Shown: positions 1 to 64,000 of the stretch, in pieces
Position numbering within the stretch: the stretch's first letter is position 1
How the letters are laid out: every line of letters starts with the position of its first letter
Assembly (NCBI RefSeq): GCF_007860075.1
Contig: NZ_SJPP01000001.1
Span: 4,499,490-4,563,489, forward strand
Source of the DNA: Symmachiella macrocystis
GTDB taxonomy: Bacteria; Planctomycetota; Planctomycetia; Planctomycetales; Planctomycetaceae
Length of the DNA stretch: 64,000 bases
Reading direction: 5' to 3'
Notes under the pieces: generated by a model
The model's database searches: none
Told to the model about the DNA's origin: nothing
What the model saw: only the letters and a program-made list of their open reading frames with translations
Made by a program: the position numbers and the translations under genes

Positions 1-244
1 GGGAGAGACTGTAGGTTCCAGGCAAATCGATGATATGGAATTGTTGGCCTTGCCAATTGACGTGGCCGATTTTTTTCTCAACCGTCACACCCGGAAAATT
101 GCCGACGCGGGATTGCATGCCGCACAGCAAATTGAACAGCGTGCTTTTGCCGGTATTGGGATTGCCTATCAGGGCGACGTTGAACGAACGCGTCTCTTTA
201 GCGGGAGTGGGTGGGGGAGAAGAGGCGGGAACAGGAGCGGCCAT
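1..244 (-). CDS. feoB: Ferrous iron transport protein B, N-terminal part (runs off window)
   Basis: FeoB is an inner-membrane Fe(II) transporter with an N-terminal GTPase domain. The 81 visible codons start at ATG 242-244. After a Pro/Ala-rich leader of about 18 residues comes the G1 motif GNPNTGKST at residues 27-35, then the G3 motif DLPG with the usual continuation TYSLS near residue 77. The family has about 650-800 residues, so roughly 90% lies beyond the left edge. It follows two feoA genes in the same direction, 83 nt after feoA, a normal feo operon order. The Pro-rich leader before the G domain is longer than in E. coli FeoB. Identity rests on the G motifs plus the feoA neighbours. Confidence 0.93.
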   Translation of the reverse strand, partial: MAAPVPASSPPPTPAKETRSFNVALIGNPNTGKSTLFNLLCGMQSRVGNFPGVTVEKKIGHVNWQGQQFHIIDLPGTYSLS

Positions 245-327
245 GATCTATCAAATTCTTCGATGATTTCACGATTGTTCCCCCAGCAAGACCGGGGGAG
301 GGAGGGGCAGCTGGAGTCGACTGGGGT

Positions 328-564
328 TTAGGCTTGAGGCAACGGTTCGATCGAGACTCGACGGGCTTCATTTTTTCGGAGTGACAATCGGTAACCCCGC
401 AACTCAAACTCGATGGGATCGCCGAGCGGCGCGAAGCCCAATAGCTCGATTTCTTCGCCATCGATCAGTCCCATTTCCATGAGACGAATTGCGATACCGT
501 CATCGCCGGAAATCTCGACAATCCGCGCCCGCTCGCCCAATTTCAGTCCATCGAGTGTGGTCAT
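328..564 (-). CDS. feoA: FeoA family ferrous iron transport protein
   Basis: A 78-residue SH3-like FeoA protein, a small cytoplasmic partner of FeoB. Family features are visible: the N-terminal GERARIVEI strand, the segment RLMEMGLIDGEEIELLGFAPLGDP, and a C-terminal LSLRKNEARRVSI strand matching the usual 'ialrreeA..I.v' ending. It lies 7 nt after the other feoA and 83 nt before feoB, so the three are probably co-transcribed. The length is normal for stand-alone FeoA (about 75-90 residues). Confidence 0.92.
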   Translation of the reverse strand: MTTLDGLKLGERARIVEISGDDGIAIRLMEMGLIDGEEIELLGFAPLGDPIEFELRGYRLSLRKNEARRVSIEPLPQA

Positions 565-571
565 GCGTGAC

Positions 572-838
572 TCAATCTTCTCTTGCCCCGGTCACGGTCG
601 CCGACGAGTGAGGGGGATGGCTGAGCAGGTTGACGAAAATGTGCGCTGTCTCATTGCCACGAAAGGTCAATCGGTGATTGCCAACAGCCACGATACACGG
701 CTCGCCGGAACGGACCATGTGGACCACTTCGCCTTCGCGAAAGCCCATTTCGTTCAGTCGGGTGACCAGCGCGGTCTCCCCGCCGATCATCGCAATTTCT
801 GCGGTTTCCCCAGCGTTTAGTAACTGAAGTGGAATCAT
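572..838 (-). CDS. Second FeoA family protein
   Basis: An 88-residue FeoA-domain protein. The core has LNAGETAEI, TRLNEMGFREGEVVHMVRSGEPC and a closing RLTFRGNETAHIFV strand. The start is set at ATG 836-838 (MIPLQLLNAG...). A longer in-frame reading up to 1078 exists, but its extra 80 residues are low-complexity, do not resemble FeoA and have no second domain. The residues after the core (about 15, ending TGARED) form a short polar tail. It is the first gene of a feoA-feoA-feoB operon, 7 nt before the next feoA. Two tandem FeoA proteins are known in several bacteria; whether they form a heteromer here is unknown. Confidence 0.88.
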   Translation of the reverse strand: MIPLQLLNAGETAEIAMIGGETALVTRLNEMGFREGEVVHMVRSGEPCIVAVGNHRLTFRGNETAHIFVNLLSHPPHSSATVTGARED

Positions 839-1206
839 CCGCGATTGGCCTGGGAATGAAGAGAGACGCCAAAGGGAAAGAGGGACAGCATCGGTATCAA
901 ACATAAGCCTAGAAGGATTGAGACTCGATGTCAATTGCGGCGTCGGGATTGTCCATGCGTTCGCAGCTGCACAAATTCGACCTGCAGGGTGCGTTCGGTA
1001 GTAGGATCGATACCGCATCATTGATGCGTATACATACGGACAGTGGTGGCGGTGGCCCAGGCTTGCGGAGTCGTGCATATCGGAAAATTAGCTACAACCC
1101 ATACGAATACTGTTAAGGCAATCCGTTGACCCCGTCGAAGAAAATAGGGCGCGCTCGGCATTTCGTCGAGGGACCGTGGATTGTGACGTTTGGAGATAGG
1201 GACAAG
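839..1206. promoter_or_regulatory. Divergent intergenic region upstream of the feo operon
   Basis: This region of 368 nt lies between the feo operon (minus) and the 225-aa unknown gene (plus) and should hold both promoters. The one clear element is a perfect inverted repeat, CGCATCA-T-TGATGCG, at 1014-1028, about 176 nt upstream of the first feoA start; it could be an operator. I see no convincing Fur box and no clear -35/-10 pair. Short open readings here lack protein-like composition. Confidence 0.35.
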
Positions 1207-1884
1207 ATGGCGGCTGCAGTCAACTTACAAAGCCCATCGCTTCCTGGAATTTCACCGTTCGGTGCGAATTCGCTTGGCCAGGCTGCTACGGGGAACCCGA
1301 CAGCCTTTGGAGCGACTCTGGAAAAATTCCTCGCTCAGTCGACGACGAATAAGAAAGAGGCCGACCCGGCGGACAAGACCAACCCGATGCAAGCGTTAAA
1401 TCAACTTCTGCAAATGGGAGGTGCCGGTGCACAAAGCGGGTTGGCCGCACTGCAAAACTTGGCCGGCCTGCGATCTGAGACGGAACAGTTGCAATCCCAA
1501 TTCGAAGCGGGCTTTAAACAGTTGATCTCAGCACAGGGGCTTGATCTACGCTCGGGAGTGAGCTTGCAGGCGGATGCGAACGGCGAGATTCGTGTCAGCA
1601 ACGACCATCCAGACAAACTGTTTATTGAATCGGCTTTGAAGAACAATCCGGAACTGAGCGATGTGTTCCGCAAGCTTGCCACGAAGTCGAGCGAATTGCA
1701 TGCGTCCGAAATGGCACAGAAATTCCAACAGGCTTATGGCATCGATCCACAACAGGCGTTGGCTCAATTCGGAAAAATGCTCGGCAAACAGACAGAGCAG
1801 ACGTTTAGTTTGACGATTACCAACGACGGCGCGAAAAATTCGTTTACGGCCCCTCCGGCAAACGCCGCGAATCCGGTCTTGTAG
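1207..1884 (+). CDS. Hypothetical protein, Gln/Ala-rich, function unknown
   Basis: A 225-residue protein (MAAAVNLQSPSLPGISPFG...) that I do not recognise. The start is taken at ATG 1207 because GGAGATAGGG lies just upstream; an in-frame ATG at 1126 would add 27 residues with no visible feature. There is no signal peptide or membrane segment. Residues 1-70 are Ser/Ala/Thr-rich and probably disordered. The middle (about 75-150) is helical and Gln/Leu-rich, and the C-terminal third has amphipathic helices (MAQKFQQAYGIDPQQALAQFGKML) followed by a short strand and a Pro/Ala-rich tail. It is convergent with the ABC permease gene at 1924 and divergent from feo, so it is probably a single-gene unit. 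A loose resemblance to disordered flagellar hook-length proteins is not enough to name it. Confidence 0.7.
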   Translation: MAAAVNLQSPSLPGISPFGANSLGQAATGNPTAFGATLEKFLAQSTTNKKEADPADKTNPMQALNQLLQMGGAGAQSGLAALQNLAGLRSETEQLQSQFEAGFKQLISAQGLDLRSGVSLQADANGEIRVSNDHPDKLFIESALKNNPELSDVFRKLATKSSELHASEMAQKFQQAYGIDPQQALAQFGKMLGKQTEQTFSLTITNDGAKNSFTAPPANAANPVL

Positions 1885-1923
1885 GACCCTTCCTTTTTTT
1901 AGGTAGTGGTATGGAGGGGCGTG

Positions 1924-3498
1924 CTAAAGCCCCTGGGCAGCTTCTAGTCGGCGACCGATGGCAGCGTACAGCAGTCCTGTCACGATGGTTGCCGCAATCG
2001 TATTATACGCCGCCATCGCCACCGATCCGGTTTCCGAGCCACTGATCAGCAGGCCCGCGAGCATGGCGACGAAGCAGGACATGCTGACGGCGACATAGCT
2101 GGCGAATACCACCAAGGCCAACGGCAATGCGCCCCAACGCACGACCAACGACAGATACGCCGTGATGTGCATAAACAACACGAATTCCGCCAGACCACAG
2201 AGGAACCACATTCCTTCGGATAGACCGTTGAGACTCCGCAGAATCTCGTCATGAGTGCCGGCGATACCGATGCTCAACCAGAGAATAGCCGGGATACAGC
2301 CGAGTAGACAGCCGCGTAGCTTATCACGGGCCGATACTCCGATGGGTTGCGGTAACAGGGCGATATTTCCCAAGGTTTTCCATTTGACTTCTTCGTGAAA
2401 TATTCGTGATGATTGCACGAGAAGTTCGGCTGCCAATACGACCAGGGAAACGCCTACGAGATTCTGCATATTGAGATCCCACCAATTCCCCCAGGTATTC
2501 GCTACCAACTGCGAGAGGTAAATCCCCATCGTTAGTAGCGGGATCAATAGAAGGCGGACGATAATCAGCGTCATGCCGCCGGTGAGGAAGTGAAAGTCCT
2601 TCCAAGCCAGAGCGTTTTTCCAGGGGCGGCCTGGGACGAGAAACCGCAACCAACGGTCTGGACGTGACACCCAACCCCGCGACGGCGCGGAGTGGGAGAC
2701 ACCGGCATTAAACCAACCGAACAGCAGCCACGCGGCGATAAACAACCCAACCCCGGCAGCCAAGTTGCTCTGAACTTGAAAGCCAATCGCGGGACTTTTA
2801 AATGCGGTCTGCAGGATGTCATCAATGCGGGTGGTGATCGATGAATCGTGCAAAATTTGCGACAGCGTGGCGGCGGATTGAGCGATCGTTCCGTTGCTGG
2901 TCAAATAGCCGCGGGCGATCAGTGCGGTCATGAATTTGCCGATCAATGCCGAGCCGTTGAGCAACAAGCCGATCGTAATGACCGTGTAGGCCATGGCCTG
3001 CCCGGTGCGGCGGCAGATGACGGAATAGAACAATCCGATGTTGGCCACGAGAAACAAAAAGGCCGCCAACGCGACATAGGCGGCCAAAATTTGCCGTGCC
3101 TTCACGCCACCCAATGTGACGGCAATCATCGTAAATGGAATCTGTACGACCAACACCGATAGCGCAGCGGTAAGCCGGTTGACCCCCTTTCCAATCATGA
3201 TCGCCAGCGGACCGATGCCGGCGATGATGAATAGCTCTAGAGTCATCTCCTCCTTTTCCTCGGTGATGGACGAGGCAAAAAAACCGATGCCGGAGATTGC
3301 GATTAAGGAGATATTCAGCCAGGCAATCGTGCGAAAAAAAGAAAGCCCCGGAGCGGCGAACGACCAACTGCGACCTTGTACCATCAACAGCAGGACAAAC
3401 AGCACGCTAACGACGATCAACCGCAAGAGATGAAACCGCCGCCGCCGGACATCCAGGCGGAGTGAACGATTCATTAATGCGAAGGTGGGTCGAAGCAT
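1924..3498 (-). CDS. ABC-2 type permease, third of a tandem triplet
   Basis: A 524-residue integral membrane protein of the ABC-2 (Nod/Nat-like) permease type. It opens with MLRPTFALMNRSLRLDVRRRR, closely matching the starts of the two upstream paralogues (5129 and 6754). After the first membrane pair comes the family's cytoplasmic coupling motif, SSITEEKEEMTLELFIIAGIGP (about residues 75-100). A second, diverged copy (FHEEVKWKTLGNIALLPQPI) lies near residue 370, so the protein holds two permease halves. About 10-12 hydrophobic segments are visible. It is the last gene of the long minus-strand run, 32 nt after the second permease. The likely ATPase partner is at 6751-7710. The substrate is unknown. 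Confidence 0.88.
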   Translation of the reverse strand: MLRPTFALMNRSLRLDVRRRRFHLLRLIVVSVLFVLLLMVQGRSWSFAAPGLSFFRTIAWLNISLIAISGIGFFASSITEEKEEMTLELFIIAGIGPLAIMIGKGVNRLTAALSVLVVQIPFTMIAVTLGGVKARQILAAYVALAAFLFLVANIGLFYSVICRRTGQAMAYTVITIGLLLNGSALIGKFMTALIARGYLTSNGTIAQSAATLSQILHDSSITTRIDDILQTAFKSPAIGFQVQSNLAAGVGLFIAAWLLFGWFNAGVSHSAPSRGWVSRPDRWLRFLVPGRPWKNALAWKDFHFLTGGMTLIIVRLLLIPLLTMGIYLSQLVANTWGNWWDLNMQNLVGVSLVVLAAELLVQSSRIFHEEVKWKTLGNIALLPQPIGVSARDKLRGCLLGCIPAILWLSIGIAGTHDEILRSLNGLSEGMWFLCGLAEFVLFMHITAYLSLVVRWGALPLALVVFASYVAVSMSCFVAMLAGLLISGSETGSVAMAAYNTIAATIVTGLLYAAIGRRLEAAQGL

Positions 3499-3530
3499 GA
3501 TCGATAACGATGGAATTGGGGAACGGCGAA

Positions 3531-5129
3531 TTAAGCGGCGGCTTGTTTTTTGAGTTGCGTGCCGATCCCCACATGCAGCATGGCGGTGATCAGCAGTTGT
3601 CCGACGGTCAATGCCACTGGGAGTAGGTATTCGATAAATTCGCCATTGGCGAATGCGTTACGCGATGGAGAGTTAATTAGTAAAATCACGGTCATGATTA
3701 CGACTTGGGTGATGAAGTCTCCGAACAGCACGATGGCAATTGCCAGCGGCAGCGCCCCCCATTTGATCTGCAACGAACCCCAGGCGATGAGATGCCAGAA
3801 CATGATCAATTGGGCAATCCAGACCCAATACCAAGGTTCCGTGATGATATCGGCGAGGAATGTACCGAAATTACCAGGTGCACAGACCGCTCCAGCAAAG
3901 AGCAAAGTCGCCGCTGGAAGCAAACCCCACAGGCAGCCGGCAATTTTCTCATAGGCCATGCGGGGGATAGAGATGGGCAACATGACCAAATTCGAAAGTG
4001 TGTACCATTTCGTCTCATCGTGAAACACGCGCGACGCCATCAGACTGGTTTCCAGGCAGATGCCCAATAAGGAGACGGACATCAATAACCCCGCGATCTC
4101 CTCGCGTTCAAAGCTGGGGTTGGGAGCCAAAATGGCAGCAAAAACGGTGATCATCCCGCAAATCGCTATATAGGCGATGAATTTCGCGATCGCCAACCGT
4201 CGTCCCCCGGCGATGAAGTGATAGTCCTTCCAGGCCAGCGGGTGTTTCCAGGGACGGGGCATACCGGACCGTTTTCCTCCCGGTTTGCGCGATAAACGTG
4301 GGAGTAGCCCGCGCGGAGGAGCGGCCGAGATTTCCTCTCGATTGAACCAGTCGAAAGAGACCCAGGAGGCCAAAAACAACAAGGCCGCTGCCACGCTATC
4401 AACGATGACCTGTGTGCTGAAGGGGGACTCCTTGAATCCCGACATGGAAATCGTGCCCAGCCGATTCAAGACGGAGATTTCAGTCAGCCATAGAAAGATA
4501 TTATCGACAATAGCGGGGAGCGATGAATTGTCAGTAAGAACATCGAGCGCGAGCACAACGTTCCACAGCGCATCCAATAGGGAGGGGCCAATGAACATCA
4601 ATGCGAGACAAATGGTCGTTAGCAAAGCGGCGCGGCTCGACCGTCTGCAGAAGACCGAACAGAACAGGCCGAGATTGGCGATCAGCAGCGTATACGCCAA
4701 CAGCGCGACGTAGGTGGCGAACACTTGGTTGCGTGTCACTCCCCCGAGCGTTTCGGCAAGTAATGTGAACGGAAACTGCACCGAGAGAATCAGCACGACC
4801 GTGAATAGCCGCGAAGTCCCTTTTCCCAGAAGTAGCGCCAGCGGACTGATGCCGGCCATGCGTAATAAACCGAGCGTCATCTCCTCTTTTTCTTCGGTGA
4901 TGGCCGACGAAAACAGACTGATTCCGGCCAGAGAGATCAACACGAAATTCAGGTAGGTCAGCGGCCTAAAGAAAAACAGGCCCGGTGCCCCAATTGAATT
5001 TCCCACTGTTGCAGCGAAGTAAACGAACAAGATCACCGGAATGATAAACGCAGCACGGAGCAAGTGCGTGCGTGCGTTTCTCATGTCGTATCGCAAGGCA
5101 CGAGTTAATAATGCGAGTGTTCCCTGCAA
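3531..5129 (-). CDS. ABC-2 type permease, second of a tandem triplet
   Basis: A 532-residue ABC-2 permease. The start codon is TTG (5127-5129), supported by AAGG about nine bases upstream and by alignment of its first residues (LQGTLALLTRALRYDMR) with the ATG-started paralogues on either side. The coupling motif AITEEKEEMTLGLLRMAGISP follows the first membrane segments, and a second related motif (FHDETKWYTLSNLVMLPISI) lies near residue 375. About 12 hydrophobic segments are seen, with a basic cytoplasmic loop (LPRLSRKPGGKRSGMPRPW) before the second half. It lies 59 nt after the first permease and 32 nt before the third. It probably works with the ATPase at 6751-7710. Confidence 0.88.
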   Translation of the reverse strand: MQGTLALLTRALRYDMRNARTHLLRAAFIIPVILFVYFAATVGNSIGAPGLFFFRPLTYLNFVLISLAGISLFSSAITEEKEEMTLGLLRMAGISPLALLLGKGTSRLFTVVLILSVQFPFTLLAETLGGVTRNQVFATYVALLAYTLLIANLGLFCSVFCRRSSRAALLTTICLALMFIGPSLLDALWNVVLALDVLTDNSSLPAIVDNIFLWLTEISVLNRLGTISMSGFKESPFSTQVIVDSVAAALLFLASWVSFDWFNREEISAAPPRGLLPRLSRKPGGKRSGMPRPWKHPLAWKDYHFIAGGRRLAIAKFIAYIAICGMITVFAAILAPNPSFEREEIAGLLMSVSLLGICLETSLMASRVFHDETKWYTLSNLVMLPISIPRMAYEKIAGCLWGLLPAATLLFAGAVCAPGNFGTFLADIITEPWYWVWIAQLIMFWHLIAWGSLQIKWGALPLAIAIVLFGDFITQVVIMTVILLINSPSRNAFANGEFIEYLLPVALTVGQLLITAMLHVGIGTQLKKQAAA

Positions 5130-5188
5130 GTCGGCTTACCTTTTGTTGAGACTGTTGTCGATTGAAATGTTCACGGTATCACCGCGAG

Positions 5189-6754
5189 TCAACGCGTGGC
5201 CATGACCTGCATGCGGAAGATTACAGCCAAATGTAAAAAGGCTGTTAAGACCATACTTCCCATACACCCCAGGATGGCGAATTCGTCTCCGTTACTGAAT
5301 CCGGTCGTTAATGCTTCTATTGTGGAAATCATTAGGATATTGCCCACAAATACCAAAGCTATAGCAAGAGCCACGGCTCCATATTTGATGAACATCGAGA
5401 ACAGCGTGCACAAGTGGTAGCCGACCACGAACTGCATGACCGTATAATAAAACCAAGGTTCTTCGAGAGCGTCCTGTACAAAGTCGGCAAAGTCGTCGGG
5501 GTATAAGATGACTCCAGCGACGAAATAACCCAATGCCGGCACCGTCGCTAGCAGGCACCCGGCCCATTTGGAATAGACGATTTCAGGAATTGAAATCGGT
5601 AGCATGACGAGACTCGATAAAGTGCGATTGCGGATTTCGTCACGAAAAATCCGCGAGCAATAAAAACACAATTCCGCAAACAGCATCACCAGCGACACCC
5701 ATATCGCCGTATTTCCTAGAATTTCTGCTGACGGAAATATTGAGGGCGTGGTGTCAGTAACTTCAATAAAAATCGCAATGCTGGCGATCATCGCACCGTA
5801 GAGAACAACCTTGACGGCCATCCTTTGCCAGCCGCCGGCAGCATAGAAAAAATCTTTCCACAATAGCGCGTTTCGCCACGTTCGCGGAACGGCGATCCAC
5901 CGTGTTTTCCCCACGCGGCGCCCGAACAGCGGGCGTTCGGCTGCCGCTGCGCGTTCCTCGCGGTTAAAAACATCGAACAACAGCCACGCCAGCACAAACA
6001 AAACCAGCGCCGCAATTGTGTGGAAGACGACCTGAAAACTGATCAACGGCTCGTTGAAACTGCTGTGGAGGATCACGGTGATTCTCAGAAAGATGTTGGC
6101 CGCACTGATTTTTTGCAGCAACACGTCAGCATTCACGGCAAACGCACCCTCGGGGGCAACGGTGCCGACATTGATCGCCGCTGCAAGAATTGACGACAGC
6201 ACCCATGGTCCGAAGAACATAATCAACAGGAGGACCGTCATGGAAAAACAAGCAAGGCGCGATGTTTTGCAGATCACGGACATCAACAGCCCGGCGTTTC
6301 CGATCATTAACAAATAAGCACAGATCGCCAGATAGGCGGCCCAGACCTGATGGATCAACACGCCCCCCAGCGTGATGGCCAACAGCATGAAGGGGAATTG
6401 GGCGGCCAGAATCAACAAGGCAATTACAATCCGAGTGACCCCTTTACCCAATAACAGCGAGGCCGGTCCCACACCCGCCATCTGCAGTAAGCCGAGCGTC
6501 ATTTCTTCTTTTTCTTCAGTGATCGCCGTCGCAAACAAGCTGACTCCACCGAGAGTGATCAACAGCAAGGTGATCATCAGCATTGGAATCAGGAAATCCA
6601 ACCCCGGTGCGGAGGTGCTCCAGGCCTGCATCGCGGACAGAATCAGACACCACACGATCATGCCCACGAACAAAAAACGGACGAGATGCGCACGGAGTGA
6701 CCGCGAATCAACGCGCAATGCGCGGTCCATCAAGGCCATGGTCCCGCGAATCAT
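5189..6754 (-). CDS. ABC-2 type permease, first of a tandem triplet
   Basis: A 521-residue ABC-2 permease (MIRGTMALMDRALRVDSRSLR...). Its ATG (6752-6754) overlaps the TGA of the upstream ATPase (ATGA), so the two are translationally coupled and this is the most direct partner of that ATPase. The first coupling motif is AITEEKEEMTLGLLQMAGVGP, and the second half carries FRDEIRNRTLSSLVMLPISI. About 10-12 membrane segments are visible. The three adjacent permeases share start, length, motif positions and the WRNALLWKDFFYAAGG-type loop, indicating local gene triplication followed by divergence. Confidence 0.9.
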   Translation of the reverse strand: MIRGTMALMDRALRVDSRSLRAHLVRFLFVGMIVWCLILSAMQAWSTSAPGLDFLIPMLMITLLLITLGGVSLFATAITEEKEEMTLGLLQMAGVGPASLLLGKGVTRIVIALLILAAQFPFMLLAITLGGVLIHQVWAAYLAICAYLLMIGNAGLLMSVICKTSRLACFSMTVLLLIMFFGPWVLSSILAAAINVGTVAPEGAFAVNADVLLQKISAANIFLRITVILHSSFNEPLISFQVVFHTIAALVLFVLAWLLFDVFNREERAAAAERPLFGRRVGKTRWIAVPRTWRNALLWKDFFYAAGGWQRMAVKVVLYGAMIASIAIFIEVTDTTPSIFPSAEILGNTAIWVSLVMLFAELCFYCSRIFRDEIRNRTLSSLVMLPISIPEIVYSKWAGCLLATVPALGYFVAGVILYPDDFADFVQDALEEPWFYYTVMQFVVGYHLCTLFSMFIKYGAVALAIALVFVGNILMISTIEALTTGFSNGDEFAILGCMGSMVLTAFLHLAVIFRMQVMATR

Positions 6755-7710
6755 GTCCGCACTCCCTGTTCGGTGAGATCCATGAAGGCTTGATTCAGAT
6801 GTTTGCGGTCTTCGCTGAACGACGCGAGCGGCAACCCTAAATCCAACACGCCGCGCAACAGCGTGTTGGTGTCGGTCAGTTCCCGGTCAAAACTGACCGA
6901 CCAAGCCGGTTTGCCTTCCACGGCTGTGGCGGACAGCACTCCGGGTAAAGACTGAAGTTGTTCACCCGCGTCCATGCGTTCTCGCAAAGTGACCACATAG
7001 GTGGGATGTGCAGCGGCGTCGATCAGCAGCCCATCCATATCTCCGGAGTATTTCACCAAACCGCGATCGATGATCGTCACGCTGTCGCATAGTTCGGCCA
7101 ACTCGCTCAAAATATGCGAGCTGATGAAAATCGTTTTGCCCATCCGCCGCAGTTCCTGCAAGATTTCCATCAATTCGATCCGTGCGCGAGGATCGAGTCC
7201 CGAGGCGGGTTCGTCGAGTAACAACAGTTCGGGATCATTGACTAAGACGCGGGCCAAACTCACCCGTTGTTGCATGCCGCGGGACAGTCCATTGATCAGG
7301 CTGTCTTTGCGACCATCCATGTCGGTCAGCGCCAGGACATCGGCGATAATCCGGTCCCGTTCCTTTTGGTCCAATCCGTAAGCAGCGCCAAAGAAATCGA
7401 GGTATTCAAAAACCGTCATTTGCCGGTACATGCTAAAGTGATCCGGCATAAAACCGATACGACGGCGGACCTCTTTGACGTCGTTAACGACGTCCATGCC
7501 GAAGACTTTCACGCGTCCTGCTTGTGGTTTCAATAACGTGCAAATGATTTTCAAAGTCGTTGTTTTTCCCGCGCCGTTGGGGCCGACAAATCCATGCAAG
7601 GACTGGGGCTGGACTTGGAAATTGACATTCACCAGCGCGCGATGATTCTTGAAGGCATAACTCAACCGTTGCACATCCAGGACCGGTGTGGTTTCGAAGT
7701 TGTCAGCCAT
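6751..7710 (-). CDS. ABC transporter ATP-binding protein (ABC-2 module 2)
   Basis: A 319-residue cytoplasmic ABC ATPase. Walker A is GPNGAGKT at residues 43-50, the Q-loop region is FMPDHF (88-92), the signature is LSRGMQQR (142-149), Walker B is LLLLDEP (162-168), and the switch His is in ISSHI (H199). About 90 residues follow the nucleotide-binding domain, as in CcmA/NatA/DrrA-type exporters. The ATG at 7708-7710 is preferred over a GTG at 7717-7719 because GGAAAG lies eight bases before the ATG but directly against the GTG. The gene overlaps the first permease (ATGA) and follows the 612-aa membrane protein by 67 nt. It is paralogous to the ATPase at 13515-14447. Confidence 0.95.
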   Translation of the reverse strand: MADNFETTPVLDVQRLSYAFKNHRALVNVNFQVQPQSLHGFVGPNGAGKTTTLKIICTLLKPQAGRVKVFGMDVVNDVKEVRRRIGFMPDHFSMYRQMTVFEYLDFFGAAYGLDQKERDRIIADVLALTDMDGRKDSLINGLSRGMQQRVSLARVLVNDPELLLLDEPASGLDPRARIELMEILQELRRMGKTIFISSHILSELAELCDSVTIIDRGLVKYSGDMDGLLIDAAAHPTYVVTLRERMDAGEQLQSLPGVLSATAVEGKPAWSVSFDRELTDTNTLLRGVLDLGLPLASFSEDRKHLNQAFMDLTEQGVRT

Positions 7711-7777
7711 GTCGTTCACTTTCCAATCGGGAAGTCCTCTGGCCGCGCCAGAAGTTTCAAAGGGAAATTAATGGGAG

Positions 7778-9616
7778 TTATTTAAACACATCAAAGCTAT
7801 AAAGCACGCGACCGTCTTGCTGGCCGAGAACTTCGCTGGACATTTGAAATTCCGGCGGAAGCGTGGTTATCAGAAAGAGTCGCGCACGATCGGTCGGCAG
7901 TTGGAATTTGCGTGCCTGTTTTGTGTGCGTAAAATTTAAGCTGCGAATGATCAAGGGCAGGAACGTATTCCCGTACTTTTCCTCAAGGTCGATTTCATCT
8001 TTGCTGTCTAGCGGACTGAACGGAGCAGCGTTGAATCCGTAGCCGATTTGATAATTCGAGTTGACGAATGCATTGACTTTCTGCCCGCGACGGTCTGCGG
8101 TCAGCTGGCCTTTTTCATCCCGCAGTCGATAGATCATATTGCCGTACACGACATAGCCTTGCTTGAAGGACTTTTGCAATTCGGGGCCAATCGTGACCTT
8201 GAAGGACTCCAGCAAATTTCCCCCAACGAACGAGTCGACTTGAAAGTCGAGCGGCTTGCCTGGGGCTTTGGCGCGATGGGCAAACGTCCGGGACGAATAA
8301 GGAGGAATGTCGACGGCGAAAAATCGCTCGGCCGGATCTTCATTCACAAACCCCGCCACGCCCTCTTGGGATTGGCAGGTGGAATACAACCGGCCCTGGC
8401 CCGGATGCACGATCAGGTAATCGTCTCCGCTGGTCACGAACGCATTGGACCATGCGGCGATGTCGTAAAAGCCGCCGGGTAATGGGTGAGCGATGGCTAC
8501 GGTGTTGACCGCCGTGGCTTCGTTGTATCCGCGCGCACCCACGATGGAGAAGCCCACGCTGAAGAGCGTGATCGTGCCCAACAACGCAGCGATCATGATC
8601 CGGTAATCGATTCGCCGTCGACCCAGTAAATATCCACCCGGAAAGATCAACAGGAGATACACAAACGACATCAAATAAATCACCGTCCAATTGTGATCGG
8701 GTTGTGTCATCGCCTTGAGCGATTGCAGCATGCTTGCATCAAATTGTGAACCGAATTCATCCGTGAGGTTGTTATTCTGTACGCCATATCGGACTTCGAT
8801 CTTCTGATCCTCATCGCGGGGTTGTTCGCCGCGATGAGTGATGCTTTGCTTGACGAATTCCGCCGTCATTTCCGCACGGGTACGATCGTGACGATAGACG
8901 TGTCCTTGGCCAAGATTCTGAACTGGCAGCGGCGCGTTGAGGTCGGCCAACGGAGCGGGAAACTGGGGATACGTGTCGTCGTCCATTTTTAACAGATGCA
9001 GTTCACCACCACGGTGCAGCCAATCCAAAAATGCCGTGCGGCGCGGTCGTTGCCAGCGGGGGCTATGATCGAGCACGATCCCTTTCAGCCCATCCGTGGC
9101 GGTGACGATGGGCGGAAACAGGTTTTCGGCCATCCCCTTCAGACCCGAACCTTTGCCGCGGTGCAACAATTCGCCCGGCGCATTGAGGATCACATAAGCG
9201 GCCGGACCGAGGCGCGGTTTGTTGACATCGTAACGTTCTTCTTTTGAGCGTCCCCAGCGGCGCGAATTTCTGCCTTCGCCCCACTTCAGTCTCCAGTCGG
9301 AGAAACCATAGTTGACAAAGGGATGGAATTGGACCCATTTTTTGGCAAATGGCGAGAGAAACACCGGTTGCCGCAGTACGACGCCGACCGAACCGCTGCC
9401 GCCGAATTGCGGTTTCTCCAGGGACATGCCGCCGTCGAAGGCTTCGGCTGAGGGATTCGAAACCAAGACCGACAACACATTGAAACGATTCTGCACGACC
9501 TGTCCATCGAACCCCCATTGCACCTCCTCGATTTCCAAGGCATGCGCCGAGTCGACACACAAGCCTGCCACCAAACAGACTGCTGCGGTCCGCGTGAATA
9601 GTGTGAATCGGCTCAC
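7778..9616 (-). CDS. Exported two-TM protein paired with ABC-2 module 2
   Basis: A 612-residue protein of unknown function. The start is GTG (9614-9616), with GAGGT seven bases upstream. It has an N-terminal signal peptide ending near AHA-LEIEEV, then about 280 residues of strand-rich extracytoplasmic sequence containing a Rossmann-like stretch (GLKGIVLDHSPRW...LHRGGELHLL) reminiscent of class-I glutamine-amidotransferase folds. Two membrane segments lie near residues 313-365, separated by a short RRRIDYR cytoplasmic turn, and a second strand-rich domain follows (366-612). The 729-aa protein at 14487 has the same layout and sits next to the other ABC-2 ATPase. It may be an accessory or substrate-handling subunit; that role is inferred from position only. 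Confidence 0.8.
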   Translation of the reverse strand: MSRFTLFTRTAAVCLVAGLCVDSAHALEIEEVQWGFDGQVVQNRFNVLSVLVSNPSAEAFDGGMSLEKPQFGGSGSVGVVLRQPVFLSPFAKKWVQFHPFVNYGFSDWRLKWGEGRNSRRWGRSKEERYDVNKPRLGPAAYVILNAPGELLHRGKGSGLKGMAENLFPPIVTATDGLKGIVLDHSPRWQRPRRTAFLDWLHRGGELHLLKMDDDTYPQFPAPLADLNAPLPVQNLGQGHVYRHDRTRAEMTAEFVKQSITHRGEQPRDEDQKIEVRYGVQNNNLTDEFGSQFDASMLQSLKAMTQPDHNWTVIYLMSFVYLLLIFPGGYLLGRRRIDYRIMIAALLGTITLFSVGFSIVGARGYNEATAVNTVAIAHPLPGGFYDIAAWSNAFVTSGDDYLIVHPGQGRLYSTCQSQEGVAGFVNEDPAERFFAVDIPPYSSRTFAHRAKAPGKPLDFQVDSFVGGNLLESFKVTIGPELQKSFKQGYVVYGNMIYRLRDEKGQLTADRRGQKVNAFVNSNYQIGYGFNAAPFSPLDSKDEIDLEEKYGNTFLPLIIRSLNFTHTKQARKFQLPTDRARLFLITTLPPEFQMSSEVLGQQDGRVLYSFDVFK

Positions 9617-9757
9617 GGTAAATACCTCGTGGTTCAGGAGATCCCGTTGAATCGGAAGGGCGTTACCTTGGTCAAGCCGCTCATGCAGAGGATAATAGAG
9701 AATTGCGACTCTGCAGGAGCTTGTCCCTCCTGATACGCGGATTCGTTGGTCGAAACT

Positions 9758-11578
9758 TTATTGATAGGAGGAAGCGGTCAGTATGTTTTCGGAATTCGGA
9801 GATGCTTTCGGTAGTGCAGGGAATCGTTTGTCCCACAGTTCGTCCCGCCGCCCCAAGTAGCGATCCGCGTGTCGTAACGATAATCCTCGAAACACCAGCA
9901 CCCAGCCACCGTACCAGGCATAATTGACCAAGACGACTATCCACTCAAGCATCGCCTGTGAATTCATCGAATTCGAATACTTGGGGAAATCGTTCAATTC
10001 ATTAACCACAATCATCGCAAATGGGGCAAGAAATAAAATAGGAGTATATTCGGAACCAGTGAGCTCCGCGAACAGGATAAACACTCCGAATGGGATCAGG
10101 CACCAAGCGGTGATGGTGGCCAATGAGAGCAAGATTGCCCGCGTCTGTGACTTGGTTTTCAAACCGATCCACATCGACAACCAGATGACAAGCGGAAGAT
10201 AGATCACGAGCGACAATACCGACGCAAACAGATACCGTGACCCGGAATATCCAAACCAAGAGTTGCGGCCAACCGATCCGTTCCACCAGACCTGGAAGAG
10301 ATAGGCCGTCACAAAACAGGCTGAGATCACCCAAATCAACCGTCGCAGCCCTTGGACTTTTTCCAAGATGATTTCTCGTCCCGAGAGCGGCGTGACCAAT
10401 AGAACATCGAGCGTTTGCCGTGAGCGCTCACCACTCACTAAGCTGGCGGATTGGACGGAAATGATCATCGTGACAAATATCCAGATTGCAAACAGCAACA
10501 TGGATAAATACTCCATTCGAGCATCTGCGCCTTGGATAATAATGGTGGTGGTGCCGACGACGAACACCGGAATCTCTAAGCCCAGGAAAACCCGCAGCAA
10601 ATAGCGAAATCGTCCTAGGTTTTTTTTCTCAGCCTCTCGCCAAGCAACCGGGTTGAACAAGGGTAAGGATGAACCCTCACTGACGACGACAATCCCCTTC
10701 GTAATGCGGTTCTCGTTGGCCGCTACAAAGACGCGGTCCAGCCATTTGAAAAAATTGCGGAGCAAGTGCCGCGGTTGGGCGAATGCTCGGCGGATTAAAA
10801 AGAACCGGGCAAGTCCGAGAAATACTGCGGTTGATATCACAAAAGGAATCAACCGCAGGGATAACTCTCGCCACAGGTTTCCGCCGACTCCGGACTGAAA
10901 GGTCTCGTAGTAGACGTACGGCGCCACGAGCATCAGTGCGATGTCAGCATCCAGGCGGACGATGAATACATCGATCAGAATTGGAATTCCTGGGAACAGG
11001 GCCGCTCCAATGAAATAAACGGCGATAAATGCGCCGACCGTGGTGCGGAAATAAGCCGAGCACATCATACACAGCGCTGCGACTTGAATGCTGGCGACTG
11101 CCAACATCAAAATCGCGCCCCAAATCTGTCGTTGCTCGATGCCGCCAAACGTATAAGCGAACGCCATCAACGGCAGCGCCAACAACAAGAACGTGAACAT
11201 CGGGATCAGGCGACTGGCGAGCTTTTCTAGGATGATTGTCCATGGCCCCAACCGCGTGAGTAACAGCAACGGCAGCGCGTCGCGTTCCTTTTCACTGGTG
11301 ATGGCCGGACAGGCCATGGCCGGCAAAAACAAGTAAACGCCGGCAAATTGCAGCAGGACCAGCATTTGAAACATGTCGTCGCCGCGGCCCAACACGGCCA
11401 GTGGACTGCCACTGCTGCCAAAACCGTCAAACAGCTGCGCCCAAAACAGGGTCAGTGCCGTGGCGAACAAGATCACGGCATAGAGCACACGAAGTTGATA
11501 GGTCCGTTTCCGCGCCGCCAACTCGGTGAGTTCCTTCACCAACAGCGGACAACCGAGAGCGAGCTTTTTGGTTTTCAT
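9758..11578 (-). CDS. ABC-2 type permease (module 1, second copy)
   Basis: A 606-residue ABC-2 permease. The start at ATG 11576-11578 (MKTKKLALGCPLLVKEL) is chosen because it aligns with the start of the upstream paralogue (MKRPAFVMGFPLLVKEL); a GTG at 11618-11620 would add 14 unmatched residues. The first half carries AITSEKERDALPLLLLTRLGPW (about residues 90-110), the second half SGERSRQTLDVLLVTPLSGRE (about 375-395). Both are classical ABC-2 coupling motifs, so one polypeptide holds two halves. About 12 membrane segments are visible. It lies 46 nt after its paralogue and 141 nt before the 612-aa protein. Confidence 0.9.
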   Translation of the reverse strand: MKTKKLALGCPLLVKELTELAARKRTYQLRVLYAVILFATALTLFWAQLFDGFGSSGSPLAVLGRGDDMFQMLVLLQFAGVYLFLPAMACPAITSEKERDALPLLLLTRLGPWTIILEKLASRLIPMFTFLLLALPLMAFAYTFGGIEQRQIWGAILMLAVASIQVAALCMMCSAYFRTTVGAFIAVYFIGAALFPGIPILIDVFIVRLDADIALMLVAPYVYYETFQSGVGGNLWRELSLRLIPFVISTAVFLGLARFFLIRRAFAQPRHLLRNFFKWLDRVFVAANENRITKGIVVVSEGSSLPLFNPVAWREAEKKNLGRFRYLLRVFLGLEIPVFVVGTTTIIIQGADARMEYLSMLLFAIWIFVTMIISVQSASLVSGERSRQTLDVLLVTPLSGREIILEKVQGLRRLIWVISACFVTAYLFQVWWNGSVGRNSWFGYSGSRYLFASVLSLVIYLPLVIWLSMWIGLKTKSQTRAILLSLATITAWCLIPFGVFILFAELTGSEYTPILFLAPFAMIVVNELNDFPKYSNSMNSQAMLEWIVVLVNYAWYGGWVLVFRGLSLRHADRYLGRRDELWDKRFPALPKASPNSENILTASSYQ

Positions 11579-11624
11579 AGCGGGCTGAATGGGGTTGAGG
11601 ATCGGTGATTGCAAACACACAGAT

Positions 11625-13454
11625 TCAATTCGTTGTCGCCACCTGCAGGTCGGCCGGGGATGGAACTGATGTTAGTATACCTGCAGGTTGTTCTTCACGA
11701 CGTCCCAAGTAACGGTCAGCTAATCGCAGACAGCGACTGCGGATGAGGTACAGAATCAACCCATAGAAAGCAAAGTTGAGCAGTACCACCACCCAACGAA
11801 ACAGATGCCCGCGGACGGTCCCGGGGAACAGTCCGCCATCCGGCCCGAATTCATTGAGTTCATTGCACAGAATTATCGTTACAGGACTGAACAAGCCGGT
11901 AAGAACATCCTTTCTGTCGGTGAACAAATCCGAGAGGGTTAAGACGATGCCCCATGGGACCACGCACCACAAAATTAACACGGCCAACGAACCCAGGATT
12001 GCCCGTGTTTGGGTTTTTGCGATCAAACCAATCCACATTGCCAACCAGCCAATCAACGGTAAGTAGATGGCAATTGATAGTAGCGATGCAACGAGATATC
12101 GCCAGGTGGAATAGTATGCCAGCAAATTACCAACACCGCCGTATGAAGCCATGTCCAAGCCCCGCCGCATCCAAGCCTCGCAGGCGAAGATCGTGATAAA
12201 ACAAACTGATAAGCCAATGACCAGCCGCCGCATGCCTTGCATTTTTTGCAAGACGATTTCCCGACCGGAAAGGGGCGTCGTGAGCAAGACGTCCAGCGTC
12301 TGCCGCGAACGCTCACTGGCAATCAAGTTGGCGGCTTGGACCGTTAGTATCAACGCCGTCAGTATCCACAACATGATGAGTAGAAATAATAACGGCGTGT
12401 CGACACGATTGGGATGGATGCCCGCGTCTAACATCAGCAGGGCAACCACCACGATCGGGATTTCAAAGAGCAGACAAATTCGCAGCACATAGCGGAACTG
12501 GCTGAGATTCTTTTTCATCGTCTCTCGCCAGGCAACCGGATTGTCGGTGGGGAGACGCGTCTGTTCATTGACCAGCACCACCCCTTTGGTTATTGGATTG
12601 TCATTGATCGTTTCAAAGATCCCGTCCAGCCCTTTAAAGATTTTACGCACCAGATGCCGCGGTTGTGCGAAGGCACGTCGAACGAGGTAGAGTCGGGCGA
12701 TTCCCAGAAACACCAACGTCGAAAGGACCAACGGCACGCTGCGCAGCGCCAACTCGCCCCAAGGATTGAGTCCGCCGCCCCAGTCAAAAATTTCGAAGTA
12801 GATGGCCGGACCGACAAGATACATCAACTTATGTTCAGGAAGGCGTGCCATACCGGCCGCCAGACCCGGAATTGCGAACAGGAAAAAGAAATAGAACAAA
12901 TTGGTCGCTAAATAGGCCCCAACTGTCGTGCGGCAGTAGGCTGAAAACATCAGACAAATGGCTGCCACCTGCACGGTGGTGAGCCCCAGCAGCCAGATCG
13001 CACCCCAGATTTGTTCCGACTGCACCCCGCCATAGGTATAGGCAAAGGCCATCAGCGGCAGCGCCAATAACATGAAGGTGAACATTGGCACCAGTCGGCC
13101 AGCCAGTTTTTCGAACAGGATCGTCCATGGCCCCAACCGTGTCAGCAAAAGTAACGCAAACGAATCCCGCTCTTTTTCTGAGGTGATCGCCGAGCAAGCC
13201 ATGGCCGGCAGAAATAGATAGATCCCGCCGAATTGGAGGGCGACGATCATCAAGAACATGTTCTCGCCCTGGCCGAGCAGAGCCAGCGGAGAGGTGTAGC
13301 GCGAGAAAACGATGTCAGAGAACATTAGAATGGCGCCGACAAACAGCAGCACCGCATACGCCACGCGAACGATGTACGTCCGCCGCCGTGCGGCCAATTC
13401 GGTCAATTCTTTGACCAATAACGGAAATCCCATTACGAATGCGGGGCGTTTCAT
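11625..13454 (-). CDS. ABC-2 type permease (module 1, first copy)
   Basis: A 609-residue ABC-2 permease clearly duplicated with the next gene. They share the FPLLVKELTELAARRRTY N-terminus, the motif AITSEKERDSFALLLLTRLGPW, and the second-half motif ASERSRQTLDVLLTTPLSGRE. About 12 hydrophobic segments are seen, with a cytoplasmic loop carrying the RRAFAQPRHLVRKIFKGLD sequence that both copies keep. It follows the ATPase at 13515-14447 by 60 nt. ABC-2 permeases usually work as dimers, so these two may form a heterodimer, but as each already has two halves a monomeric unit is also possible. Confidence 0.9.
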   Translation of the reverse strand: MKRPAFVMGFPLLVKELTELAARRRTYIVRVAYAVLLFVGAILMFSDIVFSRYTSPLALLGQGENMFLMIVALQFGGIYLFLPAMACSAITSEKERDSFALLLLTRLGPWTILFEKLAGRLVPMFTFMLLALPLMAFAYTYGGVQSEQIWGAIWLLGLTTVQVAAICLMFSAYCRTTVGAYLATNLFYFFFLFAIPGLAAGMARLPEHKLMYLVGPAIYFEIFDWGGGLNPWGELALRSVPLVLSTLVFLGIARLYLVRRAFAQPRHLVRKIFKGLDGIFETINDNPITKGVVLVNEQTRLPTDNPVAWRETMKKNLSQFRYVLRICLLFEIPIVVVALLMLDAGIHPNRVDTPLLFLLIMLWILTALILTVQAANLIASERSRQTLDVLLTTPLSGREIVLQKMQGMRRLVIGLSVCFITIFACEAWMRRGLDMASYGGVGNLLAYYSTWRYLVASLLSIAIYLPLIGWLAMWIGLIAKTQTRAILGSLAVLILWCVVPWGIVLTLSDLFTDRKDVLTGLFSPVTIILCNELNEFGPDGGLFPGTVRGHLFRWVVVLLNFAFYGLILYLIRSRCLRLADRYLGRREEQPAGILTSVPSPADLQVATTN

Positions 13455-13514
13455 GGAGCTAATATGATCGCTGTTGAGTTATGGTATTGGTCAGCGGCAG
13501 GCACTGGCGCCCTT

Positions 13515-14447
13515 TCAATTGGTTTTGCCATGCGTCAGTTTCATAAAGGCGGTTTCCATATCCATGGCTTCGGGTTGGAACATGTGAATCCGTCCGCCCA
13601 GTTTGCAAATCTCATCGTGCAGGTCCTCGACGGAGGTTAGATCTTCGTGCAGTCGAATCGAAATGCGATCGACCTGTTGTTCGACCGATTCGACACCGGG
13701 GATTTCTTGGATTTGTTCCAGGACTCCGTTGGGTTTGCCCGCCAATTGCACATGCACCACGCGCATCAAGCTGAGTTGTTGATAGATTTCTTCCAGCGAG
13801 CCTTGGGCCACCATCTGGCCTTGTTCGATGATCCCGATTTGCGAGCAGAGTTGGCCGAGTTCGTGCAAAATGTGGCTAGAAATCAGAATCGTTTTGCCCA
13901 TGTTTTTCAGTTCCTTGAGCAATTCACGAACTTCGATGCGCGCTCTGGGATCCAGACCGCTAGCCGGTTCGTCTAACAGCAGCAGATCGGGATCATGGAG
14001 CAGAACCCGCGCCAGCGCCAGCCGTTGTTTCATTCCCCGTGACAGTGAATCGACCGGTGAGTTGATCTTGTGCGTCAGGTCGGTCAGCTCTAGCACGTCG
14101 TGAATGATGCCCTTGCGTTTCGAAATCGGCAGCCGATAGGCGGCAGCGAAAAAGTGCAGGTACTCCATCGCCGTTAGGTCGTCATACACGCCGAAGAAGT
14201 CGGGCATGTAACCGATGGAGTCGCGAATCGCCCGGGGGTAGCGGGAGACGTCGACGCCATTGACCCACACCATTCCGCGATCATGCTTGAGCAGCGTCGC
14301 CAAGACTTTGATCGTTGTCGACTTGCCGGCGCCGTTGGGGCCGATGAAGCCGAACACTTCGCCACGGGGAATATCGATGGAGATTCCCCGCACGGCATGC
14401 AGCGACCCATAACTCACCCACAGGTTTTCAATCTTGACGACGGACAT
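13515..14447 (-). CDS. ABC transporter ATP-binding protein (ABC-2 module 1)
   Basis: A 310-residue ABC ATPase. Walker A GPNGAGKST is at residues 36-44, the Q-loop region YMPDFF at 80-85, the signature LSRGMKQR at 135-142, Walker B LLLLDEP at 155-161, followed by GLDPRAR, and the H-loop is ISSHILHEL. About 90 C-terminal residues follow the nucleotide-binding domain. It lies 39 nt after the 729-aa membrane protein and 60 nt before the first of two large permeases. Close similarity to the ATPase at 6751 (including the identical DEPASGLDPRAR stretch) shows the two modules are duplicates. It should energise export or a mechanical action across the membrane. Confidence 0.95.
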   Translation of the reverse strand: MSVVKIENLWVSYGSLHAVRGISIDIPRGEVFGFIGPNGAGKSTTIKVLATLLKHDRGMVWVNGVDVSRYPRAIRDSIGYMPDFFGVYDDLTAMEYLHFFAAAYRLPISKRKGIIHDVLELTDLTHKINSPVDSLSRGMKQRLALARVLLHDPDLLLLDEPASGLDPRARIEVRELLKELKNMGKTILISSHILHELGQLCSQIGIIEQGQMVAQGSLEEIYQQLSLMRVVHVQLAGKPNGVLEQIQEIPGVESVEQQVDRISIRLHEDLTSVEDLHDEICKLGGRIHMFQPEAMDMETAFMKLTHGKTN

Positions 14448-14486
14448 AGTGGTAACTCGCCTTGCGAAATTGAGTGCTTGAGAAAT

Positions 14487-16676
14487 TTACGGTCGGTTTG
14501 GTGTCTTTGGCGACGCATCCGCGCGCCGATAGAGTTTGCGGTAGATGACGACATCATCACCGCGAGGCTGAGCAATGATCAGCAGCCATTCGTCGGGGTC
14601 GTTGATGTCCAGCATGGCCAGATCGTCGAAACTCCACCCCCCTGCGGGCGAAACCTGTGACACGTAGTTGAAGGCGCTGATGCCAAGCGGAGCGCTGATC
14701 AATCGAATGAATTCGTCGCCGCTTGCTCTTCCGACATTCATGCGTTGCATGTTTTGTCGACCATAGTTGTTCCTCGGAAATGAGTCGTCTGCATACATGC
14801 TGCCTGAGAGTGGGTTGCTGAACAACGCACTGTTACTGACCAACGTATGCAAACGCTTGCCATTCAGGCAAAAGATCGAGCATTGATGGCCGAAGGTCGC
14901 CTGTAAATTTACCGCGAGTTGTGCGCGGCTTTGCGGCGATTCTAAATCGGCGACCGTCACGGTTGCGAAATCAAACTTCGGCAACGGGGCCACCTTTTCG
15001 CTGGGGGCTATCCAGAATCGACGGCTGAGTCGCGGCGTCCATTGCGGGATCTCCTGCACAACCATCACCTGTTGCGGTATGCGTCCGATCAGCATCGGCA
15101 ATTCTTCTTCTTGCATGGCCTGGTGTTGATAGAAAGCAGTGGCGGACGTGTCCAGCGGCGTGAACAAGGCGTCGGTGAGTTCTGTTTCGGAATGTTGAGC
15201 TGCCCCGTTGTAGTGCAGCTCCAAACGGTTGGCTCTCAGGACGTTACTATCGTCGCCAATGTCGAGGATTTCGTAAGCGTGTGTTTCGTTGGTGACCCCC
15301 ATATAGGCATTCGCCGCTGCAACGGTGATGTAGGCAAACAGAAAGGATGTGAGGGGAAAAAGTACCCACGTCATTTTGCGCATCTTAAACGCGCCGAGTA
15401 GAAAATAGTCGAGGGGGCCGATCGCCAAGAGAAAGACGAACAACAAACCGCACATCAGCCACAGCGGTACAAAACGAAAGGTTTTGGGCATCAATTGCCC
15501 GACGAGACTCTCGCTCCAGTCGGACGCACGTGATGTCGCCAGTGATTCGGCCAGCGAGAGCGACTGCTGAAAATCCTCTGCATACACGCGGGGCTGTCCT
15601 GGGATGTTGGGGATTTGCGGAAACTTTCCCTTTTGAAATGTTCCGGTTTCTCGAATGGATTGCAGTTGTTCCGCTTTGATTTTCCACAAGAAGGCTGCCA
15701 TATCGCGGTATTGGGTGGAACCTGGATTGCGATTTGATTTGTCCGGCAACAATCCGACAGCCACACGTCCTAGACCGACGCGTAACAATGCAAACTCCGC
15801 CTGACCGCCGGCACCGGAGGCCGAAAGCCGTCCGTCGGCATCGGTGACAAAAATGATCTCAGAATCCGCTGATTTGGCGAGCTGATTGAGAAACTCCAAT
15901 TGCGGGGCATCGAGTGAGGTTCTCGGGACAACACACAAACTGCCCCCGGCGGCAACCCATTTGGCGATAGCTGCGCGTTGCGCGGTATCGGTTTCCATAA
16001 AACCTTCATCAGCCAGCAGCAACATATCGAACGCGCAGTAACTCAGCGGATCGTTCGGCAAATCGCGCGGCGCCACGTGCGCGGGGGCCGTCCCCAAACT
16101 GTTGTCGACCGGGTTTGGATTAAAACGTTCAAAAGCCAATTCCTTGGCCAGGTTACGCTCAATAGCGGTTCCGCCTGCCATGTGCGGATCGGCGATGCAG
16201 ATATTAAACGATTGCATACTCGGATTTCGAAACATGAGTTGCGCCGGTTCCGGCAGAAACTCTGTTCCGTCGCTGGCGACAAACTGCACCGACATTTCGA
16301 CCTGCACGAGTTCTCGGTTTCCGAAATACGGGACGTCGATTGCTGGTAACATCCCACGGAAACGGGTCGTCGTGCCGGGCGTGATGACGACATCGGTTAA
16401 CACGATCACTTGCTCGCCGTTGAGTCCTTTGATGGTCAACCGCAATTCGCCTTCCAGCAATTGGCTACCACTGGAAATAATCTCCCAGATTCCGGAAACC
16501 GGAGCCGCCACGCGCGCCCGCGGTGAGAGCGGGACAAAGCGGGTGCTCACTTGAGGGGGCGCAGCCTTAGCAACAGTCGGCGACAATGACATCAAAACCG
16601 CAACGGTGATGAACAGCAAGGCAATCAAGTTGTGCCGTAACTTTCGCCTGCGATGGAAAACTAAGTGCTCGTTCAT
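14487..16676 (-). CDS. Exported two-TM protein paired with ABC-2 module 1
   Basis: A 729-residue protein, start ATG 16674-16676, overlapping the TGA of the BatA-like gene (ATGA). A basic N-terminus and hydrophobic segment (LIALLFITVAVLMSLSPTVAKA) form a signal peptide. Then come a strand-rich domain (about 40-170) and a Rossmann-like region (CAFDMLLLADEGFM..., AAGGSLCVVPR) resembling glutamine-amidotransferase-like folds. A membrane pair (FVPLWLMCGLLFVFLLAIGPLDYFLL and TWVLFPLTSFLFAYITVAAA) lies near 410-470, followed by a C-terminal strand-rich domain. The layout matches the 612-aa protein of module 2. Translational coupling to the VWA gene and proximity to the ATPase suggest it links the MoxR/VWA part to the ABC part. 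No catalytic residues are recognised. Confidence 0.82.
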   Translation of the reverse strand: MNEHLVFHRRRKLRHNLIALLFITVAVLMSLSPTVAKAAPPQVSTRFVPLSPRARVAAPVSGIWEIISSGSQLLEGELRLTIKGLNGEQVIVLTDVVITPGTTTRFRGMLPAIDVPYFGNRELVQVEMSVQFVASDGTEFLPEPAQLMFRNPSMQSFNICIADPHMAGGTAIERNLAKELAFERFNPNPVDNSLGTAPAHVAPRDLPNDPLSYCAFDMLLLADEGFMETDTAQRAAIAKWVAAGGSLCVVPRTSLDAPQLEFLNQLAKSADSEIIFVTDADGRLSASGAGGQAEFALLRVGLGRVAVGLLPDKSNRNPGSTQYRDMAAFLWKIKAEQLQSIRETGTFQKGKFPQIPNIPGQPRVYAEDFQQSLSLAESLATSRASDWSESLVGQLMPKTFRFVPLWLMCGLLFVFLLAIGPLDYFLLGAFKMRKMTWVLFPLTSFLFAYITVAAANAYMGVTNETHAYEILDIGDDSNVLRANRLELHYNGAAQHSETELTDALFTPLDTSATAFYQHQAMQEEELPMLIGRIPQQVMVVQEIPQWTPRLSRRFWIAPSEKVAPLPKFDFATVTVADLESPQSRAQLAVNLQATFGHQCSIFCLNGKRLHTLVSNSALFSNPLSGSMYADDSFPRNNYGRQNMQRMNVGRASGDEFIRLISAPLGISAFNYVSQVSPAGGWSFDDLAMLDINDPDEWLLIIAQPRGDDVVIYRKLYRRADASPKTPNRP

Positions 16677-18556
16677 GCCATCAATCCTCCACCGCGGCGT
16701 AGGAAATACCACCACTCTGCTAATAAAAATACCAGGGCGGCCAACGTCAATTGTGGCCACAATGGGCGGTCCATTTTGACTTTCTCATCGGTCGCCGATA
16801 TGGACAACTCGCTGAATTGAATCGCCTCGGTCGCCACCAACGAGGTTTCCTCAGCTGAGAGCAAACTCGCGCCGATACGCGCTTGCAGTTTGCCCCCTTC
16901 ACTGAGTGTATACTCCCCGGCTAACGGCGCTGAAATCCCTGAAACCATACCCTCGTCGTTGCTGGCAGTTTCGCGAGAAAGCCCGCCAGGGCCTTGGACC
17001 TGATAAGTGCGGCTGGTCAAGAGTTGTCGCGACGGGAGCACGCCGGTGATTGTCCCCCGCACGTCGGATAGCGACGACTGCCGTGTGGCGATTTGTACGG
17101 CATTGGCAACCAGAATGGGGAATCCCACACGATACGGCAACGTAGAGTTGTTAGTATGAAACAGTAGATAAAACTTGGGACGTTCCCCGGAACGATCGGC
17201 CAGGATCAACGGACCTGTTCGGCCATGTGCCAAGATTTCATAACCCGCCTCTTCATAATGTCGGTCTTGAACCTCTTCGCGCGATTGCGGTTCGTCGCTG
17301 GAATAAACTTCGGTCAATTGCACATATTGCAAGAGCGGCGAAGTCTTATCCCAATCGACAACCTCCGCTCCCCCCGATTCGATGGTGATCAAGCCCTGCA
17401 GGTTGGGGGGGATCACGCCGACGAAGAGCGAGACCTGCGCCGGGGGAGATTCTTCTGCAGAGCGGTCGCTGATGAGTAAGTCGTATTCGCTCAAGTCGCT
17501 GTTGCCGCTTTCTGCGTCCGGTTCGACGATGACGTTTTCCATGCCGCGTAGCGCGTGTCGATACGCCTTCATGTCCAAGGGGCAATAGACCGTCAAATCG
17601 CGGCCCGCTGGGAGGTCCAGATAGGCGATGTTGTCCGAATCGAGTGCATCAAAACCTTCCGGTTTCAGCCGGACACGGATCATGGCGGCGCGTTCGGCGT
17701 CGACGCTGAACACCAACCGTTCCGATTGTCCCTGTTCCAGAATCACCTCTTCCGCACCCACGGGATTGCCGTCTTGTGCCCACTCCACGCGGCCAGCGGT
17801 CTGTTGATCTTTCGCCCCTTCCAGGCGGACAAATATCTCCCATTTGGTTGCCCCGGCGCGGCGGGCATTTAAGGCAGTGATACCCATGTTCTTTCCACCG
17901 GGATCGATTTTTTGATAGGTCAGCTCAAACGGCAGCTCGAAATTGGCTTCCGTGGGAAAGTTTCCGTCGCTCAATAACAGCACATTATCGATATCTACTC
18001 GACGCGCCATCGCCTGCGTCATTCGCAACGCTTCTTCGATTTTACTCGGGATGTCGGTGACGGTGATGTCGTTCAAACCGTCGCGGAGCACCCGTTTGTT
18101 ATTTGAGAAATCGGTAACGCGACGAGCCGTTTTGTGAAATGCGATTAAGGATAGCTTTTGGTCCGGCAACAGGTCTTCGATCATCTGCTCCACCTGCGCT
18201 TTGGCGACTTCCAGTCGGGTCGGACCGCCCGGTTTGTCTCGTGCGCCCATACTCGCGGAGCAATCAATCAGTACGGGAACGTACTTTGCCCGATCGGCAC
18301 CGGTCGGCCAAAAGGGCTGCATCGCTGCCAGTATCAAGCTGATTAACAACAGCAATTGCAACAACAACAGCATGTTGCGTTTGAATTTTTGAAAAGGGGA
18401 ATTGACCCGCTGGTCGTTGACGACTTGTTGCCACAACACCAACGACGTCACATCCACCTGTGGGCGGCGGAGTTTGAGGAAGTAGAAGATGATCAGCGGA
18501 ATCAGCAGCAGAAACAGCCACGCGCTGCTAAGCGCATAAAATCCGGGCAGGTTCAT
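16673..18556 (-). CDS. BatA-like membrane protein with VWA domain
   Basis: A 627-residue protein starting at ATG 18554-18556, which overlaps the TGA of the DUF58 gene; an in-frame ATG three codons earlier is less likely given that overlap. The N-terminus has the BatA arrangement: a membrane segment (11-28), a basic FLKLRRPQ turn, and a second membrane segment (about 61-80). A von Willebrand A domain follows with MIDAS motif DCSAS at 98-102 and the later LLLSDGNFP. A long strand-rich extracytoplasmic region then leads to a final hydrophobic segment (LWPQLTLAALVFLLAEWWYFL) before a basic tail. BatA/VWA proteins are typical partners of MoxR ATPases, and MoxR and DUF58 lie directly upstream. Confidence 0.9.
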   Translation of the reverse strand: MNLPGFYALSSAWLFLLLIPLIIFYFLKLRRPQVDVTSLVLWQQVVNDQRVNSPFQKFKRNMLLLLQLLLLISLILAAMQPFWPTGADRAKYVPVLIDCSASMGARDKPGGPTRLEVAKAQVEQMIEDLLPDQKLSLIAFHKTARRVTDFSNNKRVLRDGLNDITVTDIPSKIEEALRMTQAMARRVDIDNVLLLSDGNFPTEANFELPFELTYQKIDPGGKNMGITALNARRAGATKWEIFVRLEGAKDQQTAGRVEWAQDGNPVGAEEVILEQGQSERLVFSVDAERAAMIRVRLKPEGFDALDSDNIAYLDLPAGRDLTVYCPLDMKAYRHALRGMENVIVEPDAESGNSDLSEYDLLISDRSAEESPPAQVSLFVGVIPPNLQGLITIESGGAEVVDWDKTSPLLQYVQLTEVYSSDEPQSREEVQDRHYEEAGYEILAHGRTGPLILADRSGERPKFYLLFHTNNSTLPYRVGFPILVANAVQIATRQSSLSDVRGTITGVLPSRQLLTSRTYQVQGPGGLSRETASNDEGMVSGISAPLAGEYTLSEGGKLQARIGASLLSAEETSLVATEAIQFSELSISATDEKVKMDRPLWPQLTLAALVFLLAEWWYFLRRGGGLMA

Positions 18557-19491
18557 CGAATCCACCCCCGCCTGCGCAGCAGGTCAAACAGCACCCAGGG
18601 AAGAGGGTCGTGCGAGCTGATCGAAAGAAAGCGGCCGTTGCGGCTACGACACAACGACTCAATCCGCTCTTCGAGTGCCAGCCGATGCTCTTGATAGATA
18701 CCCAACAATTCCCCCGCTGAGGAGACATCGAGCGTCATCCCGTTTTCGCAATCGACAAATCGCAAGTCGCCAGTGACCTCCGGTGAGATTTCCGCTGGCG
18801 CCAGAATCTGAATGCCAAAGACTTCCAACCCGGCGCTGAACAGGAAATTCAACGGCCGTTCCATGCCGCCAAAAGTGAAAAAGTCGGAGAGTAAAATGGC
18901 GATCCCCCGCCCCGTATGCTGCCGCAGCACGCTCTCGACCGCTTCATCGATCGCGAAGTCCCCGCCGGTTTCGATATTTTCAAGAAACTCGAACAGCCGT
19001 CGCATGCTGATGCGACCGGTAATGCCCGAGACGAATTGCAGCGCGGTCCCCTTGCGGTGGCAAGCGTACACACTGACCCGTTCGAGGTTCATCAACCCCA
19101 TCACCGCCAGTGCCGCTGCCAGTTGTTTGGCCCGCTCAAGCTTTCCGTCGTAAACCATCGACGACGAAGCATCGATGATCACCACCACGTGCAATTCTTC
19201 CTCGTGGCGAAATTGTTTCATATAGGGACGATTGAGGCGCGAAAAGATATTCCAATCGATGTATCGCACATCGTCACCGGGTGAGTAATCGCGGTAGTCG
19301 ACGAATTCGGTGCTCGCCCCTCCTTTGCCGGAGAGATGCTCGCCGCGACTGCGATTGGTCATCCGACGCGTCGGATTCAGCCGCATACGTTCCACGCGGG
19401 CCAGGACATCGTTGGCCAGCAATTTGGTCAGTTGCGTTTTTTGTTGTTTCTCAGTCGATTCCATCGCGTTTTCGTTTTGTTCACGGGTCAC
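18553..19491 (-). CDS. DUF58 domain protein
   Basis: A 312-residue DUF58 protein. The family signature is clear: STEFVDYRDYSPGDDVRYIDWNIFSRLNRPYMKQF (59-93), followed by a VWA-like fold with a metal-site motif DASSS at 107-111 and LLSDFF near 195-205. No membrane segment is seen. The upstream-most start is GTG 19491; ATG 19464 (MESTEKQQ) is an equally plausible start, and neither has a clear Shine-Dalgarno. It lies between moxR (61 nt upstream) and the BatA-like gene (ATGA overlap). DUF58 proteins commonly travel with MoxR and VWA genes; their biochemical role is not settled. Confidence 0.92.
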   Translation of the reverse strand: MTREQNENAMESTEKQQKTQLTKLLANDVLARVERMRLNPTRRMTNRSRGEHLSGKGGASTEFVDYRDYSPGDDVRYIDWNIFSRLNRPYMKQFRHEEELHVVVIIDASSSMVYDGKLERAKQLAAALAVMGLMNLERVSVYACHRKGTALQFVSGITGRISMRRLFEFLENIETGGDFAIDEAVESVLRQHTGRGIAILLSDFFTFGGMERPLNFLFSAGLEVFGIQILAPAEISPEVTGDLRFVDCENGMTLDVSSAGELLGIYQEHRLALEERIESLCRSRNGRFLSISSHDPLPWVLFDLLRRRGWIR

Positions 19492-19552
19492 GACGCCCAG
19501 GCGGCGACGGGGAATGGATCAAACAGGGCCATCTCCGGGAAGATCCATTCTG

Positions 19553-20569
19553 TTAGATTTCTTCAGCAACTTGCTGTAGGGAATCGGCAATCAGTTCTGA
19601 GATCAAAATGTTCTCCGCTTGTCCGTCGTAATTGAGCAGCACGCGGTGTTGCAGCACTTCGATGGCGAAGTAGCGAATGTCCTCAAACGCCACATGCACT
19701 CGGCCTAGGCTGAGGGCGCGGACACGTGCTGCGCGAATCAGACCTTGCGCAGCCCGCGGACTGGCTCCCCAACGGATGAAGCGTTTGATGTCTTCCGAGG
19801 CGAACTCCGTATCGGGGTGTGTCGACAAAATCAGCCGCACCGCATAGTCCCGCATCGGATCAGCGACGACGACTTTGTCCAACACGCCACGCAATTCCAT
19901 GATCTGCGCCGAATCGAGCAGCTTTTGCAATTCGACCGGTCGCTTGAGAATCGTACGACTGACAACTTCGTTGATCTCGCTGCGATTGGGAAACGGCACT
20001 TCGACCTTGAACATGAACCGGTCCAATTGTGCCTCGGGCAGCGGATAGGTCCCTTCCTGCTCGATGGGGTTTTGCGTCGCCATCACGAAGAACGGTTGCT
20101 CCAAGTGATGCACCGTGCCGCCGGTGGTCACGGAGGCCTCCTGCATGGTTTCTAATAAGGCCGATTGTGTTTTGGGCGAGGCGCGGTTGATTTCGTCGGC
20201 CAGTAACAGTTGTGTGAAGATCGGGCCGGGCCGAAATTCAAACCGATACTGCCCCGTTTCGTCGCTGCTCATCATGCTGGTGCCGATGATGTCGGCCGGC
20301 ATCAGGTCGGGGGTGAATTGGATGCGGCGAAATTCCAAATCAAGCACGCGGGACATCGCCTTGACCAATTCGGTCTTTCCCAAACCGGGAACCCCTTCCA
20401 ACAGCACGTTGCCACCGGAAAATAAAGCGGTCAAAGTCGCTTCGACGACGCGCTGCTGGCCGACGATCATTTTTCCGACTTCCGCTTGCGCGGCGGCATA
20501 GTCGTCCTTGAAGCGGTCCGCTTCGTGTTGCAGCATGTCGGACGTTTCGGTAGTAACATCTTGGCTCAT
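19553..20569 (-). CDS. MoxR family AAA+ ATPase
   Basis: A 338-residue MoxR-type AAA+ ATPase, a cytoplasmic chaperone-like enzyme thought to mature or activate VWA-domain partners. Walker A is EGVPGLGKTE (58-67), Walker B LLLADEINRASPKTQSALL (121-139), sensor 1 is within FFVMATQNPIEQEGTYPLPEAQLDRF, and the C-terminal lid contains SPRAAQGLIRAARVRAL. The length is normal. It is the first gene after a 150-nt gap that contains a hairpin, so it may start its own transcript with the DUF58, VWA and ABC-2 genes downstream. Confidence 0.95.
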   Translation of the reverse strand: MSQDVTTETSDMLQHEADRFKDDYAAAQAEVGKMIVGQQRVVEATLTALFSGGNVLLEGVPGLGKTELVKAMSRVLDLEFRRIQFTPDLMPADIIGTSMMSSDETGQYRFEFRPGPIFTQLLLADEINRASPKTQSALLETMQEASVTTGGTVHHLEQPFFVMATQNPIEQEGTYPLPEAQLDRFMFKVEVPFPNRSEINEVVSRTILKRPVELQKLLDSAQIMELRGVLDKVVVADPMRDYAVRLILSTHPDTEFASEDIKRFIRWGASPRAAQGLIRAARVRALSLGRVHVAFEDIRYFAIEVLQHRVLLNYDGQAENILISELIADSLQQVAEEI

Positions 20570-20671
20570 AGTTGTTTTCCCGTTGCTGGGATAAAGAATT
20601 CGGGGCGGTATTGTGTCAGATCAAAAAATCGATTTAGCAGTCCAATGAAATAACAGAAGGCACTCACTCAT

Positions 20672-20702
<31 letters not shown>

Positions 20703-20719
20703 TTATACCGGACTGCTCA

Positions 20720-23700
20720 TTATGTCTCTTCCTCGTCGTCCGACCGTTGACGTTTCATTCGTAATAATCGTTCGGTCGTGCTCATGTTTTCTGGCGATGT
20801 TTCTTGCTGCGGCGGTTTCGCGGCGGAGCCTGGTTTCTTGGCCGCTTGCCGCGCTGCGGTCGTGGGACGCGTTTGAGTTTGCGAACGTGGCTTGCTGGAC
20901 GTGGTCGCCCGCTGAGAATCGAGAGCGCTGCCGACGGTCCGTTTGCGTTCCAACAATGCGCCCATCAACTGGCCCGAGGCTCCGGCCTTTTTGTTCAATC
21001 CCAGTAAGCCTTTGATCACTTGCTTATCGATTTGGATACGGCGAATGGCAACATCCAAGGGAATCAAGCAGGCGAGGGCGATGAGAAACCAGAAGAAAAT
21101 CGGCAACGAACTCATCCGTGGTTTACGGCGGGTTTCGTAGATCGTTTTGACCGGATCTTTTTGGTCGGCAAGGCTTTCACCCGCGGTCTTGCGACTGAGG
21201 CTGTTCAGGACAGTCGGGTTCGAGCGAAACCGTAAGTATTCCGGTGAATAGGGAACCAGAAATCCGCCGTGCGTTTCGTCCTTGCGACCTTCGCCGACAC
21301 CGACCGCCCGGACTTGATAACGGCCCTTGGCTCGCAGTGGCATGGTGGCCTGATAACGCCGTGGGCCGACCTGCTTGAGGGACAATGATTCCTCGATTCC
21401 ATTCGGACCGGAAACCACCGCTTGCACTTCCAGAAATGTTTCATTTTCGTGGAAGTCCTCAACCTGCAGGACCCCCTGACTTCCGGAAGCGAAGCTGCGC
21501 ATCCGCAAGTTGCCCGTTTTTTCCACGCGAGAAACCCGGGTCAGCAATTGTTCGACAAACGTGCGGTACTTGTCCCAATCCATCCAATCCGCTGCCCAGT
21601 TGGGAGACAAGTCGGAGGTAAAAGCAGCTGTGGTGCCCAGACCGTACCGCCAGATCGAAAGGATCGGTTCCAGTTCATCGTCTTCGTTGGGAGCTTTGAG
21701 AATTGTCCGCACGCTGTGATCGTTTTTGGCAGTGGTGAGCACATAACCGCGCAGTTGCGGCATGGTGTCGATCCCTTTGAGCACGCCGTCGAGATCGTTT
21801 TCTAACTCGGGCGTGATCGTCTTGTTTTGGATCATGCTCCGCTTGAGCGTTTTGGATTCCTTAATAAAAATCGACGGCAATTCATTCGGGCTGGCGGGGA
21901 AGTAATACCGGCCGCCCGTCACCGCGGCAACTCGACGCATTTTGGAGATGTCCTGTCCCCCGTGTGGAAAAATCGCCACCATAGAGACGCTCACTCCGGC
22001 TGCGCGGTAGTCGTCGATCAAGGCTTTTGATGGCGGACCGGGATCGCCATCGGAGATGATGATCATATGCTTCGCCGAGGCGTCGCTGGCCTTGAGACCT
22101 TTGAGCCCCAATTGCATTGTGTTGGCAAAGCTAGGCATGTCACCGATCTGAGCGCCGTTGATCTTGCGGAGCATCATGTCGATTTCCGCAACGGGGGTCA
22201 GTTCAAAGACCCATTCCTCGCCGTTTTGTGTATAGGCCAGTACCCCCGCTTCGTCTTGCGCGCCGAGAACTTTGATCGCCTGTTTGGTAATCCGCTTGCC
22301 CCACGTGTTGCCGTCGGCGAATTCACAGGTATGCAAAATGATGGCCAGCGCCCCCATCGGCAGCACTTTCTTTTTGGTGATGTCCATCGTCACAGGCAGC
22401 GCTTCTTCGATCGCCGTGCGGTGATATCCACCGGGACCGTAGCTATTCGGCCCGCCGACCATCACAAAGCCGATGCCAAAATTGCGAGCCGCATCCTTGA
22501 CCGCCTCCATCTGAACCGTGTCGAACATGTCCGCGGCAACGTTGTTGAAGATCACACAGTCATAGGGCATCAACGACATCGCATCGCGGGGAACATCGTA
22601 GGCGGTGACGATATCGAGCGAGCGTTTTGATTCGCGAATGGCGCGAGCCAACGTTTCGGAATCGCGGGGATCGCCTTCCGGGTCATTCACCAGCAGGATT
22701 CGCCCTTCGCCTGCTAAATACAGATAATTCAGCGCCTCATTGTTCTGGCTCAGATTATCCGTATTGGTCGCGGTATCAATGCGGGCCGTGTATTCATAGT
22801 ACCCTGCCTCACGGAGATAAATCGGCACCACGTAGCGGTTTTTACCGGCTTCGAAATCAACACGCTCCTCAAAGATAGCGTTGCCGTTTTCCAGCAAGGT
22901 CAGCTTGCCGGATCCTTTTTTGAGCGACGAAAGAATCACGGCTGCCTGATAGTTCTCGCCGATTTTGACATTCTCGGGCAGTTCCAACCGCTCCAGCCAG
23001 ACTTCGTTTTCGTGGTTGTATTCGATCGGCATCACATCGATGGCGATTTCCCGCGCGGTCAATTGATCAACGACGTCCGACAGATTCCCCTCGGTTTCCG
23101 TCCCATCGCTCATCAACACAATCCGTCCTTGATGGTCTTCGGGAATCATGGCCGCGGCGAGCGAAATCGCCTCTTCGAGATTGGTCGCATCCCGATCGAT
23201 CAGCGAATTGACGGTGATGCCTTCGTTGAGCGCCAACGTTGTATGCGTCGGCAATTCAACAGCCGCGTGCCGACCAAAGACGATGATCCCCACCATGTCA
23301 TTCTTCGGCTTTTGGCTGGCGGTTTCGGCGATGAACTGAAAGGCTTCGTCGACTGTGCGATCACCGATCGAATCCGAGATGTCGACCAAATAGACAACCG
23401 CCAACCCGTCCTGACGCCGCACCGAGCGCGGTTCGGCCAACACCATCACCAGCAAACCGACCAGACAGAGCCGCGTCATGAATGCAAACATCTGCCGTCG
23501 GCGACTCAGCCCGCTCAAACCGCAGAGGTGCATCCACCAGACCCAAACAGTAATCCCCATCAGACAGAATGCGATCGGATTGGCAAACAGCAACACATTC
23601 CGCCATTCCAACACAAAGCAGACAACCGCATAGACGGCGAGAAACAGTATCAACGGCAGCGCAGCGGTCCAGGTCACCCGCTGAGGGGGTTTGGGAAAAA

Positions 23701-23728
23701 CGCTCTGGAGTATCTGTTTCCACTTCAC
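20720..23728 (-). CDS. Large membrane VWA protein with glutamine-amidotransferase-like region
   Basis: A 1002-residue membrane protein. The start is taken as GTG 23726-23728, whose last bases form the TGA of the upstream fusion gene (GTGA); an ATG at 23806 would lengthen it by 26 residues. Two or three membrane segments occupy residues 22-98. A VWA domain follows with MIDAS motif DISDS at 116-120 and LMSDGTETEG. Next comes a Rossmann-like region (YDCVIFNNVAAD..., GFVMVGGPNSYGPGGY) of amidotransferase-like shape, then a second VWA-like stretch (HMIIISDGDPGPP), a strand-rich region and a C-terminal membrane segment (about 880-905). The basic, Thr/Ser/Gln-rich cytoplasmic tail looks disordered. 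It is coupled to the iron-type ABC genes upstream and precedes moxR by 150 nt. The role is unknown. Confidence 0.88.
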   Translation of the reverse strand: MKWKQILQSVFPKPPQRVTWTAALPLILFLAVYAVVCFVLEWRNVLLFANPIAFCLMGITVWVWWMHLCGLSGLSRRRQMFAFMTRLCLVGLLVMVLAEPRSVRRQDGLAVVYLVDISDSIGDRTVDEAFQFIAETASQKPKNDMVGIIVFGRHAAVELPTHTTLALNEGITVNSLIDRDATNLEEAISLAAAMIPEDHQGRIVLMSDGTETEGNLSDVVDQLTAREIAIDVMPIEYNHENEVWLERLELPENVKIGENYQAAVILSSLKKGSGKLTLLENGNAIFEERVDFEAGKNRYVVPIYLREAGYYEYTARIDTATNTDNLSQNNEALNYLYLAGEGRILLVNDPEGDPRDSETLARAIRESKRSLDIVTAYDVPRDAMSLMPYDCVIFNNVAADMFDTVQMEAVKDAARNFGIGFVMVGGPNSYGPGGYHRTAIEEALPVTMDITKKKVLPMGALAIILHTCEFADGNTWGKRITKQAIKVLGAQDEAGVLAYTQNGEEWVFELTPVAEIDMMLRKINGAQIGDMPSFANTMQLGLKGLKASDASAKHMIIISDGDPGPPSKALIDDYRAAGVSVSMVAIFPHGGQDISKMRRVAAVTGGRYYFPASPNELPSIFIKESKTLKRSMIQNKTITPELENDLDGVLKGIDTMPQLRGYVLTTAKNDHSVRTILKAPNEDDELEPILSIWRYGLGTTAAFTSDLSPNWAADWMDWDKYRTFVEQLLTRVSRVEKTGNLRMRSFASGSQGVLQVEDFHENETFLEVQAVVSGPNGIEESLSLKQVGPRRYQATMPLRAKGRYQVRAVGVGEGRKDETHGGFLVPYSPEYLRFRSNPTVLNSLSRKTAGESLADQKDPVKTIYETRRKPRMSSLPIFFWFLIALACLIPLDVAIRRIQIDKQVIKGLLGLNKKAGASGQLMGALLERKRTVGSALDSQRATTSSKPRSQTQTRPTTAARQAAKKPGSAAKPPQQETSPENMSTTERLLRMKRQRSDDEEET

Positions 23729-25560
23729 AGTTTCAACTCCACGATGCGATGGTTTTCCGTGTCCGCCACCCGTAACCGCTGATGCGTGTCGATTGCCACG
23801 CCCCACGGTTTGAGGAATCCGTCATTATTGCGGCTCGTCTTGCCGAAGCGCCCTAACAGCTTGCCGGCCAGATTTGTTTTCGTAACCCGCCCGGCACCGT
23901 ATTCGATGATATACAAGTCTTTGGTGGCCTGATCTAAAGTGATGTCATACGGGTACTCCAGCACCAATCCCCCCGTTTTTTCCCCCAGGACCTCGACAAA
24001 CTTGCCCGTGTCGGTAAATACCTGCACCCGGTTATTGATCGCGTCGGCGATATATAAGCGGTCATCGTCCCAGACGATGCCACTGGGGCGTTGGAATTGG
24101 CCTTCACCGGTGCCGAACGTGCCGAAGGTCAGCAGATGTTTCCCGTCGGCAGTAAATTTCTGCACGCGGTGGTCGCCGCCATATTCACAGACGTAGATAT
24201 GTTCACTCTTGTCCTGGCACAGGGCGACGGGAAACAAGAACTGCCCATCCTCCTGACCTTCGCCCCCGAGATAGGAGAGCACATTGCCGATTTTATCGAA
24301 GAAAACCACACGGTGGTAATGCGTATCGGCAACGGCAATCCGCCCGTCGGTCAACAGGCAAACCCCTTCTGGCTTGCCGATGGCATGATCGGGCATTTCC
24401 CATTGTCGCAACAATTTGCCATGTTCATCAAACACCAACAGACGTCCTCCGTTGTCGAGGCAGAGCACTTCGTCGTTGTCGCCGATCGCCAAACCACGCG
24501 GACGCGGGATTCGCGCTCCCATCGGCGGCGATATCCAATGATTCACTTCGCTGACATTCAACTGCGGCCCATCGTCTTGATCGCATCCCAGCGAAACTCC
24601 ACATGCCAACAGCAACAGGCAAACATGAATCGCCACCCGAATACCGTGGCGAAGCCCATTATCCGCCGGACGATGAAAAAAAGTCCGCCGCTGTTGAGAG
24701 TCTTCGTTGAGCAACTCAACTTCTTCGAGGCTGCCCGAAAAATGTGCCGACTGCACGACCAGCGGACTTTGTTCGGCTGGGCGGATTTTGATTTGTTCCG
24801 GTCGAAAACAAGGGGATTCCCGCTGAGTCTCGATGCACCACTGCTGAGCCTCGTGCTGCGGCAACCAATTCGCCGCGCCGAGAAATTCAGCCATTTCCAG
24901 GGTTTGAGGGTCGTAATACAAGTTGTCGACCGGTCCTTGGTGCAATAATCGCCCGGACTTAAGGCACAACGCGTGCTGTGCTTCTCGCAGGACGGTTTCC
25001 GGTGAATGCGTGGCAATCACCAACGATGTGTTCGTATCACTGAGGTGGTTTCGAATGGCCCGCCAATACTTCTCCTCGCGTGCCGGATCGACGTGGACGA
25101 GAGGTTCGTCCATCACCAGGACGGCGGCCCGGCTGGCCAAAGCCCGCGCGACCGACAGCCGCGCACGCTCCCCCTGGGACATCAGATCCGGATACGCGGC
25201 GGATTTGTCTAATAAATCGAACGCCGACAACAGGTTTTTGACCCGTTCCTCCGCATCCTCAGCTCCGGCAGCCATGATTTGCAGGTGTTCAGCGGCATTT
25301 TCATGCGGCCACAACCCATCTTCCTGCGGCACCCAAAACAGCGGCAGCCGGTCACCGGGATCGTCATAGATCCGCGTCACCTGCCCTCGCTCAGGCCGTT
25401 CAAACCCGACCAGCAGGTTCAACAGCGACGTTTTCCCGGCTCCCGAATAGCCAATCACTGCCGTCACGCCCGGCGGAATCTCGCACGACACGCCGGCCAA
25501 ACGCGGGCGGTCATTGCCCGCTAACGTGATCTCGTCCAATCGCCAAAGTGGAGCACTCAT
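23725..25560 (-). CDS. ABC ATPase fused to a membrane segment and NHL beta-propeller
   Basis: A 611-residue single reading frame with two unrelated parts. Residues 1-290 are an ABC ATPase of importer type: Walker A GYSGAGKT (37-44), Q-loop VPQED, signature MSQGE (127-131), Walker B VLVMDEP (147-153), H-loop H185, and a short C-terminal extension. A hydrophobic segment (308-326) containing Cys320 and Cys326 follows, then residues 345-611 carry about six NHL repeats (for example RPRGLAIGDNDEVLCLDN, RPSGIVWDDDRLYIAD, KPWGVAIDTHQRLRVAD). With the ATPase in the cytoplasm and one crossing, the propeller would lie outside. A GTG codon at residue 309 could alternatively start a separate lipoprotein-like product, but neither Cys has a canonical lipobox. 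It is coupled at both ends (ATGA with the permease, GTGA with the VWA gene). Confidence 0.88.
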   Translation of the reverse strand: MSAPLWRLDEITLAGNDRPRLAGVSCEIPPGVTAVIGYSGAGKTSLLNLLVGFERPERGQVTRIYDDPGDRLPLFWVPQEDGLWPHENAAEHLQIMAAGAEDAEERVKNLLSAFDLLDKSAAYPDLMSQGERARLSVARALASRAAVLVMDEPLVHVDPAREEKYWRAIRNHLSDTNTSLVIATHSPETVLREAQHALCLKSGRLLHQGPVDNLYYDPQTLEMAEFLGAANWLPQHEAQQWCIETQRESPCFRPEQIKIRPAEQSPLVVQSAHFSGSLEEVELLNEDSQQRRTFFHRPADNGLRHGIRVAIHVCLLLLACGVSLGCDQDDGPQLNVSEVNHWISPPMGARIPRPRGLAIGDNDEVLCLDNGGRLLVFDEHGKLLRQWEMPDHAIGKPEGVCLLTDGRIAVADTHYHRVVFFDKIGNVLSYLGGEGQEDGQFLFPVALCQDKSEHIYVCEYGGDHRVQKFTADGKHLLTFGTFGTGEGQFQRPSGIVWDDDRLYIADAINNRVQVFTDTGKFVEVLGEKTGGLVLEYPYDITLDQATKDLYIIEYGAGRVTKTNLAGKLLGRFGKTSRNNDGFLKPWGVAIDTHQRLRVADTENHRIVELKL

Positions 25561-27026
25561 CGGCCGGTGTACCCTATTCGTCGGAATCCTCGCTCAAGCA
25601 GCGGAAATAAAAATCGACGCAGCAAGCACAGACACCCCACCAGCAACAACGGCGCCAATACCGTCACCGCCAACATGGCTGAAAGTCCGCCCGCTTGGCC
25701 ATAGTGCATAAAATTGTATATCCGCATCGGCGCCGGGTCCAATCCAGAGGGACGTAACAACGATGACAAGGTCGGATCCAAGTAGGCCCACCAACACAAA
25801 AGAACAATCGCCCAATAATGCCCTTGGTAGCGGAGTCGCCATATCAATTGCCGTGCGCGGTGCCGCTGTTGAGGCGAACCATCACGCAACAGCAACGCGG
25901 TAAGATGCACCGGTTCACCGCGCCGCACTGCTGCTAACAGAATCTGGAGCAACATGGCCCGCGGCATTAGCCACAGTACCAATGCGCTCCACCACGGCAA
26001 CGGCGTGTCATACCATCCGCCAAGCGCCGGAGTCTGAAACAGCGCCAACATCGCCAAGCCGAGCGTCAATCCGCCGAATAATCCCGGCAAGCCCACAAGG
26101 ACCGCCAACGGCAATCGCCACTGCTGCCCGCGCTGTTTCGTCGTTGCCGGTAACAAGGCCGCAGCTAGTGCATAGGTTGGCAGCGCCGCGGCAAGCATCA
26201 TCCCCAACCCGATTGCAATCTCATAAAACAGACGTGGATTCCGCCACAAGACCACCAAGCCGCTTCCCAGACCGCGACACAGAATTGCCATCGGAATCAG
26301 CCACAACAACACACAGCCAACAATCGCGAGGCCCCATGTGATGCCAGCAATTGCCGTTGATGTCCCACCACCGCTATCGCGCTGCCCGGCCGTTTTTCTG
26401 CTCATCAGCACCAACGGAATCATTGCTGCAATCAACGCGGCTTGAATTCCGGTCGGCAACAGATCATAGCGCAGTGCATCTGGCAGAGGCAGGCCTTGTG
26501 CTTGCTGGTCAAATAACCACACCGTCCAGGATGTCGCATTCACCAGCGAAACCAGTTCGAATTCCTGAAACGCCAACAAAAACATCAACACCAGCGCCGG
26601 TAGCGCGGCACGGGAGGGTCCCCGCAAATAATAACCGGCGAGTGTCCGCACGCGGGTCGATAACGGGGTGAGCGGCGGGAGAGACAGCCGTCGGCAATAG
26701 AGCGCCTGCGGCGAGATTGGGGGGCGAGGAGTGAACAGGGCAATCACCGTCCCGGCCGGAAGCACTTTGAAGAAGACTAAAACAGCGTAGAACAATTCAT
26801 TCCACACAGGGTGATGAATCAGCGACAACGAGAAATTGTAGTAGCCATAACCAACGAGCATATCGGGGGCAAAAAACGGAGCGAGCACGGCTGTCCATAA
26901 AACCAGCCGTTGCCCCCCGCGTGCTGCACGCAACTGACGGCGAATCGCGAAACAGACTGGAACCGCACAGATCGCGATCAGCAGACTCCGCAAGCAGGTC
27001 CAGCCGCAGGCCTCAGCCAGACTCAC
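25557..27026 (-). CDS. ABC transporter permease, ferric-iron (FbpB-like) type
   Basis: A 489-residue inner-membrane permease with about 12 hydrophobic segments, the size and two-half layout of FbpB/SfuB-type importers. The start is set at GTG 27024-27026, which shares bases with the TGA of the binding-protein gene (GTGA); a longer reading to 27110 adds 28 Gly/Ser-rich residues lying wholly inside the upstream gene. The first half ends near the PPLTPLSTRVRTLAGYYLRGPSRAALPALVLM stretch, typical of the cytoplasmic EAA-type loop region; the second half is at about 230-480. It overlaps the ATPase-NHL gene by ATGA. It should move the ligand delivered by the lipoprotein at 27023-28039. Confidence 0.85.
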   Translation of the reverse strand: MSLAEACGWTCLRSLLIAICAVPVCFAIRRQLRAARGGQRLVLWTAVLAPFFAPDMLVGYGYYNFSLSLIHHPVWNELFYAVLVFFKVLPAGTVIALFTPRPPISPQALYCRRLSLPPLTPLSTRVRTLAGYYLRGPSRAALPALVLMFLLAFQEFELVSLVNATSWTVWLFDQQAQGLPLPDALRYDLLPTGIQAALIAAMIPLVLMSRKTAGQRDSGGGTSTAIAGITWGLAIVGCVLLWLIPMAILCRGLGSGLVVLWRNPRLFYEIAIGLGMMLAAALPTYALAAALLPATTKQRGQQWRLPLAVLVGLPGLFGGLTLGLAMLALFQTPALGGWYDTPLPWWSALVLWLMPRAMLLQILLAAVRRGEPVHLTALLLRDGSPQQRHRARQLIWRLRYQGHYWAIVLLCWWAYLDPTLSSLLRPSGLDPAPMRIYNFMHYGQAGGLSAMLAVTVLAPLLLVGCLCLLRRFLFPLLERGFRRIGYTGR

Positions 27027-28039
27027 GGCGCGTACTCCGCTTTGAGCCAAGCCAAACATTGAGCCCGCGCTTCGGCCAGCCCGGCCAAGGGATATCCCGG
27101 CGCCGCCCACTCCTTGAGTAGTTTGACCTCAGCGGATAGTTTCGATTCGTCAACCGGTCCCAAAGGAATCTGTCGCGACTTCGAGGCAGCCATTGCTAGT
27201 TCCGTTTCTTCGGAGAGCAGAAAATCCACCAATTGCTGAGCGCGAGCCTTTTGCTGGGTTCCCTTAATGATGGCGACAGAATTGGGGATGCAAATCGTCG
27301 CTTGCTCATCAACGCGCACGGGCAACATCTCGACCGGTTTGCCCTCGTCAGCCGCCACGTAGAAATCGTCGGTGTCGGTCAGTCCCCATTGGCAGACTCC
27401 CTCGGCGACTAGGTTTTTGACTGTCGCATTGCCGGTCGCCTCGCGAATGCCGCGTTCGCGCAGGTCGGCATGCCAGGCTTGCAATTTGTCAGGTCCCCAC
27501 ACATCCCACAAGACGCTGTAGTGCGACAACGTCGTGCCGAACAGCGGCTTGGCAATTGCCGCTTGGGAGAGATCATCGGCCGCCAATGCCTGTTGCAGCG
27601 CCTCTTGTGTCGCCGGCATGGCCTCGGTGTTGATAATATAAACTCGCAGCCTTGCGGCAAAACCGGTCCACTCCCCGTCGGGATCTTTGAAAGCTGTGGG
27701 AATCCGTTCATACCCCGGACCTTGATACGGCTCGAGCACGCCCTCTTGCTTCAATTGAAGCGTACCCAGGACTTGGTTATTCCAAAACACATCGCAACGG
27801 GGCTGGTCTTTTTCGCGAATCAGTTGCTGCACCAACCCCAACGACTTTGTCGCTTCAGTGTCATAGCGGGGGATCACCTCGATGCCGGTTTGTTCGGTGA
27901 ATTTTTTGAGGACCCCATCCGCATACAGCGAATCGTGCGCGCAATATACCACCAGCGGCGGTGGTCCTGAATCCACCGCACAACCCGACAGGCTCAGGCC
28001 CACAACGACGGTTGCAGCCAGCAAACAAAAAGATCGCAT
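27023..28039 (-). CDS. Extracellular solute-binding lipoprotein, ferric-iron ABC type
   Basis: A 338-residue substrate-binding lipoprotein. The signal peptide MRSFCLLAATVVVGLSLSGC ends in lipobox LSGC with Cys20. The mature part opens with LVVYCAHDSLYADGVLKKFTEQTGIEV, the typical start of the FbpA/AfuA-like periplasmic binding family, and continues with CDVFWNNQ, FAARLRVYIIN and LLSEETELAMA. The start ATG 28039 has AAGGACCAGG upstream. It lies 8 nt after the coiled-coil gene and is coupled to the permease by GTGA. Iron is the usual ligand of this family, but relatives bind other anions or thiamine, so specificity is inferred. Confidence 0.9.
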   Translation of the reverse strand: MRSFCLLAATVVVGLSLSGCAVDSGPPPLVVYCAHDSLYADGVLKKFTEQTGIEVIPRYDTEATKSLGLVQQLIREKDQPRCDVFWNNQVLGTLQLKQEGVLEPYQGPGYERIPTAFKDPDGEWTGFAARLRVYIINTEAMPATQEALQQALAADDLSQAAIAKPLFGTTLSHYSVLWDVWGPDKLQAWHADLRERGIREATGNATVKNLVAEGVCQWGLTDTDDFYVAADEGKPVEMLPVRVDEQATICIPNSVAIIKGTQQKARAQQLVDFLLSEETELAMAASKSRQIPLGPVDESKLSAEVKLLKEWAAPGYPLAGLAEARAQCLAWLKAEYAP

Positions 28040-28047
28040 CCTGGTCC

Positions 28048-29652
28048 TTACTGTTCGTCCTCGTTGCCATCTAACGTGTCGAAGTAGCTTTTGATGCCCT
28101 CTAAATACCCGGGAGGAACTTGTTCCTTGACGATCGCTTCGCTGACTCCCTGTTTGACTTTGCGAATGGATTCGCGGTATTCCTGTTTGGCGTCGCCACG
28201 GTCGCTCAGCCCTTTGTCCTTGAGGGTCAGCAACACTTTACCGGGACGGATTTCCGCTTTGGATTTTTCGTTGACGAATTTCGACTTTAACTCATCATTC
28301 TCATCGACCTCGCCTCCCTTGCCAAATCCTTCGCCGCCGGTCCCTTCTCCTTCTCCCTGGCCCATTTGGGCCATCAATTGTTCGTAATACTCTTGATAGT
28401 CCTCCAGTGATTCGAGATCTTCCATCCCCTCGCCGTCGAGTTCTCCTTGGACGTTCAGTTTTTTCGCCGCCTGAATCGCCGCCAGCGCTTTTTCCAATTC
28501 CTGCAGGTCTTTGGCGGACTGCGCGACTTCCTTCAATTCCATTTTGACCAGTGCCATCGACTCGGTGAGTGCCTCCAAAGCCTCGGTTGACAAGCCATCG
28601 CGTTTCGATGCATCCAATTCTTTCAGCGCCCGCTTGACGGCGGCAGCGAGTGGCTTGGAGTCGAGTTTGTTCGATGCCAACTCTTCTAGGTCACGAAGCC
28701 GTTGCTTAATTTTTTCCCGCAACTCCGCTTTTTTCACCGGGTCGGTCGTCTTGGCCAGTTTTTGCAATTCCGATTTGATCGCGTCGATCTCTTTTTGCAA
28801 GCTTTCGGTGGAGCCTTCTTGTAGTTCTCGGCTCCATTTCATCATTTTGGCCTTGCTCATGCCGCCGAATTGTTGATTCGAATTCGACGACTTGCTGAAC
28901 AATTCCTTGAGCTTTTCGTTGTTGAGTTTCCGCCATTTCTCGCCGAGAAATTTTTGCTGCTGGCCCAGCATTTTCGAGTTGCTTTGCCGCTCACCGCGTT
29001 TGGTTTTTTTGAAATCGTTTTTTAATTTCTCAACCGCCTTGGCGACCTCGTCGGACTCCTCGCTCATCCCATCGCTTTTCTTCTTCAGTTGCGCAGTCCG
29101 CAGTTTCGTGGCTTTACGCCCTTTTTCCAGATCTTGCTCGCGTTTTTCCTCGGCCTGCGCCATTTGCACGTCGCCAAACGGATCGAACTGCGGGAAGGCA
29201 CGTGTCGCGACGAACAACACAACCAGCGCCAACACCACATGGGCCAGACGTCGATGCCAATGAAAGGGGACGACCACGTCGGGTTTGATTTTCGTTGCCC
29301 GCTGTTCGGCGTCGCGCGTGACGAGCGGCCCATAGTCGCCCGGAGACTGTGCTAATAACGACGCCGTTAAATAGAGATCTTTAGTGTCGGTTGTTTGATC
29401 GACCAGCCGTGCTAATTCCGGATCCGTCGGACGTCGCAGCGATAAGCAGCCCCACAAGATGGCTCCGGCGGGAATCACCAATAGCGTGAGCGGCTCGAAA
29501 CGATCGGGAATTTTGCCTGACAGACGACTGAACAACAAGACAGCCGCGTAAAGACCGGCCAGCACAAGAAACGACCGATAGAAACTGCGTCCAAACAACG
29601 CAGCCCGCCGTCGGTATCCCACCCGCTTGAGCATTTTTGCTGTTTCAGTCAT
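28048..29652 (-). CDS. DUF4175-like membrane protein with long coiled coil
   Basis: A 534-residue protein, start ATG 29650-29652 chosen for the AAGGAA eight bases upstream. Two membrane segments near the N-terminus (about 27-43 and 54-70) are followed by a conserved-looking stretch (LRRPTDPELARLVDQTTDTKDLYLTASLL) and a third hydrophobic segment (about 135-152). Residues 165-420 are highly charged heptad-like helices, then a Gly/Glu-rich hinge (GQGEGEGTGGEGFGKGG) and a compact C-terminal region. This resembles DUF4175 proteins and other partners found with MoxR/VWA clusters; that assignment is tentative. It lies 78 nt after the EF-hand gene and 8 nt before the binding lipoprotein. Confidence 0.8.
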   Translation of the reverse strand: MTETAKMLKRVGYRRRAALFGRSFYRSFLVLAGLYAAVLLFSRLSGKIPDRFEPLTLLVIPAGAILWGCLSLRRPTDPELARLVDQTTDTKDLYLTASLLAQSPGDYGPLVTRDAEQRATKIKPDVVVPFHWHRRLAHVVLALVVLFVATRAFPQFDPFGDVQMAQAEEKREQDLEKGRKATKLRTAQLKKKSDGMSEESDEVAKAVEKLKNDFKKTKRGERQSNSKMLGQQQKFLGEKWRKLNNEKLKELFSKSSNSNQQFGGMSKAKMMKWSRELQEGSTESLQKEIDAIKSELQKLAKTTDPVKKAELREKIKQRLRDLEELASNKLDSKPLAAAVKRALKELDASKRDGLSTEALEALTESMALVKMELKEVAQSAKDLQELEKALAAIQAAKKLNVQGELDGEGMEDLESLEDYQEYYEQLMAQMGQGEGEGTGGEGFGKGGEVDENDELKSKFVNEKSKAEIRPGKVLLTLKDKGLSDRGDAKQEYRESIRKVKQGVSEAIVKEQVPPGYLEGIKSYFDTLDGNEDEQ

Positions 29653-29730
29653 GTCTTGATTCCTTTTAACCACTTCACAAACGCGAGATTGATTCGCTGC
29701 TTCGCATTATGCATGATACTCGCCGATTTG

Positions 29731-31374
29731 TCATGGCGACGTTTTATCGATCGCTTTCGCTTCCTCGACGTCAATCAAACCATCGCTGTTGCTATCGATC
29801 GACTGAAATGCCGTCGGCGGTCCCAGAAATTCGCGGATTGAAATATCACCGTCGCGATTGCGGTCCATTTTTTGAAACCAAACCGGCGCATCCCTGTTCG
29901 CGTCGGGCCGACGCGCCTCCATGTTTTCGGGCTGTGCGGCCATGCTTCCACTGGGAAATAATAATGATTGTCCGAGGGAAAATGTGAGCTTGTACTTGCT
30001 GGGAATCTCTGTCAAAACCAATCGCCCATCCTGGTTAATGTCCCATTCTTCGAGGTGCGACATCGCTTCGCGAAATTCGCGGGGACTCAACCGGCGGTCA
30101 GTATTTACGTCCAAAATGTCAAACAGGCTCTTTCCGTCCATAGCGACCGACAGGCTGATCTGGTTACGGGCCAATGACATCCGCTGATCGACATAGCGGG
30201 TGACTTCTTTGACCATGACCATCCCATCCCCATCACGGTCCACGGCGGCAAAATTCGCTCCGGTCAGTTCCAGTCCAGTGAACTCGCTTTCATCCAAATA
30301 CCCGTTTTTGTCCCTGTCGGATTGCAAGAATCGCAGGCGGAACAATTTGGATTCATCACGCACGGTCACGCCGCTGCGTTCGGAATCGATCAGGATTTCC
30401 GTGCCCGGAATAAACAACGTCAGCCGTCCATTGCGGCCCGGTTGGAATTCCACGCCGGCCGACTTCGATAAAGGCGAGACCGTGGTCCGTTTCCGGCGAG
30501 AGTCGAGTTCGGCCAACAACTCAATTTGCGGCGTTGGGTCCTGCACGAGCGCGGTGATTTCCGCCAATTTCAAACCCCCGTCCCCGTCAGTATCCAACTT
30601 CGCAAACGTGGCGGCATCGACGCCCAATTCCTCGCGGCTCAATTGTCGCCGGTCACCGTGACTGGCGGATGGCTTTCCGTAGACCTTCAGCACTTTCAAA
30701 GCCACGTCACTTTGCCAGCGACTATTGTCCAATGCGATCAACGTCGTTCCTACGCTGGCCGTGTCGGCGTTGACGGGAGGGAGCAATGCGGCGAATTCCA
30801 GTTTGCTGAGCGTTTCGTCGTCGTCGATATCGTACTTGGCAAGGTTGATCCGTGTATTGAGAATCTCCTCCGCCGTCACCACACCGTCGCTGCCCGCATC
30901 CAATTGGTTGAACAGTTCAGCATCCAGTTTCCGGCTGCCGGGAGGACGTTTGATCTCTAGTGGTTCTCCCACGTTTTGTCGGACAAAATGCCGCAACTCG
31001 TCCGGAGAGATTTGGCTATTACCGTCGCGGTCAAGCTCCGCAATCGTAATCGGCGTCGAACGTGACGCGTCGCGAAAACGATTGCGGGGCGGTATCTGTT
31101 TCGCTTCCTCTTCGCTGAGTGAACCGTTTTCGTCGGCGTCTAACGTGGCGAACAATCGCTCGGCCAAAACGTCGGGTTGTTCTCGAAATCCACGTCCATC
31201 GACTTGAATGTGCATTCGGATGAACAACGGACGTTCGGGCGCCATAAACAAGAAATCACGCACGTCCGACAACTCCGCTCCGCGCGGTTCGCCGCCGCGT
31301 GCATCATTGCTGCGCACAACGTTAGCGCAGCATAGCAACGCAACCGTCAATAGGACTGTTGCGGCGCGCTTCAT
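29731..31374 (-). CDS. Exported protein with about eleven EF-hand calcium-binding loops
   Basis: A 547-residue secreted protein. ATG 31372-31374 overlaps the TGA of the DUF1501 gene (ATGA) and begins a clear signal peptide (MKRAATVLLTVALLCCANVVRS); an upstream reading to 31599 is rejected. Eleven DxDxDG-type loops can be read: DADENGSLSEEE, DRDGNSQISPDE, DAGSDGVVTAEE, DIDDDETLSKLE, DTDGDGGLKLAE, DRDKNGYLDESE, DRDGDGMVMVKE, DVNTDRRLSPRE, DINQDGRLVLTE, DRNRDGDISIRE and DSNSDGLIDVEE. Most keep the acidic residues at positions 1, 3, 5 and 12; those with Arg or Glu at position 6 may bind weakly. It is likely a periplasmic or surface calcium-binding protein coupled to DUF1501/DUF1549 genes. Confidence 0.9.
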   Translation of the reverse strand: MKRAATVLLTVALLCCANVVRSNDARGGEPRGAELSDVRDFLFMAPERPLFIRMHIQVDGRGFREQPDVLAERLFATLDADENGSLSEEEAKQIPPRNRFRDASRSTPITIAELDRDGNSQISPDELRHFVRQNVGEPLEIKRPPGSRKLDAELFNQLDAGSDGVVTAEEILNTRINLAKYDIDDDETLSKLEFAALLPPVNADTASVGTTLIALDNSRWQSDVALKVLKVYGKPSASHGDRRQLSREELGVDAATFAKLDTDGDGGLKLAEITALVQDPTPQIELLAELDSRRKRTTVSPLSKSAGVEFQPGRNGRLTLFIPGTEILIDSERSGVTVRDESKLFRLRFLQSDRDKNGYLDESEFTGLELTGANFAAVDRDGDGMVMVKEVTRYVDQRMSLARNQISLSVAMDGKSLFDILDVNTDRRLSPREFREAMSHLEEWDINQDGRLVLTEIPSKYKLTFSLGQSLLFPSGSMAAQPENMEARRPDANRDAPVWFQKMDRNRDGDISIREFLGPPTAFQSIDSNSDGLIDVEEAKAIDKTSP

Positions 31375-32699
31375 GCCAACACCTCCTGAATCGGCTTCGC
31401 TTCGGGATCGACTATACGCACCGGGCGGCCGACGTTGGACATATTTTGTTTCTGCGGATCGACTCCCAATGCCTCGCAAATTGTTGCTAAAAGGTCGGGA
31501 GTCGTGACCGGTTTTTCGGCGACCTGCATCCCATCCTCGCCCGTCTTGCCGTAAACCTGTCCCCCTTTGATCCCACCGCCGGCCAACACCGTCGACCACG
31601 CTGCCGGGAAATGATCGCGACCGGCATTGGGATTGATCACCGGTGTGCGACCGAACTCGCCCATCCAGACAATCAATGTCGAATCCAATAGGCCCCGCTG
31701 TTTCAAATCGGTCATCAGTGTGGCCCAGGCGGCATCCAGCACCTCGCTGAGGTCCTTAACGGTTTCGAAATTGTTTTGATGCGAATCCCAACCGAGAGCG
31801 GCGTTCCCCGCGGCACTACTGAGCGACACCTCGACGAACGGCACACCCCGCTGCACCAATCGCCGCGCCAACAGACAGCCTTGGCCGAAGTGGTTGCGGC
31901 CGTATTGGTCGCGTGTTTCGTCTGATTCTTCGGACAGATCAAAGGCGGCGGCGCCACCGGCTTGCATCATCCGTACTGCTTGATCGTAGGCAGCTTTATG
32001 GCTGTTGACGGCCACACCGGGGCGTTGAGCGCGAAAGCCGCTTTCGATTTCCTCCAACAGTTGCAATCGCGCACCGGCTTGCGCCGTGTTCACCGCATCG
32101 GAGAGTTTCAAGTTCTCGACTTGTAAGGAATTCTCGTCATCATCATTCTGGCCCGGCTGCGCGGAGCCCACGACCAGCGGAGCGAATTGCGGGCCCAGAT
32201 ATCCCGGCCCAAAAGCGGCGGGACTGAGAAACCGATACGGAGCCACGCTGATAAAGTTCGGCAAATCGGATTCCGTTTGCGCGAGTTCCTTAGAAAACAA
32301 CGATCCCATCGTCGGGTGACGAAGCGGCCCTTGCGGCAAATAACCGGTCCGCATCAAATAGGTCGCTCGCCCATGATCTCCCTCTTTGGTGCTCATGGAA
32401 CGCACGATCGCGCACTCGTCCATTTGTTTCGCTAATTGCGGTAGGTGTTCGCTGATGCGGATACCCGGCACGGACGTTTCGATCTCGCTAAATTCGCCGC
32501 CGTTTTTGTGCTCCGGCTTGAGGTCGAAGGTATCCATCTGGCTCGGCCCGCCCGGCATCCACAACAGGATGCAGGAACGTTTCCGTTCGACGGCCGCAGC
32601 CGTGTCAGCTGCCAGTAACGGCATCCACCGCGACATCGAAGCCCCCATCAGTCCGCCGGCCGTCATGCTCATCCAATCGCGTCGTGTGGCTTTCAACAT
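31371..32699 (-). CDS. DUF1501 domain protein, Tat-exported
   Basis: A 442-residue DUF1501 protein, a planctomycete-rich family of the alkaline-phosphatase/sulfatase-like superfamily. The leader MLKATRRDWMSMTAGGLMGAS has a twin-arginine pair at 6-7. Family landmarks include LWMPGGPSQMDTFDLKPEHKNGGEF (about 46-70), SMSTKEGDHGRATYLMRTGY, DSHQNNFETVKDL and VWMGEFGRTPVINPNAGRDHFP, with the conserved Asp/His/Glu likely for metal binding. It lies 22 nt after the DUF1549 gene, a standard pairing, and overlaps the EF-hand gene by ATGA. The biochemical activity is not established. Confidence 0.93.
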   Translation of the reverse strand: MLKATRRDWMSMTAGGLMGASMSRWMPLLAADTAAAVERKRSCILLWMPGGPSQMDTFDLKPEHKNGGEFSEIETSVPGIRISEHLPQLAKQMDECAIVRSMSTKEGDHGRATYLMRTGYLPQGPLRHPTMGSLFSKELAQTESDLPNFISVAPYRFLSPAAFGPGYLGPQFAPLVVGSAQPGQNDDDENSLQVENLKLSDAVNTAQAGARLQLLEEIESGFRAQRPGVAVNSHKAAYDQAVRMMQAGGAAAFDLSEESDETRDQYGRNHFGQGCLLARRLVQRGVPFVEVSLSSAAGNAALGWDSHQNNFETVKDLSEVLDAAWATLMTDLKQRGLLDSTLIVWMGEFGRTPVINPNAGRDHFPAAWSTVLAGGGIKGGQVYGKTGEDGMQVAEKPVTTPDLLATICEALGVDPQKQNMSNVGRPVRIVDPEAKPIQEVLA

Positions 32700-32721
32700 G
32701 GCCTGAAACTCCCAATCGCGA

Positions 32722-34257
32722 TTAATGGTTCAAAATGAATTCGCTACTGTTGAGCAATGCCCAAAACACGTCTCCCAATGCCGTCTTGGGATCATCCGCC
32801 GAGCCGCCTGAATCGACGTACGCGACCATTTTCTCAAGTTCCGGTCCCGAGGGATAACGGGACAACGCTGCCAAAAACAACGTGCGAATTCGCTCTGGTG
32901 TGTCCAAAAACGGCGACTCGGCGACCGCCGTCAACGTCGTGCTTTGCTCAACGTCCGTGGCAGTCTCGACGAATTCGCCGTTCATCAAAGCCAGCGCTTG
33001 CAGGATGGTCGTCTCCGCATCGACCGGTCCACCCGCTTCGTTGCCGAACAGTTGCCGAAATTTCGCCCGTTCCGAACTGTCGTTGATATTCAACGGGTTG
33101 CGATCAGCGTTGGATTCAAAAAATCCGGTCGCTTCGGCCAAACTGTCAAACAATTGCTCGGTGGTCAAACCTTGAATCGCCATTTTCGCATACAACCGCG
33201 GATCGGACTGGCTATCATCGGTTTGCCGACTGGTCAGTTGATACGCCCGACTGGCCACCATGCTCCGCAGCAAAAATTTGATGTCGAAGTCGTGTGCGGC
33301 AAATTCTTCAGCTAATTCGTCCAACAACTCGGGATGACTAGGCGGATTGTTCTCATCGAAATCATCGACCGGGTCGACCAGCCCCGTACCGAATAAGTGG
33401 TACCACATTCGATTCACTGCCGCACGTGCGAAATAAGGATTCTCGCGGCTCGTCAGCCAGTCGCCGAAGGCGTCGCGATAATTGGAAGCACCCGGTATGG
33501 GAACGGCCTTCTCCCCACTGAGGTACGTGGCTTCGACGATCTGTTTCGTCTCGGGAATCATTGTTTTTCCACTGCCCGGCCCGTCGAAGAAGGCGGCAAA
33601 TTGCCAAAAGTCCTTTTGCTGCCACTTTGCAAATGGATGATCGTGACATTGGGCACATTCCAATCGCACGCCCAAAAACAGCCGCGACACTCCGGCGGCG
33701 ATGACTTCCGGCTTGTCTTGTTTGGATTGAAAGTACGCGGCGGGACTCGACTCAACCGGCATTCCGGGGGTGAAATTCAGACGCGGCTGAGTATCGGTGG
33801 CAGTCAGCAATTCACGGACCATCACATCGTACCGCACGTCGTTGGTGAGTTGTTTGCGCAACCAAGCCTCGAAGGCGGGAATGCCACCGGCGAATTGGGG
33901 ATCCGCTTCGGCATCAGGAATCATCAACGACCGCCAGACGCTGGTGAAGTTGACGATGAACGCAGGGCTTTCCAATAATTCGTCAACCAGTTCGCGACGT
34001 TTATTGGAGGACGGATTGTCCAGAAAGGCACGCACTTCCGACACACGGGGGATTTTGCCCGTCAAATGCAAATAGACGCGGCGCAAAAACTCCGCATCAT
34101 CCGTCTCGGGTGCGGGAACGACATGGCCCGCTTCCCAGCCAGCCGAGATTCTCTGATCGATGGTGGCCGCCAAATCAGCCACATCATCGGCGCGGAGTTG
34201 CCCTGCTCCGGCTGTCACGCCGGTCAGCACAAGCACCAAGACCATCAAGCGCTTCAT
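32722..34257 (-). CDS. DUF1549/DUF1553 exported protein without cytochrome domain
   Basis: A 511-residue exported protein (signal peptide MKRLMVLVLVLTGVTAGAGQLRA). The N-terminal DUF1549 region has DDAEFLRRVYLHLTGKIPRVSEVRAFL, and LECAQCHDHPFAKWQQKDFWQFAAFF carries a CxxCH that could attach haem. DUF1553 follows: NPYFARAAVNRMWYHLFGTGLVDPVDDFDENNPPSHPELLDELAEEF and YQLTSRQ. Unlike the 817-aa protein at 51630 it lacks the N-terminal planctomycete cytochrome (PSCyt1) segment. It is the first gene of the 32-kb minus-strand run; GAGG precedes the ATG. Confidence 0.92.
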   Translation of the reverse strand: MKRLMVLVLVLTGVTAGAGQLRADDVADLAATIDQRISAGWEAGHVVPAPETDDAEFLRRVYLHLTGKIPRVSEVRAFLDNPSSNKRRELVDELLESPAFIVNFTSVWRSLMIPDAEADPQFAGGIPAFEAWLRKQLTNDVRYDVMVRELLTATDTQPRLNFTPGMPVESSPAAYFQSKQDKPEVIAAGVSRLFLGVRLECAQCHDHPFAKWQQKDFWQFAAFFDGPGSGKTMIPETKQIVEATYLSGEKAVPIPGASNYRDAFGDWLTSRENPYFARAAVNRMWYHLFGTGLVDPVDDFDENNPPSHPELLDELAEEFAAHDFDIKFLLRSMVASRAYQLTSRQTDDSQSDPRLYAKMAIQGLTTEQLFDSLAEATGFFESNADRNPLNINDSSERAKFRQLFGNEAGGPVDAETTILQALALMNGEFVETATDVEQSTTLTAVAESPFLDTPERIRTLFLAALSRYPSGPELEKMVAYVDSGGSADDPKTALGDVFWALLNSSEFILNH

Positions 34258-34629
34258 TGTTCGCCCCCTCGATAGCGAACTGTTTTAATTTGCAGACCTC
34301 CACGGGGCGTCATACACAGGTGCACGCTCTTCTGCGAATGCCAACGTGCATGCCGCCGCGTTTAAGATGCCCGCAGCAGCCAATTTTGTGCAAAAATCTC
34401 AGCAGGAATACCCAAAACAGTTGAGACAACACGGTATTCGCCGGAAACCATGCATTATTATCCTCCCGCAGCGTCGACATTACAAGCGGAGTCAACAAAA
34501 CTGCAGGGAAACAGGCGTGAGGCGACAGGCACGAGGAAACTACACCACCCACCGCTCCGATACTACGAACCGCGGCCCTCCTCAACTTTCTGGCCACCGG
34601 CCACTGACCACCGGCCACTCTTTCCCCCC
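34258..34629. other. Intergenic region with CCACCGGCCACT direct repeat
   Basis: This 372-nt region lies between the HTTM gene end (34630) and the DUF1549 gene start (34257), both minus strand, so it should contain the promoter for the long downstream run. A perfect 12-bp direct repeat, CCACCGGCCACT, occurs at 34594-34605 and 34608-34619, just past the HTTM stop codon. No gene is supported. Confidence 0.5.
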
Positions 34630-36468
34630 TCACTCCTCATCGGAGTGCGCCGGATAAGACGCCTGGAACCATTCCTCGTCAGCTTCGGAAATCCCGGGGG
34701 CGAGCACCGGTTCGGCTGTTTTGGTCTTTTCGCTCGAGGGAGCCGATTCGACGGTATCGGGGTCGAAGTCGCTACCTTGCGTCCGCACAAAGGCGATCCG
34801 TTGTTCAGCGGCGGGTAACGGCGTGTTGAGCGGGGCAATCCAATCAAACGCGCCTAAGGTAAAGGCTTCTTCGGAGAGTTGGCTTTCGTCGGGAATACAA
34901 ATTGATAGCTCGCGACCATTCAATGAGGCCATCAACTCAGCTTCGACGAAGGGACGGGTATGTTCCGGACTGATTTTCGCGACCGTGTCGGCGACGACTA
35001 CACAATATTGCCGTAACAATTCAGGATGGTGCATGATTTGAGCATGTTCGAAATCGGAAAGTTGCAAGCGGGCGATGTCAAATGAGGCGTCGTCGAGTCT
35101 CCGCACATCCTCGGGACTGAGGCCAGCCGATTCAATGCGGACCTTCACGAGATCTTGCATAACCTCATCATCGTTTGCTAGCACGATATCCTGCAACATG
35201 CCGCCGGCCAAACCACGACTTTCCAATTCCGCTTGCGAAAACATGATGTCCAGCGGCACGGGGAATTCGCTGCGGGGATTGATCGTCCACATCAATTGCC
35301 GGTCCGGCAGGATGAGCGACATCGACAAATCCCCTTGCTTGTCGTAGGTCTCGCCCCACCATGCAAAGAGTCGTCCTTCGTCGGTCCAGCGGGGGTTGCC
35401 GGGATAGGCGAAGTGCCGCAGCGGTAAAATAAATTGCAGCAACAACCACGCGACGACGCAATATTTTGTCGCTTCGCCCATCACCATTTCACTGCGTGTT
35501 TTCGGTTGCAGGGCCTGAGAACCACCACGGCGTGCGGGAACATTTTTTTTGAAAACGGGACTATCATCGAACCAGGCAAACGCCGCATCAATGGTCCCCC
35601 CGATTCGCCGCGTGGCCTTCCATCCCGACTGTAAAAACGGCAACTGCACAATCGCTGGGGCAAGGCGCGCGACAATCCGCCGCGGCCAGTCCGGCGAGCA
35701 AAAGACAAAGCTCAGCGCCCACAACAAGACCGGAGCAACTCCAATGCGCAGCCACAACCAGTCGGCAACATGCAACACGGTCATCAACACCAATCCCACG
35801 CTGCGGCTGCGTCGCCACAGCAGTAGGAAACCAAGGCTCAGTTGCAGCAGCATCACGCCCCAGGCCATGCCAATGGCCGCCTGCGCACCGACGGGTGCGT
35901 CGGCGAGTGCAAAACGTTCGACCAGCGGCGACCCGGACAGCCAATCGCCGTTGAGTTTTGAGAGACCGGAGAAGAAATAGACGAACAACAACTGCATCTG
36001 CACCAACCACGGTTGCCATCCCAGGACCGTGGCGCGAGTTTCGCGACCGAGTTGGCGGTCGGCCGACATCCAGCGATTGACCGGCAGCCAAGCGACGAGA
36101 ATCGACATCAACGCCAGCAAGTAATAACCGTCGGCGTAATACAACGGATCGAGCAGAAACCAATACAGTGTTGCCGCACACAACAGCACGCTACAAAGTC
36201 GCGTCCGCCACCCAATGAAGACTGCGGCGGCGGTCAGAGCAATGATTGCCATGTGCGCATAGGGAAGATTCCCCGGCAACGGTTTGACGAACGTCGCCAG
36301 AGGGTATTGAAAATGTAACCCCAGCGACATAAACAGTTCGGGAACGCGCCCGGTGATGAGCACGCCGACGGCAAGCACAAACAACGCCGCAGCGGTCACC
36401 ATCCGCACAACGGCCAGCGATGCACCATCGACTTCACGGCTGAGTTGATCAGAGAAATTTGCCCACAT
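34630..36468 (-). CDS. HTTM-domain (vitamin K-dependent gamma-carboxylase-like) membrane protein
   Basis: A 612-residue membrane protein. The start is put at ATG 36468 (MWANFSDQ); a TTG at 36489 is an alternative, and neither has a good ribosome site. The N-terminal 300 residues hold about seven hydrophobic segments with HTTM hallmarks: LDPLYYADGYYLLALMSILVAWLPVNRWMSADR and QLLFVYFFSGLSKLNGDWLSGSPL. The C-terminal half is soluble (about 370-612) and includes LRHFAYPGNPRWTDEGRLFAWWGETYDKQG, seen in carboxylase-like proteins, then an acidic tail. Bacterial HTTM proteins are related to gamma-carboxylase, but activity is mostly untested. It stands alone between two unrelated genes. Confidence 0.82.
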   Translation of the reverse strand: MWANFSDQLSREVDGASLAVVRMVTAAALFVLAVGVLITGRVPELFMSLGLHFQYPLATFVKPLPGNLPYAHMAIIALTAAAVFIGWRTRLCSVLLCAATLYWFLLDPLYYADGYYLLALMSILVAWLPVNRWMSADRQLGRETRATVLGWQPWLVQMQLLFVYFFSGLSKLNGDWLSGSPLVERFALADAPVGAQAAIGMAWGVMLLQLSLGFLLLWRRSRSVGLVLMTVLHVADWLWLRIGVAPVLLWALSFVFCSPDWPRRIVARLAPAIVQLPFLQSGWKATRRIGGTIDAAFAWFDDSPVFKKNVPARRGGSQALQPKTRSEMVMGEATKYCVVAWLLLQFILPLRHFAYPGNPRWTDEGRLFAWWGETYDKQGDLSMSLILPDRQLMWTINPRSEFPVPLDIMFSQAELESRGLAGGMLQDIVLANDDEVMQDLVKVRIESAGLSPEDVRRLDDASFDIARLQLSDFEHAQIMHHPELLRQYCVVVADTVAKISPEHTRPFVEAELMASLNGRELSICIPDESQLSEEAFTLGAFDWIAPLNTPLPAAEQRIAFVRTQGSDFDPDTVESAPSSEKTKTAEPVLAPGISEADEEWFQASYPAHSDEE

Positions 36469-36899
36469 GGGTCGTGACTTTGGTTGCAAGTTCGAGGGTT
36501 GAACGTCGACGCATGGGAAGATTCCTCATGCGAAGGGCTTGATGCCATCCTGCGAAATCACCGCGGCTGCAATCCATTTTTTAAGCCGGCAAGCGTACAT
36601 TCGCCGTACGTTCAGCATAGCAGACAACTGGGAGGCGTGTCGTCGCAGATTCACGGAATCGGATTGATGAGCGTTCAACCCGCGAAATCGTCGCAACCGG
36701 ACCGTAGTTGAATCTGCCGCACAGGCTCCACGGTGCGATGGTAACCGGGGAAAGGGCGATTGCGCATCGCTCAGGTTCCATGCACCGCGGGGGACTTAGC
36801 CCGTTCTCGGCCAACCCATTCAACAATGGGCTAAAAAAGGGCCCAATAAATTCTTCAAAGCGGTCCGCGCAGTCGCCGGTGCGGACTCAGAAGCGAAGC
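36469..36899. other. Intergenic region, no gene seen
   Basis: This 431-nt region between two minus-strand genes shows no protein-like reading with a ribosome site, no RNA gene and no clear terminator. The promoter for the HTTM gene is expected here but cannot be pinpointed. Confidence 0.4.
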
Positions 36900-37928
36900 C
36901 TAACGCCGTGTGGCGCGGAGGGGTAATGGATTGCTGCGGCGTGTAGTGCGGCGAACTGCGTTGCTGTCTCTGTCCGGGGCTTGGCCGGAAACGGTGGTGG
37001 CGCCGGATTGGTCCTGCCGTTTCAATTCCGCAGCGTACACCTTGGCTGTGAGTTTGAGCAGTTGAGTGCGACGAAGGTCAGGGATGCCGCCCATTTTCCC
37101 GGACAGTTTTTCCACCCAGCCCGGGCGAGTGGTCATGGCCATCGACATCATTTTTAGAAACGTGCTGATCTCACTAAATGTGCGATCGGCGATCCGGCCA
37201 CTGATGGGGGACAAGATTTTGGCGATGTTGTCGACCGTTTGCGATGGAAAAGAAACGTACAAATCGGCCGAATGCGTAACGTAAATCTTATCGTTGGCTT
37301 CCTTGGAGTAGCCGGTCCGCAACAGGATTACCGACTGCGCTCGGATCGGCTTGGGGATCAGTGGACTCTTAAATTCGCCTTCACAAAACACCAAGTTCAG
37401 GTTGGGACTTTGGAACACGACGTCCATCGTGCCGATCGTCCCATCTTCGGCGTCTCCTTCGAATTCGAAGCGCCCCGTCTGCCACAAGCGCATTTTGGAG
37501 ATTTTCATCGCTCGCCAAATGCTGGCCGTCACATCGGGGTGATAGACCATGAACTCGTAGGCATCCGGATCGCTTTCGAAGACGATCGTGGGCATGCGAC
37601 GAAACATGGAAGACGAATTCACCACTTCCGCCACACGATTGCGGTCGGCAGGTGTCAATTTGTTCAGCGGCAAGGCCTGAATGGCAGCCCGTTTGGCCTC
37701 GTCGGATGAGGTGCCCACCGCCCAGGCGCGAGCATTATTGCGATTTTCCCGGGCCTGTTGAAATTGAATTTGCAAGATGTCGTTATCTTGAAACTCCTCG
37801 GAGAGAACTTCCGAGGGATCCATTAACGGCGGCTCCGCTTGCAGTCCGCCGGTCAGCATCCCTATCAGTAGAAGTGCCAACGGACAGGTCCACCGGCCCC
37901 GACGGAGCTTTCTCGCGATCAATGTCAT
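36900..37928 (-). CDS. Exported protein of unknown function
   Basis: A 342-residue protein starting at ATG 37926-37928, with GGGAGG about ten bases upstream. The signal peptide spans about residues 1-31 (basic RKLRRGRW, then CPLALLLIGMLTGGLQA). The mature part is mixed helix/strand with no membrane segment and ends in an Arg-rich tail (RRTTRRSNPLPLRATRR). I do not recognise the family. It stands alone, divergent from the esterase gene across 250 nt. Confidence 0.72.
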   Translation of the reverse strand: MTLIARKLRRGRWTCPLALLLIGMLTGGLQAEPPLMDPSEVLSEEFQDNDILQIQFQQARENRNNARAWAVGTSSDEAKRAAIQALPLNKLTPADRNRVAEVVNSSSMFRRMPTIVFESDPDAYEFMVYHPDVTASIWRAMKISKMRLWQTGRFEFEGDAEDGTIGTMDVVFQSPNLNLVFCEGEFKSPLIPKPIRAQSVILLRTGYSKEANDKIYVTHSADLYVSFPSQTVDNIAKILSPISGRIADRTFSEISTFLKMMSMAMTTRPGWVEKLSGKMGGIPDLRRTQLLKLTAKVYAAELKRQDQSGATTVSGQAPDRDSNAVRRTTRRSNPLPLRATRR

Positions 37929-38178
37929 GTTGTCTGCGCCTCCCCCGTTCCCCACGTTTTACGGTTCGCCGAACGCCCCATAGGCAGCGCTCCATCACGA
38001 AGCTCGGCTGAAACCCGTTACTTTCCATTCCATCGGCACAAACAGACAATCGAGACGAATCCAAATTGGAGTGAATTTGATCGGAGGGGGAGGATCAACA
38101 ACGCGGAATTGCAGCAAAAAGCACAATCTGCGAAACTCTGAATGAATCGTCCCTGTCTTACAAATTCTGAGGATTCAC

Positions 38179-39231
38179 ATGTTTCAGCGTGATATCCGCC
38201 GCACGAATGCGTCAATTTCTAGTATGAAGACCAGCCGCGCTACTCTTTTGGCCCTGATCTGCCTCGCGACACCGCTATCGGCCGCCGCCGCAGAACCGCG
38301 GACAAATCCGGCGACCACAGAGCAAACTTGGAGGCCGAATTTGAAACTCAAAACGATGGGAGGCGTCCAGTTCTGGTCGGATGTCCACTTCTTCCACGGC
38401 TGGCACGTCCAGCAACACAGTTCGACCGGCCACTGTCGATTGCTCGATGCCGACGACGTGCGTCATGCATGGGGATCGCGTGAAGAATGCTTTGCCGCAC
38501 TGGAAATAATTAAAAACAAACAGAAAATCCCGCCCAAGCCGGGCCGGACTGCCATTTTGGTTCACGGCATCGTGCGTTCAGCCCGCTCGATGAATGCCAT
38601 CCGCAAACGATTGGAGGCGGACGGCTTTCAAGTGATTGGTTTTAACTATGCCAGCACGAGGATCGACATCAGCAGCGCCGCCGACTACCTGCAACAGGTG
38701 GTCGAATCGTTGGACGGGGTCGAGGAAATCAATTTTGTTGTTCACAGTATGGGGGGATTGGTCGTTCGCTCCTATTTGTCAAAGCATCGAGATAAACGCA
38801 TCAAACGCCTTGTCATGTTAGGTGTGCCGAATCTGGGAGCGAAACTTGCCAAGGACCTCAAGCACAATTGGCTGTACAAAACGGTTTGGGGACCGGCGGG
38901 ACAGCAATTGGCCAAGGATCCCAACGGGTTCATTGCCGGACTTCCCACGCCCGATTTTGAGTTTGCCGTGATCGCGGGAAGTCGCGGTACACTGGATGGT
39001 TACAATCCGCTGCTTCCCGGCGATGATGACGGCACCGTCGCTGTAGAAAATACGAGACTCCCGGGTGCTACGGATTTCATTGCCGTGCAGAGTTTGCATT
39101 CGTTCTTGATGTACGACTCGGCGGTTCTTGACTACACACTCCGATTTTTGACCGAAGGCCGACTGCGCGCTGAAGGGGAGCGGCACCCCATTCCCCAAAA
39201 ACAAGCTGCAGCAGATGCGGCCAAATCATAG
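38179..39231 (+). CDS. Secreted alpha/beta-hydrolase (lipase/esterase-like)
   Basis: A 350-residue alpha/beta-hydrolase. ATG 38179 has GAGG six bases upstream; ATG 38224 starts closer to the signal peptide but lacks a ribosome site. The signal sequence ends near LSAAAA (about 38). The oxyanion-hole stretch is AILVHGIVRS (125-134), the nucleophile elbow VHSMGG has Ser190, and the acid and His are probably in GDDDGTVAVE and VQSLHSFL. This resembles PGAP1/triacylglycerol-lipase-like bacterial enzymes. Its stop lies 76 nt before the preferred trpC start. The substrate is not predictable. Confidence 0.87.
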   Translation: MFQRDIRRTNASISSMKTSRATLLALICLATPLSAAAAEPRTNPATTEQTWRPNLKLKTMGGVQFWSDVHFFHGWHVQQHSSTGHCRLLDADDVRHAWGSREECFAALEIIKNKQKIPPKPGRTAILVHGIVRSARSMNAIRKRLEADGFQVIGFNYASTRIDISSAADYLQQVVESLDGVEEINFVVHSMGGLVVRSYLSKHRDKRIKRLVMLGVPNLGAKLAKDLKHNWLYKTVWGPAGQQLAKDPNGFIAGLPTPDFEFAVIAGSRGTLDGYNPLLPGDDDGTVAVENTRLPGATDFIAVQSLHSFLMYDSAVLDYTLRFLTEGRLRAEGERHPIPQKQAAADAAKS

Positions 39232-39307
39232 TGATGATATCCCGACCATTGCACTGCACGGCGATCTGACTGTCGGCATGGGGGGAATGATACATAGAGG
39301 AATCGAC

Positions 39308-40084
39308 TTGAGCATCCTGGACGAAATCGTGGCCCACAAACGCGGCGAAATTGCAGCTGCGCAGCAAAGTACGCCGTGGGACACATTGCAATCTCAACTG
39401 GCCGACGCACCGCCGGTCCGTGATTTCCATGCGGCACTGAATACCGCTGCCAACATGCACGTTATCGCCGAAGTCAAAAAGGCGTCCCCCTCGGCCGGTT
39501 TGATCCGCGAGGATTTCGATGCGGCCGCCATTGCCCGGATTTATGAACAGCATGGTGCCGCCTGCATCAGCGTGCTGACAGACGAGCATTTTTTCCAAGG
39601 ACACCTGGACTATTTGCGTGCGGTCAGGCAGGCGGTTGGTATTCCGGTGCTCCGTAAGGACTTCATTTTAGATCGCTATCAAGTGCTGGAAGCCCGTGTT
39701 GCTGGAGCAGATTGCATTTTGTTGATTGCCGAATGCCTCGATCCTGCCACGCTGGCTGACCTGTATCACTATGCGGATTCATTGGGAATGAATTGCCTGG
39801 TCGAACTTTATGAACCAGAAAACCTGGAGTGTGTCCTTTCCGTCAAACCCAAAATTGTGGGAGTCAACAATCGCGACCTCCGCACTTTTCAAACGGATCT
39901 CGGACATTCGTTGGCACTGCACCAACAGGTTGATGCCGAGACTATTTTTGTGAGCGAAAGCGGAATTCGCTGTCGTGACGACGTGGTCCGTTTAGAACAA
40001 GCGGGGGTGGACGCGATTCTTGTGGGGGAAACCCTAATGCGTTCTACAGACATTGGCGAGGCTCTCGAGAACTTGTTGGGGTAG
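39308..40084 (+). CDS. trpC: Indole-3-glycerol-phosphate synthase
   Basis: TrpC converts carboxyphenylamino-deoxyribulose phosphate to indole-3-glycerol phosphate in tryptophan synthesis. The 258-residue product has the full motif set: SILDEIVAHKR near the start, EVKKASPSAGLI, VLRKDFILDRYQVLEARVAGADCILLIAECL, GVNNRDLRTFQTD, and VSESGI with a C-terminal DAILVGETLM. The start is set at TTG 39308-39310, because AGAGG lies seven bases upstream and the family normally begins with (M)SILDEI; ATGs at 39278 and 39287 and a 39215 start overlapping the esterase gene are alternatives. No other trp gene is nearby. Confidence 0.95.
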   Translation: MSILDEIVAHKRGEIAAAQQSTPWDTLQSQLADAPPVRDFHAALNTAANMHVIAEVKKASPSAGLIREDFDAAAIARIYEQHGAACISVLTDEHFFQGHLDYLRAVRQAVGIPVLRKDFILDRYQVLEARVAGADCILLIAECLDPATLADLYHYADSLGMNCLVELYEPENLECVLSVKPKIVGVNNRDLRTFQTDLGHSLALHQQVDAETIFVSESGIRCRDDVVRLEQAGVDAILVGETLMRSTDIGEALENLLG

Positions 40085-40411
40085 AACGCAGAGGTATAGT
40101 ACGGAGTCCCTGCATTTGCCAGCCAGTCGCTGGAGTCGACTGCCTAGTGGTGGCCATGGCCGAATTCGATGGTGCAACGGTTTATTTGCGGGAACTAACC
40201 GCAACGTCATGACGTCCAATGGCAGCGACGGATTAGAGTGTCCGTATGGAGAAAAAGAAAATTTGTTGTGGAATGATTGTTTGAATTACATCAAGACTAC
40301 GACGAATCCTGTAGACAAAGTTCTGCGGACGTGTTGTAATTACTATTACTGAAAGTGCGAAGGCGGGCTCGCTCACACATTCAAAACTTCGGCGCTCGGG
40401 AATCAAAACCA
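40085..40411. other. Intergenic region, no gene seen
   Basis: This 327-nt region between trpC and the thioredoxin-fold lipoprotein gene, both plus strand, has an AT-rich centre (about 40255-40350) relative to its neighbours, which could house the promoter of the downstream gene. No terminator-like hairpin or coding signal is evident. Confidence 0.35.
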
Positions 40412-41302
40412 ATGCTGTTTCGCCTAACTTTTTGCGTCGCAATGTCGCTGGCCCTTATCTCGGCCAGCGGATGCGGCGGCTCGACATCCAGTCCGTTGAC
40501 TGCTGGCAGATCAATGGATAACGATCCGTTCGCTAACCACGATGTGACGGTGCATTCCAGCGAAGTGGTCACGGTGCAGGCAGGGGCAAAATCCGACACT
40601 CGCCGAACAAAGAGGAATCCCAACCGCCGCAATACCGAACCGATGCCGGCGAACCCAACCCGGGGATACGGTATGGTGGGCGAGCGGAATACAGCGCGGT
40701 CCTCGAAGACATCCAATCCCGAATCGTTGCCTCGGGTGAAGCCCAAACCGGAACATCCCATCGTGGCGCTCATCGGCGAGAGCGCGCCCAATATCAATGT
40801 CCCCATCGCGGGAGGCGGGCAAGTCAATCTGGTGAGCCACCAATCATCCGAGGTTCTCGTCATTGTGCTCTGGGCGAGTTACAACCACCTTTGCCAAGAC
40901 GAATTGCCCGCATTGAAAGCAGCAGTCGAGCGCTATTCCGAGGAGCAAGTGCAACTCCTCGCTATCAATGACGGCGAAGGTATTGTGACGATTAAAAAAT
41001 ACCTGGAGAGAAACAATCTCGAACTTAAAGTCGGCATCGACATGAAGCAAGAAGTTGCCGATGCGTTTTTGGTGCGTCAATTGCCATTTGTGGCCATCAT
41101 CGACAATGAGGGGATCGTGCAAGGCATCCATGTGGGATACATTGATTCCTTGGGTGACGATATCAGCAAAGACTTGGAATCACTCGTTTCCGGCAAAAGC
41201 ATTATCGAGAAATCCAAAGAGCGGCTCAGCCGTCAAAAACTCTCCTTGCGAAGTCCCGCTCCCTCGATGTTGAATCAACGCTCACTCGTGAAGCATCAAT
41301 AG
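40412..41302 (+). CDS. Thioredoxin-fold (TlpA/redoxin-like) lipoprotein lacking the CXXC nucleophile
   Basis: A 296-residue predicted lipoprotein: MLFRLTFCVAMSLALISASGC with lipobox SASGC, Cys21. A disordered Asn/Arg/Thr-rich linker (22-110) leads to a redoxin domain (about 118-255). The domain starts GESAPNINVPIAGGGQVNLV and has VLWASYNHLCQDELPAL in place of the usual 'WAsWCgpCr.ElP'. The first Cys is Asn158 and only Cys161 remains, while the cis-Pro loop RQLPFVAIID is kept. So normal disulfide exchange is not expected; it may be structural, a binding protein or a one-Cys enzyme. A GTG at 40355 would add residues before the leader. Confidence 0.85.
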   Translation: MLFRLTFCVAMSLALISASGCGGSTSSPLTAGRSMDNDPFANHDVTVHSSEVVTVQAGAKSDTRRTKRNPNRRNTEPMPANPTRGYGMVGERNTARSSKTSNPESLPRVKPKPEHPIVALIGESAPNINVPIAGGGQVNLVSHQSSEVLVIVLWASYNHLCQDELPALKAAVERYSEEQVQLLAINDGEGIVTIKKYLERNNLELKVGIDMKQEVADAFLVRQLPFVAIIDNEGIVQGIHVGYIDSLGDDISKDLESLVSGKSIIEKSKERLSRQKLSLRSPAPSMLNQRSLVKHQ

Positions 41303-41659
41303 CCCGGCGGCACGGAGTCGTTCTAACGCATTCCCGCGATTCTAGTATGCGCGGGCCCCTCCGCTGTGCAGCTGTCCATCACAACCGATGTGCGTCTGCA
41401 TGCGCTGAGAACTCTTCCCCCCTCAGCGGCATGTAATTCCTGCCGCGAACCAGCCCAGCGGTTCTGATTGCGCCGGTTTTGCGGGCACTGCTCTTTGCGA
41501 CAGAGGCAAAATTTGCTCCTGCTACGTCGTGACCTATAGTTTTCCGAAGGACACCGCGCTGCGCTGCAGGAGATGCCTGTGCCCAGCGAACAGCGGTGAC
41601 ATAGGCCAACTCAATCCCCCCGCACACCTGCCAAACCCCGTACGACCGGAACGTAAACT
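41303..41659. other. Intergenic region, no gene seen
   Basis: This 357-nt region lies between two plus-strand genes. A weak inverted repeat (GCTGAG and CTCAGC, about 41405-41427) is present; no T-run follows. A minus-strand reading of 82 codons has no ribosome site or family likeness and is not accepted. Confidence 0.35.
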
Positions 41660-43363
41660 ATGTCCGAGCAAACAACTCAAGGCACAACGCCCTCCGCTGA
41701 AACGCCTCCCACGACCACAGCAGCAAAAATTGTTTTGGCGCTGCAAGCAGTAGGCATCGGCGTGGTGATAGCCATCGTCGTCTCCTTGGCCCGTTTGGCG
41801 CAACATCCGGAATTCCAGGCCTTCTATCTGGGCCTCGATCAAATGCGGACGCCGTTGATTGCCGGCGCGCTAGCGCTAGTCGTCGTCATTGCCTCGGTGA
41901 TTTGGATTCGTCCCAAATCCCGAACGGTGTTGACCGCTGCTGCAGTGATGTTCGTCTTGTTTTTAGGCTTCAAGTCTGTGCTGCGTATCGAAAGTTTTTC
42001 CGGCGGCATGGTCCCCCGTTTTGCTTGGCGGTGGACGCCAACTGCTGAGGAACAATTCGTCAAATTTCAAACTCAACACGCAGCTGAAACGGCTGAAACC
42101 GCCGAAGTTGACTCCGGCATAGATGTCGTGGCTCGTGCGAACGATTACACAACTTTTCTGGGTACAGCCCGGGACGGCGTGATCAACAACATCGCGTTGG
42201 AAACCGATTGGTCGGCCTATCCGCCGCGCGAATTGTGGCGGCATCCGGTCGGATTAGGCTGGGGTGGTTTTTCTGTATCCGGCGACGCAGCCATCACGCA
42301 AGAACAACGCGGCGAGGAGGAAACGGTCGTTTGCTACGATTTGAAAACGGGTCGCGAAGAATGGGTTTCGCGCAACCCGCAGCGTTTTGTCGACACACAC
42401 GGCGACGGTCCGCGGGCGAATCCCACAATTGTCGACGGCCGCGTTTATACGATGGGTGCGTTGGGACAATTGTCCTGTATTAACGGAACTGATGGCGCTT
42501 CGATCTGGACGCAAAATACACTCGCCGACCCGGCATCGCAAAACATTCTGTGGGGAATGTCCGGATCTCCCTTGGTCGTTGAAAATCGGGTCATTGTCAC
42601 ACCCGGTGGGGGAGCAGGGCGTGCGATCGTCGCCTATGACGCCGCCCAAGGAGACGAACTTTTTCACGGTGGCGACGATCCGGCCGGCTACGCCTCACCG
42701 GCCCTCGTACAACTCGCCGGACAAACGCAATTCCTTAGCTTTAACGGCGCGGGACTACGTGGATTTGATGAACAAGGAGAACCGCTTTGGCTGCACCCTT
42801 GGTTGACACAAGGGGAATCACAGCGCGTCAACGTTGCCCAACCGGTCGTCGTCGAAGGACTCGGTGAAGAGACTGCGCAAGTCGGCCACGTGTTGGTCTC
42901 GTCCGGTTACGGCACGGGAGCTGCGCTGTTGCGGATCACTCACGAGAACGACCAGTGGCAAGTGACCGAAGTCTGGCGGAACCGCAATTTGAAATCGAAG
43001 ATGTCCAATTTCGTGGTGCAGGACGGGTTCGTGTACGGCATGGACAACGGAATCATGACTTGTCTGGATCTCAAGACCGGTGACCGCAAATGGAAGAAAG
43101 GCCGTTACGGCCACGGACAGATTCTGCTGGTGGGCAACGTTTTGCTTGTTCAATCCGAATCGGGCAAAGTGGTCTTGGTCGAAGCCACGCCGGAGGAGCA
43201 TCACAAATTGGCCACGCTGGCGGCGCTGGGCGACAAGACTTGGAATCACCCCACGCTGTCGGGCAATATCCTGATCGTCCGCAACGACCGCGAAGCGGCC
43301 GCCTTTGAGTTGCCGCTACGACAGACCAACGAGGTGGCGGCGACAACCTCATCCCAGCCGTAA
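41660..43363 (+). CDS. Membrane-anchored PQQ-like beta-propeller protein
   Basis: A 567-residue protein. Three N-terminal hydrophobic segments (about 24-45, 62-80, 88-105) anchor it, and the rest is a PQQ-like propeller on the outside. Repeats are visible as strand pairs: VVCYDLKTGREEWVSR, GQLSCINGTDGASIWTQ, AIVAYDAAQGDELFHGG, GLRGFDEQGEPLWLHP, GIMTCLDLKTGDRKWKKG, and a final GNILIVRNDREAAAFEL. No quinone-dehydrogenase catalytic residues are apparent, so it is more likely a binding/scaffold propeller than an enzyme. This is a common planctomycete family ('PQQ-binding-like'). It appears to be a single gene. Confidence 0.87.
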   Translation: MSEQTTQGTTPSAETPPTTTAAKIVLALQAVGIGVVIAIVVSLARLAQHPEFQAFYLGLDQMRTPLIAGALALVVVIASVIWIRPKSRTVLTAAAVMFVLFLGFKSVLRIESFSGGMVPRFAWRWTPTAEEQFVKFQTQHAAETAETAEVDSGIDVVARANDYTTFLGTARDGVINNIALETDWSAYPPRELWRHPVGLGWGGFSVSGDAAITQEQRGEEETVVCYDLKTGREEWVSRNPQRFVDTHGDGPRANPTIVDGRVYTMGALGQLSCINGTDGASIWTQNTLADPASQNILWGMSGSPLVVENRVIVTPGGGAGRAIVAYDAAQGDELFHGGDDPAGYASPALVQLAGQTQFLSFNGAGLRGFDEQGEPLWLHPWLTQGESQRVNVAQPVVVEGLGEETAQVGHVLVSSGYGTGAALLRITHENDQWQVTEVWRNRNLKSKMSNFVVQDGFVYGMDNGIMTCLDLKTGDRKWKKGRYGHGQILLVGNVLLVQSESGKVVLVEATPEEHHKLATLAALGDKTWNHPTLSGNILIVRNDREAAAFELPLRQTNEVAATTSSQP

Positions 43364-43509
43364 GCGACGGATACAAGGAATCGCATCCCAGGTTTGTGGG
43401 GCCGCAACCGGCCTGCTAAATTGAATTTCCAATTTTGACAAACCGGCCGGTCCGCTACCGTTAGCGGTTGTCGGCATCTGGTTGCCGTCTAAGCAAAGGA
43501 TTGTGCGCT

Positions 43510-45453
43510 ATGCCCGTCGAGACTGAACATCGCGCCGCCCCAATGGGGCCGCTGATGTCTGCGGCCTATGTATTGCTTGCGGCATTGGCCATGGCATATG
43601 GCTGGGGTTATCGCGGGACGGTGGGGCACGAATACGGGGCCATGGTACCGGGCGCTCTATTGGGGATGATGCTCTGCCTCGGTTCGGGGCGATTGGACTG
43701 GCAGCGCCGCGCGGCTGTCGTGGGGCTTTTCGCGGCTGTTGGTTGGGCCTGGGGCGGCTCCATGAGCTACATGGAGCAGACGTTCTACGTCCTCTCCGAT
43801 TCCTATCCCGATGTACTGTATGGCTTTGCCGTGCTGTTTTTTATCGGCGGTTTATGGGCTGGTTGTGGCGGTGCGTTGTTGGGGTTGGGATTGACCGAAT
43901 CGCGATCGGAACTGGCCAGCTTGACGCGGGTGTTTATCGTGGTTTGTTTGCTCTATTTCGCAGCGTTTCTTGACTTACTTCTGGTTCCCGCACACCGTGA
44001 TGCGTACATCACATTCACCGTCAAACACATGCACAACGGGGACTGGTTGTCCGCCACGCTGACCTTGGTGGCGAGTGCGTTGTATTGGATCGCGCGGCCT
44101 CAGGATCGCAATGCCTCAGCTTTGTTCCTTTGGGGAGCAGTGGCGTGGTGGGTCGGGTACGGCGTGCTGACACAACTTGGCGGCCTGCGATTGGGGCCCT
44201 TGCACCGCAGCGAAAGCTGGGGCGGTGTGGTGGGGATTCTCGTGGTCTTTCTCATCTATCTCATCCGCAAAAAAAACCGCGCTGCTTTAATGTTGTCTTT
44301 GTATGGATGCGTCGGCGGCGGACTGGCGTTTGTGTTGGCTGTGTATATTCACAACGCTTTGATGTTGCGTTGGGGCCCGGTTGCCGACATGCAGTTGGTG
44401 ATTCCAGCTTGGCGGACCGCTGAGGTGACGTTTGGTTTTTTCATGGGACTAATTATGGCCGGAGGCGTACTGCGGTTGCTGCGCGATGGCATCCAACCGC
44501 CGGTCGAAGATTGTCCGCGCGCGCCGTTGGATGCATGTGCAGTCTTAGTGATGATGATTGTCTTGCCCTGGATCAATTTTCGCCGGCACTTTGCCCGGCT
44601 GCTCCGCAGCGCGCCCCCAACAGAGGCCAACCAATGGCTGGGACTATCCACAGGTGGGTGGATAGTTTTGCTGGGCATTCTGCTGACCGTACCCGCTGTG
44701 TATCTGTTGTGGCGGTACCGTCGCGGGGATCGGAGTTGGGCACCACCAACGGCCTTTGGAAAAGGGGCGGCTGTCGTACTGTTTTTGTTGTGGGGGACCG
44801 CAGCAGCGCAGTTGTTCGACGGTTATCCCACGCGACAAGCGATTCTGGGACATTTGTTGTTGTGGCTGCCTGCGGCGCTGGCGACATGTCTATTGGTGAG
44901 TTTCGTACCTACCGCTCCATGTGCTACAGAACCGATGGGGGCAATGACCTCATCAAACGATTCACGATGGCGCGTCGGTTGGCCATTTATCGTCTGTTGT
45001 GCCCTCATGCCGGGCGTGATTCTCGCTGTGGCCGGCACCAGCGTCTTTCTTCAAGAAAAGTCCGCCGGCGAGCGAGGTCGTTTACGATTTGGGCCGAAGG
45101 CGTATTGGCGGCAAACCGAACGGTTGCAGGGAACATGGAACGTCGTTGGCATCGCCGCGGCGCTCGACAGCTCGGATCTCCAGACCGACAATTTACCGCT
45201 GAGCCGCCTGATCTTCGATGCGAACCGTCACGTTAACGCTGTGACTTCTACTGGCGAGACCATCGACGAGCATCGTTGGTTTCTCAAGGACCAATTCATC
45301 TGGTTGCAATGGGTTAGCAAGGCAAACGGTCACGAACAAGCGGCTGAAATCCCGTTGCAGTTTCAAAAACAACGCCTGTACATTGCTTGGCCCCCTCGGC
45401 TCCAGAATCAGGGTTTTCTGATCCTGGAACGCGCCCAACCATCCGGCGCATAA
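43510..45453 (+). CDS. Multi-TM membrane protein with C-terminal TIGR03067/lipocalin-like domain
   Basis: A 647-residue protein. ATG 43510 has AAAGGA about nine bases upstream; a reading from 43468 adds 14 residues without a ribosome site. Residues 15-530 hold about 13-14 hydrophobic segments with no recognised transporter motif, including GYRGTVGHEYGAMVPGALLG near the start. After the last membrane segment, residues 545-640 read as a small beta-barrel: TERLQGTWNVVGIAAALDSS..., ending IPLQFQKQRLYIAWPP...GFLILERA. That 'LQGTW.vv' opening is typical of TIGR03067 domains of planctomycetes. Fusion to a long polytopic part is unusual. Function unknown. Confidence 0.78.
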   Translation: MPVETEHRAAPMGPLMSAAYVLLAALAMAYGWGYRGTVGHEYGAMVPGALLGMMLCLGSGRLDWQRRAAVVGLFAAVGWAWGGSMSYMEQTFYVLSDSYPDVLYGFAVLFFIGGLWAGCGGALLGLGLTESRSELASLTRVFIVVCLLYFAAFLDLLLVPAHRDAYITFTVKHMHNGDWLSATLTLVASALYWIARPQDRNASALFLWGAVAWWVGYGVLTQLGGLRLGPLHRSESWGGVVGILVVFLIYLIRKKNRAALMLSLYGCVGGGLAFVLAVYIHNALMLRWGPVADMQLVIPAWRTAEVTFGFFMGLIMAGGVLRLLRDGIQPPVEDCPRAPLDACAVLVMMIVLPWINFRRHFARLLRSAPPTEANQWLGLSTGGWIVLLGILLTVPAVYLLWRYRRGDRSWAPPTAFGKGAAVVLFLLWGTAAAQLFDGYPTRQAILGHLLLWLPAALATCLLVSFVPTAPCATEPMGAMTSSNDSRWRVGWPFIVCCALMPGVILAVAGTSVFLQEKSAGERGRLRFGPKAYWRQTERLQGTWNVVGIAAALDSSDLQTDNLPLSRLIFDANRHVNAVTSTGETIDEHRWFLKDQFIWLQWVSKANGHEQAAEIPLQFQKQRLYIAWPPRLQNQGFLILERAQPSGA

Positions 45454-45457
45454 AAGA

Positions 45458-45490
45458 ATCCCGTCCACCGCCCGAAGGCGGGGACGGGAT
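45458..45490 (+). terminator. Stem-loop just past the membrane-protein gene
   Basis: ATCCCGTCC-A-CCGCC pairs with GGCGG-GGACGGGAT around the loop CGAA, giving a 14-bp GC-rich stem with one bulged A, starting five bases after the stop codon. No T-run follows (CTGCCCCG), so it could act as a factor-assisted terminator or 3' stabiliser rather than a classical intrinsic terminator. Confidence 0.45.
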
Positions 45491-45775
45491 CTGCCCCGTG
45501 TCGGAATGGTGTCCATTAAAAAAAGTCCATCAATTCCAACACTCTTTCTCCCTGCCCCTAAACAGAGATCGCTCATGTTCGATTTTTGTGTGGTTGTTTA
45601 TTGTGGTTGGAGAAACCGTTGTCCCTTCGCTACCAAACGGATCACATCTCTTTGACAAAACCGGACACCCGTTTCAGAGTTTTTTGAGAAAAACTTGAAA
45701 ATGCCTCTCAGGGACCGCTCGTCGCGTGCAAATCCCCATTTTTCCAGGTGTTTTGGGGGGCCTAAGCCGCGGGGG

Positions 45776-45797
45776 TTCGATCCGTGTGAGGATCGAA
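45776..45797 (-). terminator. Stem-loop just past the beta-lactamase-like gene
   Basis: TTCGATCC (45776-45783) and GGATCGAA (45790-45797) pair perfectly around GTGTGA. On the minus strand it starts 7 nt after the stop codon of the beta-lactamase-like gene. The bases that follow are G/C-rich rather than T-rich, so termination is only a guess. Confidence 0.35.
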
Positions 45798-45804
45798 ATG
45801 CGTC

Positions 45805-46956
45805 TCAGTCACCAAGTGGTGCTGTCAGCGAAGCGACCGCGGCATTAGAAAACCGGGCGAGATATTCGCCGCGCGGCTCCTGCGGCTGCGTCGTGAGCAT
45901 GATGGCAGCCGTTTGCCAAGTGGGGTCAATCCATAACAGCGAGCCGGTCGCCCCCCAATGGCCATAATTGTGCGGCCCTAGGAAATCACCAAAATTGCGG
46001 CTGTCCCCCGGCCAATGCAGTCGCCAGCCCAGTCCCCACGGCCGCGAGCGACGTTCCAATTCGGGGACATCGCGCATGGCGAGAAATTGATTGCGTGTGG
46101 CAGCGGCAAGGGTGGCGGGGCTGAGGAGCGGCTGGTCCTCCCCACGACCACGATTCAGCAGAAATTGTGCCAAGCATGCCAGGTCGGCCGGCGTCGTCAA
46201 CAATCCGCCCCACGGGGCGCCAAGTTGCCGCCAATAGCGCGTGTTCCAATGCCAATTGCTGCCAACCTGCGCTTCGGGGATCCGTAATTCCGCGATGCGG
46301 TCGACGGTGGGATTCTCTCCCGTGTACCAGTTGTCTGGCGCGCCCAGTGCGGTATCGTGCATTCCCAACGGCGCGAAGAGTTCGTTCTGTAAAAATTCTG
46401 CACAGGACTGACCGGTCACGCGGCGGATGATTTCTCCCAGCATGCAAAACCCCATGCTTTGGTACTGCACGCCGCGGCCGGGACGAAAGGCGAGTGGTTG
46501 CCGACAGGTCTCTTCCACAAACGCCGACAACGGTGCCTGCGCGCTGCGAAGTTCGGTGTTGTTGGGCAGCATGTCCGGCAAGCCCGATGTGTGCGTGAGC
46601 AGATGCCGGATCGTCACGCCGTGCTTGCCGTTGTTCCCAAATTCCGGCACGATGTTTTTCACGCGGTCATCGAGCACAAACTCTCCCCGCTCCACGAGCA
46701 ACAGCGCTGCCATGCCCACGATCGGTTTGGTGATCGATGCGATTAAAAAGATCGCGTCGTCACGAATCGATGGGGCATCAGCGGCGCACGTTTGTCGGCC
46801 GAACAGATGGGGACCAGTCGTCTTGCCGTTGCGGAGAAGCATCACCCCGGCAGCGGGAACATGATCGGTCTCAGTCCACGACCGCACTAGCCCCAACGCG
46901 TGTTGCCAACGCGCGGAGTCCAATCCGATATTCTGCGGCGTATCGATCGAGAACAT
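45805..46956 (-). CDS. Serine hydrolase of the class C beta-lactamase family
   Basis: A 383-residue protein of the beta-lactamase/esterase EstB/penicillin-binding (serine) family. The catalytic SxxK is S74-I-T-K77 in FLIASITKPIVG, the YxS/N motif is Y165-Q-S167 in RGVQYQSMGF, and the third motif is HWGATGS near residue 330, replacing KTG as in family VIII esterases. The HLLTHTSGLPD stretch (118-128) is typical. No signal peptide is seen, so it may be cytoplasmic. The start MFSIDTPQN has no strong ribosome site. Esterase or peptidase activity is as likely as beta-lactam hydrolysis. It is upstream of the convergent hairpin region and downstream of the aldolase gene. Confidence 0.92.
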   Translation of the reverse strand: MFSIDTPQNIGLDSARWQHALGLVRSWTETDHVPAAGVMLLRNGKTTGPHLFGRQTCAADAPSIRDDAIFLIASITKPIVGMAALLLVERGEFVLDDRVKNIVPEFGNNGKHGVTIRHLLTHTSGLPDMLPNNTELRSAQAPLSAFVEETCRQPLAFRPGRGVQYQSMGFCMLGEIIRRVTGQSCAEFLQNELFAPLGMHDTALGAPDNWYTGENPTVDRIAELRIPEAQVGSNWHWNTRYWRQLGAPWGGLLTTPADLACLAQFLLNRGRGEDQPLLSPATLAAATRNQFLAMRDVPELERRSRPWGLGWRLHWPGDSRNFGDFLGPHNYGHWGATGSLLWIDPTWQTAAIMLTTQPQEPRGEYLARFSNAAVASLTAPLGD

Positions 46957-46987
46957 AAATCAACGAGTTTCCCTAAGATACAGCCGT

Positions 46988-47009
46988 GTAGGGCAGGCTC
47001 CCGCCTACC
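46988..47009. repeat. Dispersed 22-bp GCAGGCTCCCGCCT element, copy 1
   Basis: A short palindromic-like element with core GCAGGCTCCCGCCT between the beta-lactamase-like and aldolase genes. Related copies lie at 51399-51420 (same orientation) and 51602-51623 (opposite). All are intergenic. Core differences are at one base, C versus T after CTCC. Confidence 0.5.
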
Positions 47010-47040
47010 GCAATTCACGACACGGTTTGGGGCAATGTGT

Positions 47041-47817
47041 TTATTCCTCGCCGTACGCCGCATCCAGATCGCGGGAATTGGCTTCCAGCATTTTCATAAA
47101 CGCGCCAAAATCGCCGCCGTAATTGACCAGTTGGGCGCCTTGTTGATGCAGCTGTTTGACATGGTCGGCCGAAAACCCGGGTTGGCCCCAGGCCTTGCCG
47201 TGTCGTTTGGCGGCGGCGGCGACATGCTCGGTCGATTCCTCCAGCGTGCGGCTTCCCTCAGGGGCGTTTCTCAATCGCAACGACAAATCTCCCGGCCCGA
47301 CGAACAGGCCGTCGACGCCCGGCACAGCAGCGATTTCATCGGCGTTGTCCACTGCTTCGGGCGTTTCGATTTGGACCACCAGGAACGTTTCGCGATTGGC
47401 CGCGTCGGTGTAGTCCTCCCCCCCTTGCAGGTAAAAATCGCTGTCCAGGCCTGCGCCGTCGATGCCGCGGTCGCCGAGCGGCGGAAACTTGACCGCGCGG
47501 ACCAACTCTTGTGCCCGTTCCGCTGTCGAGACGTGCGGAATCATCAACCCGGCGGCCCCGTCCTCAAAATAACGGTACAGCCGAATCTTCTCCAACGTCG
47601 GAGCGCGGAGCATGCAATCGATGTCGCACAGATGAAAATAGGCCAACAGCGACTGCACTTCGCGCTGGCTCATCTCCCGATGTTCCAGGTCCAGCCAGAT
47701 GCAGTCATACTTGAAATGGGCCGCATGCCGGATGTAAGCGGGGATAAAATGCCCCAACGCACACATCCGCACCGGTTTGCCGGCCCGCAATTTGGCCAAT
47801 GTTTTGCTCGGTCGCAT
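47041..47817 (-). CDS. HpcH/HpaI family aldolase
   Basis: A 258-residue class II, metal-dependent aldolase of the 2,4-dihydroxyhept-2-ene-1,7-dioate/4-hydroxy-2-oxovalerate type. Start ATG 47815-47817 (MRPSKTLAKLRAGKPV) matches the family's usual beginning; a reading to 47952 adds 45 unlikely residues. Family landmarks are the phosphate/pyruvate region CIWLDLEHREMS, AAGLMIPHVSTAERAQELVRAVKFPPLGDRG, the metal-binding VQIETPEAVDNADEIAAVPGVDGLFVGPGDLSLRL, and GFSADHVKQLHQQGAQLVNYGGD. It probably makes pyruvate plus an aldehyde. Divergent from the NHL gene; no pathway neighbours. Confidence 0.93.
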   Translation of the reverse strand: MRPSKTLAKLRAGKPVRMCALGHFIPAYIRHAAHFKYDCIWLDLEHREMSQREVQSLLAYFHLCDIDCMLRAPTLEKIRLYRYFEDGAAGLMIPHVSTAERAQELVRAVKFPPLGDRGIDGAGLDSDFYLQGGEDYTDAANRETFLVVQIETPEAVDNADEIAAVPGVDGLFVGPGDLSLRLRNAPEGSRTLEESTEHVAAAAKRHGKAWGQPGFSADHVKQLHQQGAQLVNYGGDFGAFMKMLEANSRDLDAAYGEE

Positions 47818-48163
47818 AATCTTCAGTATCCTGGTCAAGGGTGGGTTATCTTCGCAGTGCTCAGTGTCGGATTCCCAGGACGTCGCGTCAACCGATGGGG
47901 TGTGCAGATTTTTCGGTGAAGGGGTGAGGCTTGATGGTGGCTTTGTCGGCAACAGAAGTACGAACCACGAAAAAAACGAAAGTCACGAAAACGAAACGAG
48001 AAGAAGTTGGGTGTTAGTAGCACGGCATCAAAACAATGGTCGGTAAATCCGGCCCTGTAAAACCCTTCCCCATTTGTACCCCCGCCGCTCAACCCGCTAC
48101 AATAGCGGCAACGTGAAATTCACCTCCGCTCCTTCTAATAACCAGCAGACACAGGTGCCCGAT
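47818..48163. other. Divergent intergenic region with ACGAA repeats
   Basis: This 346-nt region lies between the aldolase (minus) and NHL (plus) genes. Positions 47960-48000 hold six ACGAA/ACGAG units spaced 5-9 bases apart, a degenerate form of the CACGAA-rich repeats seen in many environmental bacteria. A candidate promoter for the NHL gene is annotated separately. No gene is supported. Confidence 0.45.
48074..48108 (+). promoter_or_regulatory. Candidate sigma70-type promoter for the NHL gene
   Basis: TTGTAC (48074-48079) and TACAAT (48098-48103) are separated by 18 bases, 60 nt before the ATG at 48164. The -10 lies inside a perfect inverted repeat, CCGCTA-CAA-TAGCGG (48094-48108), which could be a repressor site. 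The -35 is poor, so confidence is modest. Confidence 0.35.
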
Positions 48164-49261
48164 ATGTCCTCATCGCAATCGCCGCTACAGTCCTCGACCG
48201 ACTCGTCCCGTCGCGACTTTTTGAAGTCCGCCACGATTGCCGGAGCCGCTGCGGCTGCCGTGACGACCGGGAGTGGGCCGTTGATTCTCAATGCCAGTGA
48301 TAAGGCGGGCAGTAAGCGGGCGCGGGTGGGGCAGGGGGAATTTGTTTACGAGTGCGATCACCATTTCGGCGAGGTGCCCGACCATGTTCGTTGGGGGGAC
48401 ACGCACGGCGTGTGCGTGGACGAAGCGGGGCTGATTTATGTCAAGCATCGCCAAAAAACCGATGAGCCGATGGATGCGATCGTGGTGTTCGACGCCGACG
48501 GCAAATTCGTCCGCTCATTTGGCAAGGAATACCATGGCGGCGGGCATGGGATCGATGTCCGCAAGGAGGGGGGCGAGGAGTTTTTGTATCTCTCGAATAC
48601 CGGTCGCGGCACGACCGCCAAGACGACGCTGACCGGCGAGCAGGTGTGGGTCAAGGAAGTGCCCCAGGAATCGGGCAAATATGACAACGGCGAAAAATAT
48701 AGCCCGACAAACATCTGCTTCGGGCCCGACGGCGGGTTTTATATCGGCGACGGTTACGGTTCCTCGTATTTGCATCAATACGACAAGAACGACAATTACG
48801 TTCGCACCTGGGGAGGCAAGGGGCGCGAAGCGGGTGAAATGTCGACGCCGCACGGCCAATGGCTCGATAACCGCGCCGGCCGCGAGCCAAGCCTGGTCGT
48901 CGCCGACCGTGCCAACGGCCGCATGCAATACTTCACGCTCGATGGCGAGCACATCGAATTCATGTACGACGTGCTGTTCCCGGCCGATGTCGACATTCGC
49001 GGCGAGATCTTAATGGTCCCCGACCTGCACGCACGGATTTCGCTATTCGACAAGAACAACACGCTGATCACCCACCTGGGAGACGATGCTGCTTGGCGCA
49101 AAAAAGTCCTGGACGGCTTCAATGTCCGCAAGCAACCGGAAACGTGGCAGGACGGAAAGTTCATCCACCCGCATGATGCAGCGTTTGATCACGACGGGAA
49201 CATCTACGTGGCGGAGTGGGTGCCGACGGGGCGGGTCTCGTTTTTGCGGCATGTGGGGTAG
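48164..49261 (+). CDS. Tat-exported NHL-repeat beta-propeller protein
   Basis: A 365-residue protein starting at ATG 48164, with AGGTG seven bases upstream; a reading from 48074 would add 30 residues that span the promoter candidate. The twin-arginine leader SSRRDFLKSATIAGAAAAA (RR at 16-17) indicates folded export. The mature part has about six NHL/6-bladed repeats: WGDTHGVCVDEAGLIYVKHR, HGGGHGIDVRKEGGEEFLYLSN, YSPTNICFGPDGGFYIGDGYG, STPHGQWLDNRAGREPSLVVADRANGRMQYF, FPADVDIRGEILMVPD, and FIHPHDAAFDHDGNIYVAEW. It is related to peptidylglycine alpha-hydroxyglycine lyase-like propellers, but catalysis cannot be claimed. Four hairpins follow its stop. Confidence 0.9.
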   Translation: MSSSQSPLQSSTDSSRRDFLKSATIAGAAAAAVTTGSGPLILNASDKAGSKRARVGQGEFVYECDHHFGEVPDHVRWGDTHGVCVDEAGLIYVKHRQKTDEPMDAIVVFDADGKFVRSFGKEYHGGGHGIDVRKEGGEEFLYLSNTGRGTTAKTTLTGEQVWVKEVPQESGKYDNGEKYSPTNICFGPDGGFYIGDGYGSSYLHQYDKNDNYVRTWGGKGREAGEMSTPHGQWLDNRAGREPSLVVADRANGRMQYFTLDGEHIEFMYDVLFPADVDIRGEILMVPDLHARISLFDKNNTLITHLGDDAAWRKKVLDGFNVRKQPETWQDGKFIHPHDAAFDHDGNIYVAEWVPTGRVSFLRHVG

Positions 49262-49276
49262 GGCGGCATCAACCCT

Positions 49277-49408
49277 CGTTCCGAAACTCCGTTTCGGAAC
49301 GCAATTTCTCGAAGCTCCGCTTCGAGTGACTTGGCATAGATTATCAAACGCAATCCCTAGCGAAGCAGAGCTTCGCGAAAGGGCGTTCCCAAGCGGAGCT
49401 TGGGAACG
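49277..49408. repeat. Cluster of four perfect hairpins with 3-base loops
   Basis: Four perfect inverted repeats lie in a row: CGTTCCGAAAC/TCC/GTTTCGGAACG (49277-49301), CTCGAAGC/TCC/GCTTCGAG (49308-49326), GCGAAGC/AGA/GCTTCGC (49360-49376) and CGTTCCCAAGC/GGA/GCTTGGGAACG (49384-49408). The outer two share the CGTTCC...GGAACG stem ends and have complementary loops. It looks like a REP-type palindromic cluster between convergent genes and may also affect 3' ends. Confidence 0.75.
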
Positions 49409-49440
49409 AGGGGAAGAACATTTTGGCATCCTGCCGGGTT

Positions 49441-49860
49441 TTAGGGAATCTTCACGTGGACGTAGACGCCTTCGTGATGCACGATCGTTAGTGTACGACT
49501 CTCGAAGCATACGATGATGGTGTCACCATCAAAAAAGCAGCTGATGTCGAAATCGTGTATAAAGCGTTTCAAATCTGAGGAATGGCATTTGAATTCGCTC
49601 AGGTTGTGTCGAGTGCACGCTTCTGGAACCAAGAAACATTCCCCACGGTGCTGGGCATCTTCGAGATGCACCAACTCGAATATTTCATCATCGCTGAGGC
49701 TGCTACTTACGAGGTCCCACTCGCCATCGACGATCTGGTGAACTTCAAATTCAATTCCTTGCGCTGTTAGACAAGCAAAAAGAGCGTCTGGGTTCAGCCA
49801 GAATAGTGATGGAATCGCCTTTATTGAAGCCGGAATCAGCTCGTGCAATGTTGCAATCAT
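49441..49860 (-). CDS. Small hypothetical protein
   Basis: A 139-residue acidic protein (MIATLHELIPASIKAIPSLF...), unrecognised. ATG 49858-49860 has GGAG about eight bases upstream; a reading to 49923 adds 21 residues. There is no signal peptide or membrane segment; six Cys are scattered. The C-terminal third is strand-rich (FDISCFFDGDTIIVCFESRTLTIVHHEGVYVHV). It sits between the hairpin cluster and the DUF1501/DUF1549 pair. The AT content is somewhat higher than in its neighbours. Confidence 0.62.
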   Translation of the reverse strand: MIATLHELIPASIKAIPSLFWLNPDALFACLTAQGIEFEVHQIVDGEWDLVSSSLSDDEIFELVHLEDAQHRGECFLVPEACTRHNLSEFKCHSSDLKRFIHDFDISCFFDGDTIIVCFESRTLTIVHHEGVYVHVKIP

Positions 49861-49895
49861 CGCCCCGCTCCGGAATGACATATAAAGGCACCGGC

Positions 49896-49926
49896 TAGCT
49901 TCTCGCCACCGGCCGCTCGCCACTCA
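49896..49926. repeat. GGCCGGTGGC-type repeat past the DUF1501 stop
   Basis: On the minus strand this reads GAGTGGCGAGCGGCCGGTGG followed by CGAGAAGCTAGCCGG. It shares GGCCGGTGGC-x-AGAA with the direct repeat at 34594-34619, which also lies just past a stop codon. It is probably a short dispersed element at gene 3' ends. Confidence 0.35.
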
Positions 49927-49930
49927 CCCC

Positions 49931-51379
<1,449 letters not shown>

Positions 51380-51398
51380 CGCTGAATTCTCCAAGTCC

Positions 51399-51420
51399 GT
51401 AGGGCAGGCTCCTGCCTGCC
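51399..51420. repeat. Dispersed 22-bp GCAGGCTCCTGCCT element, copy 2
   Basis: Core GCAGGCTCCTGCCT, preceded by GTAGG as in copy 1 (46988). It contains GGCAGG/CT/CCTGCC, able to form a short hairpin. It lies 19 nt upstream of the DUF1501 start. Confidence 0.5.
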
Positions 51421-51601
51421 ATGAATGACAGATGACTTGTATTTGATATCCCAAACCGATGGCTTTGCCGTCGACTCAGGACGTTCGTTTGTTCGATTGA
51501 CTTTCGGCTGATGTCAAACGGGGGGCCGTTTGTTTCCGTTATTGTTGTTGAATGTCGATTGCGACGACGGTGCCGTCGGTTTGGGGGCTTTGTTGGAATG
51601 C

Positions 51602-51623
51602 GACAGGCGGGAGCCTGCACGAC
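51602..51623. repeat. Dispersed 22-bp element, copy 3 (inverted)
   Basis: On the minus strand this has the core GCAGGCTCCCGCCT. It lies 6 nt past the stop of the 817-aa gene and is inverted relative to copy 2, 181 nt away in the same intergenic gap. Confidence 0.5.
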
Positions 51624-51629
51624 ATGAGA

Positions 51630-54083
51630 TCAGTCCAGGTAGGTGAACTCGTTGAGGTTGTAGATGTATAAACAGAAGTATTCCAAGGCTTGGTCGGCCG
51701 TTAGCTTGTGTTGTTTTTGCAGCTTCTCAATCAAGGCGGCGCCGCGGGCGATCTCTTGTGGGTCGGCGGGATGGGCGAGGGCCAATTCCAGGGCGCGGCG
51801 GATCTGTGCTTGTGTGTCGTCACCGCACTCCTTGCGGAGCCGTTTCGCGAACTCGATGGCTTGCTTGTGGATGAAGTCGCCGTTGATCATCCCCAGCGCC
51901 TGCGTGGGTTGCGTGGTGGCAAAACGGGCTTCGCAACTGGAATCGGTTTCAGGGAAATCGAAACTGGCCAACATCGGCGTGATCAACGAGCGTTTCACAT
52001 GGATGTAAATGCTTCGCCGCGCCTGTTCCTCCGGCGTCGATTTGCCCCAGCCCAATCCAGGCTGTGATTGCCCGGCGAGGACCTCCGCGGAGATTTCTGG
52101 ATAGACACCGTGGCCATACATTTGCAAATTCAAACGGCCGTTGACAGCATGGATCGAATCACGTAATTCCTCGGCGCTCATCCGCCGCATATCAAACCGC
52201 CAGAATAGATCGTTACGCGGGTCGCGAGACAAGCCTTGTGGATTGCCTTGCGACGACATTTGATAGGCGGCCGACATCATGATGGTCTTGTGTAACTGCT
52301 TCAGTCGCCATTCCCCGGCAACCAACTCTGTGGCCAACCAGTCCAGCAGCAACGGATGCGTGGGGGCATCGCCCAGCAGGCCAAAGTTGTTGGTGCTGCG
52401 CACGATGCCGCGGCCGAAATGATGTTGCCAGATGCGATTGGCGATCACGCGGGAGGTCATGATGTTGTCCGGCGAAGTGATCCACTGAGCCAATACAGTG
52501 CGACGGCCGGAGGTCTTGGCCCCTTCGGGAGCGACGGGGATCTCCGGAACGGGTGCATTGAGAATCGTCGGAAAACCCGGCGCAACTTCTTCCCCTTTGG
52601 CATGTACGTTGCCTCGCATCAACACGTGGGATTGCGGGGGCCGCGGATTGCAACGGGTGACCGACAGGGCCGATTCACGGGGAGGCAACTTGATCGCATT
52701 GAGTTTCTCGAGTTCGCTTTTGAGCGACGAATATTCGGCCCAGGCGGATTCGTCGAGATAATCCTTGAGTTTTTCGTTGAGTAATTTCTGGCGGCCGCGG
52801 CCTTCGGATTGGCGCTGATCGGGGGCGGACATTTTGACGATGCCGGCTTGCTCGATCGGTTGCATCTTTTCGCGGACCGCTTTTTTCTGCCGGTCCAACT
52901 CCGCATGTTGCGTCGCCAATTCGGGAGAGGAGATGTCGGTTTGATTGTACGAGAGTTGATCGCTGCGGATGCCGTAGGAGGGGACGCCTTCGAAGAACGA
53001 CAACAGGCTGTAATAATCGGTTTGTGGAATCGGGTCGATTTTATGATCGTGACACCGCGCGCAATTAATCGTCAGGCCTAGCATGACTTGGCTGGTCGTG
53101 GTGAGGATGTCATCCAACTCGTCGTAGTACGCTTGTTCGCGGTCGACCGGCTCATCATCCCACAAGCCCAAACGGTAATAGCCGGTGGCGATGATCGTCT
53201 CAGCGGATGCGTCGGGCAATTCGTCGCCGGCAAGTTGCTCAGTCAAAAACCGGTCATATGGTTTATCGTCATTCAGGCTGCGGATGACGTAGTCGCGGTA
53301 CCGCCAAGCGTTGGGCTTATCGCCGTCGCGTTCGTAGCTGTTGGTTTCCGCATAGCGCACCAGATCGAGCCAATGTCGCGCCCAGCGTTCGCCGTAACGA
53401 GGTGAGGCCAACAGCCGGTCGACCACTTTTTCATAGGCATCGGGCGCGGTATCCGCGAGAAACGCTGTGACTTCATCGGGGGTGGGTGGCAGTCCGGTCA
53501 GGTCGTAGTAGGCTCGACGCAACAACGCGAGTTTGTCAGCTTGCGGCGCGGGGCTGAGGCCGTTCTTTTCCAGTCTCGCCAAGATAAAGGCATCGATTGG
53601 ATTGCGGACCCACGCGCTGTTTTTCACAGCCGGTGGCTGGGGATGTTGGATGGGTTGAAACGCCCAATGTTTGTCCCACGCGGCCCCTTCGGAAATCCAA
53701 CGGCGAATCAATGCGATCTCTTCTGCTGGCAGCGGCTTCTCTTCGGGGGGCATCCGTTCGATTTCATCGTCGGTGGCGATCCGTCGCAGCAATTCGCTTT
53801 CTTCCGGTTTACCGGGCACGATGCCCAATTCACCGGAGTCCAATTCGGCAAACACCGATTCGGGATCATTCAACCGCAGTCCCGATTCCGCCACGTCGGG
53901 GCCGTGGCAGGCGAAACAGCGTTTGGCCAGGATGGGACGGATTTGGCGGCCGAAGTCGACGGGGGTGGGGGCAACTTCCTTTTCGTCCGCCGCCAAGAGC
54001 GGCATGGCCATGAGCAACGACACAACGCATGCGCCGATGAGCAGTGCGGACGACTTTAACTTCTCCGAAAAACCCCGAACCAT
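51630..54083 (-). CDS. Planctomycete cytochrome C-DUF1549-DUF1553 protein
   Basis: An 817-residue exported protein. ATG 54081-54083 has GGGAGA about nine bases upstream and begins a signal peptide (SSALLIGACVVSLLMAMPLLA); a far longer reading to 54521 is rejected. The N-terminal cytochrome segment has FGRQIRPILAKRCFACHGPD (CxxCH at 56-60) and IVPGKPEESELLRRIATDDEIERMPPEEKPL. DUF1549 follows (LALLRRAYYDLTGLPPTPDEVTAFL, YGERWARHWLDLVRYAET, INCARCHDHKIDPIPQTDYYSL with a second CxxCH), then DUF1553 (RVIANRIWQHHFGRGIVRSTNNFGLLGDAPTHPLLLDWLATELV, ending YNLNEFTYLD). Paired with DUF1501 downstream. Confidence 0.94.
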   Translation of the reverse strand: MVRGFSEKLKSSALLIGACVVSLLMAMPLLAADEKEVAPTPVDFGRQIRPILAKRCFACHGPDVAESGLRLNDPESVFAELDSGELGIVPGKPEESELLRRIATDDEIERMPPEEKPLPAEEIALIRRWISEGAAWDKHWAFQPIQHPQPPAVKNSAWVRNPIDAFILARLEKNGLSPAPQADKLALLRRAYYDLTGLPPTPDEVTAFLADTAPDAYEKVVDRLLASPRYGERWARHWLDLVRYAETNSYERDGDKPNAWRYRDYVIRSLNDDKPYDRFLTEQLAGDELPDASAETIIATGYYRLGLWDDEPVDREQAYYDELDDILTTTSQVMLGLTINCARCHDHKIDPIPQTDYYSLLSFFEGVPSYGIRSDQLSYNQTDISSPELATQHAELDRQKKAVREKMQPIEQAGIVKMSAPDQRQSEGRGRQKLLNEKLKDYLDESAWAEYSSLKSELEKLNAIKLPPRESALSVTRCNPRPPQSHVLMRGNVHAKGEEVAPGFPTILNAPVPEIPVAPEGAKTSGRRTVLAQWITSPDNIMTSRVIANRIWQHHFGRGIVRSTNNFGLLGDAPTHPLLLDWLATELVAGEWRLKQLHKTIMMSAAYQMSSQGNPQGLSRDPRNDLFWRFDMRRMSAEELRDSIHAVNGRLNLQMYGHGVYPEISAEVLAGQSQPGLGWGKSTPEEQARRSIYIHVKRSLITPMLASFDFPETDSSCEARFATTQPTQALGMINGDFIHKQAIEFAKRLRKECGDDTQAQIRRALELALAHPADPQEIARGAALIEKLQKQHKLTADQALEYFCLYIYNLNEFTYLD

Positions 54084-54366
54084 CGATACTGATCTCCCAC
54101 TGTTGCGTGCGCGCTCAGGTGATTGCGCGTAACATCGTAGCGCCGGCTTCCATTGTCGCGATCCCCCCAATCCAGCACAACACAAACAGACAGTTTTCGC
54201 GATTGTGGGCAGCGATTTTCGCCGGACTTTTAGAACAACCCGCACGCTGCCGTTGACTTGCAGGCGTGATTGACAGCGGTCAAAACCGTTTGCGTGGGTG
54301 CGCAGCTGCGGGTACCGTCGTTGTTGTCGCTGTACTTTGACGATTGCTGAAAAACGAGGTGCGCTC

Positions 54367-55698
54367 ATGCAAGACAAGACCCCACGCCATAGCTGGCTTC
54401 GGCGGCATCCGTATTTAATTACCGCTACGATTGTGTTGCTGTTTGTCCTCGTCGCCTGGGGTTGGATATGGATCACGGGGCCGCGTCGATTTATTGCAGC
54501 GGTGGAACAGGCCGGTGGCACGGTTCAATTTCAAGAATTCAACACCACGGTCCCGCTGTGGGCTCGCGCGTTTGTGAACAGAGAGAACTCAGTCTTTACG
54601 ACCATCGATTTGAGCGGCAGTCAAGTCGATGACAACTGGTTGCGGCGAAACCAGGGTTTCCGCAAGTTGCTGAATGTGACCTTTGACCTGAAAAAGACGA
54701 ACGTGACCGATGTCGGTCTGGCGGCGCTGGCGGGAGCGGAGAATGTCGATGACGTCATGCTCGTCGAGACCGCAGTCACTGATGCGGGGCTCGTCCATCT
54801 GCGTACCATGCCTCGACTGAACAGACTCGCATTAAGCAAAACTGGGGTTACTGATGCCGGTCTGGCGCATCTGTCCGGAGCCCCGCGTTTGCAATGGCTG
54901 TGGTTGGATGACACGCGTGTGACCGATGCGGGATTGGTCCACCTGGGGACGATTCCCTATATGGGCATACTCGATTTACAGCGGACCGCTGTGACCGACG
55001 CGGGGATGAAACATCTAGCGAATTTGCCACAAATGATGGCCTTGATGCTCAACGAAACGGAGGTTGGCGATGCGGCGATTGCTGACATCTTGAAGCACAA
55101 GGATTTGCATACATTAGGACTGGGCCGGAACATGACGGACGACGGTTTGCAAAAACTCACCGCTCTGCCGAACCTCGTACATCTAAAACTCCAGCATTCT
55201 CGGGTGACCGATGCCGGGCTACAACATCTGTCCGCGTTTCCCAAATTAGCGCATGTGGAATTGGGGGGCGACCTAATCACCGAGCAGGGGCTGACGAATT
55301 TGGCGGAAATTAACAGCCTCAATGGCCTCTACTTGCATGGACCGCAATTCACCGATGCCGCACTGGAGACACTCGACTCATTGCCTAGCCTAAAACTTCT
55401 CGTATTAAACAACACCAGCGTAACCGATGCCGGCATGAAGGTGCTCGCCTCCGAAACCACACTGACGTGGGTTAACTTGAAAAAATCGCTCGTCACTGAT
55501 GATGGCGTAGAACATTTGGCAACTCTACCCAAGTTGCAGGTTTTATATCTTGAGGATTCTCCCATCACCGATGCCGCCGTGCCGTATTTTTCGCGAATGC
55601 GGTCGTTGGCAGCTTTGCATCTGCGAGAGACGCAGATCTCCGCGGCGGGGATTGAAACACTGCGTCGTGAATTGCCGGGTTGTGAGATTCATTATTAA
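54367..55698 (+). CDS. Membrane-anchored leucine-rich-repeat protein
   Basis: A 443-residue protein. ATG 54367 has GAGGTG six bases upstream; a reading from 54298 adds 23 Cys/Arg-rich residues and is rejected. One membrane segment (ITATIVLLFVLVAWGWIWI, about 17-35) follows a basic N-terminus. From about residue 80 there are roughly 14 repeats of about 24 residues with consensus VTDAGLxHLxxLPxLxxLxL, the cysteine-containing (RI-like/AMN1-like) LRR pattern frequent in planctomycetes. Probably a binding scaffold outside the membrane. It begins a plus-strand run with a phosphatase and a kinase. Confidence 0.9.
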   Translation: MQDKTPRHSWLRRHPYLITATIVLLFVLVAWGWIWITGPRRFIAAVEQAGGTVQFQEFNTTVPLWARAFVNRENSVFTTIDLSGSQVDDNWLRRNQGFRKLLNVTFDLKKTNVTDVGLAALAGAENVDDVMLVETAVTDAGLVHLRTMPRLNRLALSKTGVTDAGLAHLSGAPRLQWLWLDDTRVTDAGLVHLGTIPYMGILDLQRTAVTDAGMKHLANLPQMMALMLNETEVGDAAIADILKHKDLHTLGLGRNMTDDGLQKLTALPNLVHLKLQHSRVTDAGLQHLSAFPKLAHVELGGDLITEQGLTNLAEINSLNGLYLHGPQFTDAALETLDSLPSLKLLVLNNTSVTDAGMKVLASETTLTWVNLKKSLVTDDGVEHLATLPKLQVLYLEDSPITDAAVPYFSRMRSLAALHLRETQISAAGIETLRRELPGCEIHY

Positions 55699-55827
55699 AT
55701 TGGACCTAGGGTGCGTTCACTGTGTTCGCGACCCTAGGCTATGCTGTGTAACGCCTTTGGCGTAATCAATCATTTCGTCAACAATGCTCTTGTCCTCCAT
55801 CCTTTCAGCACCCCAAGTCCCATCGCC

Positions 55828-56517
55828 ATGAAATACGGTTTGTTGTGGTTAACGATGGGTCTGCTGCTGGGCGTGCGGGCGATTGTCTCGTCCGGATGGT
55901 GGCTTGTTTGCCTGTGGCCGGCTATGAATCTCACGGTGCTCGGGATAGCCTACCTTGGGAATTGGCCGTGGATTTTCGGCAAACGTCCTAACGGCCGTCT
56001 TTCCTTTGTGCCGGTTGTTGTGTTTCTTCCCTATCTGCTTTACGCGTGGACGATTTGGCGTCTCACCTACTTTGTGAGACGCGAGCATCCGTATGACATT
56101 GTAACTGATCAATTGGACATCGGTCGCAGATTGTTGGCCCAGGAAATGATAGACGGCATCGACAATGTGATTGATCTGACGTGTGAATTTGCAGAGCCAA
56201 CTGCCATTTGCTCAGCGGTCAATTATGTTTCGTGCCCGATCTTGGATGGTTCCATTCCGACGTGGCCCCAATTGCGGCGGTTGATCGACGAGATCAACGA
56301 GTGCGCCGGTACGACCTATATTCATTGTGCGCAGGGACATGGTCGGACCGGTTTGGTGGCGGCCGCGTTATTGATGCACCGCGATCCCGACCTATCACCG
56401 CACGATGCGTTGCGTCAACTTCAAGCAGTACGCCCCGCCTTGGCTTGCAATGGCGGGCAAATGGCGATGTTATCAGTTCTGAAAGCACAAATTGATGCCG
56501 ACAAACCGCAGTTGTAA
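55828..56517 (+). CDS. Membrane dual-specificity (tyrosine-type) protein phosphatase
   Basis: A 229-residue protein. ATG 55828 (MKYGLLWLTMG) is taken as start; ATG 55741 adds 29 residues without a ribosome site. Two or three hydrophobic segments lie in residues 3-80. The catalytic part has the P-loop HCAQGHGRTG (Cys167, Arg173) and a likely general acid Asp140 in VSCPILDGSIP, with VIDLTCEF and ALRQLQAVRP as in DSP folds. The active site should be cytoplasmic. It lies 97 nt before the kinase, so a kinase/phosphatase pair is plausible. Lipid phosphate is an alternative substrate. Confidence 0.88.
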   Translation: MKYGLLWLTMGLLLGVRAIVSSGWWLVCLWPAMNLTVLGIAYLGNWPWIFGKRPNGRLSFVPVVVFLPYLLYAWTIWRLTYFVRREHPYDIVTDQLDIGRRLLAQEMIDGIDNVIDLTCEFAEPTAICSAVNYVSCPILDGSIPTWPQLRRLIDEINECAGTTYIHCAQGHGRTGLVAAALLMHRDPDLSPHDALRQLQAVRPALACNGGQMAMLSVLKAQIDADKPQL

Positions 56518-56613
56518 CCAGCACTGTCCCGCCGTACGATGGATCGGTTGACCGCAGATCTTGGAACACTCAGTCGGGTCAACTCGATAAAAATCTTAGC
56601 TAAAGGTAGACGC

Positions 56614-58347
56614 ATGGCACCACCGCAGCGGCCGGATCGGACCCCTGATAAAGTGGCCGCTGAACTTGCACAGACTGTCGATTCCGCCGACGGTAAAAAA
56701 AAGTTCAGCGTCCGGCCGATCGAATTGGTCATGGGCCGCGGACAGACGCTCGGTACGGAAACAACCTCGCTGTTGCACACGCGGTTGCGCGCGGTCGCGT
56801 TGTTGCTGTTGGTGGTCTACGGCTTGATCTTTCTCTGGGCGATGATCAATCGCAACGGCAACGGGGGAAGTGACTTTCTCAACGACATGGCGGTGATTGA
56901 ACATGTCGATTTGGTGCGACTGGTGCTGGTGAGCGGCATTGTGGCGTATCTGTTCGTCAAGTTGCAACTGTCACAAACGGTGTTACGCAGCATTGAATAT
57001 ACGTTGTTCGGCGCATTGACGTTGATGTGGATTTATGTGCGATACGAAATCGCCCTTAATGGAGCGCTCTCCGGAAATACGGCCGAAATGGTGCTCGCCG
57101 CACGCACGCAAATGTTCGGAATCTTTCTGTTGATCATTGTTCACGGGCTGTTGATTCCGCACCGGTGGATCGGAACGGCGCGCGTGGTGTTCACAATGGC
57201 GATGGCACCGTTGATGACGCTGGGATTGTTCGCCATCAGGCATGCCGACTTGGTGGCTGAATTGGACGGATTGACCAGCCTGGAAAATATCAGCACCGAA
57301 TTGCTGATTGTGTTCGTAGCGGCACTGCTCGCCACCTACGGTGCTGCCGTTCTCAGTGCCATGCGTCTGGAAGTTCATCAGGCCAAAAAATTCGGACAAT
57401 ATCATTTAGTAAAGCTGATCGGCAGTGGCGGTATGGGGCAGGTCCACTTGGTGGAACATGACCTTCTCAAGAGGCCCTGCGCCATGAAATTGATCCGCCC
57501 CGAAGCCGCCGGGAATCCCACCGCACTGGCCCGGTTTGAACGAGAAGTGCAGTCGACAGCTGCGCTCACGCATCCTAACACGATTGCCATCTACGACTAC
57601 GGTCATTGTGACGACGGCACATTTTATTATATCATGGAATATCTGCCCGGCATGAGTCTCGACGAGATGGTCGAACAGTATGGACCGTTGCCGGCCGGGC
57701 GTGTGATTTATTTGCTGCGGCAGGCGTGCAGCGCAGTGTCCGATGCGCATGCAGCGGGCTTGATTCACCGCGACCTCAAACCGGCCAACTTGTTCGTCTC
57801 GGAACGGGGCGGCATGTGCGACTTCATTAAGGTGCTGGATTTTGGCCTCGTGAAGCTCACCAATGAACCAGAGGCACCACAAATCACATCCGATCAGGTG
57901 ATCAGCGGGACGCCGTTGTATATGTCGCCCGAACAAGCGATTGGCGATCCTGCGCTGGACGGGCGAACCGATATGTACGCCCTTGGTGCCGTCGCCTATT
58001 ACATGCTAACGGGTCGGCCGCCGTTTGAAGGGGCGACACCGGTCGCAGTCATGATGGCGCACGCCACCAAGGAGGTCGAGCCGCCTTCAACGCACAGCGA
58101 CAAAATTCCCGCGGACCTTCAAGCCGTCGTGCTCAAATGCCTTGCCAAGAAACCGGCGGACCGCTACGACGATATGTCGGCGTTGGAACAAGCCTTGAAA
58201 GACTGTGACGCGACCGGAGATTGGAATGCGAAACAAGCGGCGCAGTGGTGGAGCGAAGTCTCCCCGCAGACTGTGTCTTCCACAGCAAATTCTCCCTTTA
58301 GTGAGACGGTCTATATGGAACACGTCGAATCGGATACAGCAACCTGA
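56614..58347 (+). CDS. Hanks-type Ser/Thr kinase with six N-terminal membrane segments
   Basis: A 577-residue kinase. ATG 56614 has AAAGGT seven bases upstream. Residues about 57-250 contain six hydrophobic segments (starting VALLLLVVYGLIFLW and ending LLIVFVAALLATYGAAVL). The kinase domain (about 260-545) is complete: glycine loop GSGGMG (270-275), Lys292 in CAMKLI, Glu311, catalytic HRDLKPAN (Asp387), DFG at 409-411, GTPLYMSPEQA, and DGRTDMYALGAVAYYMLTGRPPF. There is a short tail and no extracytoplasmic sensor. Most bacterial Hanks kinases have an N-terminal kinase and one TM, so this order is reversed, though known in planctomycetes. Confidence 0.94.
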   Translation: MAPPQRPDRTPDKVAAELAQTVDSADGKKKFSVRPIELVMGRGQTLGTETTSLLHTRLRAVALLLLVVYGLIFLWAMINRNGNGGSDFLNDMAVIEHVDLVRLVLVSGIVAYLFVKLQLSQTVLRSIEYTLFGALTLMWIYVRYEIALNGALSGNTAEMVLAARTQMFGIFLLIIVHGLLIPHRWIGTARVVFTMAMAPLMTLGLFAIRHADLVAELDGLTSLENISTELLIVFVAALLATYGAAVLSAMRLEVHQAKKFGQYHLVKLIGSGGMGQVHLVEHDLLKRPCAMKLIRPEAAGNPTALARFEREVQSTAALTHPNTIAIYDYGHCDDGTFYYIMEYLPGMSLDEMVEQYGPLPAGRVIYLLRQACSAVSDAHAAGLIHRDLKPANLFVSERGGMCDFIKVLDFGLVKLTNEPEAPQITSDQVISGTPLYMSPEQAIGDPALDGRTDMYALGAVAYYMLTGRPPFEGATPVAVMMAHATKEVEPPSTHSDKIPADLQAVVLKCLAKKPADRYDDMSALEQALKDCDATGDWNAKQAAQWWSEVSPQTVSSTANSPFSETVYMEHVESDTAT

Positions 58348-58408
58348 AATTGTTATTCTCCGGTCAGAAGGTTGATCCTTCGACCATTGACGCAGATTGG
58401 CACTTCTC

Positions 58409-59284
58409 ATGAATATCGGTTGGCACGGCGTCCGTTTCGGACTCACGCTGAATCGCATCAGTTCCCAAGTCATCGCAATTGTATTTTTGCTGCATACGGC
58501 GATCAGCCTGGCGTTGGCGCCCTGGATTGTCGGTCGTGAAGTGAATGGACTGGTCGGGTTCGGATTGGGCATCCTGATCGCTGCCATCTATCTGGGTATT
58601 ATCCGTTTTGCGTTCATCATCGATGCCAACGAAAAAATGCAGTTGGTGGTTTTCGTGATTCTATCCATCGTCGTCTGCCAGTTGGTCTATGCCCATCCCG
58701 CTACGTTAGAGCGTATACTCACCGCTCTGGGACGCATTACACCGCCGTTGCTGTTGGCCTGCTGCGGGCTATTTTTTGTGGGAAGCATCTTGAGCATCAC
58801 GCCGGTGGGAAACATCCTCCGCTGGCTGTTTTCCGCTGCGGCATTGGCGGCATTGTTCGGTGCGATCGTGTTGATGTTGGAAATCACAAAAATCGGCGGT
58901 GAGATTCCTGTGCCGGCAATTTTGCGGGATTCGCCGTTGTACAAGTTCCCACAGATGTTTGCTGTCGGTTTGGGATGCCTGGGTATCTTGTTCCACGCCC
59001 TCTCGCTCCAACAAATTGCACGGCGGTTTCATGATTCAGCCACTGGGAAATACACGCTGCGGTTTCTGGTGTATCATCTATTCGCCAGCGCGATCGTGCT
59101 GGGTATTGATTATTTCTTGCGGGATCATGCCACTGAAGCGGTGATCACCGTGGGGCCACATATTTTCGACTCCGTGGCAATTCTAGCCAGCGCCGCTATC
59201 GGGTTGGCAGTGGTGATTGACGGGATGTGGCTGAGCCGAGCGATTGGTGGTGCCCACGACCTGATCAATCGCCAACGCGACTAA
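58409..59284 (+). CDS. Multi-TM membrane protein of unknown function
   Basis: A 291-residue protein with about seven or eight hydrophobic segments (for example VIAIVFLLHTAISLALAPWIV, LGILIAAIYLGIIRFAFII, LVVFVILSIVVCQLVY, LLLACCGLFFVGSILSI). ATG 58409 is chosen; a TTG at 58397 precedes it by four codons. No transporter or enzyme motif is recognised. It follows the kinase by 61 nt and precedes the cyclase-repeat gene by 55 nt, so it probably belongs to the same transcript. Confidence 0.75.
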   Translation: MNIGWHGVRFGLTLNRISSQVIAIVFLLHTAISLALAPWIVGREVNGLVGFGLGILIAAIYLGIIRFAFIIDANEKMQLVVFVILSIVVCQLVYAHPATLERILTALGRITPPLLLACCGLFFVGSILSITPVGNILRWLFSAAALAALFGAIVLMLEITKIGGEIPVPAILRDSPLYKFPQMFAVGLGCLGILFHALSLQQIARRFHDSATGKYTLRFLVYHLFASAIVLGIDYFLRDHATEAVITVGPHIFDSVAILASAAIGLAVVIDGMWLSRAIGGAHDLINRQRD

Positions 59285-59339
59285 GATTTTCGGCCGACGT
59301 TCGAATAATCAAGAAACCTCGTAAGAAAGGACGTCCCTG

Positions 59340-60536
59340 ATGAATCGTGCTCGCTTGTTGTTGACGTCTACTATGTGTGGCATCACGGTTGTTCTCAGCT
59401 GTGGATCGCCAGCTTCAACGTTGGCGGCGGAATCTGGTGGGTTTAGTGTGCTCACTCCGCGGCAACGAAACCGCGTGGAGGCGTCAGTCGATAAAGGCTT
59501 GAAGTTTTTGGCGTCGCAACAGCAGCGTGACGGGTCGTTCCGTGCGCCGGCAGCCGGTCAACCAGGGGTCACCAGTCTGTGTGTGTTGGCCTTCCTATCG
59601 CGGGGACATTTGCCGGGGCAGGGCCCTTATGGCGAGACCATAGAACGCGCCATCACGTTTTGTCGTTCAGCACAACGCCCCGACGGGCTATTCAGCCAAA
59701 ACAAGCCGGAGTCCAGGCACCGCTATCTCCTCGCTTCCCACGCGGCGACTTATAATCATGCCATCACTGGATTGATGCTCACGGAAGTCTATGGCATGCT
59801 GCCGAACGACCAGCCCCAACAGGCCCCCGCATTCCAAGGCCGGTTTCCCGCTGCCGCAGGTCCGACCGATTTACGCGTGACCATCGAACGGGCCATCCAA
59901 TTCAGCATGTTGTGTCACCCGCAGCCCAAACGATTTCCCAATGAACGAGGCTCCTGGCGGTATTTGCGGCGGTACGGCTTGAATGACGCCGACCTGTCGA
60001 TCACATCGTGGCAGGTCATGTTTTTGCGTTCGGCGCGCAACGCCGGATTTGATATTCCAGCGCGGGATATTGAGCAAGCGGTCAAATATATCAAAAGTTG
60101 TTACGACGCAAAGAACACAACGTTTGTCTATGAAATCGTCGAGGAAGAACCAGAATTCAACCGACCACGAGCGATGGCCGGTGCGGGGATCTTGGCACTC
60201 TCGCTGGCGGGACAACATCATACGGAGATGGCTCAGAAAACGGGCGCCTGGCTATTGCAGCGGCCGTTTACGCAATATGACCGTCCCATCCGTGGTGAAA
60301 ACTGGCATGTCTATTCGGCGTTTTATTGCAGCCAAGCTATGTTCCAATTGGGGGGAGAGTATTGGGAAAATTATTACCCCACATTCGTCGACACGGTGAC
60401 CGCTCACCAATCGCGCGACGGCGCTTGGCGGCCCGCCGGTGGACTGGATCGGCGTTACGGTGAGGCTTACACCACAGCAATGACCGTGCTGGCACTCACG
60501 CCGCCGTATCAACTACTGCCGATTTTTCAGCGCTGA
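59340..60536 (+). CDS. Exported squalene-cyclase/prenyltransferase-repeat protein
   Basis: A 398-residue protein with signal peptide (MNRARLLLTSTMCGITVVLSCGSPASTLA) and AAAGGA before the ATG. The mature part is an alpha/alpha-toroid of the terpene-cyclase/prenyltransferase-repeat type: GLKFLASQQQRDGSFRAP, AITFCRSAQRPDGLF, YIKSCYDAKNTTFVY, TGAWLLQRPF, and VTAHQSRDGAWRPAGG. The catalytic DxDD of true hopene cyclases is not seen, so it is likely a binding or structural toroid. It ends the plus-strand run, convergent with the DUF6807 gene after only 6 nt. Confidence 0.88.
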   Translation: MNRARLLLTSTMCGITVVLSCGSPASTLAAESGGFSVLTPRQRNRVEASVDKGLKFLASQQQRDGSFRAPAAGQPGVTSLCVLAFLSRGHLPGQGPYGETIERAITFCRSAQRPDGLFSQNKPESRHRYLLASHAATYNHAITGLMLTEVYGMLPNDQPQQAPAFQGRFPAAAGPTDLRVTIERAIQFSMLCHPQPKRFPNERGSWRYLRRYGLNDADLSITSWQVMFLRSARNAGFDIPARDIEQAVKYIKSCYDAKNTTFVYEIVEEEPEFNRPRAMAGAGILALSLAGQHHTEMAQKTGAWLLQRPFTQYDRPIRGENWHVYSAFYCSQAMFQLGGEYWENYYPTFVDTVTAHQSRDGAWRPAGGLDRRYGEAYTTAMTVLALTPPYQLLPIFQR

Positions 60537-60542
60537 CACAGC

Positions 60543-61757
60543 TTAGTCATTTATGAGCGTGACTTGCGGCGGATCGGCATAATCCTGCCAAAGTTGTTGC
60601 GTCCGTTTCACGTTCAGTGCTCCTTGACCGATGTGAAAACGAAATCGCGATTCGTACGGCTTGCCGGGGCGAATTTGAAACTCGCCCAAAACCAACGGGG
60701 CGAAGACGAAATAAGGTTTCGAAGGATGCAGTCGCACCGGTTGCGGCGCGCGGAAATTGCTAGGGCTAGCGAACATCGTCACGTCATACGACCGCCCGTC
60801 GAGTTGTCCGGACATCGTGACCCAGTCCGGCCGGCTATGATTGCCGTTGGCCCGCGTTTCGCCTGCGCTGGTGAGAAATTCTGCGCCATCGGCCTTCAGC
60901 CATTCACGACGCCCGCGGATCGCCATTCCGCCGTAGTGATATTGATTGATCGTCAGCGGGCTGTCTCCGGCACAGCGTTGCGTGGAATGGACGTCGAAGA
61001 GAAAACCGTCGCTCACATTGTAGATCCGAACGTCCCACGTCTCATCCAATACCGGTTTCTGGCCATCCGGAGCCGTCAAATCGGTATGTAGGAGCAACAC
61101 ACGAAATCCACCGGCCACCTGACCTTCAAAGGTCTCCCCGATTGCAGCGTGTTCGATTTTTGCCGCTTGGGATTTTTGGTCCCAAAAGTTGATGTCGCGA
61201 CCCTCGAATGTGGTATTCGTCCAGGCAAACATCACGCCATGTTGATGCGGATGATCGGGGGCAAAGTCATCAGTGAGAATCTGTCCGTCCGGCGCATACA
61301 GCGGGTGTAAGTATCCGCTGCGGGCATAATACGCTTCATTTGCATTGGGAGCGGGGACGACGGCATGGTTGTAGTGCAGCACCGGTTTGTCGCCGACAGA
61401 CACGACCAATTGCCGTCCGTTGTCCCGACACGTCACCGCAGGTGCTGGGGGGGACTCAGCCGTAGGCGACAGCCGATAGCGTCGCGACTGGCTGGCTTTC
61501 AACTCTTCGCCGAGGATCCACATGATTCGCGGTGGATCATCCTGTGTGATTTGGACTGGAACTTTTTTCCCGTCCTCTACCCGAGAGAGCGTGAAACCAG
61601 TCGCCTTGCGGAGTGCTGCCGGCAATTCCCAAAAAACCGGCGTCGACACGCGGTCCAGTTTCCCCGCATGGAGCTTGAGCGTAACCGGTTCAGCGACGGC
61701 CAACAGCGGAACGCATACCAAGACGCCCGCAAGCAAACAGACTCGCACGGTGTTCAT
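60543..61757 (-). CDS. PmoA-like (DUF6807) exported protein
   Basis: A 404-residue protein with signal peptide ending near AVA-EPVTL and AAGGA upstream of ATG 61757. It belongs to the DUF6807 family, annotated 'PmoA' in planctomycetes although not methane monooxygenase. The landmark DHPHQHG (168-174) and FWDQKSQ follow, with TINQYHYGGMAIRGRREWL and ASPSNFRAPQPVRLHPSKPYFVFAP in the second half. Likely a sugar/glycan-related beta-sandwich enzyme or binding protein by family context; the reaction is unknown. Confidence 0.9.
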   Translation of the reverse strand: MNTVRVCLLAGVLVCVPLLAVAEPVTLKLHAGKLDRVSTPVFWELPAALRKATGFTLSRVEDGKKVPVQITQDDPPRIMWILGEELKASQSRRYRLSPTAESPPAPAVTCRDNGRQLVVSVGDKPVLHYNHAVVPAPNANEAYYARSGYLHPLYAPDGQILTDDFAPDHPHQHGVMFAWTNTTFEGRDINFWDQKSQAAKIEHAAIGETFEGQVAGGFRVLLLHTDLTAPDGQKPVLDETWDVRIYNVSDGFLFDVHSTQRCAGDSPLTINQYHYGGMAIRGRREWLKADGAEFLTSAGETRANGNHSRPDWVTMSGQLDGRSYDVTMFASPSNFRAPQPVRLHPSKPYFVFAPLVLGEFQIRPGKPYESRFRFHIGQGALNVKRTQQLWQDYADPPQVTLIND

Positions 61758-61831
61758 GCAGTGGTCCTTCGGTTTTCAGAAGCCTATCGTTGCTCGCCAT
61801 AAAACGCCGATTCGCACGCATTTACACGCAA

Positions 61832-62590
61832 TCACTGCTTTCCGGCGCTGGAATGATGCAGCAGTTTGGCTTTTTCATACTTCGCGTCATTCAACAAATC
61901 CACGACGTCTCCCAAATACGGAAACCCCGCTTCATCCAGCGACTCTTTGGTATAGAGCTTACGAAAAAACGCATCGCGGTCGGGAATATCCCGGGCACCG
62001 TGCGCTGAGACTTTGTCCAACAGTTTGTAATTATTGGTCGCTAATTCAATGACGGCATCGCGGCGTTTGATGAACTCATCGTTGATGATTTTCTGAATGG
62101 CCGCATCATCCAGAGCGCCCACTTGTGTAATGGGGTGTTCGATCCGTTTCACCGAGAAGAACGCCCGTTCCAGCAACATCCGCATGCGGGGGTCGCTACT
62201 AATGGCAACGTGATCCAACTCGTGCAACAGCAACACCGAATCCCACATCGTCGGAGCATCGTAGGACTCGGGGAGTCGGATCGTGTGCTTCAGCTTCCAG
62301 TGGATTCGCTGAATTTTGGGCCGGATGATCACGTAGCGTCGAGTGCGGCGATTCACAACTTGGTACTCATAGAGAAACCGAGTCCGCACTTCGATCGAAA
62401 ACAGAGCGCGTCCGGGAAACCGATCTGGTTCAATCGACGGATCGTAGAAATCGAAATTGATTTCACTCGCGTTCACCAGCGTCTTGAACTGCGGTGGCGC
62501 TTTCCGTTGCGACTCGGCGCAATGCAAAGTGCGTCCAAAGGTCGCGACAGTGATTATCGCGAATGCGCAAGAAATGATGTGTAATCGCAT
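61832..62590 (-). CDS. Exported HExxH-motif protein (putative zinc peptidase)
   Basis: A 252-residue protein with signal peptide ending near LHCA (about 24). ATG 62588-62590 is preferred to the GTG just upstream. The stretch YDAPTMWDSVLLLHELDHVAISSDPR contains H123-E-L-D-H127, the classic zinc-peptidase motif, and the layout (strands, then HExxH, then helices) recalls DUF922-type proteases. The third metal ligand is not clear. A periplasmic zinc-dependent peptidase is possible; otherwise unknown. It lies 74 nt before the DUF6807 gene in the same direction. Confidence 0.75.
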   Translation of the reverse strand: MRLHIISCAFAIITVATFGRTLHCAESQRKAPPQFKTLVNASEINFDFYDPSIEPDRFPGRALFSIEVRTRFLYEYQVVNRRTRRYVIIRPKIQRIHWKLKHTIRLPESYDAPTMWDSVLLLHELDHVAISSDPRMRMLLERAFFSVKRIEHPITQVGALDDAAIQKIINDEFIKRRDAVIELATNNYKLLDKVSAHGARDIPDRDAFFRKLYTKESLDEAGFPYLGDVVDLLNDAKYEKAKLLHHSSAGKQ

Positions 62591-62758
62591 CACTGGGCGG
62601 CCCTGTGAACTATAAATTATAAAGCGATGTTGTTCCCATAGGCTAACACAACAAACGCTTCTATCACAGAGCCGTCATCAATTCTCAGCCGCTGACAACC
62701 GAGTCATCCGGCCGCCAAGATGCCACAGGGACAAGTTGCCTCAGAGGCAAATTGGCGA

Positions 62759-63031
62759 CTAATGCCCTTGGTTGCGACAACAGTGGCGGGCCAAATGCAC
62801 GAGCCGCACCAGGATGTCCCGGTCGCAGTACTCCAGGCGGTCTTCGAATCGCTGACTCAGGTACGGGAGCTGCGCGGCACGAATGGCGGCGATCAATTTG
62901 TTGTCCGACAAGTTGGAGATCTCTTCGTCGCGATACTCAGCAATCTCTTCCTTGGTGGAAGACTGGCTCCGGTTGGGCTGTGGACTTTGGAGTCGTTTGG
63001 CGATTTTTTCGGCAGGGAGTAACAGCATCAT
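62759..63031 (-). CDS. Small hypothetical protein, 90 residues
   Basis: The start ATG-ATG (63026-63031) is preceded by GAGGAAGG, a strong ribosome site, which is the main reason to accept it. The protein is hydrophilic and helical, with an acidic middle (KEEIAEYRDEEISNLSDNKLIAAIRAAQLPYLSQRFEDRLEYCDRDILVRLVHLARHCCRNQGH). No signal peptide or known domain; the C-terminal CDRD...HCC is Cys-rich. It lies 33 nt after the cytochrome gene, so probably co-transcribed. Confidence 0.72.
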   Translation of the reverse strand: MMLLLPAEKIAKRLQSPQPNRSQSSTKEEIAEYRDEEISNLSDNKLIAAIRAAQLPYLSQRFEDRLEYCDRDILVRLVHLARHCCRNQGH

Positions 63032-63064
63032 CGGCCTTCCTCGTGCTAGCGGCTGATTGGATTG

Positions 63065-63622
63065 TCAGGGACTTTGGGTTTGATTTGAGGTCATTGAGAC
63101 AAGTGAATGGGGCGGCATCTCAACCTTACCAGCAAGTTGTGTGCCACGGACAAATTTATGACAACTCACACAGGTCATAGTCATGTGCATATAGGCCAAA
63201 GTTGCTGCATCCAAGTTTTTCTTTTGCGCATCGATTTTGAGACGCTCGACGGCGCGGCGAAATTCTGTGCTATGTTGCTTATAAATTGGGCCTTGAATGA
63301 CGTGCCACTCAGTCGCCGTACTCATCAAAAGCAGATGATCCGCTGCCTCGACAATCTGGTCAAATTGGTTGGTCATCAGCCCTTCGAGGATTTTTGTGTT
63401 GTCCTCAAGCTTCGCCCGCATGAATACCTGAACCGGGGTCATTTTCCGGATGTTGGGCTTGGCGGCTTTTTTGCCTGCGTCCTTCTGCACAGCCGGTTCG
63501 GCAGCGTGTGAGACCTGATCCGGTTGACTACTGAGCACCCAAGCCGTCCCGAACACTGCGGACAGCGTCAATGCGACTGTGAGGAGGCGTGGGGTATTCA
63601 GTCTCCGGAAGTAGTCGGTCAT
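63065..63622 (-). CDS. Cytochrome c'-like (class II) haem protein
   Basis: A 185-residue exported protein with AAGGAGT before ATG 63622. A membrane/signal segment (LLTVALTLSAVFGTAWVLSS, 13-32) is followed by a helical domain and one haem c motif, CVSCH at 151-155, near the C-terminus as in class II cytochromes c'. The MTPVQVFMRAKLEDNTKILEGLMTNQFDQI start of the mature domain fits the four-helix bundle. A role in periplasmic electron or gas handling is inferred. Confidence 0.85.
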   Translation of the reverse strand: MTDYFRRLNTPRLLTVALTLSAVFGTAWVLSSQPDQVSHAAEPAVQKDAGKKAAKPNIRKMTPVQVFMRAKLEDNTKILEGLMTNQFDQIVEAADHLLLMSTATEWHVIQGPIYKQHSTEFRRAVERLKIDAQKKNLDAATLAYMHMTMTCVSCHKFVRGTQLAGKVEMPPHSLVSMTSNQTQSP

Positions 63623-63673
63623 CGTGTTGTACTCCTTGTTTGCGAATGGTGGTTTAAAAATTGATTATCCGCC

Positions 63674-63976
63674 TCACTTGGGGCGAGCTTCTGATTGTTT
63701 ACTAGGGCCGGAATTTTTGGCGAAATCGACTTGGATTTGATTGATGACGACGTGCACTCCCTCGACTTGTCCCGCGCTCTCTTGGGCCAATTGCTTAAGA
63801 TAATACAAAGGGAGCGTGCCTGTCATGACAAGCCTGCCATCTCGGCATCGGCAGGCGATGGATTCGCCAAATGAGACAGACGTTGTCCGTAAAGTCTCCA
63901 GCACGGACTCCTCAATTTCCGCATCCCGATGGGACAATCGATTTTGGTTCCTGTCCTCCCGTACCAAACCAGGCAT
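63674..63976 (-). CDS. BON domain protein
   Basis: A 100-residue protein with a BON domain (residues about 19-85): DAEIEESVLETLRTTSVSFGESIACRCRDGRLVMTGTLPLYYLKQLAQESAGQVEGVHVVINQIQVDF. AAAGGGGA precedes the ATG at 63976. No signal peptide, unlike OsmY-type BON proteins. The tail is Ser/Lys-rich. It is the first visible gene of the minus-strand run at the right edge, 51 nt before the cytochrome gene. Confidence 0.85.
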   Translation of the reverse strand: MPGLVREDRNQNRLSHRDAEIEESVLETLRTTSVSFGESIACRCRDGRLVMTGTLPLYYLKQLAQESAGQVEGVHVVINQIQVDFAKNSGPSKQSEARPK

Positions 63977-64000
63977 CTCGCAATTTCCCCTTTTTTGAGC

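Follow-up and report, generated by a model that had tools for sequence, protein, structure and literature searches.

Signal peptides are usually regarded as N-terminal, and the production of two proteins by such mid-gene cleavage is, to our knowledge, rare in bacteria. The fbcH gene of Bradyrhizobium japonicum provides an example, with cytochromes b and c1 translated together as a precursor that is then divided at an internal signal sequence; the site is of the signal peptidase I type, and the products are respiratory proteins. The locus described here resembles fbcH in that two proteins would arise from one precursor parted at an internal signal, cleavage being predicted in the present case, but it differs by its lipobox/LspA site and by the partner, which is an importer ATPase or permease. 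A search of the open-access literature found no paper on bacterial polyproteins cut by signal peptidases or on internal lipoboxes.

PknD of Mycobacterium tuberculosis offers a second comparison, since it pairs a cytoplasmic nucleotide-using domain, a single hydrophobic segment and an external six-bladed NHL propeller, as does the protein studied here; it is a receptor in which the kinase domain and the extracellular NHL sensor belong to one chain (PMC3140968), whereas the lipobox found here predicts cleavage. In the MoxR-vWA-beta-propeller ternary systems, the propeller is fused C-terminal to the vWA, and the P-loop of MoxR often reads GXXXTAKS (PMC7159879).

In the window, that is, the whole stretch of 64,000 nucleotides of Symmachiella macrocystis DNA that was analysed, a single open reading frame on the minus strand runs from the ATG at 25560 to the stop codon at 23725 (23725..25560, 611 codons for 611 residues, no internal stop) and combines an ABC ATPase, a TOBE domain, a predicted internal lipoprotein signal and an NHL beta-propeller. 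The initial annotation had described one uninterrupted frame joining an ATPase to NHL repeats, which is confirmed in the window and in 73 species belonging to 25 genera, with 41–96% identity among the orthologs aligned. As the same uninterrupted frame occurs in 73 species, the fusion is no sequencing accident, and the stop codon or frameshift artefact near 24640, considered at the outset, is ruled out by these orthologs. Pfam searches of the 611-residue protein detected ABC_tran at residues 23-154 (2.6e-21) and NHL (5.4e-29). The structure prediction initially proposed was run with AlphaFold2 on an alignment of 40 orthologs and recovered the ATPase with its TOBE domain and the propeller, both with high confidence (mean pLDDT 90.9); residues 316-329 form the sole stretch with a pLDDT below 50, and the propeller begins near residue 338. 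The full-length model has a pTM of 0.52, a value that is uninformative on how the ATPase and propeller halves relate.

The N-terminal part (residues 1-313, 24622..25560, minus strand) is an importer ATPase of the FbpC/CysA/PotA type, as indicated by ABC_tran, Foldseek, profile and TOBE_2 matches. Walker A (G37-T44), the signature (M127-E131, MSQGE), Walker B with the catalytic Glu (147-153) and the switch His (H185) lie where they had been placed and are near-invariant in the 73 orthologs; K43, S128, G130, D151 and E152 are invariant across all aligned fused and split sequences, and H185 is found in all but one. The complete motif set reported earlier therefore stands, but the TOBE domain had been overlooked. 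In the AlphaFold2 model, the ATPase part closes with this TOBE-type beta domain, the last strand of which corresponds to residues 308-313 (RVAIHV). The top Foldseek match of the N-terminal half is FbpC (9j4r_B, E 5.6e-24), and the profile alignment pairs residues 4-313 with residues 5-332 of this 340-residue chain, so that the ATPase part is complete; Foldseek and HMM alignments to FbpC and CysA extend to residue 313-314, and homology stops where free FbpC stops. TOBE_2 was found in 9 of 40 members, and none of the best 25 NCBIfam models listed reached its equivalog cut-off (e.g., PhnT, 98.6 of 499 bits). The protein thus resembles the FbpC/PotA/CysA ATPases (9j4r_B FbpC, 1z47 CysA, 8zx1 PotA) in fold, motifs, TOBE domain and the adjoining genes for an FbpA-like binding protein and a permease. 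It differs from them by the lipoprotein signal and propeller placed after the TOBE domain, and the differences listed also include the signature (LSxGE) and the Q-loop Gln, often lost in the fusion family.

With regard to the Q-loop, the window protein keeps its Gln (Q79, 25324-25326), whereas Pro, His, Ala or Ser replaces it in 66 of the 73 fused ATPases (Gln in 7/73); it is retained in 30 of 39 split ones. Striking as these raw counts are, independent changes (2–4 pairs) are too scarce to link the loss to the fusion, and the effect is inseparable from descent. In five split relatives (L029, L111, L115, L129 and L131), ATPase homology ends around residue 210-235, a pattern expected if the split were followed by loss or divergence of the TOBE domain.

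The C-terminal half is a six-bladed NHL beta-propeller (residues 327-611, 23728..24582, minus strand), as established by its Pfam NHL repeats and its fold; the best Foldseek match is the NHL domain of Thin (6xg7, 9.7e-24), and the NHL propeller of TRIM71 is also matched in the structural search. Together with C326, it would constitute the mature lipoprotein. That it docks or senses something next to the binding protein and the VWA and MoxR proteins is a guess.

A search of planctomycete genomes for the same fusion, suggested in the initial annotation, covered 170 genomes of the family, 128 of which gave a strong match. Sorted by frame, the loci comprised 73 fused, 40 called split and 21 with NHL alone, 13 of the latter coming from other families; two of the 40 "split" loci are damaged fusions, with a TAA within the ATPase part (L023) or a frameshift within the NHL part (L093). 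About 40 relatives thus carry the ATPase and the NHL lipoprotein as separate genes, and genus g28 holds both states. Lineages in which the propeller is a gene of its own with a clear start, seen initially as an argument against a genuine fusion, do exist, but the fusion is conserved in others, and both states are therefore real. The NHL tree implies about 7 state changes, of which at least 3 are forced by supported branches, and the ATPase tree 4. Since fused sequences are found at several early branches in the family, the trees, which contain many short branches, suggest an early fusion followed by repeated splitting. Genome records assign these relatives to Planctomycetota. A few metagenome-assembled genomes with the fused frame (L147, L148, L152) have titles that read Verrucomicrobia or Prosthecobacter and are maybe mislabelled; in L148 and L152, titled Verrucomicrobia, the ATPase-NHL fusion has no VWA gene nearby.

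The two halves meet at a putative internal signal peptide (residues 304-326, 24583..24651, minus strand), which overlaps the end of the TOBE domain: the last strand, RVAIHV, is followed by CLLLLACGVSLG and then by C326, the lipobox ending in G325-C326 (SLG-C). The hydrophobic segment of the initial annotation is hence present, but the lipobox that ends it had been missed. If, as predicted, the TOBE domain ends with residues 308-313 as its last strand, no more than 12 hydrophobic residues are left before C326, which would not suffice for a stable anchor. The lipobox Cys is conserved in all 73 clean single-frame orthologs, preceded by Gly (71) or Ser (2), and K/R is followed by 12–18 uncharged residues (median 13) before the lipobox. 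Free NHL proteins, from split relatives and from other families, have a like signal (median 15), with Gly-Cys in 57 of the 58 examined. The window holds three other internal lipobox-like sites, and such sites arise by chance, so that an internal lipobox seen in one sequence is weak evidence unless it is conserved. The neighbouring VWA gene served as a control: of 10 relatives, 3 retain its lipobox-like Cys. It is conservation, rather than the presence of a lipobox, that carries the argument for a lipoprotein signal. In the minus-strand frame 11628-13478, an internal lipobox-like site is found at Cys 433 of 617.

Judged from these features, the "membrane segment" appears to be a signal of the lipoprotein (signal peptidase II) type lying within the chain, and no ordinary anchor. 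It has the positive n-region, short uncharged core and [GS]-Cys lipobox of bacterial signal peptidase II lipoproteins, and the free NHL orthologs look like ordinary lipoproteins of this form; it differs by its location at residues 304-326 of 611, where another protein of about 300 residues precedes it, and not at the N-terminus. Both lspA (6.6e-27) and lgt (1.2e-58) are present in this genome. The initial annotation had proposed a lasting chain in which a cytoplasmic ATPase, one membrane crossing and an external NHL sensor would form a single transmembrane protein; such a layout would be PknD-like. The placement of the ATPase in the cytoplasm and of the propeller outside is supported, as are the fusion and its conservation; the frame is continuous, an N-in/C-out topology is compatible with it, short hydrophobic segments sometimes serve as anchors, and PknD itself pairs a kinase domain with an extracellular six-bladed NHL sensor (PMC3140968). 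However, a plain anchor would need no Cys, and here an invariant one ends the segment in 73/73 orthologs; the segment is shaped like the signal peptide of a lipoprotein, its 12-18 residues being partly taken by the predicted last TOBE strand; and the lipoprotein is free in about 40 split relatives from several lineages, while the permease fusions considered below carry the same lipobox. A permanent one-chain sensor is thus a weaker reading than a cleaved polyprotein, and we consider it unlikely.

The initial annotation had further raised the idea of two products from one frame through GTG309 (24634..24636, minus strand). Were the lipoprotein translated from a start of its own, one would expect conserved start codons together with a conserved ribosome site. 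Expected start-codon counts were obtained by synonymous resampling from each gene's own codon use, and four intervals were tried. ATG, GTG or TTG at -30..-14 from the Cys occurs in 54 of the 73 orthologs versus 50.7±3.4 expected, hence without enrichment, and a weak excess appears in one of the four intervals (-20..-13, 50 vs 42.6, p 0.017 uncorrected); 14/73 have none of these codons at -30..-13, and ATG is found in 13/73. A Shine-Dalgarno-like sequence is absent at GTG309 and at most candidate starts in the 19 orthologs examined closely. Change at fourfold-degenerate sites is 0.43 at the junction versus 0.42 and 0.41 elsewhere (27 independent pairs), revealing no synonymous constraint. As start codons, Shine-Dalgarno sequences and fourfold sites at the junction are not conserved, GTG309 is most likely just a valine codon, although it might serve as a start in this genus. 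Internal initiation, by which the ATPase or full-length protein would start at ATG1 and the NHL lipoprotein at GTG309 or a similar codon, might draw on the window's own genus, all three species of which have GTG or ATG at -17/-16 (GTG309 in the window species and a near relative, ATG310 in the third), on the plausible look of signals starting at those codons, and on the weak excess mentioned above. Nevertheless, three of the four intervals are unenriched and the start position shifts among species, which, with the missing codons and ribosome sites, renders a conserved mechanism of this kind unsupported and the explanation improbable.

Members of another class, the Phycisphaerae, present a different arrangement. 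In 14 loci (L158, L159, L161, L165, L197, L228-L235 and L238), the permease is in frame with the NHL lipoprotein, within the gene order binding protein – permease – NHL – VWA – MoxR; an apparent 1672-residue permease–NHL–VWA frame in L197 was ignored, as it spans a run of unknown bases. K/R, 12–20 uncharged residues and an internal lipobox Cys are found in 14/14, and AlphaFold2 models a multi-helix permease, a low-confidence stretch (516-542) and a propeller. In L160, the permease and NHL genes are separate and nearly abutting. This is a second, independent fusion, and the existence of ATPase-NHL and permease-NHL proteins means that the same lipoprotein has been joined to two different importer subunits. 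Such a recurrence speaks against a neutral accident, that is, against the ATPase having lost its stop codon without functional significance, with the products handled as before. The several switches on the NHL tree (about 7, of which 3 are forced by supported branches) would accord with an accident, but the fusion is held in 25 genera and 73 species with no stop codon or frameshift, down to about 41% identity, and we judge this explanation very improbable.

We therefore regard as probable that the gene makes a polyprotein, which Lgt and LspA would lipidate and cut, giving an ATPase in the cytoplasm and a lipoprotein outside it. From sequence, we infer the following course. The ribosome would translate the entire frame; the N-terminal ATPase and TOBE domain would remain in the cytoplasm and serve the adjacent FbpB/FbpA-like importer, while the signal peptide right after the TOBE domain would direct the propeller through Sec. 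Lgt would then put a lipid on C326, and LspA would cleave between G325 and C326, yielding an ATPase with a short tail and an NHL lipoprotein anchored in the membrane, either on the outward side of the inner membrane or farther out. After cleavage, the tail could go back to the TOBE domain and complete its last strand. The gain would be the co-production of importer and lipoprotein in a fixed ratio. Tentatively, and with more doubt than confidence, we can propose for LspA the role of a maturation protease, with a cellular polyprotein as its substrate and with cutting coupled to ATPase folding: residues 308-313 would double as signal-peptide start and last TOBE strand, the ATPase would finish folding and join the importer only after the lipoprotein had been exported and cut off, and the double capture of the lipoprotein, by ATPase and by permease, would tie importer assembly to its export. 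Of note, four free NHL orthologs (L037, L137, L144 and L241) have lipoprotein signals of the twin-arginine (Tat-like) kind, such as RRQFL and SRRRFLGG, so that the export route, Tat or Sec, may differ between lineages.

A lipoprotein signal is thus conserved mid-gene in a large environmental family, behind a cytoplasmic ATPase, and in another class behind a multi-helix permease. If cleavage occurs as predicted, LspA would turn one precursor into two working proteins, such proteins would be misread by annotation pipelines as membrane-anchored ATPases, and signal-peptide predictors restricted to the N-terminus would overlook a class of lipoproteins. The split relatives, including a fused/split pair within one genus, make the prediction directly testable.

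The neighbouring genes complete the picture of the locus. The importer permease (517 residues, 25557..27110, minus strand), the stop codon of which overlaps the ATPase ATG, is syntenic with the fusion in most relatives and has no PDB sequence match. It is accompanied by a substrate-binding lipoprotein of the ferric-ion-binding (FbpA) family (27023..28039, minus strand, lipobox SLSGC); Fe3+-binding proteins make up nearly all of its PDB matches, with 4r72 the best (E 6.8e-11), and, given this family, an iron-type substrate is the best guess for the importer. The expected Tyr-Tyr iron-ligand pair of this protein reads DDFY, one Tyr apparently being replaced, and the substrate may accordingly be other than free ferric iron. 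On the other side, a VWA and GATase1-like protein (20720..23806, minus strand) is encoded immediately after the NHL gene, on its downstream side, in most members of the family as well as in other planctomycete families, and is next after it in nearly all family loci reaching that far; in other families of the class (L132–L144), the VWA gene also follows the NHL gene, and no ABC genes were found beside NHL. A MoxR AAA+ ATPase (19553..20569, minus strand) belongs to the same cluster. MoxR, vWA and propeller are thus encoded together as in the ternary systems; however, the propeller is here a separate lipoprotein, the search of the VWA protein revealed no propeller domain, and the P-loop of MoxR reads GVPGLGKT, which rules out membership by the criteria of PMC7159879. 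Finally, a 541-residue protein (28048-29673) with no Pfam match has a counterpart, with 20% identity (E 4e-7), that in Phycisphaerae likewise lies upstream of the binding-protein gene, and appears to be an old member of the cluster.
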